NCBI GenBank assembly: GCA_015486135.1
Contig: WFSE01000145.1
Span: 1 to 36,246, forward strand
Length of the DNA: 36,246 nt
Source of the DNA: Lentisphaeria bacterium
GTDB taxonomy: Bacteria > Verrucomicrobiota > Lentisphaeria > Victivallales > JAADHT01
Direction of reading: 5' to 3'
Shown here: positions 1-36,246 of the stretch, in pieces
Position numbering within the stretch: position 1 is the first letter of the stretch
Layout: each line of letters starts with the position of its first letter
Position numbers and translations under genes: made by a program
Notes under the pieces: model-generated
Told to the model about the DNA's origin: nothing
The model's input: only the letters and a program-made list of their open reading frames with translations
The model's database searches: none

Positions 1-1
1 T

Positions 2-94
2 ATCGGTGGACGCATTGACAACGTGGAAATAGGGACTACTTCAATTACCGCGTTAATCGCCATCAATAAAAGCAATTTGAAGGGAAAAACATGA
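2..94 (+). CDS. 3' end of an upstream ORF (…IGGRIDNVEIGTTSITALIAINKSNLKGKT*), product unknown
   Basis: Open frame from the window edge; its TGA overlaps the hisA ATG (ATGA), consistent with translational coupling. Confidence 0.5.
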   Translation: MGGRIDNVEIGTTSITALIAINKSNLKGKT

Positions 95-843
95 GTTTGA
101 CAGTAATCCCGGCAATAGACATCCGAGGCGGCAACTGCGTCCGCCTATTCCAAGGCGACTACGACCAGGAAACCGTTTACTCCGCCTCCCCCGTCGAACA
201 AGCGCTAGAATGGGAGCGGCAGGGAGCGGAAATCATACACGTCGTCGACCTGGACGGCGCGAAGGCGGGCAAGCCGATATCCCTAAAAATCATCTGGGAC
301 ATCACCGCTGCCGTTTCGATACCGTGCGAGCTAGGCGGTGGAATTAGATCCATCGCCGACGCGGAAGCCGCGCTGGAAGCCGGTGTCGCCAGGGTGATTT
401 TCGGAACCGCCGTCTGCCGCGAACCCGCGTTGGCGGAAAAGGCCGTCCAAGCCCTCGGCACCGAGCACGTGGTAGTGGGTATCGACGCCAAAGACGGCAA
501 AGTCGCGCTGGAAGGCTGGACCGAGGTCGGCGGTGTCGACGCGCTCGAACTCGCCGCGGAACTCGCGTCCCTCGGCGTCACGCGGTTCATCCATACCGAC
601 ATAGCCACCGATGGCGCTCTTTCAGGACCAAATCTCGACGCGCAACTCGCGCTATGCCGGCGCGTCCCCGACACCGCGGTAATCGCGTCGGGCGGCATCT
701 CATCCCCCCAAGATATCGCGGAACTCGCGAACCTGGATGCCGACAATCTCGAAGGCGTGATCGTTGGCAAGGCACTCTACGACGGCAGAGTGACGTTACG
801 CGAACTCCTCGACGCGGCAAAAACCGGCGACACATCTAGCTAG
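91..843 (+). CDS. hisA: 1-(5-phosphoribosyl)-5-[(5-phosphoribosylamino)methylideneamino]imidazole-4-carboxamide isomerase (HisA)
   Basis: VIPAIDIRGGNCVRLFQGDY, ELGGGIRS, HTDIATDGALSGPN, VIASGGISS motifs of the HisA/HisF TIM barrel. Confidence 0.95.
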   Translation: MSLTVIPAIDIRGGNCVRLFQGDYDQETVYSASPVEQALEWERQGAEIIHVVDLDGAKAGKPISLKIIWDITAAVSIPCELGGGIRSIADAEAALEAGVARVIFGTAVCREPALAEKAVQALGTEHVVVGIDAKDGKVALEGWTEVGGVDALELAAELASLGVTRFIHTDIATDGALSGPNLDAQLALCRRVPDTAVIASGGISSPQDIAELANLDADNLEGVIVGKALYDGRVTLRELLDAAKTGDTSS

Positions 844-863
844 AGCCTATCCGAGAAGGCTCT

Positions 864-1023
864 AAAATTCGAAATGCTAAATACTAAATTCGAAACAAAT
901 TCGAATTTTCGAAAAGTAAAATACTCAAACTCGGAATTCTCAAGCATTTTTGACGTGTCAGTCTCTAGATGTCTCTGATTTGAAGCATTCATATTTTGAA
1001 TTTGTCTGGGATTTCTAGATTAG
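864..1023. repeat. Degenerate inverted-repeat element (ORF-less relative of the element around the four-helix-bundle gene)
   Basis: Left arm aaattcgaaatgctaaatactaaattcgaaacaaattcgaatttt; right arm gcattcatattttgaatttgtctgggatttctagattag, roughly its reverse complement; same vocabulary at 28018-28169 and 6270-6330. Confidence 0.55.
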
Positions 1024-1181
1024 CGGCTTCCGCCTTCGCCAAAGCTACGGCGGAGCACAGGTCGAGTTTTGCCACTCGAAACCTTTTCGAGCACCATCCA
1101 GCTGGAGGCAACCGCCTCCCCATCCGCTTGAATTCACACCGCCACGCACCATATTTTCAGTAGCAACTTGGACAAAAAACT

Positions 1182-1907
1182 ATGCGTAAACTAGCCATCC
1201 TATTATTTATTTTGATTTTTTCACCCTATGCTCTATATGCCAAACTTGGCACCCCCCAATCCTATGCAATCATCTCCAAGGATGGCAATAGAATTTTGGT
1301 TATGCTTACAAAATCCCCCGGACAAGATGAACTATTTGCTTTACCCAACAACAAAATCATTGATTTAAGAAAAACATTTAAATCCTCAGGTGTCTTTAAT
1401 CTAACCACAAATAAGCCCATTTGGCTATTCAATTGGTATTCGAATGCATTTGAAATCCAAGCTTCAGATGATTTTTCTTCCATAATCCGATTAAATGAAT
1501 ATGGGTTAGTCAGTCCACAAAAATGGGGGTTGATGTTTATCTATAATGGAAAAATCGTTAAAACTTATTCGCTTGATGTATTACTAACAGACTTCAAATC
1601 AAAATACTTCTTCCCATTTGAAACTGGCGGATATTATTTCCGTTGGGAGGATGATTTCATATTAAACGGGAATTACCTAAAGCTTGTAACAACGGCAAGA
1701 CAAATAAATTGCTTCGGCCATATTATCCCACTTGGATATCAAGAATCATACTCTTTTGACGCCAAAACAGGAGAAATCCTTGAAAAGCGCATTAACAACC
1801 CCCTACTAGATGCTATTATCACACTAACAGTCATCATATTTATATCAATATTGGTGGCGTTCTTTATAAAAAGGCACAGAGGCCAGCAAAAAAATCCAGG
1901 GGATTGA
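1182..1907 (+). CDS. Hypothetical protein with N-terminal signal/hydrophobic segment and C-terminal transmembrane helix
   Basis: 241 aa ORF; MRKLAILLFILIFSPYALYA signal-like N-terminus; LLDAIITLTVIIFISILVAFFIKRHRG C-terminal TM; AT-rich relative to neighbours. Confidence 0.7.
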   Translation: MRKLAILLFILIFSPYALYAKLGTPQSYAIISKDGNRILVMLTKSPGQDELFALPNNKIIDLRKTFKSSGVFNLTTNKPIWLFNWYSNAFEIQASDDFSSIIRLNEYGLVSPQKWGLMFIYNGKIVKTYSLDVLLTDFKSKYFFPFETGGYYFRWEDDFILNGNYLKLVTTARQINCFGHIIPLGYQESYSFDAKTGEILEKRINNPLLDAIITLTVIIFISILVAFFIKRHRGQQKNPGD

Positions 1908-2014
1908 TCAAGGGCAAAGCTTAGAAAGCTTAGGGACAGGTTAACTGTGGATTTCTCACCACCCGCTTCGCAAACCCTTCGGGCTTCGCGGAAGGACTTC
2001 CAGCCTTCACGAAT

Positions 2015-2044
2015 AGTTTGTTCTTTGCGCGCAAAGAACAAACT
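2015..2044. repeat. Perfect 30-bp palindrome AGTTTGTTCTTTGCGCGCAAAGAACAAACT
   Basis: Sequence equals its own reverse complement over 30 nt. Confidence 0.9.
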
Positions 2045-2289
2045 GGGTTTATTGAATAATGCACGAATGGGATTTTCTCTGCGTGCTTTGCTTCTCTGCG
2101 AGGAATAGAAATCGCGCAAAGCGCGGCTCCAATCTGCGTAATCTGTGGATAAATCTCCCCATGGCTGAAAAAGACTGCCTCTCAAGTGCGCTTCCGATAA
2201 AAACCGAACTTTTTCTTTCAAGAACTTGCAAAATCTATCAAAACGTGTCATATTCTCCACCGTATCGATTAAGATGAGGCAAGAGAGGA

Positions 2290-3084
2290 ATGGACGGAAA
2301 CGGTCGGAAATTGCTGTCGGTGGAGCGCTGGGAGGCGATTCTGCGCCTCATAGACTCGGGCCGCACGACGTTGTCGGAGTTGTCGGAGGAACTTCGGGTT
2401 TCGGAGGCGACGATACGGCGCGATTTATCCGACTTGGAAAAGGCTGGCAAGGTCCGCCGTGTCCGCGGTGGTGCCGTTAGAAGCGCGAACTTCGCAACGG
2501 AGCCGATGTTTCTGGAGAAGGCGACGCGCGCGGCTAGCGCGAAACGTTCGATAGCGCGGGCGGCGTTTGAGCTCATCGAGGATGGCGACTCGATCTACCT
2601 GGACGGCGGTAGCACGATTGTGGAATTGGCGAAACTCTTGGAAGGAAAGAGAAATTTGACAGTTGTGACGAACTCGGTTATGGCGCTTTCGGAATTGCTC
2701 GATTCGCGACACCGCGTCGTGGCGCTTGGGGGCGAGTTCCGCCAGATAAGCCGGACATTCGTCGGGCCACTAACCGCCGGCATTTTGGATAACTTGAATA
2801 TAGACAAGGCGTTTCTAGGAACGATTGGGTTCACCGTGGAGGAAGGCCCGTCCACGACAAACGCCGACGAGGCGTTTACCAAGGAGCTGGTGACGCGTAG
2901 GTCGCGCAAAGTAATATTGTTGGCGGACTCGTCGAAAATCGGTGTTCCCTCCTTCGCGTCAAGCGGCAAAGTGGAGGACATAGATACGTTGGTAACGGAA
3001 AAACCACTCGGCGCGGACGACGCCGAAGTATTAAAGGAAAAAGGAGTCGAGGTGATTGTAGCGCCCGATGTCGGCGCGGCGTGA
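2290..3084 (+). CDS. DeoR/GlpR family transcriptional regulator
   Basis: N-terminal HTH RWEAILRLIDSGRTTLSELSEELRVSEATIRRDLSDLEKAGKVRRVRGGA; C-terminal sugar-phosphate sensor domain (IYLDGGSTIVELAKLL, TVVTNSVMALSEL). Confidence 0.93.
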   Translation: MDGNGRKLLSVERWEAILRLIDSGRTTLSELSEELRVSEATIRRDLSDLEKAGKVRRVRGGAVRSANFATEPMFLEKATRAASAKRSIARAAFELIEDGDSIYLDGGSTIVELAKLLEGKRNLTVVTNSVMALSELLDSRHRVVALGGEFRQISRTFVGPLTAGILDNLNIDKAFLGTIGFTVEEGPSTTNADEAFTKELVTRRSRKVILLADSSKIGVPSFASSGKVEDIDTLVTEKPLGADDAEVLKEKGVEVIVAPDVGAA

Positions 3085-3162
3085 AATATCAATATTGAAA
3101 AGACGCCGGGAGTCGGCTCTTGGCGGCGGAAAGATGTCTCAACAAAAAGGAGTTTGGAGACG

Positions 3163-5466
3163 ATGGGCAACTACTACAGCGATTTGGGACCGGATTTCAA
3201 ATCCGGCAAAGTGAAATTGGATGTGATTCCAACATACCAGTACAAACACGACGTCGTGGACGAGATGAAGGCTAAAAAGCTGGCGAAGAAAGACATCCTG
3301 GAGATCTACGAGAGCATGCTTGTCATCCGCGAGTTCGAGGAGATGATTCTCAAGCTACGCACTGGCGCCTACGCCGGACTGGAAGATTACGAATACCGCG
3401 GCCCCACCCACCTCTCCATCGGACAGGAAGCCACAGCCACAGGCGCGTGTTTCGCTCTCGAGCTCGACGACTACATCACCTCCACCCACCGCGGACACGG
3501 CGACTCCATCGCGAAGGGTTTCCACGCCATCCGCCGGATGAACGAGCAACAATTGAAAGAGCGCTGTCCAGAATTCTCCGACCTCAAGGGCGAAGCGCTT
3601 AGGGAAGCGGTCATGGAAGACCATATTTTCCGGACCATCGCCGAGCTGTTCGGAAAAGAAGAGGGATATGGCAAGGGCCGCGGCGGCGGGATGCATATCG
3701 CCGACTTCCGCGTAGGCCACCTCGGCGCCAACGCCATCGTCGGCGGCGGCGTGCCGATCGCCACCGGAGCGGCGATGACTTCCAGAATCGACTTGGACCC
3801 CGAACGCAACGGACGCGTGGTATGCTGTTTCGCCGGCGACGGCGCATACGCCAACGGAGTCGTCCTAGAAGCCCTCAACTGGGCCTCCCAGGAACAGTTC
3901 ACAAACCCGAAACTCACCAGCATCGTCAAAGGACTGCCGGTCATATTCTGCGTCGTCAACAACCACTTCGGCATGACCGGACGCGCTGATGGCGAAGTCA
4001 ATGGCGTCGATTTCCTCGCCAGACGCGGCGCGGGTTTCGCGAACAACAACATGAAAGCCGAGGTCGTCAACGGAATGGATGTCCTCGCGGTGCGCGACGC
4101 CATCGAAAGAGCCAAAAAGACCATTGAGGCCGGCGAAGGGCCCGTCATGCTGGAACTGAACACCTATCGTTACTACGGGCACTCCCTCTCCGACCCCCGG
4201 AACGAATACCGGACGAAGGACGAGGAAGCCCGCTGGAAGGCGGTCGATCCCGTAGACACCTTCCGGAAACGTATCCTCGATGCGAAAGCCGCGACGAAGA
4301 AAGATGTCGAAGCGGTGGAGAAGAAAGTCGCCGAACGCAATTTCCGGGCTGCCAGACGCGCCGCGGATTCCGCGGACCCGGATCCCGCCGATGTGCTCAA
4401 ATACATGTACACCGACTCCGTTTGCGACTCGGTCCCGGCAATATACCAAAACGGCGAAACCCGCGGCGAAGCCCCACGGGTCAGACGCGACGCCGAAGGG
4501 CGGACAACATATCGTGACGCCATCAAAGAAGGCGTGGTCGAGGAGATGAAACGCGATGCCCGCGTGGTCTTCTACGGCGAGGACGTAGCCGATTACGGCG
4601 GAGCGTTCAAGCTCTCGAAAGGCCTCCTGGAGTATTTCGGCCGCGCACGCGTCTTCAACACTCCAATCTCCGAGGCGTGCATCTGCGGAACCGCCGTCGG
4701 AATGGCGATGACGGGATACCGTCCAGTAGCCGAGTTGATGTATATGGACTTCGCGCTGATGGCGTCCGACCAGATATCCAACCAGGCCGCAAAGTGGCAC
4801 TACATGACGGGGGCGGCGACCAAGGTGCCGCTGGTGATCCGTTGCAGCGTCGGCGGTGGCAAAGGATATGGCGGACAGCACTCGCAGTCCCTCGAATCGA
4901 TGTTCTGCCACATCCCGGGAACCTATGTAGCATATCCGTCCAACCCTTACGATGCCAAAGGTCTAATCAAAACCGCCATCCGGGACGACAACCCTGTGGT
5001 CTTCGTCGAGGGACAGCTCCTTTACAATGAGAAAGGCGTCGTCCCCGAAGAGGAATATCTGATTCCCTTCGGCGAGGCCAATGTGATCCGTAGCGGAAAG
5101 GATGTCACGTTCGTCGTCTGGGGCCCGGCGGTAGCCGACGCCATCAAGGCCGCCGATATCCTCGCCGAAGAGGGTATCGAGGTGGAGATCATCGACCCGA
5201 GGACACTCGTTCCCTTCGATTGGGAGACCGTCTTCGAGTCCGTGCGCAAAACCGGACGCTGCGTCGCGATCAGCCAATGCGTCGATATCGGCAGCTTCAC
5301 CGGCGAGATCGTGTCGCAAGTCACCGCGGAATGCTTCGACTACCTCGACGCCCCAGTGTTGAAGGTCGGCGCCAAAAACGGAATCGCGCCTCAAGCGCAC
5401 ACGCTCGAAGCGGCATTCCTCCCCTCCCCCGAGGATATGGCGGAAGCAGCGAGGAAACTGCTGTAG
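3163..5466 (+). CDS. Pyruvate dehydrogenase E1, alpha and beta subunits fused in one polypeptide
   Basis: ThDP motif GDGAYANGVVLEALNWAS and E1-alpha signatures in the N-half; E1-beta signatures (YGEDVADYGGAFKLSKGL, FNTPISEACICGTAVGMAMTG, QHSQSLESMFCHIPG) in the C-half; ATG at 3163 follows aaggag; the ORF track starts at TTG 3154. Confidence 0.93.
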   Translation: MGNYYSDLGPDFKSGKVKLDVIPTYQYKHDVVDEMKAKKLAKKDILEIYESMLVIREFEEMILKLRTGAYAGLEDYEYRGPTHLSIGQEATATGACFALELDDYITSTHRGHGDSIAKGFHAIRRMNEQQLKERCPEFSDLKGEALREAVMEDHIFRTIAELFGKEEGYGKGRGGGMHIADFRVGHLGANAIVGGGVPIATGAAMTSRIDLDPERNGRVVCCFAGDGAYANGVVLEALNWASQEQFTNPKLTSIVKGLPVIFCVVNNHFGMTGRADGEVNGVDFLARRGAGFANNNMKAEVVNGMDVLAVRDAIERAKKTIEAGEGPVMLELNTYRYYGHSLSDPRNEYRTKDEEARWKAVDPVDTFRKRILDAKAATKKDVEAVEKKVAERNFRAARRAADSADPDPADVLKYMYTDSVCDSVPAIYQNGETRGEAPRVRRDAEGRTTYRDAIKEGVVEEMKRDARVVFYGEDVADYGGAFKLSKGLLEYFGRARVFNTPISEACICGTAVGMAMTGYRPVAELMYMDFALMASDQISNQAAKWHYMTGAATKVPLVIRCSVGGGKGYGGQHSQSLESMFCHIPGTYVAYPSNPYDAKGLIKTAIRDDNPVVFVEGQLLYNEKGVVPEEEYLIPFGEANVIRSGKDVTFVVWGPAVADAIKAADILAEEGIEVEIIDPRTLVPFDWETVFESVRKTGRCVAISQCVDIGSFTGEIVSQVTAECFDYLDAPVLKVGAKNGIAPQAHTLEAAFLPSPEDMAEAARKLL

Positions 5467-5476
5467 ATCTACAGCA

Positions 5477-5850
5477 GTTTCAAATCCGAAGCTAGAAACT
5501 CGAAATCCTAAACAATGTTCGAAGGACAAAGGCTCGAAATGACAACAAAGCAATACGATTTGGAGGAAAGGACTTTTACTTTCGCGAAAGACGTCAGGAC
5601 GGTTTCAAATCCGAAGCTAGAACCTCGAAATCCTAAACAATGTTCGAAGAACAAAGGCTCGAAATGACAACAAAGCAATACGATCTGGAGGAAAGGACTT
5701 TTACTTTCGCGAAAGACGTCAGGGCGGTTTCAAATCCGAAGCTAGAAACTCGAAATCCTAAACAATGTTCGAAGGACAAAGGCTCGAAATGACAACAAAG
5801 CAATACGATCTGGAGGAAAGGACTTTTACTTTCGCGAAAGATGTCAGGGC
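5477..5850 (+). repeat. 3 x 125-bp tandem repeat (left inverted-repeat arm plus 5' end of the four-helix-bundle gene)
   Basis: gtttcaaatccgaagctag… recurs at 5477, 5602 and 5727 (period exactly 125); copies nearly identical; the third continues into the intact gene. Confidence 0.95.
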
Positions 5851-6330
5851 TTTTGTCAGGAACTTGATGAAGGATATTCCGAATTCAGAGGATGCGAAGC
5901 AGCTTGTTAGAGCCTCTGGCTTGGTAGGAGCCAATTACATTGAGGCGAATGAGGCATTGAGCAAAAAAGATTTTATTATGAGAGCCAAAATCTGCCGAAA
6001 GGAAGCAAAAGAAAGCGGATATTGGCTGCGATTAATAGAAACTTTGGGAGATGCGTCTTTGGAAGAAAAAAGAATGCGTCTTCAAAATGAATCATCGGAA
6101 CTGACGAGTATATTCGGAGCTATAATCAGAAACTCCGAATCCGTTAAGTGAACATTTGATTAGGAGTTGATTTTCGTTGAGTTGCGCATCGAATTAGTGG
6201 ATGACGGGAGGTTTTGCAAAAATCTTGGTGTGGAAATCTGGAACTTTTCAACGTATCGTTTTGCGTGGTTTTGAATTTAACGCATTTGTATTTTGAATTT
6301 GTTTCGGGTTTCTGATTTAGGATTTCTCAT
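5484..6330 (+). mobile_element. Putative inverted-repeat element carrying the IVP four-helix-bundle gene, located between PDH E1 and E2
   Basis: GAAATCCTAAA (5502-5512, 5627-5637, 5752-5762) is the exact reverse complement of TTTAGGATTTC (6316-6326); wider arms match ORF-less copies elsewhere in the window. Confidence 0.5.
5789..6151 (+). CDS. Four-helix-bundle protein, 23S rRNA intervening-sequence protein (IVP/S23) family
   Basis: MTTKQYDLEERTFTFAKDVRAFVRNL…QLVRASGLVGANYIEANEALSKKDFIMRAKICRKEAKESGYWLRLI is characteristic of the IVP/four-helix-bundle family; ORF track starts at 5765, ATG 5789 fits the family N-terminus better. Confidence 0.9.
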   Translation: MTTKQYDLEERTFTFAKDVRAFVRNLMKDIPNSEDAKQLVRASGLVGANYIEANEALSKKDFIMRAKICRKEAKESGYWLRLIETLGDASLEEKRMRLQNESSELTSIFGAIIRNSESVK

Positions 6331-6353
6331 TTTTTTCAACAAAGGAAAACGAT

Positions 6354-7706
6354 ATGGCTACGAAAGTGCCGATACCGAAACTGGGACAGTCAGAGGAGAC
6401 TGTCGTTATAGAAAAGTGGGTCGTCAAAGAGGGCGACACCATAAAGAAGGGTGATGTCCTTTTCGAGGTCGAGACCGACAAGGCGGTTCTGGAGGTGGAA
6501 TCGCAGTTCGAGGGAACCCTTTTGAAGGTTGTCGTCCCGGCCGGGGTGGAAGTCCCCGTGATGAGCGTCGCCGCCGTCATTGGCGACCCTGGCGAGGAGA
6601 TTCCCGAGATCGAACCGCCAAAAAAGCCGGAAAAGAAGGAAGCCCCGGCACCCAAGCCGGCCGCGCCAAAAAAGGACGCACCAAAAAAGGCTTCCGCGAC
6701 TTCCGCGGCGCCCGCCGCCGCCGCTCCGGCGGCCCCCTCCGCGGTGTCGGCACCCGCGGCACCGGCGTTCAAGCCCAAGCCCTCTCCACGGGCTAGGAGT
6801 TTCGCCAAAAAATACTTGATCGACCTCGACAAAGTAACTGGCACCGGAGGCTCCTCCGGACGCGTCACCGAGGCTGACATCAAGCGCTATTTGGAGGATT
6901 CGGGATATCTCGACCGTAAAATCACTCCGGCCGCGTTCAACATGGCGAAAAAAGAGGAGCTACACCTCCTCGAAATCGAGGGCACCGGCGACAACGGCCG
7001 CGTCACTATGGCCGATGTCAAGGACGCCGCCGCCGAGAAACCGCGCGAGTTCTCCACGATGCGCAAGGTCATCGCATCGCGCTTGGCCATGTCCAAACAA
7101 ACCATCCCCCACTTCTACGTCACCGTATCCATAGACATGTCGTGCCTGATGGAAAAACGGAAACAGATGAAGGAGGAGGACGGCAGGGCGCCCAGCGTCA
7201 ATGTCTTCATCATCAAGGCGGTCGCGGAGACGTTGAAGAATTTCCCGATGCTCAACGCGTCCACCGACGGCGAGTCGGTTAGCCACAAGTCGAAGGTGAA
7301 CATCGGTGTCGCCGTCAGCCTCGAAGGCGGACTGGTCGTCCCGGTCGTTCGCAACGCCGACAAAAAGGCGCTCGACGAGATCGACGCGGATGTCGCGGAA
7401 TTCGCGGCCAAGGCCCGCGACGGGAAAATATCCCCCGACGACATGAAAGGCGGAACGTTCACCATCTCCAATATGGGAATGCTCGGCGTGGAAAATTTCG
7501 CCGCCATCATCAACCCCGGCGAAACAGGAATCCTCGCGGTCTCCGCGGCGATTCCAACCCCCGTCGTCAAGGATGGCGAAGTCACCGTCGCCAACATTAT
7601 GAAGGTGACTCTCAGCGCCGACCACCGCGCCGTGGATGGCGCCGATGGCGCGAAGTTCCTCGCGGAACTCAAGCAACGACTCGAGTCCGCGGAGTTCGCG
7701 GGCTGA
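6354..7706 (+). CDS. Dihydrolipoamide acetyltransferase (PDH E2)
   Basis: Lipoyl domain (ETDKAVLEVES), Ala/Pro/Lys linker, peripheral subunit-binding domain(s), catalytic domain ending with HRAVDGADGAKFL. Confidence 0.95.
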   Translation: MATKVPIPKLGQSEETVVIEKWVVKEGDTIKKGDVLFEVETDKAVLEVESQFEGTLLKVVVPAGVEVPVMSVAAVIGDPGEEIPEIEPPKKPEKKEAPAPKPAAPKKDAPKKASATSAAPAAAAPAAPSAVSAPAAPAFKPKPSPRARSFAKKYLIDLDKVTGTGGSSGRVTEADIKRYLEDSGYLDRKITPAAFNMAKKEELHLLEIEGTGDNGRVTMADVKDAAAEKPREFSTMRKVIASRLAMSKQTIPHFYVTVSIDMSCLMEKRKQMKEEDGRAPSVNVFIIKAVAETLKNFPMLNASTDGESVSHKSKVNIGVAVSLEGGLVVPVVRNADKKALDEIDADVAEFAAKARDGKISPDDMKGGTFTISNMGMLGVENFAAIINPGETGILAVSAAIPTPVVKDGEVTVANIMKVTLSADHRAVDGADGAKFLAELKQRLESAEFAG

Positions 7707-7715
7707 CGGGTGAAC

Positions 7716-7765
7716 GGGGTCGGGACCGGCACTTTTGACGTTAGTTAAAGTGCGGAACCGACCCC
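7716..7765. repeat. Long palindrome/hairpin ggggtcgggaccggcacttttgacgttagttaaagtgcggaaccgacccc
   Basis: Near-perfect inverted repeat right after the E2 stop; related copy at 29630-29679. Confidence 0.85.
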
Positions 7766-7784
7766 AAGCATCCTTTTTCGGATT

Positions 7785-7980
7785 TAGGGTCTAATGAAAA
7801 AGTCGAGAACGGGTCAGTGGCTAGGCAATAATCTTGCTGAAAGTCCTTCCGCAAAGCCCGAAGGGTTCGCATAGCGAACGGAAAGATGCTTCGTACTCCT
7901 AGGCGAAATTAACGCCGCCAATGGCCCATTATCGGCTTTCCTGGAATTAGCAAGTGCCTCAAATCGTCAGTCGGCTCCCT
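7785..7980 (+). repeat. Truncated TA-start MITE-like repeat
   Basis: TAGGGTCTAATGAAAAAGTCGAGAACG… and GGAATTAGCAAGTGCCTCAAATCGTCAGTCGGCTCC match internal parts of the elements at 12068-12346 and 30755-31053; right end lacking. Confidence 0.6.
7844..7884. repeat. CCTTCCG…CGGAAAG hairpin repeat (REP-like)
   Basis: ccttccgcaaagcccgaagggttcgcatagcgaacggaaag; relatives at 1962-1995, 12102-12142, 15012-15083, 31188-31226. Confidence 0.65.
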
Positions 7981-8141
7981 AAAAATAGGGCACATGGAAC
8001 CATACCACATCCGCCCTTCCCGCATTCTTCCATAGCGAAGGTCGCCCAATAGAAACCGCGCAGAGGGCATCCCTTGAAAAATCGGGGGAGCTATGCAAGG
8101 TTGTCCTAATGATATTTGGGTGGACATTAGGAGAACTCGAA

Positions 8142-9593
<1,452 letters not shown>

Positions 9594-9629
9594 ACTTTCA
9601 AAACCTTCCAATCGACGTATTGTTCCCAC

Positions 9630-12062
9630 ATGCCTGAAGCAATCCATATAAGCATCCTGTATGAAATAGAGGGAGTGGTCCAAGGTGTCGGATTCCGGCC
9701 GGCCCTGCATCGATTGGCCTCGGGGTTCGGACTCGTCGGATGGGTGCGCAACGACAACGACCGGGTCACACTCCGACTGGAAGGGCGGCCGGACATCATA
9801 GGACACTTTATCGCGGCGCTTCCCAAAAACCTCCCTCCACTCGCCCAAATAACCATCATCCGAGTCGTTGAAAAAACGGTCATGGAGGAGCCCCCGAAAG
9901 GCGCGTTCGAAATTATAGACAGCGGCGCGCCCGCGCAAACCGCGGGGTCAATCCTCATCGTTCCAGCCGACGCCGCCATGTGCCGCGAATGCGAGAGGGA
10001 AATACTCGACCCCGAAAACCGTCGGCACGGATACCCGTTCACGACATGCGTTGACTGCGGCCCGAGACATACAGTGGTCCTCGGAACCCCCTACGACCGC
10101 GGACGCACCACCCTCCGCGATTTCCCGCTCTGCGAACAATGCCAAAAGGAATACGAGTCGCCATCCGACAGACGCCACCACGCCGAAAGCCTGGCTTGCC
10201 CGAAATGCGGCCCCCAACTCTCCCTCCGGAACGCCGACGGCAAGGAACTGTCGATCAAAGACCACGATATTCTGCGAAAAGCCAGAGCCGAACTGGCGGC
10301 GGGAAAAATACTGGCCATACGCGGAATTGGCGGATTCCTCCTAGCGTCGGACGCGCTCAACCTCGATACCATCGCCACTTTGAGAACGCGGAAGTCGCGC
10401 CCGCACAAGCCATTCGCCGTAATGTTCGCGGACATCGAAACCGTTTTCGACTTCTGCTCGTTCAACGCCGAAGCCGTAAAACTGCTCTCCTCCCCAGCGT
10501 CGCCAATCGTCATCCTGCCGTTGAACCGGAGCAAACTGGACAAAACCGCGTCAAAGGCCTTCGACGCCATATCCCCGGACACCGACACCATCGGCGCCAT
10601 GATTCCATACTCCCCCCTCCACAAGCTCCTTTTCGAACCGCTCCCTGGCGACCCCACGCCTCCCTTCCGAGCCCTGATAATGACCAGTGGCAACAAGGGC
10701 GGAGAGCCAATCGCCACCGCCAACGACGAGGCGTTGGAAAAACTCTCCGGCATCGCCGATCTGTTCGTCATCCACAACCGCGAAATCAACATACGCAACG
10801 ACGACTCCATCGCAGTTACAAGAGACAAGTCACCCCAACTCTGGCGCAGGGCGCGCGGATACGCCCCCTCCCCCGTCGACAACCAAACTTATTCGACGAA
10901 AACCCTGTTAGCCGCGGAATCCGCGCTCGCCATGGGCGCCGGGCTGAAAAACACCATCGCAGTATCGGTAAACCAAAAAATCTTCGTCTCGCCACACATC
11001 GGAGACCTAGACAATCCCGAGACCTTCGCAGCATTGAAAAAAACGGTCGAGCGCCTGCCACGCCTCATCGGAGCAACGCCCAAATCCATCGCCGTGGACA
11101 AACACCCAGACATGCCCTCGACCATACTCGGCAAACAATTGGCCAAGGAACGGAGTCTCCCCCTCTTGGAAATCCAGCATCACCACGCCCACGCCGCCGC
11201 GTGCATGGGAGAGCATGGTTTAAACGAGGCGATCGCGATCGTCTTCGACGGCACCGGGCTCGGAGACGACGGATCCATATGGGGCGGAGAAGCTTTCTTT
11301 GTCAATATCCCCAAAGCGGAATTCGAGCGTCTCGCGTCGTTCGCGCCAGTCCCCCTCCCCGGCGGCGACGCCGCGGTCATCCATCCAGCGAGACAACTGG
11401 TGGCGCGCCTGAAACAGGCCGGAGTGGAGCTCAAACCCACAATGTTAAAACAATTGAAAATCTCGAAAAAACAATTGGAGATGTGGTCGCGGCAATGCGA
11501 GCAATCGATCAACGCGCCACTCACCAGCGCCGCCGGAAGACTCTTCGACTCCGTATCCGCCACGCTCGGCGTCGCACCGGAACAAACCACATACGAGGGA
11601 CAAGCCGCCATCCGCCTCGAAGCGCTAGCCCTAAGAGCCGCCTCGAAACTATCCGATTCCCCCGCCATCCCTCCGGAGGCCTTCTTCAAATTCAAAGCCG
11701 GACAAAAAGGTCCGGCCCTGATAGACTGGACCCCATTCTTCGCGGAAACCGCGCCAACCCTAATCGCGAATTCCGCGCCGGAAGCCCGCTCCGCGGAAAT
11801 CGCGCTCGCCTTCCATCACGCCGCCGCCGGCGCCGCGATGACCATAATCCATTACATCCGGTCCAAACACCGCATCGACAACATTGTCCTCTCCGGTGGA
11901 GTCTTCATGAACAAAATCCTCACGGAACTCCTTTTGGAGAAGATACGCGAGGCGGGGCTCACCCCACACATCCATCGGCAAATACCGCCCAACGATGGCG
12001 GAATATCCTTCGGACAGGCCGTCCTGGCAGCGGCTTCACCAAGTGGAAAAACAAGACTTTAA
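9630..12062 (+). CDS. hypF: Carbamoyltransferase HypF ([NiFe]-hydrogenase maturation)
   Basis: Acylphosphatase domain (GVVQGVGFRPALHRLA), two zinc-finger motifs (CRECEREIL…CVDCGPRHT; CEQCQ…CPKCGP), YrdC-like and Kae1-like (HHHAHAAACMGEHGL, VLSGGVFMNKIL) domains. Confidence 0.95.
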   Translation: MPEAIHISILYEIEGVVQGVGFRPALHRLASGFGLVGWVRNDNDRVTLRLEGRPDIIGHFIAALPKNLPPLAQITIIRVVEKTVMEEPPKGAFEIIDSGAPAQTAGSILIVPADAAMCRECEREILDPENRRHGYPFTTCVDCGPRHTVVLGTPYDRGRTTLRDFPLCEQCQKEYESPSDRRHHAESLACPKCGPQLSLRNADGKELSIKDHDILRKARAELAAGKILAIRGIGGFLLASDALNLDTIATLRTRKSRPHKPFAVMFADIETVFDFCSFNAEAVKLLSSPASPIVILPLNRSKLDKTASKAFDAISPDTDTIGAMIPYSPLHKLLFEPLPGDPTPPFRALIMTSGNKGGEPIATANDEALEKLSGIADLFVIHNREINIRNDDSIAVTRDKSPQLWRRARGYAPSPVDNQTYSTKTLLAAESALAMGAGLKNTIAVSVNQKIFVSPHIGDLDNPETFAALKKTVERLPRLIGATPKSIAVDKHPDMPSTILGKQLAKERSLPLLEIQHHHAHAAACMGEHGLNEAIAIVFDGTGLGDDGSIWGGEAFFVNIPKAEFERLASFAPVPLPGGDAAVIHPARQLVARLKQAGVELKPTMLKQLKISKKQLEMWSRQCEQSINAPLTSAAGRLFDSVSATLGVAPEQTTYEGQAAIRLEALALRAASKLSDSPAIPPEAFFKFKAGQKGPALIDWTPFFAETAPTLIANSAPEARSAEIALAFHHAAAGAAMTIIHYIRSKHRIDNIVLSGGVFMNKILTELLLEKIREAGLTPHIHRQIPPNDGGISFGQAVLAAASPSGKTRL

Positions 12063-12067
12063 CCATG

Positions 12068-12346
12068 TAGGGGGTGCTGAAAAAGTCGGAAACGTGCCGA
12101 TCCTTCCGTTCGCTTTGCAAACCCCGCGGGCTTTGCGGAAGGGCACTTCGCACCTGATAGGTATAGGTAGGTCTGGGCACCTTTAAATCACACGAACGTG
12201 TGTCGCGGAATTGGCAAGTGCCTCAAATTGCTAGTCGGCTCCAAGGGTTTTGGGAGAATCGATTCCAAAACATTGGAGATGACACCACCCAAAAGGCATT
12301 TGACCCAATAATTCTTAAGCACTTGACAATTATTCAGCAGGCTCTA
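12068..12346 (+). mobile_element. TA-flanked MITE-like repeat (279 bp)
   Basis: TA-GGGGGTGCTGAAAAAGTCGG…GACAATTATTCAGCAGGCTC-TA; imperfect terminal inverted repeats; interior shared with 30755-31053. Confidence 0.7.
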
Positions 12347-12491
12347 ACTCACTTCGACAGGCTCAGCACAGACAGGCAGGGCAAAGAATGCGGAGTTTAT
12401 TCCTTTCGCTGAATCATAGCAACCTCTTCTACGCACACCATTTCCAAGTCCAGCAACATAGATTGAATGTTATTCAGCAATGGGCATTGCA

Positions 12492-14243
12492 TCATTTCTT
12501 TGAGGCTTTTAGCTTGGCGATATACCGCCTCCAGTCGTTGGGAGAAGAATGCCTTTCGCATAGGAACATCTTTTTTAAGGTGTCGTTTAGAACAGCGTTC
12601 AGCGCTTTCATTTTCTCGGAATCGCCTTTAACATCCTTCTGATTAGCAAGCATCGCATGGAAATCCAATAATTTCTCGGCAATAGGTATTTTGTCGTCAG
12701 ATATGTTCCAAAAAACGAATATCTTATTAAGGTCAACCTCGAACGAGGAGCTTCTCTTCTCAAGCAAATTAAGACATCTCGTCCTGATATCCGGATCATT
12801 GATCCAGTGAAGGTCGATGCCATCTCCCAAGGCCACATCCAGGACATTCTGATATTTGTCGGGATTATCCAGGATTTCTTCAACAAACGCCTTGACCACG
12901 GCGCCATACTTGGGATTTTTTTGGATCAAGATAATACTCATGGGCCAGATTTCACTCTCACACTCGCCTCCCTTCAGAATGCCGTCGAGTATTGACTTGT
13001 AATATTCCGGCAGATTGAAATCGGGATAGCAAATAGCCCAAATCCTCAACTTGGAATAAACCTCATCATCTTGCCTGTCCTCGGCTTCCCGCTTCTTAAG
13101 TGCGTCAAACATATATTTCTCAATTAAGTGATTATCTCTTTTGATCCGCTCGATAGCGTCAAAATCAAGTCCGTCCCCCTGACGAAGGAAGAACTTCACT
13201 ATGCCCTCCGCATCGCGCGACAATGAAGTAGGTTTGGAATTCAACAGAGGCATAAGATCGCAAAAAGTGTTGAAATGTTTTTTTGAAATCGCCTTCAGGA
13301 AAAACGACTGATTTATGATGTCTAAAATATCTTCTATTACGTCTTTTTGATTGGGATTATTCTTTATGAAAGCTGAAAGGGCATCGGCGACAGGAAGCGC
13401 TCTGTTAATAGAGTGATTTTTATAAAAAAGGTCCACCACGCAAGATGTCCAGTTGGAAACGCATAAGTCCTTGTTGTTTTTGACGAAAAAGGAAATGACC
13501 CCATCGCTGGCGGTCATTATTTCCGAGTATTTCAGCATCACGTCAAATCCCAAGTCGTAAAATTTATCCGGGGTTTTCTCGTCAATTTGGAACTCCAAAT
13601 TACGCCAATCGATCTTATCTGGATTTCCACGGAGCTTCTCCTCGTAGGAATCCGGGAATTCATATGACGAGTGCGAATATAAAAATTCAACCATTCCATA
13701 TACGTATTCCGGATGCTTGGCGAGTTTTTTCCTGTTGTCATAGAGGTAGTTGAATATCTCTCTTTTGAAATCCAGAGTGTATTCGAAATTCACATAGAGA
13801 ACTTTGAATATCATCTCGATGGATTTCCGCGACAATTTTGGATTTCTTAGGGCCTCCTTGAATTTGGATAAAAATTTTTCAGATACGGTCAGCGGAATAT
13901 TCGAAGCTACTTCGAATACCTTCTCTTTGACGTCATCCTTGAAATCTCCTGTCAAGATTTCGAAGAGAAACCCGCTCAACTCGTCGCTCCGCTTGGACGG
14001 TATTTTCACATCCAATTTTTGAAGAAGAGCGAAGGCGGCCACCCTCTTTTCCAAAGAGGCCTTCCCGTCGTTGACAAACTTGAAGATTGAGTTGATGTCG
14101 CTTGAATGAGTATCCGCATCCGCATATAGCGGCAAGAAAGGGGCAAGAGCTACAAGTGATACCAGAATGGCCGCACGCGTGAAATGCAATATTTGACTCC
14201 CAATCGTCAGGGCCGCCATCATTGCTTTCGTTAGAGCTTTCAT
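12492..14243 (-). CDS. Hypothetical secreted/periplasmic protein (583 aa)
   Basis: N-terminal hydrophobic signal-like segment (ILHFTRAAILVSLVALAPFLPLYADA); helix-rich remainder; no recognised domain. Confidence 0.7.
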   Translation of the reverse strand: MKALTKAMMAALTIGSQILHFTRAAILVSLVALAPFLPLYADADTHSSDINSIFKFVNDGKASLEKRVAAFALLQKLDVKIPSKRSDELSGFLFEILTGDFKDDVKEKVFEVASNIPLTVSEKFLSKFKEALRNPKLSRKSIEMIFKVLYVNFEYTLDFKREIFNYLYDNRKKLAKHPEYVYGMVEFLYSHSSYEFPDSYEEKLRGNPDKIDWRNLEFQIDEKTPDKFYDLGFDVMLKYSEIMTASDGVISFFVKNNKDLCVSNWTSCVVDLFYKNHSINRALPVADALSAFIKNNPNQKDVIEDILDIINQSFFLKAISKKHFNTFCDLMPLLNSKPTSLSRDAEGIVKFFLRQGDGLDFDAIERIKRDNHLIEKYMFDALKKREAEDRQDDEVYSKLRIWAICYPDFNLPEYYKSILDGILKGGECESEIWPMSIILIQKNPKYGAVVKAFVEEILDNPDKYQNVLDVALGDGIDLHWINDPDIRTRCLNLLEKRSSSFEVDLNKIFVFWNISDDKIPIAEKLLDFHAMLANQKDVKGDSEKMKALNAVLNDTLKKMFLCERHSSPNDWRRYIAKLKASKK

Positions 14244-14489
14244 AACTCTCCCTCCATCGTTTGAGTTTCACCCGATACCCTTGGCGGAGTTTGGATTCCT
14301 TTGGAACGAGCCACCTTGCCTGGCAGGCCCGCGTATCCTTGGCATCCACCCTTGGATTCCGCCTCGAACGGCTCCACCACCCCCCGAAAAGCCAAGCGGG
14401 TTTCCCAAAAAAATCCGACTTTTTTTTCACACACATCCAGAATAGGCCGCATTTTCCCGGTTTCACGCATTCCTAGCCTTCCAATAACA

Positions 14490-15110
14490 TACCCCGCGAA
14501 TTCCGCGGGAGCAACTCCTCTTTTATTCCTAGCGGAGAAGCAAATAACGCAGAGTTTTTCTTCTCTTCCCTTCCCCGCAACCATGCCGATTCCGCGCATG
14601 CGGGAACGGCATCTTCGTGGGCTCTGTGAGCTTCGTGGTGGGATAAATCTTAAAAACCCGGTTCTGGAATCCACAGCATTGGCACTGTGCGCCAAGCTAT
14701 TTTTGTATGTGTTTCCGGAGCTTTTTCTAAGACTTTTTTAACCACAGAGCTCACGAAGCTCACGAAGTTTTTCCATCTCCTCGGACGGAGCTGGAAAAGG
14801 CTTGCATGGAAGAAAAATCAACTCCGATCCTAACATTTTTCATTCGTGCTGATTCGTGAAGATTCGTGGCGACTCCTCTTCCTAGCTACACCCCCTACAT
14901 CGCCTAAATGGTAAAAATCCCCTCTTAGCAGTCTCCGCGTCTTCGCGAGGCAATATCTTCCGGCCCCCGTCCCCACGTCCGACTCACGGACTCACAGACT
15001 CACGGACTCATCCTTCCGTTCGCTCCGCGAACCCTTCCGCCTTCAGGAAGCTTACGGCGTGACAAGTCGGGCTTTGCGGAAGGATCGCCTAATCACAAGT
15101 CCTCCATTTT
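14490..15110. repeat. Intergenic cluster of degenerate short direct repeats
   Basis: gctcacgaagctcacgaag, cattcgtgctgattcgtgaagattcgtgg, gactcacggactcacagactcacggactca; 7-10 nt units. Confidence 0.7.
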
Positions 15111-15195
15111 ATCCCGCCATAGCTTTAGCGGAGACGGAAGCCACTGGAGGACGACGGAGGATCGGCGCGTTTCCGACTTTTTCAGCCCCCTCGAC

Positions 15196-17217
15196 TCACC
15201 GACTTTTCCGGAGGCCCCTTCGGCTCAACGGCTTCGCGTTGAAAACAAGGACATCGAACGGAGCCAGTTCGATTTTCACCGGACTCCCGGCGCTGGCGTT
15301 TGGGACCGCGGTCTTTTGGTCCGGATAGGACGGAGTCAGGGAATACTTCCTCGGAGCGCCCTTTGGCAACTCGAACACCTTGCCGACATCCAAGGTGAAA
15401 GTCTGTTTCTTGTCGCTGGGATTCCTCAGCACCAACACGCCTTTTCCGCGATTCCAGGAAGCCCATCCGTAAACCTCGCGTTTTTCGGGATTGCCTCCAA
15501 CCCAATGGGTATCAACCAGAATGTTGATGTTGGCCCTAGCCCATTTCGCCGCGGCGGCCAAGTCGTCCCACATGCGCTTGGTCAACAGGGACGGAGTTAT
15601 ATACAGTTCCTGCAGTCCGGATCCGCAACCGAACGCGGCCCGAACTTCGTGCCGGAACGAATTCTCATCCAATGGCATACCCCCCGGCCCACCCCTTTTG
15701 GACACTATGACGCCATGAAACATCAAGCTATTCAATGGATACAGCGGTCCTTGCGAGACTATGTGCCCGTAGGTCAACGTATCCCTGTAAGTAATCCAGC
15801 CCTCCCGGGGGTTCCCAGGTTTCACCGTCGAGAAATCTGCACCCTGACGCCATATCGAATCGGCGTAAAACGTCCAAAACGGACTGGGCCAAGTACCAAC
15901 CGTGGCGCTGATAAAAACATCGGGATTGATCTTCCGCAACGTCTTGGACATATCCAACACGGCCTCGATGTCGGCAGCCGACGCGGATCCGCCGCCCCCC
16001 ATCCCGTCGAACTTGAAAAAATTCACTCCCTGCTTTTTCATCATCATCTCGGCGGTGGAAACGAAAAGCTTCCTGTAGTTGGGGCCGGCCATGGAAAAAC
16101 CATTGCCGTTGCACTCCAATCCCATCTTGGCGCCACTCTTCAGCCTTTCACTTTTCGCCTGGGCATACCCGCCCCAAGGCGACATCCAGACACCAACTCC
16201 CGCTCCGTAAGACTTGGCGAGTGCTCCAATCTTTTTGAACCCATTGGGGAAGCCATCGTGGAAATGCCAAACTTTAACGTGGGAGTCCCAACCATCGTCC
16301 ATCACGAATCCGTTCATTTTCACGCCGCGTTTCTTGACGAGTTCGTCGCCTATCATCTTCACGGACTCCAACGCCTCCTTCTCGGTCATGCGGTTGCCGG
16401 GACGATCTATATTCAAATCGAACCAGCTGTTGTAATGAAGATAGAAGCGGTATGGATGCGCCCGCTCCCGCTCCAGACAATACAGAAACCCGCGGCGAAG
16501 CTGCCCTTTTGGACACACCCCCACAAGCGACTCAACCGAAAACGACTTCCCCTTCCCAAGCTCAATTCCAACATCTCGGGCGCAACGAACAACGCCTCCC
16601 CCATCCACGGTGTTTCGGGAGATGGGATGCGCCACTCCTAGGAATATATCGCCTACGACAACTGGCGAACCATTCACCTTCCCCACGCATTTCGCTCCGG
16701 AAACGGATGCGTTCAAGGCCGCCAGTGACTTGAGAGAACGCGGCTTCGCAGTCATAACCGACACGTTCTGCTTTACGTAGTTCGAGCCGTCGCGCAACTC
16801 GGCGGTCCACAGGACAGTCACCCCGTCCACCTCGAATTTAGCTTTGAGCCTGACACCAGGATAACGGCTCGACATCGGTAACGCGCCGCGAACGCCCTTT
16901 AGATTCAACCGACCTATCGGAGCAGCCGGCTTGACATTCGCCGACGACACCGTTCCATCTTTAAACCGGGCTTGAAACACCGGGGAGTCAAACTTCAACA
17001 CCTGCCCCGTCAAGCGATTCGTTACCGTCGTCAGGAAAAAACCTTTGCCGCTAAGTGTCCATTTCACCGCGACAACCGCGTTCGACAACGTGTATGTTCC
17101 GCCTGAAGAACGGGCAAACGCTTTGCCCGGCGACACCTTGGAGGGAAAAACCAATACATCCGCCGAAACCGCGGAAACCCAAGAAAAACACATCAACGAA
17201 AAAAGAATCGCCCTCAT
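15196..17217 (-). CDS. Secreted glycoside hydrolase, alpha-galactosidase-like (GH36/GH27 clan)
   Basis: Signal peptide; GFVMDDGWDSH, GVWMSPWGGYAQAKSE, NFFKFDGMGGGGSAS (putative nucleophile Asp), C-terminal beta-sandwich-like segment. Confidence 0.75.
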   Translation of the reverse strand: MRAILFSLMCFSWVSAVSADVLVFPSKVSPGKAFARSSGGTYTLSNAVVAVKWTLSGKGFFLTTVTNRLTGQVLKFDSPVFQARFKDGTVSSANVKPAAPIGRLNLKGVRGALPMSSRYPGVRLKAKFEVDGVTVLWTAELRDGSNYVKQNVSVMTAKPRSLKSLAALNASVSGAKCVGKVNGSPVVVGDIFLGVAHPISRNTVDGGGVVRCARDVGIELGKGKSFSVESLVGVCPKGQLRRGFLYCLERERAHPYRFYLHYNSWFDLNIDRPGNRMTEKEALESVKMIGDELVKKRGVKMNGFVMDDGWDSHVKVWHFHDGFPNGFKKIGALAKSYGAGVGVWMSPWGGYAQAKSERLKSGAKMGLECNGNGFSMAGPNYRKLFVSTAEMMMKKQGVNFFKFDGMGGGGSASAADIEAVLDMSKTLRKINPDVFISATVGTWPSPFWTFYADSIWRQGADFSTVKPGNPREGWITYRDTLTYGHIVSQGPLYPLNSLMFHGVIVSKRGGPGGMPLDENSFRHEVRAAFGCGSGLQELYITPSLLTKRMWDDLAAAAKWARANINILVDTHWVGGNPEKREVYGWASWNRGKGVLVLRNPSDKKQTFTLDVGKVFELPKGAPRKYSLTPSYPDQKTAVPNASAGSPVKIELAPFDVLVFNAKPLSRRGLRKSR

Positions 17218-17341
17218 TTCTATTCACCCTCCTAAAACTTTTGAAAAAACCGACGTAGCATGGGAATCAGCAATACTATACAGGCTGTCCCGAAAAAGCC
17301 TAGCACAAGTTAGGGCCCAAATCACACGACCACATGCCGCG

Positions 17342-20300
17342 TCATTTCGCCCCGGCCCAAACGGTCAGATCGTCCAGCAGGGAATAGACGACCGGAATAA
17401 CGACAAGTGTCAGAATGGTTCCCGCCGCCAGTCCGAACGCCGCCACGACCCCCAAGGGGCTCATCCGCTCCAGCCCCACCGCCATCTCGAAAATCAGGGG
17501 CGTCAATCCGATTATGGTCGATACCGTCGTCATCAAAATCGGCCGTATTCGGAGTCGAACCGAGTGCAATATGGCGTCGCGGCGGCTCTCGCCCCGCTTC
17601 CGCGCCTGTATAATGAAGTCCAACAGCAGAATACTGTTGTTCACAATCGTCCCACCCAAGAATATGATCCCCATCATCGCCGGCTTGCACATGGGCTTGT
17701 TGAAGATGAGCAATCCCCACATGGCGCCGGCGACCGCTAGCGGAATCGCCGCCATAATCGTGATTGGATGGACGAAGGAACGGAACATGGCGAGCAAAAG
17801 GACGTAAAGAAACGCCAACCCTATAACCAACGCCTTCATCATACGCGTGTTGCTCGCCTTCATATCCGCCATGCTTCCCGCGACTTCAATCGAATATCCC
17901 GCCGGAGTCTTTATCCCGGCCAGAGCTTTCGACGCCTTTCCCGCCGCCTGCCCTATCGTGAGAACTTTGTTCAACGCGGTGACATCTATGGTGTTCAATA
18001 TGTCCTCGCGGGTGATATAGGGTTGCGTCTTCAGCTTCTTTATTTCCGCCAGGTTCCGCACCTGCAGGAAACAGTGCTTCGTGGGGATGTAGATATCTCC
18101 CAGCGCGCTCGGGGATGAAATCGCGGAATCCGCGTATTTCACCCGGATGGGGATGGAAAGATAATTCTTCAAATCGAACGATCCGACGACATACCCCTTC
18201 AAGGTGGCCTTGACCTCTATCGCAATGTCACGGGGCGTTATCCCGTATGTGGCGCATTTCAGCTCGGAAGGCTCGATCTGGAACTTCGTCTTGTCGAAAT
18301 ACCACGAACGGCGGATGTCCACCAGTCCTTTGACCTTTCCAAGCCGTTTCACGACCTGGTCGGCTAGTTTGTCCAACACCCGGCTGTCGGGTCCGCTGAT
18401 AATCACATCCAATGGCGCCTTGGTTGTGGACAATGGAGTCGCCCCGTATTCAGTCACCATCAAATCTTTTATCCCGGGGATCTTCTGGAATTTCGCCCGC
18501 CAACCGGCATCGACATCCCAAATAGTGATCTTCCGACGGTTTCTAGGCACCATCCGGACAGTTATCTGGACACTTTGAGCGGTCGCGCCGCCGCCGCCGA
18601 AGGTTATCTGTCCAGGCTCCGAACCGACAACCGTCGATATCTGCTTGACATATTTGTTCTTCTTTATCTCCGATTCGACCTTGTCGATAATCCTCTCCAC
18701 CGAGGAAAGCTTCATATCCGAAGACGTGTTGAACGATATTATGGATATCCCGGTGTCCATCGGAGGCATCATCTCTTTCCCGATTAACGGGGGGACAATG
18801 CGCATGCTAACGACGAATAGCGCGAGAGCCAAAATTATCGTTATCGCCCTATGCCTCAAAGCCTTATCAAGAACCCACGTATAGATGTCCGCCAGTTTCG
18901 TTATGAGTCCGTCCGTCCGGAAGAAAAAGCGTTCGAGAAAGTTCTTCTTGCGCTCGGGCCCGGAAAGGAGCTTCGCCGTCAGCAAGGGCACTATCGACAA
19001 CGCCGCGATCAGCGACGCCACCAAGGTCGAGCATATCATCAAGTTCAGCGGACGCATAATCTGCTGCGTGTATCCCCCGGTGAACATAACCGGAATAAGC
19101 ACGACAACCGTAGTAAGCATCCCCGCCGTAATACTCAACTTCACCTCGTCGGTGGCCTCGCGCGTCGCCTTGTACGCGTCGGGGGTCTTCATCCCGCGGT
19201 AGTGGCGGTATATGTTCTCCAGCACCACGATCGACGCGTCCACCACCATCCCCACCGAGATTATCAGACCCGATAGCGTAACCATATTCAACGTGAATGG
19301 GCTTAGCCACAATATTATCAAGCTGGCGAAGAACGCCATGGGAATGCTCACCGAAACGACCAACGCCGCCCGCATGTCCGCCATGAACACGAATATCACA
19401 AGAGCCGTCAGGATTATCGCCTGGATCAAGCTGGAACGCATCCCCTGAACATTCACGTCAATAACCGGAGACTGGTCGGTGGTCAGCTCGAAAGCGATAT
19501 CGGGATAGGCGCGATTCAACTCTGGGAGTTTCTTTTTGATGTTGTTTATGGTCGAAACCGTCCCGGCCGTGTCGAGCCGGGTAACATTCATCGCTATCGC
19601 CGGCTTTCCATTACCATGATACAAAGAACGCGGCTCCGCGGACGTTAGCTCCACATCCGCGATGTCGCGGAGGAATATCGTGCCGTTTCCGCGCTGCGCC
19701 ACGGGAATATTCTCTATCGACTTCAGATCCTCGAACTCGTCGTAGGTGCTGACGATGTATTCCCCGTTCTTCGTGTACACATATCCGGAGGGGTAATCCA
19801 AATTGTGCTTGCGCAATTCCCCGACAACTTCGATGGCGGAAAGTTTATTGGCGTCCAGCTCCGTCTTATGCATCCTTATCCGTATCTCGGGCATGTTCGC
19901 GCCAAACACGTCCACATCGGCAACCCCCTCCACATTCAACAATGCGTCAGTTATCTGGTTCTCGGCTAGGAGCCGTATATCCCGCAGGGTCTTGCCCGAT
20001 CCCGCCTTGGGGGACAACGCGATGGTCAACAACGGACGGGTCGTATTCGTAATACGGTATATCATCGGCTTCTTTATCCCCTCGGGAAGCTTCGCCTCGA
20101 CACGCGCCACCGCGTTCTGAACATCAACCACCGCTCCGCCAATCGACTTGTAATAATAAAACTCGGCGGTTATCGACGACACCTCGTCGCGGGAGACGCT
20201 TCTTATCCGTTTCAGCCCGCTTATACTGTTGAGCTCCTTCTCTAGAACCTCGGTTATCTTGTGTGAGATATTTTCGGCGGATGCGCCTGGATACACCGTT

Positions 20301-20437
20301 ATCACCGCCACCTGCGGGGGCGTGGTGTCCGGAAACAGGTCGGTGCGAGTCCGGAAAAAGGCCATCAACCCCATCACCACAGCAAGCAGCGAAAGCGCCA
20401 CGACAACATAGCTATGCTTTAGCGAAAAATGCGTCAT
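17342..20437 (-). CDS. RND family efflux transporter permease (AcrB/HAE1-like)
   Basis: 1031 aa; SLLAVVMGLMAFFRTRTDLFPDTTPPQVAVITVYPGASAENI, GMVVDASIVVLENIYRHY, GGTIVNNSILLLDFI, typical 12-TM RND layout. Confidence 0.95.
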   Translation of the reverse strand: MTHFSLKHSYVVVALSLLAVVMGLMAFFRTRTDLFPDTTPPQVAVITVYPGASAENISHKITEVLEKELNSISGLKRIRSVSRDEVSSITAEFYYYKSIGGAVVDVQNAVARVEAKLPEGIKKPMIYRITNTTRPLLTIALSPKAGSGKTLRDIRLLAENQITDALLNVEGVADVDVFGANMPEIRIRMHKTELDANKLSAIEVVGELRKHNLDYPSGYVYTKNGEYIVSTYDEFEDLKSIENIPVAQRGNGTIFLRDIADVELTSAEPRSLYHGNGKPAIAMNVTRLDTAGTVSTINNIKKKLPELNRAYPDIAFELTTDQSPVIDVNVQGMRSSLIQAIILTALVIFVFMADMRAALVVSVSIPMAFFASLIILWLSPFTLNMVTLSGLIISVGMVVDASIVVLENIYRHYRGMKTPDAYKATREATDEVKLSITAGMLTTVVVLIPVMFTGGYTQQIMRPLNLMICSTLVASLIAALSIVPLLTAKLLSGPERKKNFLERFFFRTDGLITKLADIYTWVLDKALRHRAITIILALALFVVSMRIVPPLIGKEMMPPMDTGISIISFNTSSDMKLSSVERIIDKVESEIKKNKYVKQISTVVGSEPGQITFGGGGATAQSVQITVRMVPRNRRKITIWDVDAGWRAKFQKIPGIKDLMVTEYGATPLSTTKAPLDVIISGPDSRVLDKLADQVVKRLGKVKGLVDIRRSWYFDKTKFQIEPSELKCATYGITPRDIAIEVKATLKGYVVGSFDLKNYLSIPIRVKYADSAISSPSALGDIYIPTKHCFLQVRNLAEIKKLKTQPYITREDILNTIDVTALNKVLTIGQAAGKASKALAGIKTPAGYSIEVAGSMADMKASNTRMMKALVIGLAFLYVLLLAMFRSFVHPITIMAAIPLAVAGAMWGLLIFNKPMCKPAMMGIIFLGGTIVNNSILLLDFIIQARKRGESRRDAILHSVRLRIRPILMTTVSTIIGLTPLIFEMAVGLERMSPLGVVAAFGLAAGTILTLVVIPVVYSLLDDLTVWAGAK

Positions 20438-21675
20438 TTTCCCTTTCCACCGTTACTTTTCCCTCCTTTGCCGGAGACTGGAACAGCTACCTTGCCCAAA
20501 GGCATCACGGCGAGGCCGTTGGCGAGCTTGGCCCATCCCAGAAAAGCACTCACCACAACCTCGTCTCCCACCTTCAAATCGCCCGACACCGCCGCCTTCG
20601 TCTCGTTGTTCGACAACACCTTCACGGGAATCTGAACAAGCTTGCCGCCACGAACCACAAACACAAAACTGCCATCCCCACCGCTATTATCTATGTTCAC
20701 CGCGCCGGAGGGGACTATCAGGACATCCCCCAAAACCTTGTTGTCAAGGTAAGCCAGAACATATTGACCACTGACGAACCGAGCCGACTCAGTCTTCGGA
20801 ATCACCGCCTCCACACGGACCATTTTATCCGATCCCACGGAGGGATATATCTTAGTTATGGGAACCACCACGGGGCTCGAGGATGTGATAACATCCAATT
20901 TGTCCCCAACTTTGACCGAACGCATATCCACCTGCGGCACCTGGACCTGTAGTTTCAACTGAGTCTGGAACTCCACCACCATCAGTTGCTTCCCGGGAAC
21001 CGCCAAATCGCCCGGGTCCACCGGAACCTCGCACACGACGCAGTCGAACGGCGCCCTTATCTTCGCATAGCTCAAATTGGTCTCAGCCAAACTCAACGCC
21101 CCCTCCGCCGCCGCCAATTCCGCCAACAGTGTCTTGCCGCGCTGTAACGCAACCTTATAGCGTCCAGTAGCCTCGTTCAACTGCTCCGTAGATGTCTCCA
21201 ACTGCTTCGCCGGCACAATATCCTGGTCGTGCAAAACCCTGTCGCGCGCCATCTGTTTCTGCCAATAGTCCACAGAAGCTTTAAGGGACTGCGTATTGAC
21301 CTTGTTGGCGGCGATTTGGGTCTTCACATTCTCGATTCGGGCTTTGGCTACAGCTACAGCCTGCTTTAGATTCCGGTCGTCCAGATTTATCAACGCGCCT
21401 CCAGCGGAAACCTTCTCCCCCTCCCGGTGGAGTATTTTCGTTATCTCCGAGGTTATACGGGCGGAAACATTTGCGGTCGTAAAAGGAACCATTATCCCGA
21501 CATACCTTTTAGGCGCCACGAATTCGCCCCGCGTCACCTTGGCGATCGCCACTGGAACCGGACGCCCGCCCAAGGCCTTGGCTTGCGCCAGTTGCCTCTT
21601 GCGGCGAACCACCGCCGCCACGGCGACCGCCACCAACACAACCACCACTATCGCCACCTTAACGCCGCGTTTCAT
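20434..21675 (-). CDS. RND efflux periplasmic adaptor (HlyD/MFP family)
   Basis: N-terminal TM, lipoyl-like halves (ANVSARITSEITKILHREGEKVSAGGALINLDDRN; LSYAKIRAPFDCVVCEVPVDPGDLA); stop overlaps the permease start. Confidence 0.93.
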   Translation of the reverse strand: MKRGVKVAIVVVVLVAVAVAAVVRRKRQLAQAKALGGRPVPVAIAKVTRGEFVAPKRYVGIMVPFTTANVSARITSEITKILHREGEKVSAGGALINLDDRNLKQAVAVAKARIENVKTQIAANKVNTQSLKASVDYWQKQMARDRVLHDQDIVPAKQLETSTEQLNEATGRYKVALQRGKTLLAELAAAEGALSLAETNLSYAKIRAPFDCVVCEVPVDPGDLAVPGKQLMVVEFQTQLKLQVQVPQVDMRSVKVGDKLDVITSSSPVVVPITKIYPSVGSDKMVRVEAVIPKTESARFVSGQYVLAYLDNKVLGDVLIVPSGAVNIDNSGGDGSFVFVVRGGKLVQIPVKVLSNNETKAAVSGDLKVGDEVVVSAFLGWAKLANGLAVMPLGKVAVPVSGKGGKSNGGKGK

Positions 21676-21747
21676 ACAACCTCCAAATTCTCAATCGCCC
21701 AAAACACGATGGCGCCTAAAACAAACCGAAAAACAAAAAACACCATC

Positions 21748-22122
21748 TCATCCAAGTAGTTCCGCCGCCTTTTCCGCGATTTCCGCGACGGCGTCCTCGT
21801 TAACATCCGTCTTCCCCTTCTCGAACCCGCAATCAGTAACCCGCAAAGTCGCGAATTCCGCGAACCCGGCGTTCTCCAGCGAGCGCTTCACGCAGTCCAT
21901 CGGACAACCATCAAGCGCCAACACCTTATCTGCCGAACGCGTAGTTTCCAAAATAAAATCCACCTTCCCGCCAATTCCCGCCATACAGAACATCTTGCCC
22001 GTACCGTCAGCGGTCATTTTCCTCGCCGCCCTGTCGGACAACTCCCCCACATCCGCCGCGCCGCTGCAAGCGAAGATCAATTTCAATCCATCCTTGCCGG
22101 AACATTCGCATCCAGTACCCAT
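21748..22122 (-). CDS. Putative zinc-binding protein, DGC domain family
   Basis: FACSGAADVGELSDRAARKM, GKMFCMAGIGG, LDGCPMDCVKRSLENAG; SD gaggagg before ATG 22122. Confidence 0.85.
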   Translation of the reverse strand: MGTGCECSGKDGLKLIFACSGAADVGELSDRAARKMTADGTGKMFCMAGIGGKVDFILETTRSADKVLALDGCPMDCVKRSLENAGFAEFATLRVTDCGFEKGKTDVNEDAVAEIAEKAAELLG

Positions 22123-22221
22123 TATCAACCTCCTCGTTGTCCACAAAATCAAACAGCCACATCTTTAGTTATTCGCACAACACGCACATAAAGTGACACC
22201 CCGCCACAAAATCCGCGCGGC

Positions 22222-23436
22222 CTACGCTTTGTAAATCAAATACAATCCCGTAACCACCACCAACACGGCGCAGGCTCGCTTCAGGTAAACCGCGCCCTTC
22301 GACTCCTCGTTCCAGTCCAAATATCTCTGAATCCACTCCGTAAACGTCCCGGCGAACACAATCACCGCGCAATGCCCCACTCCGTAGAATAGCAACAACG
22401 CCACTCCATAGGCCATGTCCGTCACGGCCTCTTTCACCACTATCGCCAGCATCGGCGCCATATACGCGAAAGTGCACGGCCCTATCGCCACTCCGAAAAC
22501 AAGCCCCAAAACCAATGCCGCCAAAAGCCCTTTCCGCTCCATCTTGACTCGCCCGGGACCGCTCCAAGGCATCGGAAACACATCCAGCAAATGGAGCCCG
22601 ACAAGGAGAAAAATCCCCGCCACAAAATAACTTGTCCAAGAACCCAAATCCCCGAGCATATGCCCGGTCGCCGCGGTGGCTACCCCAATCACCGCTATCG
22701 TCGCTAAAATCCCCCCGGCGAAAAGCGTCGCCAATACGAACGCGCGCCTCGTCGTCATCTCCTCCTGATCGTTTATGAACCCCACGATCAAGGGGATGCT
22801 CGACAAGTGGCACGGGCTGAGCAGAATACTCAACACCCCCCACACGAACGCCGCGGCGAACGCGATAACCGCGGTCTTTTTCAAATCCGCCGCCAAACCT
22901 CCGAAAAGATTCGACAACCAGCCGGCGTCGCTAGTGGTGGCATCCCCGCCAGCCTTCTCCGGAACCCCCTCCCCCGCTCCATCGACAGAGGCCTCCGTCG
23001 ACTGCCCCAAATCCACGCCAAGCTCGCGCCATTTGGCGACAATCTCCTCCTCGGGGAAGAAACCCTCGTGCCGAAACACCTCATTCCCGGATGCGTCGAG
23101 AAATATCTGCGTGGGAATCAGCTTGATCTTGTATTTGAACCCCACATCGCGGTTCTGGGTGACATCCACGAACTCCACTCTCAACCGCTTCGAGTATTTC
23201 TCCCGCAAAGAATCCAGCACACTCTCCATCATCTTGCAGGGCACGCAAGTTGTGGACCCGAGCTCGAGCATCGTGGGCAACCCCGCCGCGGACCTCGCGG
23301 ATTCTGCGGATCCAGCGGATTTCGCAGCCGCCTCACCACCACCGGCGGCACCGTCGGCACCAGTAAACTTCAACGCCACTACAGCGACAGTCAACGCCGC
23401 GACAACCGCGGTTATAATGGCCTTGCCTTTAGTCAT
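22222..23436 (-). CDS. Thioredoxin domain fused to CcdA/DsbD-like membrane protein (ArsG-like efflux permease candidate)
   Basis: Thioredoxin-like STTCVPCKMMESVL + IPTQIFLDASG; then multi-TM with LSPCHLSSIPLIVGF and GPCTFAYMAPML. Confidence 0.82.
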   Translation of the reverse strand: MTKGKAIITAVVAALTVAVVALKFTGADGAAGGGEAAAKSAGSAESARSAAGLPTMLELGSTTCVPCKMMESVLDSLREKYSKRLRVEFVDVTQNRDVGFKYKIKLIPTQIFLDASGNEVFRHEGFFPEEEIVAKWRELGVDLGQSTEASVDGAGEGVPEKAGGDATTSDAGWLSNLFGGLAADLKKTAVIAFAAAFVWGVLSILLSPCHLSSIPLIVGFINDQEEMTTRRAFVLATLFAGGILATIAVIGVATAATGHMLGDLGSWTSYFVAGIFLLVGLHLLDVFPMPWSGPGRVKMERKGLLAALVLGLVFGVAIGPCTFAYMAPMLAIVVKEAVTDMAYGVALLLFYGVGHCAVIVFAGTFTEWIQRYLDWNEESKGAVYLKRACAVLVVVTGLYLIYKA

Positions 23437-23457
23437 ACATCTCCTCGATGGCGCCAC

Positions 23458-23931
23458 TCACTTGATCAATTCCAGCATCTCATTAAGATTCTTCCGAACA
23501 TATTCCACAAACTTCCCGTTGTCGCCGAGAAGCTTCCACACCGCGTCGAGCACCTTGACCTTGACCTCTTTGCCGTCCTTCACCGCGACCAAAACGGGGA
23601 TCTTCGCCTCCGATTTGTATTTTTTCAGGAATCCGGCGTTCTCCTTTTCGTCCACATTCAGCGACTTGAAGGTTATTTTCCCCTTCTCCACAAGGGCCTT
23701 GTAGATCGGCTTCACCTCTATCTCGGTCCCGTTCTTCAGATTCGCCCCCTTCCCGCCGAATACCGCCGCCTTCAAAAGGTTCTCTATCGTGTTGCACGAC
23801 ATACACCGAAACGTGTTGTGGGGATAGTAAACATCAACCCGACTCTTCGCCGGAGCCACCGCGGCCTCATCGGCGGCGACATCAAAACAGCAGAGCCCCG
23901 CCATCAATGTCATCAGCGCCATCAATTTCAT
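23458..23931 (-). CDS. Secreted thioredoxin-fold protein, ArsF-like (nitrophenyl compound nitroreductase subunit ArsF family)
   Basis: Signal peptide; VDVYYPHNTFRCMSCNTIENLLKAAV and LNVDEKENAGFLKKYKSEAKIPVLVAVKDGKE; located in an ars cluster next to the Trx-CcdA gene. Confidence 0.7.
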   Translation of the reverse strand: MKLMALMTLMAGLCCFDVAADEAAVAPAKSRVDVYYPHNTFRCMSCNTIENLLKAAVFGGKGANLKNGTEIEVKPIYKALVEKGKITFKSLNVDEKENAGFLKKYKSEAKIPVLVAVKDGKEVKVKVLDAVWKLLGDNGKFVEYVRKNLNEMLELIK

Positions 23932-23986
23932 TTCGCCAATCTCCTTTTTTTGAAAAAACTTCCGCCGCGAATTCCGCGGACGACAC

Positions 23987-24778
23987 TCACCCTAAAAGTC
24001 CATATATGATCTTGCCGGCCACAAGCAAAACCACCACTCCGAACGCCCTCTTCAACTTGCCTTTGTCCGTCTTAAGCGATATCCGGCTACCTATCGTCCC
24101 GGCCACAACCGCCACGACCGCCAGCATAGCGCCGGTTTTCCAGTCCACATGCCCGTTGGAGGCGTGCCCGAGCAGTCCGCACAAAGCCGTCACCGCCACC
24201 ATCACCGTGGACGTCGCCACCGCCACGCCCATCGGCACCCCGCACAACAACACCATTATCGGCAACTTTATTATCCCTCCGGTTATCCCGAGCATCCCCG
24301 ATAGGACTCCTATAAACGCAGTGGCGGTCAACACCAACGGCAGGTTGACCGTGTACTCGTCGCCGTTGAACGTGCGATGCCAATACCAGAATCCCCGCTT
24401 CCTCTCGCCAGAGACATCCAAATTTCTCCGCTTTATCATCAAAATTCCCGCCACTATCAGGATTCCGGCCAAAATACCGCGGAGAACGTGCTCCGACACC
24501 ATGGCGCTGAAATAGCCACCCACAAAAGCCATGATGTCCGTCGGCGGGTCTATCACCAACGCCAATTTCCAATCCACCATGTTCTTCTTCGAAAAGGTGA
24601 ACAACGCCGCCAATGACGTGGCGAGAATCAGGCAGAGGCTTATCCCAGGCGCCGTCTCCATAGTGTACCCGGCGAGAAGCAATACGGGGACATAGAGTAT
24701 CCCCCCTCCCATTCCCAGCATCGAGAATATGAGGGAGACTACAAAAAACACCCCGGCCAATATCAAAATCTTCTCCAT
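23987..24778 (-). CDS. Sulfite exporter TauE/SafE family permease
   Basis: SMLGMGGGILYVPVLLLAGY, GMLGITGGIIKLPIMVLLCGVPMGVAVATSTVMV duplicated TauE/SafE motifs. Confidence 0.88.
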   Translation of the reverse strand: MEKILILAGVFFVVSLIFSMLGMGGGILYVPVLLLAGYTMETAPGISLCLILATSLAALFTFSKKNMVDWKLALVIDPPTDIMAFVGGYFSAMVSEHVLRGILAGILIVAGILMIKRRNLDVSGERKRGFWYWHRTFNGDEYTVNLPLVLTATAFIGVLSGMLGITGGIIKLPIMVLLCGVPMGVAVATSTVMVAVTALCGLLGHASNGHVDWKTGAMLAVVAVVAGTIGSRISLKTDKGKLKRAFGVVVLLVAGKIIYGLLG

Positions 24779-24826
24779 GCGTGGAATTCTCTCCTATCAT
24801 GTTTCGCCAATTTGCCCGAATACGGC

Positions 24827-25297
24827 TTAATCGCTTTGAGACGATTCCTTGTCAAAACGTTTGATCAAAGATTGAATGTCTCCAATACAACACGAACCCT
24901 TCGGGTTTTTAGTTTTACAGGAGCACAGTCCTTGTCCAGAGGCCTCCTTTACTCGCCTCAAAATATCCGCCCGCTCGGATGCGGAGGCGTTTCGCAAATC
25001 ACCAACCGTGACTTGAAAGCAGTAGCAGACGTAGCAATCGTCGTCGTCAGAATGCTTGGCGAACACCTTCTCTTTCACGTCCTCTTCATCAATCAACATT
25101 CCACTTTGGGTCGAAAAGTAGACAGTTGGAGAATCCGGGGCATCATCGTAAAAAAACTTGTCGTTCGGCTTCAGTTCCCACAGAGGGAATTTCACCATCG
25201 ACTTCACCGTTCCCGTATCCACGGCCGGGTTTCCACATCCCGGACAGATGTTGTCCAAAGAAAGTTCCTTCTCGTTGCAACAAGAACTCTCACTCAT
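24827..25297 (-). CDS. Putative iron-sulfur-binding metallochaperone, CopZ-like (BFD-like [2Fe-2S] plus zinc-ribbon Cys)
   Basis: NICPGCGNPAVDTGTVKSMVK, CYVCYCFQVTVGDLR, GLCSCKTKNPKGSCCIGD; SD aggagg before ATG 25297. Confidence 0.75.
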   Translation of the reverse strand: MSESSCCNEKELSLDNICPGCGNPAVDTGTVKSMVKFPLWELKPNDKFFYDDAPDSPTVYFSTQSGMLIDEEDVKEKVFAKHSDDDDCYVCYCFQVTVGDLRNASASERADILRRVKEASGQGLCSCKTKNPKGSCCIGDIQSLIKRFDKESSQSD

Positions 25298-25410
25298 TTT
25301 AGAACCTCCTACCACGTTTGGATTGTCCAAGAAATCAGCATCCTGGAGGTGACTCCAGCATTCCGCCGATAGCGAATAGGACGCGGTCAAGACTAATCGT
25401 CCGATCCCAC

Positions 25411-25995
25411 CTAACGACACGCCCCGCACACGCCATCCTTCATCGCGTTCACGAAGGTCAGCTCGCCACACTTGGCGCACGGCTTGGCATCGAAACACCC
25501 CTTCCCTTTGGGTAGCTCCACCGTCGTCACCTCGCCAATCTCCAAAAACATCTCCTCGGGCATCGAAAGCACCTTCTCAACCAGCGGATCCGCGATTTCC
25601 GCGGGAACATCCTGCGGCGCTACTCCTTCGCTCCGAAGCTTCACGAACGGCGATTTCTCAAGCAAGTTCTTGAAAAACTCGTCTTTCAGCCTCACTCGGA
25701 CCGCCCGCCCAGTGGCCGCTTCCACAAGTGTGAACGCCATCTTATTGTAGTATTTCTTCTCGATGTTCGATTTGCCGTAGGTGCAACCAGTGGCGACCAT
25801 CATGCCGTCGAGAAAACACCCCGCCGCATGGCCTTTGCCCGTTTCGGAAATCAGATACAATTCCTTGTCCGGAGCCCTATCCACGCCAAGAACCCTCATC
25901 GCCGCCGCCGCGGCGCGGATACCCAATGGCATCGCCGGACATTTGTGCCCATGAAATTTCATCCCTACTTCTACCAACTCATTCAATGCGGACAT
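25411..25995 (-). CDS. FmdE family protein (formylmethanofuran dehydrogenase subunit E-like) with C-terminal zinc ribbon
   Basis: [62 protein letters not shown] aaggagg before ATG 25995. Confidence 0.85.
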
Positions 25996-26042
25996 CTCGA
26001 ACCTCCTTATTTTGTTGATTGTTTGGAAAGATTTCCGCATTA

Positions 26043-26273
26043 TTACGAAATCATCTCCTTTATCTCTTCCACCGTGGGGACCTTTCCGGCAACCTTCACA
26101 TCGCCATCCACCGCTAATGCAGGCGTCACCATCACGCCGAACTTCATTATGTCGTTGATGGCGCTTACCTTTTCGATCTCGTAATCGACACCAAGCTCCG
26201 CCGCCGCCTCCTCCGCGTTCTCCATCAACAACGCGCATTTGGGACAACCCGTCCCCAAAATCTGAATCTTCAT
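26043..26273 (-). CDS. Small thioredoxin-family protein (redox-active disulfide protein type)
   Basis: [36 protein letters not shown]…[32 protein letters not shown] gaaggagg. Confidence 0.88.
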
Positions 26274-26292
26274 CGCCATTCCTCCTTCTCGA

Positions 26293-27492
26293 CTATTCGG
26301 CCCTCGCCGCGGAATCAAACCACCCGCGGGTTCTCAAACAAAACCTTACCAACCCCAGCATCACCGGGACCTCTATCAACACCCCGACCACCGTGGCTAA
26401 CGCCGCCCCGGACGACAACCCGAACAGCATCACCGCCGTGGCTATCGCCACCTCGAAATGGTTCGACGCGCCGATCATAGCGGCAGGCGCCGCGTCCTCG
26501 TAGGACAACCTCAACACCTTGGCGGCCACGTATCCCACTCCGAAAATCAACACAGTCTGAACAAACAAAGGCACCGATATGTAGACTATCGTCATCGGGT
26601 TCGATATAATCACCTCGCCCTTGAAGCTGAACAGCAAAACCAGGGTCAATAGCAACGCGGCTATTGTCAGAGGTGTCAACACGTGGAGAAACTTCTCCTC
26701 GAACCATTCCCTCCCCTTCCAAGCGACAATCCATTTTCGGGAGAGATACCCGCAGACCAAGGGCAAAGCCACATAGATCGCAACGGATAACAGCAACGCC
26801 TGCCAAGGAATCGGCAGACGCCCCACGCCAAGCAGAAAGCCGCCAAGAACCCCATACAGCAGGAGCATCGTCAACGAGTTGATCGCCACCATTACCAGCG
26901 TCAAACCATCGTTCCCGCGGGCCAGGTATCCCCACACAAGCACCATAGCCGTGCAGGGCGCTATCCCAAGCAAGATGCAACCCGCGAAATAGCTCCTCCA
27001 CAAAGGAATCCGCAGCATCTTCACGCCTTCCCGCAACACGACCACGCCAGCGCCATGATGCTCTCCAACCGGCAAATCCAAACCAAAGGGCATCTTCACG
27101 AAATCCACTGCGTCAACGCCTATCAAACCGCGAAACACCATCCCTAGAAAAAACACCGCAATGGCATACATAGTGAAAGGTTTAACGCACCAATTCACAA
27201 AAAGCGTCAGAAAAACCGGTTTGCCACTCTTCCCAGCCTTCAAGGCCGAGGCGAAGTCTATCTTGACCATAATCGGATACATCATGAAAAAGAGGCAAAT
27301 CGCAATGGGAATCGAAACCACCGGCGCCCCGTTGACATTTATCGACAACGAATCCAAATACTTCGCCACATCAGGCGCGGCCTTGCCGAGCAACACCCCG
27401 CCAATAATACACAGAGCCACCCACAACGTCAGAAAACGCTCGAAAACGCTCGTCATCCTCCGCTTTTCTAGATTTCCGTTCGATTCGGACAT
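26293..27492 (-). CDS. acr3: ACR3 family arsenite efflux permease
   Basis: [74 protein letters not shown]. Confidence 0.96.
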
Positions 27493-27509
27493 AACCTTCT
27501 CTCCCGGCG

Positions 27510-27986
27510 TCAATGCCCGGTGTCAATCAGCTCCAACGATTCCGGCAGCCCTTCCACAAACCTCTTTATCTCGTCCCGGACACGGCGATAGCAGTCCAGT
27601 TGCTCCTCCTCGGAACCGCCACTTTCCGCGACTTCCGCGGCGAGTCTTGGCGGATCCTCGAAGCCAGCGTGGACCATGCGGCAACCGCCGGTGAAAACCG
27701 GACAACTCTCGCGGGCGTTGTCGCACACCGTCACAACCACATCGAACTTCTCGTCCGCGAATTCCGCGACATTCTTCGATCTACGCCCCGAGATATCGAC
27801 TCCGGCCTCCGCCATAACCTTCACGGCGCTAGGGTTCATCCCATGCGTCTCGACTCCGGCGGAAAACGCCTCGATCTCGTCGCCTTTCAAATGCCGCGTC
27901 CAGCCTTCCGCCATCTGGCTCCGGCAAGAATTGCCAGTGCATAGAAACAGCACCCGCAACTTCCTTCCTTCAACGTTCCCGGACAT
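27510..27986 (-). CDS. arsC: Arsenate reductase ArsC (thioredoxin-coupled, LMW-PTP fold)
   Basis: [18 protein letters not shown]-loop, [20 protein letters not shown] ggagg before ATG 27986. Confidence 0.95.
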
Positions 27987-28017
27987 CAAACCATCCTCCG
28001 TCATCGACAAAAACACC

Positions 28018-28169
28018 AAACTCGAAATGAGAAATCCTAAACAAATTCAAAATGCGAATGACTCAAATCAGAAATAATACGGCAAAAATGCTCGAAAAAT
28101 CCGTTTTGAAACATTTGAATTTTGAAAATTCGAATTTGTTTCGAATTTCGGATTTCTCATTTCGAGTTT
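28018..28169. repeat. 152-bp inverted-repeat element, ORF-less relative of the IVP element
   Basis: Left aaactcgaaatgagaaatcctaaacaaattcaaaatgcgaat; reverse complement of right aaactcgaaatgagaaatccgaaattcgaaacaaattcgaatttt. Confidence 0.85.
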
Positions 28170-28258
28170 CAGAACCTCCTAAAACAGACCTAACACAATC
28201 ATACTCAAACACTTGCCAACTATTCAGCAAGCCCTCGTTTATGTCCCCTTCCCGCCGA

Positions 28259-29575
28259 TTACGGAAAAACCGCACCGAAAACCATCCCGCTGATGGTCGC
28301 CATCACCACCACCAACGACACATACGCCACCGTCTTTTTAGTTCCCATCACCTGCCGGATGACAAGCATGTTCGGCAAACTCAACGCGGGTCCCGCGAGC
28401 AACAACGCCAACGCCGGCCCCTTCCCCATCCCGTTCGCCATCAATCCCTGCAGTATCGGCACCTCCGTCAACGTGGCGAAATACATAAACGCCCCCGCGA
28501 CCGACGCGAACAAATTCGCCCCCAAAGAATTCCCTCCAACCATGCCGGATATCCAATGCGAGGGAATCATCCCCTCGTGGTCGGGACGCCCTAGCAAAAA
28601 TCCGGCGACAACAACACCGATCAGCAACAGCGGCAATATCATCTTGGCGTACCACCACGACTCCCCAAGCCACTCCCCGGTCTCCCCCTTCGTCGTCGCC
28701 AATATCAGCGACAACAAAACAACGCCCGCCAACACCAAACCCATCGGCGGCACTCCTAAAAACGCTAAAATCCCGACCAACACCGCGGAAACCGCGACCT
28801 TCCACCAAGACACCTCGAACCACAACACCAAAGACACGCCCAAAACCGCCGCGGAAGCCGCTGTCAGCCACCACTTCACCTCCCATATCGAACGCCACAA
28901 TCCAGCGTCCCCGGAGGCCGGCTTCGCGAAGTTCGCGAACACAAGCACGGCGACCATCGACGCGAAATACACAGCCGTCTGCCAAAGCTTCCGGGGCTTC
29001 TCGTCGTCGGGAATGAACAACTTCGCGTCATCGTCGTCCTTTTCCTCGCCCCTGAATATCAAACTCATCAACAAGCCAATGACCACGCTGAAGACTATCG
29101 CGCCAATCGCCCGGGCCACCCCAATCTCCATCCCCAGAATCCGAGCCGTCATTATTATCGCCAACACATTTATCGCCGGACCGGAATAGAGAAACGCCAC
29201 CGCCGGCCCCAAACCAGCGCCGCGTTTGTATATCCCCGAAAACAACGGCAGGACCGTGCAGGAGCACACCGCCAGGATCGTTCCGGAAACCGCCGCCACG
29301 CCATACGCCAACACCTTGTTCGCCTTGTCCCCGAGATACTTGATCACAGCGCCCTGGCTAATGAATATCCCCACCGCTCCGGCTATGAAAAACGCGGGAA
29401 CCAAACACAGCAACACATGCTCCCGCGCATACCACTTCACTAGATGGAGCGCCTCCATAATCGCATTGTCGAAGCGCTCCTTCCCCACAGGCAGATAGTA
29501 GCAACCCGCGAAAACCGCGGCCATCACCACTAGCATCAACAACTCGCGCTTTTTACCGCCGCTACCCTGCTCCAT
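28259..29575 (-). CDS. Permease (DUF318/YraQ-ArsP-like, SO_0444 type)
   Basis: LLCLVPAFFIAGAVGIFISQGAVIKYLGDKANKVLAYGVAAVSGTILAVCSCTVLPLFSGIYKRGAGLGPAVAFLYSGPAINVLAI. Confidence 0.85.
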   Translation of the reverse strand: MEQGSGGKKRELLMLVVMAAVFAGCYYLPVGKERFDNAIMEALHLVKWYAREHVLLCLVPAFFIAGAVGIFISQGAVIKYLGDKANKVLAYGVAAVSGTILAVCSCTVLPLFSGIYKRGAGLGPAVAFLYSGPAINVLAIIMTARILGMEIGVARAIGAIVFSVVIGLLMSLIFRGEEKDDDDAKLFIPDDEKPRKLWQTAVYFASMVAVLVFANFAKPASGDAGLWRSIWEVKWWLTAASAAVLGVSLVLWFEVSWWKVAVSAVLVGILAFLGVPPMGLVLAGVVLLSLILATTKGETGEWLGESWWYAKMILPLLLIGVVVAGFLLGRPDHEGMIPSHWISGMVGGNSLGANLFASVAGAFMYFATLTEVPILQGLMANGMGKGPALALLLAGPALSLPNMLVIRQVMGTKKTVAYVSLVVVMATISGMVFGAVFP

Positions 29576-29629
29576 ATTCCCGCATCTCCGCTTTTAAACA
29601 TTTTCCCATAACGCCAAACATTTAGGAAC

Positions 29630-29679
29630 GGGGTCGGGACCAGCACTTCCGACTTCAGTCGAAGTGTGGGACTGACCCC
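29630..29679. repeat. Palindrome ggggtcgggaccagcacttccgacttcagtcgaagtgtgggactgacccc
   Basis: Near-perfect inverted repeat; relative of 7716-7765; between arsR and the permease gene. Confidence 0.85.
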
Positions 29680-29691
29680 AAGCATCCCAAA

Positions 29692-29973
29692 TCAGACCTC
29701 GCACGCCGTGTCCACGCAGTCCATAAAGCGCAGAAGACATGGCGCCTTGAGTCTGTAAAACACCTTTTTTCCCTCGCGCCTATCCGCCAGAACACCCGCG
29801 TCCTTCAGCACGGTCAGGTGCTTCGACACCGTCGAGAAGTCGGCTCCGACAAGATCAACCAGCTCGCAGACGCAACGCTCGCCCTTCGCCAGCTCCTCCA
29901 CTATGAGCAACCGGCTGGTATGACCCAGCGCCTTGAATACCGCGGCCTTCGCCTCTAACCTGGAATCAACCAT
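29692..29973 (-). CDS. arsR: ArsR family transcriptional regulator
   Basis: ALGHTSRLLIVEELAKGERCVCELVDLVGADFSTVSKHLTVLKDAGVLADRREGKKVFYRL wHTH with CVC metal-site motif. Confidence 0.95.
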   Translation of the reverse strand: MVDSRLEAKAAVFKALGHTSRLLIVEELAKGERCVCELVDLVGADFSTVSKHLTVLKDAGVLADRREGKKVFYRLKAPCLLRFMDCVDTACEV

Positions 29974-30029
29974 CAAAACACCTCGCTAAGCATGATTGGC
30001 GGCCACCAGCCACCAGCATCTCATTTGGC

Positions 30030-30057
30030 AAAATAACCAAACATCGCGAAATGTCAA
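30030..30057 (-). promoter_or_regulatory. Candidate sigma70 promoter of the ars operon with overlapping ArsR operator
   Basis: On - strand: TTGACA (30057-30052), 16-bp spacer, TATTTT (30035-30030); overlapping palindrome ACATTTCGCGATGT (30041-30054). Confidence 0.55.
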
Positions 30058-30234
30058 GCCCCTAAAGCGAAAAAAAGGAGGAAATGCCGGCACCCCCCCC
30101 CTTTGAAAAAGCTATCCAGCCATTTATCTTATTTCTTATTGCATCGCATCGATACTATCGATAATGTCGATATTATCGGGTCTTAAGATTTTTTATTAGG
30201 GACAGGTTAATAATCCACAGCGAACATGCCGAGG

Positions 30235-30312
30235 CGTTCGGATTTCGAGCATTTAAATTTTGTAAAATTAGAATTTGTTTCGGATTTAGAATTTCTTATT
30301 TCGGTTTTCCGA
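30235..30312 (+). repeat. Solo right arm of the IVP-type inverted-repeat element
   Basis: ggatttcgagcatttaaattttgtaaaattagaatttgtttcggatttagaatttcttatttcggttttccg aligns to the right arm at 28110-28169; no convincing left arm. Confidence 0.5.
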
Positions 30313-30332
30313 ACCTGTTCGAGGATACTTGC

Positions 30333-30791
30333 ATGGATATTTGGGTAGACGCGGACGCGTGTCCGGTGATGATAAAGGAGATTTTGTTCAGGGCCGCCAA
30401 TCGTACCGGCGTGTCTCTGACACTTGTAGCCAATCAACACATGCGGGTGCCTCAAGCGGAAAACATCAAATTTCTCCTTGTTGGCTCGGGGTTCGATGTC
30501 GCCGACGAGGAGATCGTAAAACTCGTCGAACCCGGCGATCTCGTGATTACCGCTGACATCCCGTTAGCCGCCGAAGTCATAAAAAAAGGCTGTCTAGCGC
30601 TAAGCCCCCGTGGCGAAATGCATACCAAAGACAATATCGCTTCGCGATTGGCCCTCCGCGATTTCATGGCGAATCTCAGAGCCAGCGGCGAAGACACCCC
30701 GGGCCCTCCCCCCATGACGACCAGAAACAAGCAAGATTTCGCCAACCAACTCGATAGGGTTTTACTGAAAAAGTCGGAAACGTGCCGATGA
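30333..30791 (+). CDS. YaiI/YqxD family (UPF0178/DUF188) protein
   Basis: [58 protein letters not shown]. Confidence 0.93.
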
Positions 30792-31053
30792 TTAGGCGAC
30801 GAGCCGACGGCGTATAGGCATACTCCGAGGCAAAGTCAACGAGATCAGCGGTGCGTTTCCGGCTTTCGCGGAATTGGCAAGCGCCTCAACTCGTTAGTCG
30901 GCTCCAAGGTTTTTGGGATTATGCACCCCAGCGAAGCGAAGGGTGCCTTCAAGCCACACGAACGTGTGCTCCCAAAACCTTGGAGATGACACCCTTAAAA
31001 ACACATTTAACCCAATGACAATAAAGCACTTGACAATTATTCAGTGAGCCCTA
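30755..31053 (+). mobile_element. TA-flanked MITE-like repeat (299 bp)
   Basis: TA-GGGTTTTACTGAAAAAGTCGGAAACGTGCC…GCACTTGACAATTATTCAGTGAGCCC-TA; interior blocks shared with 12068-12346. Confidence 0.75.
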
Positions 31054-31187
31054 GATAAATGGCTGGCTAGAAGAGAAAATACTTCCTCCAAAAATTAATA
31101 GAATTTAATCCTCCCTTAAAACTTCCTTCATCCACTCCTGTTAAACTTCATCCCGTTGTCGGGCGCTCCATGCGCTGGGTCGGGACC

Positions 31188-31226
31188 CCTTCCGCAAAGC
31201 CGGAACGGTGCCTGCGGCACGGAAGG
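31188..31226. repeat. CCTTCCG…GGAAGG hairpin repeat
   Basis: ccttccgcaaagccggaacggtgcctgcggcacggaagg; relatives at 7844, 12102, 15012. Confidence 0.65.
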
Positions 31227-31326
31227 GTCCTACCCGAGGAACGACGGGTCTGAGTATCAGTCAAAGTGCGGAACTGACCCCAGAGACATCACAACAGGCC
31301 CTATTTAGGGCAGGAGGATTGGAATC

Positions 31327-32067
31327 ATGATGCTGAAAGAAAAAATGATAAAGGACGGGGAATCGTTGTTCAGGTGGAGAAGCTACCTGCCCCTGCTTCT
31401 CGGCTCGATATTCCTAGTGGCTATGTACCGCTACAGGCTCCCAGGGGGCGACGAGACGACGGACAAGCTATGGGAGGGGGTCTGCCTGCTTGTATCCTCG
31501 CTCGGGGTGTTGGTTCGAGTCCTGACCGCGGGACATGCGCCCCGGAGAACATCGGGACGCAACACGCGGAAGCAGGTGGCGGAGCGACTCAACACAACGG
31601 GCATGTATTCGATTACTCGCCACCCGCTTTACCTAGGGAATTACCTCATCATGCTTGGCGTGTCGCTTTTCCCTTTCCAGTGGTGGCTACCCGTAATCTG
31701 CTCGCTGGCGTTCTGGATATACTATGAACGGATAATGATGGCCGAAGAGGAATTCCTATCCAAGAAATTCGGTGCGGCTTATTCCAAATGGGCGGAAGAA
31801 ACGCCCGCCTTCATCCCGGCAATCTGGAAATGGCGCCCCGGTGAACTCCCCTTCTCGCTGAGAACCGTCCTCAAACGGGAATATAACAGCGTCTTCGCTA
31901 TCATAGTGGCTTTCGCCGCGTTGGAATTCATCGGAAACGCCATCGCATACGAAGAATTGGTCTTGGACATCGCATGGTGCGCCCTGCTCGTCGCCAGCTT
32001 CCTCGCTTGGACCACCCTTCGGTTCGCCAAAAAACACACGAGCTTGCTCAAAGTTCCAGAAAGATGA
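31327..32067 (+). CDS. Isoprenylcysteine carboxyl methyltransferase/PEMT-family integral membrane methyltransferase
   Basis: LNTTGMYSITRHPLYLGNYLIMLGVSLF…IYYERIMMAEEEFLSKKFGAAYSKW. Confidence 0.85.
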   Translation: MMLKEKMIKDGESLFRWRSYLPLLLGSIFLVAMYRYRLPGGDETTDKLWEGVCLLVSSLGVLVRVLTAGHAPRRTSGRNTRKQVAERLNTTGMYSITRHPLYLGNYLIMLGVSLFPFQWWLPVICSLAFWIYYERIMMAEEEFLSKKFGAAYSKWAEETPAFIPAIWKWRPGELPFSLRTVLKREYNSVFAIIVAFAALEFIGNAIAYEELVLDIAWCALLVASFLAWTTLRFAKKHTSLLKVPER

Positions 32068-32100
32068 ACTCATCTCGACATCAAACAAGGAGAAACAACA

Positions 32101-32835
32101 ATGGAAGACATTATGAAGTCGTTATGCTGTGGGCTTGGAGCGACCGCCCCCAAAATAGAGGATAGCAAAATGGAAGCCAGCAAGATTAAAAACCGGTTCG
32201 ACCGGAAGGAAGCATCTAGCAAATACTGTCGGCTGACAGGCACCGGAGTGGACAAACGCGAAAAACGCATCGTGAAACGCCTTCTAGAAACGGTAGACGG
32301 GGATATCGTGGCAAGATCAATTCTCGACATGCCCTGCGGCACGGGAAGGATGTTCCCCTTTCTAAGCGACTTGGGATTCGATGTCTATTCCGCCGACTCA
32401 TCGCCATTCATGGTGGAGCAAGCGAAGGAAAACTTGGCGGCCTTGGGCATGAGAGTGAACCCCGCGAAATTCGCGGTCGCCGACGCATTCAAGACGGATT
32501 TCGACGATGGACAATTCGACATTGTCCTATGCAACCGCCTCTTGCACCACTTCTCTTCCCCGGAAAGCCGGCAGGCAATCCTCAAGGAACTACGGCGGAT
32601 CGCCAAACACTTCGTAATCGTATCTTTTTTCCACAACGCATCTTGGGACGCCATGACGTTTTGGATGAAACATTTCTTCCGAGGCACCGCTCCCACAGAT
32701 CGCATTCCCCAAAAACTCACCACTCTAAAACAGGATATCGACGCGGCGGGGTTGGAGTTGATTGAAGTGAAACATCCGCGGAAATTCATTTCCAAACAGT
32801 GCTACCTGCTGTTACGTCCAAAGCGGAACACCTGA
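32101..32835 (+). CDS. Class I SAM-dependent methyltransferase
   Basis: ILDMPCGTGRMFPFLSDLGFDVYSADSSPFMVEQAKENL; FDIVLCNRLLHHF. Confidence 0.88.
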   Translation: MEDIMKSLCCGLGATAPKIEDSKMEASKIKNRFDRKEASSKYCRLTGTGVDKREKRIVKRLLETVDGDIVARSILDMPCGTGRMFPFLSDLGFDVYSADSSPFMVEQAKENLAALGMRVNPAKFAVADAFKTDFDDGQFDIVLCNRLLHHFSSPESRQAILKELRRIAKHFVIVSFFHNASWDAMTFWMKHFFRGTAPTDRIPQKLTTLKQDIDAAGLELIEVKHPRKFISKQCYLLLRPKRNT

Positions 32836-33128
32836 ATGACCGGTGAAAGAACGCCATAGCCGTCCCCCTGTCCCCCTGTCCGGTTTAAACACTGGGCAAT
32901 TATTCAGTGGGCCTTTTTTTACAATAAAAATTAACGAAAAGTTAGAATTACTGGCATTGGAGAGATATATTGCCTCAGGCAAGCGAATGCTGACACTGTT
33001 ATTCCAATTCAAATAGCCCATCAAACATTACCCAAATATAATTTTCGGGTAATCCATTGGCAATAAAAGTAAAATATGGTGGTTCAAACTAATTACTAAT
33101 TCTAAATAAAAAGCGGGATTAATAAAAC

Positions 33129-33797
33129 ATGAAGATATTGCTTATTGAGGATGATAAAAAGAGTGCGGACTTTATCGTTAAAGGCTTAAAACAAGCCGGA
33201 TATGTCGTGGATTATTCATGTGACGGCGCAGATGGGCTGTTATCTGCAGTAACAAGAACTTTTGATGCTATAATCCTCGATCTTATGCTACCAACAGTGG
33301 ATGGGCTCTCCATCCTTGAACAAATTCGAGGAAAACATATCGATACTCCTGTGATTATCTTAAGCGCTAAAGGCAGCGTTGATGACAAGATAAAAGGATT
33401 GCAAGGAGGGGGTGATGACTATTTGGCCAAGCCATTCGCATTTTCAGAGCTCCTGGCGCGCCTGCAAGCTTTGATACGAAGATCCAATGCTGCTTCTGAA
33501 CCCACAGAGTTGGTTGTGGGAGAGTTGAAGATAGATTTGCTAAGCAGAAAGGTTTTCCGTGGTAATACAAAAATCGATCTCCAGCCGCTCGAATTCAATC
33601 TCTTGGAATATTTGATGCGTCATACCGGAAAAGTTGTGTCAAAAACAATGATTATGGAAAATGTATGGGAATACAATTTCGATCCGCAGACCAATATCGT
33701 AGAAGCAAGAATCTGTAAGTTAAGAGATAAAATAGACAAACCCTTTGCTTCCGCATTGATTCATACCGTGCGAGGCTTCGGATATGTCCTGGAATAG
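33129..33797 (+). CDS. OmpR/CusR-type response regulator
   Basis: MKILLIEDDKKSADFIVKGLKQAGYVVD receiver, LDLMLPTVDGLSIL; C-terminal winged helix (ARICKLRDKIDKPFASALIHTVRGFGYVLE). Confidence 0.95.
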   Translation: MKILLIEDDKKSADFIVKGLKQAGYVVDYSCDGADGLLSAVTRTFDAIILDLMLPTVDGLSILEQIRGKHIDTPVIILSAKGSVDDKIKGLQGGGDDYLAKPFAFSELLARLQALIRRSNAASEPTELVVGELKIDLLSRKVFRGNTKIDLQPLEFNLLEYLMRHTGKVVSKTMIMENVWEYNFDPQTNIVEARICKLRDKIDKPFASALIHTVRGFGYVLE

Positions 33798-35448
33798 CAA
33801 ATGCAAATATAATTTTTTCAGAACTGTAAAGTTCAGGATAACCTCCCTCTTTATTCTTCTCTTTTCCACAGTTTTTTTTCTTCTCTTTCTTATATCGTAT
33901 CGTCTGCTGAAAAACAGTATCACGCAGAGTGTTGACGAACGCCTTGCACACTCTCTGAGCCGCCTTGAGGAACGCTGTTTGGTTGCCGACGACAAGGCAT
34001 ACCATTCCGTTGAAGGCAAAGTTCCAGAAAAACTCTTATTAAGAGCCGAAAATTGTATTACAGGACTAAAGATAAAACAGGTTAAAACAGAAGTAATCAA
34101 CAAGAGTAATTATTATGTTTTCCTTGGCACTACCGACAAAATGATTTATGCAATAATGATAGGAGTAGACGGGGTTCTTTACCGCATTAATGGAACTTTC
34201 CTGGCACCTAAAATTAAATTTATGGAAAATGAATTTGAAAATGAGGCAAGTTTCTACGGAACTGACAGAATATATTTCTTGATGATAAAACCTGGAGGTG
34301 GTATTGCAACCAGTTCAGACCTGGAGACATGGGGAGACATTAAAAATGCTCCATTTCCCTATGAGGTTACCGGAAAAACACTCACTTTTAATTTTTCAAC
34401 CCCATACCAAACATTCCCCGTCCGCATCCTGAACATACGACTTCCTGATGGATATATTCTTCAGGCGGGATATAAACTCAACGAAGAAAAGAAGTTTTTG
34501 AATCGGATAATTTCAATATTCACCATTGCCTTTCTCATTGTGCTCCTCATCAGTATATTGCTTAGTTGGCTTATTTCTTCAAAGGCAATGCATGGTGTTC
34601 GGCGCATTTCCGAAATCGCCTGCGATATCGGGGAAAATGATCTCTCAACACGCATTCACATAGGTGATGAAGGCGCAGAAATATGCGAACTTGGCAACTC
34701 TTTCAATGAGATGCTTTCAAGAATCGAATTACTTGTTACAGAAATGAAAGAGGTGTCGGACAATATTGCCCACGATTTACGCACTCCGCTGACGAGAATC
34801 AGAGGAATTCTCGAAACAACCATTCGGGAGAACAGCAGCCTGGAAGATTATAGGACGATGTGCGGAGATATTATGGAAGAAACGGATAGGCTACTTGCGA
34901 TTATAAACACCATGCTTGAAATAACTCAAACCGATTCAGGAATAATCACAATAAAGAAAGAGCCGTTTGACATAAATGATACTTTGAAAAAAGCCTTTGC
35001 CCTGTTTTTTCCGCTTGCGGCAAAGAAAAATATTAATTTCAAGCTGAAACCTACAGAAACGCCATTGATTTTTCATGGCGACATTTCGCGCTTCCAGAGA
35101 ATAATCGCTAATTTACTTGATAATGCAATTAAATATACAGACTTCAATGGAGAGATTGCTCTTGCTGTGGACAAAAAAGAGCGTTCAATTATTATCACCA
35201 TCAGCGACAACGGCTGCGGCATTTCCGAAAAAGATCAGCTGTCTGTTTTTGAACGCTTTTTCCGTTGCGACACAAGTCGCTCACTTCCAGGCAACGGCCT
35301 GGGACTGAGCCTAGCCGCAGCTCTTGTAAAAGCTCACGGCGGTTCTATCTCACTTAAAAGTGAGTTGCGCGAAGGCACGACAGTCACCCTGATATTTCCG
35401 TCGGACAATAAAAACAGGCAATATTACCAAAAAATAATCTTGCGATAA
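33784..35448 (+). CDS. CusS-like sensor histidine kinase
   Basis: Two TM segments, HAMP, DNIAHDLRTPLTRIRG H-box, NLLDNAIKYT N-box, ISDNGCGISE and GNGLGLSLAAALVKAHGG G-boxes; start overlaps RR gene. Confidence 0.95.
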   Translation: MSWNSKCKYNFFRTVKFRITSLFILLFSTVFFLLFLISYRLLKNSITQSVDERLAHSLSRLEERCLVADDKAYHSVEGKVPEKLLLRAENCITGLKIKQVKTEVINKSNYYVFLGTTDKMIYAIMIGVDGVLYRINGTFLAPKIKFMENEFENEASFYGTDRIYFLMIKPGGGIATSSDLETWGDIKNAPFPYEVTGKTLTFNFSTPYQTFPVRILNIRLPDGYILQAGYKLNEEKKFLNRIISIFTIAFLIVLLISILLSWLISSKAMHGVRRISEIACDIGENDLSTRIHIGDEGAEICELGNSFNEMLSRIELLVTEMKEVSDNIAHDLRTPLTRIRGILETTIRENSSLEDYRTMCGDIMEETDRLLAIINTMLEITQTDSGIITIKKEPFDINDTLKKAFALFFPLAAKKNINFKLKPTETPLIFHGDISRFQRIIANLLDNAIKYTDFNGEIALAVDKKERSIIITISDNGCGISEKDQLSVFERFFRCDTSRSLPGNGLGLSLAAALVKAHGGSISLKSELREGTTVTLIFPSDNKNRQYYQKIILR

Positions 35449-35554
35449 TATTCTGGCAATAAACACCCTGTAAATTCTCTCTTCTTAAGGTGGTTTATTT
35501 TATTAACCGGGATTCCGCCCAATATGCGGAATCTCAAACGAAAAGGAGGACGTT

Positions 35555-35944
35555 ATGAGTAAAATCATGATCGCAGCGTTGGCCATGGTTCTTTGCGCAG
35601 GGGTCTCACTAGCAAAAGATGGGGAAATCGCAATTTCAAAGGTCCCGGAAGTTGTGAAAAACACTGTAATCAAAGTATTCCCAGCCATTCAGCTCAAAAA
35701 GGCAGAGATTGAGACGAAGAACGGCAAACTTATTTATGAAATCAAAGGAGTCGCCAACGGGAAAACTTACGAGTTTAAAATCAATAAGAAGGGTGAGCTT
35801 CTTAAGATGAAACTCGAAAAAGACGATGACGATAAAGATGGAGTTAAGGATGACAAAGACGACGACCATGATAAGGCTGAAAATGAAGAGAGGGACGACG
35901 ACGATGGCAACAACGCTGAAAATGACGAGGAAGACGACGATTAG
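35555..35944 (+). CDS. Secreted PepSY-like protein with Asp/Glu-rich C-terminal tail
   Basis: Signal peptide (MIAALAMVLCAGVSLA); PepSY-like core IKVFPAIQLKKAEIETKNGKLIYEIKGVANGKTYEFKINKKGELLKMKLE; tail DDDDKDGVKDDKDDDHDKAENEERDDDDGNNAENDEEDDD. Confidence 0.78.
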   Translation: MSKIMIAALAMVLCAGVSLAKDGEIAISKVPEVVKNTVIKVFPAIQLKKAEIETKNGKLIYEIKGVANGKTYEFKINKKGELLKMKLEKDDDDKDGVKDDKDDDHDKAENEERDDDDGNNAENDEEDDD

Positions 35945-35978
35945 TTAGATCTCTTTATTGCGAAGCAATCAAACGAAT

Positions 35979-36014
35979 AACCGGTGGCGTCAGCAATGGC
36001 GAAACCGGTTTTTT
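35979..36014 (+). terminator. Rho-independent terminator
   Basis: aaccggt … accggtt stem followed by tttttt, 35 nt after the stop of the acidic protein. Confidence 0.7.
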
Positions 36015-36152
36015 ATTGTATAGGAAGGAACGGGATAATAAAAACTTAAATATTAAAGAAGTTTCATTTTTATTTATAAATCATTTAATTCGCCTCTGGC
36101 ATACTGGAGGCTGTTGAAGTTTTTTTGTGATGAAATTTAACAGAAGGACAGA

Positions 36153-36246
36153 ATGATGGATATGGGAGAAAGATGCCTTGCGGATAGACAGGCGTTGCTA
36201 TTGCTATTAATATTCTGCATGATAATTTTTGTGTCGACACTGGGAA
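36153..36246 (+). CDS. 5' end of a membrane protein ORF (MMDMGERCLADRQALLLLLIFCMIIFVSTLG…)
   Basis: ATG preceded by agaagga; open to window end; hydrophobic N-terminus. Confidence 0.45.
   Translation, partial: MMDMGERCLADRQALLLLLIFCMIIFVSTLG

Follow-up and report, generated by a model that had tools for sequence, protein, structure and literature searches.

A Palindromic Element Without a Reading Frame in a Lentisphaeria ars Operon and Its Kinship to IVP Elements

Known Systems

Intervening sequences of 23S rRNA genes, for example those of Coxiella burnetii, are built on an inverted-repeat stem, carry an IVP/S23p gene in their long forms, and are excised by RNase III. The stem and the gene-bearing long form recur in the family of a 152-bp palindrome that we describe here from a 36,246-nucleotide stretch of Lentisphaeria DNA (contig WFSE01000145.1; this whole stretch is called the window). 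In Coxiella, tandem GACAGAT heptamers of varying number precede S23p; whether rRNA intervening sequences are mobile, and what the IVP/S23 protein does, have both been discussed as questions (PMC4990558). Insertions in the rRNA genes of CPR bacteria also encode IVP (PMC11270868). The present family differs in that its copies are scattered among protein genes instead of interrupting an rRNA gene, and the majority carry no gene.

In diversity-generating retroelements, Avd is needed for retrohoming, together with reverse transcriptase. Avd is related to PF05635, the domain family of IVP (PMC10053308). Unlike in those retroelements, no reverse transcriptase gene lies near the IVP gene of the window. 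The genome from which the window derives has one clear reverse transcriptase match. We considered reverse transcriptase as a necessary partner and rejected it, as a related genome (G019) bears ORF-less copies of the element (hereafter, minis) and has no RVT_1 match.

REPINs, which consist of GC-rich REP hairpins, resemble the palindrome in being short, dispersed, intergenic, and palindromic. However, none of the clear RAYT genes read has the arms of our element on its flanks, and those arms are heptamer arrays.

We know of no maker of the heptanucleotide repeats that many bacteria carry. The STRR-like repeats of cyanobacteria, Beggiatoaceae, and Xanthomonas resemble the arms of our element in being intergenic tandem arrays of 7-nt units. 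In the text searched, the two reports concerned mention neither IVP nor intervening sequences, and they describe no general rule by which arrays pair in inverted orientation about a gene (PMC4679880, PMC4692102). For TAACTGA repeats, one report suggests that the mobile part may be a protein that binds the repeats (PMC4679880). Searches of open-access text, which are weak evidence because subscription papers fall mostly outside their scope, turned up no account of heptamer-armed IVP genes other than those in rRNA genes.

The Element and Its Operon

The palindrome lies at 28018-28169, with no strand assigned, exactly where the preliminary description had put it, and as that description held, it is 152 bp long and has no ORF. 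Its outer arms, located by inverted-repeat detection, are 24 nt each and 96% complementary: the left arm (28018-28041) is composed of the degenerate heptamers AAACTCG, AAATGAG, and AAATCCT, and the right arm (28146-28169) is its inverted copy. Thus, the arms are inverted arrays of degenerate 7-nt units. At their inner ends stand AAACAAATTC on the left (28039-28048) and GAATTTGTTT on the right (28132-28141), which are common to the 5' and 3' ends, respectively, of IVP elements across phyla. The DNA is predicted to fold at -36.8 kcal/mol (z -6.7 versus shuffles), and RNA from the other strand also folds strongly (z -6.0 versus shuffles). Covariation does not serve as proof of an RNA structure, and we rejected it as such: changes on both sides occur at only 2 of 28 stem pairs. 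We likewise rejected the core as coding sequence, because reading frames differ among the 15 aligned copies and none is conserved.

The element lies within the 239 bp that separate a permease gene from arsC, confirming from gene calls the position first claimed for it. The minus-strand order is arsR (29976-29692), an ArsP_1-type permease gene (28259-29575, identified by domain search and upstream of the element in the operon), the element, arsC (27510-27986, of the thioredoxin-type arsenate reductase family by domain search), and an ACR3 arsenite transporter gene. In the ORF list, arsC begins with a TTG that lies within the element. Judged from the sequence, the likelier start is the ATG at 27986, which has GGAGGAT 6 nt before it. 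With this start, the element ends 31 nt before the gene and the ribosome-binding site is intact. The ars-operon copy is probably cotranscribed, which would put its stem in the arsC leader and spare the arsC ribosome-binding site. A second dispersed repeat, of CACTTGCCAATTATTCAG type, adjoins the element at 28205-28232; further repeats of this type are at 12315-12342, 31022-31049, and 32885-32912.

Shared Ends with IVP Elements

The window contains one complete IVP element, at about 5474-6346. Its gene (5765-6151, plus strand), the putative partner carried by the full element, was identified by domain searches, scoring 41.4 bits against PF05635 (curated cut-off 33.8) and 64.1 bits against TIGR02436 (cut-off 24). 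The IVP protein is a four-helix bundle without known catalytic activity and does not belong to the known transposases. The structure clearly related to it in the PDB, 2rld, is that of an uncharacterised protein. The 3' arm lies at 6270-6346 (plus strand; inverted-repeat detection and end profiles). The 5' arm that had been listed at 5484-5530 is indeed an arm, but it is present three times: 5474-5848 (plus strand) is a tandem triplication of 3 x 125 bp, whose copies are 96-98% identical and contain the 5' arm plus the first 31 IVP codons.

Scanning GTDB with the window's IVP, we retained 80 loci from many phyla. At many of them, AAATCCG- or AAATTCG-like heptamers run into AAACAAATTC before the ATG, and GAATTTGTTTCGGATTTCG follows the stop. 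Strict versions of the end motifs occur upstream at 52 of 79 IVP loci, downstream at 46 of 79, and on both sides at 37 of 79, versus 8/1176 and 9/1176 control windows. We built end profiles from the sequences on either side of IVP genes in other genomes, most of which belong to other phyla, with the closest relative excluded. These foreign profiles match the palindrome at 28131-28174 (31.9 bits) and 28109-28175 (40.1 bits); the best score on 30 dinucleotide-shuffled windows is 11.6 bits. In the window they also match 5477/5602/5727, 6294-6341, 858-903, and 30270-30314, which are the loci that had been listed. The arms are thus kin to the flanks of IVP genes, as the preliminary description had proposed, and exceed what shuffled sequence yields.

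Heptamers That Go with the Protein

Most of the IVP genes examined, of several types, are enclosed by inverted arrays of 7- or 8-nt units. Among 28 IVP loci of relatives, covering all types, 17 have an upstream array of period 7 or 8 and 15 have a downstream array (period 7 in nine, period 8 in five, period 9 in one), versus 4.8% of control windows with an array of any period. Across phyla, arrays lie upstream of 46/78 and downstream of 49/78 IVP loci, nearly all with period 7 (controls, 5.5%). For 78% of 125 loci, the upstream flank matches the locus's own inverted downstream flank better than the 95th percentile of mismatched pairs.

Loci with similar flanks encode similar IVP proteins (Mantel r 0.74; the 999 permutations gave at most 0.22), and the heptamer of a given IVP type is common to different phyla. 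Other IVP genes of the Lentisphaeria genome have other units: GCGGTAA at C73, and at C50 AGTCCGT on one flank with GACTCAC on the opposite flank. The heptamer therefore tracks the protein rather than the genome. A single element whose gene and flanks descended together accounts for this agreement; that the IVP protein recognizes its arms would be a step beyond common descent. The agreement supplies a direct, testable link: the protein should recognize its own arms.

A Dispersed and Probably Mobile Family

A BLAST search of the genome with the palindrome gives 89 matches, many of which are both strands of one palindrome. We built a covariance model from 15 aligned full copies and scanned the 2.98-Mb genome; once matches to the two strands had been merged by hand, 49 separate loci stood at E<=0.001. 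The family is thus much larger than first described. The IVP locus itself falls just under the threshold (6110-6325, E 0.0014). Two further copies lie in the window. The sequence at 864-1023, initially listed as arms, is related but is no arm of an IVP gene; it is a complete ORF-less copy at 865-1028 (minus strand; BLAST and covariance model, E 5.8e-27). The arm listed at 30235-30312 is likewise related but belongs to a degraded third copy at about 30163-30308 (plus strand), whose best part is 30259-30317 (end profiles; covariance model, E 3.5e-5).

MITEs offer a close comparison. The element is short and AT-rich (mean GC 0.32 over the 15 aligned copies versus 0.52 for the window), has inverted ends and no conserved frame, is dispersed over many loci, and shares its ends with a gene-bearing element, the autonomy of which is putative. 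It differs from MITEs in two respects. First, no target-site duplication was detected over 15 copies (direct-repeat score 4.33 versus a null of 4.17), a test that is weak because element boundaries are fuzzy. Second, the partner gene belongs to PF05635/TIGR02436, and not to a known transposase family. Five minis (L015, L016, L027, L028, and L029) form a subgroup with an identical 37-nt sequence, ATCCTGCTTCGCAGTTGCGTCGCATTGCTCGGCTAGG, at the same position.

Among 120 genomes of the same order, 10 give covariance-model matches, mostly in one family (f3), in which many minis have a different core, around AATGTTTGAAACATT. Relative G027 carries a mini between an upstream gene and a putative murA (named from sequence); at the murA site of G024, of the same genus, the two genes overlap stop to start (TCATGAGTGATTTC) and no mini is present. 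Two more G027 minis are missing from the orthologous gaps of G036. Three insertions are thus polymorphic between congeneric species, and palindromes that come and go in this way within a genus point to a spread beyond rRNA genes. One mini insertion appears common to G027 and G024. In G024, arrays of other heptamers (L326 and L332, G024:C69) stand at the sites of the two G027 minis that G036 lacks, as if insertion places were shared by different element types.

The Lentisphaeria genome, G027, and G033 all carry the IVP insertion in front of pdh E2, which is therefore old. The G027 copy at this site is the closest IVP and has an internal stop, yet G027 contains many minis, which weighs against a dependence on IVP. 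G027 and Lentisphaerae bacterium GWF2_50_93 have identical IVP flanks.

The preliminary description had suggested testing whether copy number follows IVP gene number in related genomes. We find IVP presence enriched: window-like IVP genes occur in 8/10 mini-bearing versus 10/110 other genomes (Fisher p 2e-6), and close IVP relatives in 4/10 versus 0/110, both comparisons ignoring kinship. Outside f3, again with kinship ignored, the p values are 0.006 for window-like and 0.002 for close IVP genes. Mini counts per genome are at-least values, with the best 25 candidates scored. Relatedness confounds this association, and mini-bearing genomes also have higher RAYT counts; the dependence of mobility or maintenance on IVP that the preliminary description put forward is therefore hypothetical.

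Proposed Mechanism and Alternatives

With roughly even confidence, we propose that the palindrome is a non-autonomous, MITE-like member of an IVP-element family whose copying is aided by IVP in trans. In this scheme, the complete element would consist of the IVP gene between two inverted heptamer-array arms; in the non-autonomous form the gene would be gone, and arms ending inward in AAACAAATTC and GAATTTGTTT would enclose a short core. When folded in single-stranded DNA or in RNA, the arms of a given type may be bound by their own IVP protein, and such binding may let host enzymes copy and insert the element. Minis would use the protein in trans. Because IVP has no known enzymatic activity and its structural relative is uncharacterised, we infer, rather than observe, that it drives copying.

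A less likely alternative is that another enzyme, such as RAYT (a Y1 transposase), moves the minis by acting on hairpins or composite repeats, with the IVP-like ends as passengers. RAYT counts are indeed higher in mini-bearing genomes (p 1e-5 overall), and a GC hairpin lies within 60 nt of 9/32 minis of relatives versus 3/409 control windows. Composite repeats also often surround the copies: of 30 mini loci in the Lentisphaeria genome, 12 contain the CACTTGCCAATTATTCAG repeat, and several copy groups have common outer contexts that are themselves repeat-like. As copies often lie within composite repeats, the moving unit is uncertain and may sometimes be composite. Against RAYT, presence of the gene is not enriched in mini-bearing genomes outside f3 (p 0.15), and neither the element's arms nor such a GC hairpin occurs at the genome's own RAYT locus (L232) or at three RAYT loci of relatives. 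We read five RAYT-match regions and set RAYT aside as the less supported partner, because the arms are absent at the clear RAYT loci. At a weak RAYT fragment match (L233), array-like arms lie about 1.3 kb off, at 3446-3689, along with one composite-repeat match. The initial label of a "MITE/REPIN-like" non-autonomous derivative therefore stands in part: shared IVP-element ends and multiple copies favor it, but clear RAYT genes without arms speak against the REPIN-like portion.

Two further repeat types occur in the window. A larger repeat (12077-12346 and 30765-31053) starts with CTGAAAAAGTCGGAAACGTGCCGAT and ends with AATTATTCAG, and its ends also flank several minis. A further palindromic intergenic repeat, GGGGTCGG...CTGACCCC, is found at 7712-7773, 29626-29687, and 31259-31282.

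Less probable still is that heptamer palindromes grow and spread through replication slippage and recombination, with no dedicated enzyme and IVP as one cargo among others. Array length does differ from copy to copy, the IVP element has its 5' arm in a tandem triplication, and the lack of a detected target-site duplication fits. Against this reading, all full copies aligned have a conserved core between the arms, and the arm-gene-arm layout with the same heptamer recurs across phyla.

We consider it very improbable that the palindrome was kept chiefly to serve the ars operon as a stem for regulation or mRNA processing: it does lie between genes of the same orientation, close to the likely arsC ribosome-binding site without overlapping it, and its predicted RNA fold is strong, but other copies are dispersed between genes in many unrelated contexts, matches in an Rfam search all fall far below threshold, and no terminator is predicted inside 28018-28169.

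From its sequence, the palindrome looks like a passenger, lacking the gene, of an element type that is composed of seven-base repeats and extends across many bacterial phyla. More tentatively, and on balance with doubt, we suggest that IVP genes with their own inverted heptamer arrays could constitute a widespread mobile class with no known transposase, each type recognizing its own heptamer; ORF-less palindromes, rRNA intervening sequences, and many unexplained bacterial heptanucleotide repeats would be its footprints.

Our search for plasmid copies of the mini found none. IVP genes do occur on plasmids. Specifically, a Planktothrix plasmid IVP gene has AATCCCC- and AATCGTA-type arrays on its flanks. 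Finally, on plasmids of Anabaena cylindrica (L337, 428-775) and Nostoc sp. TCL26-01 (L338, 392-748), IVP genes lie between cas2 and cas1.
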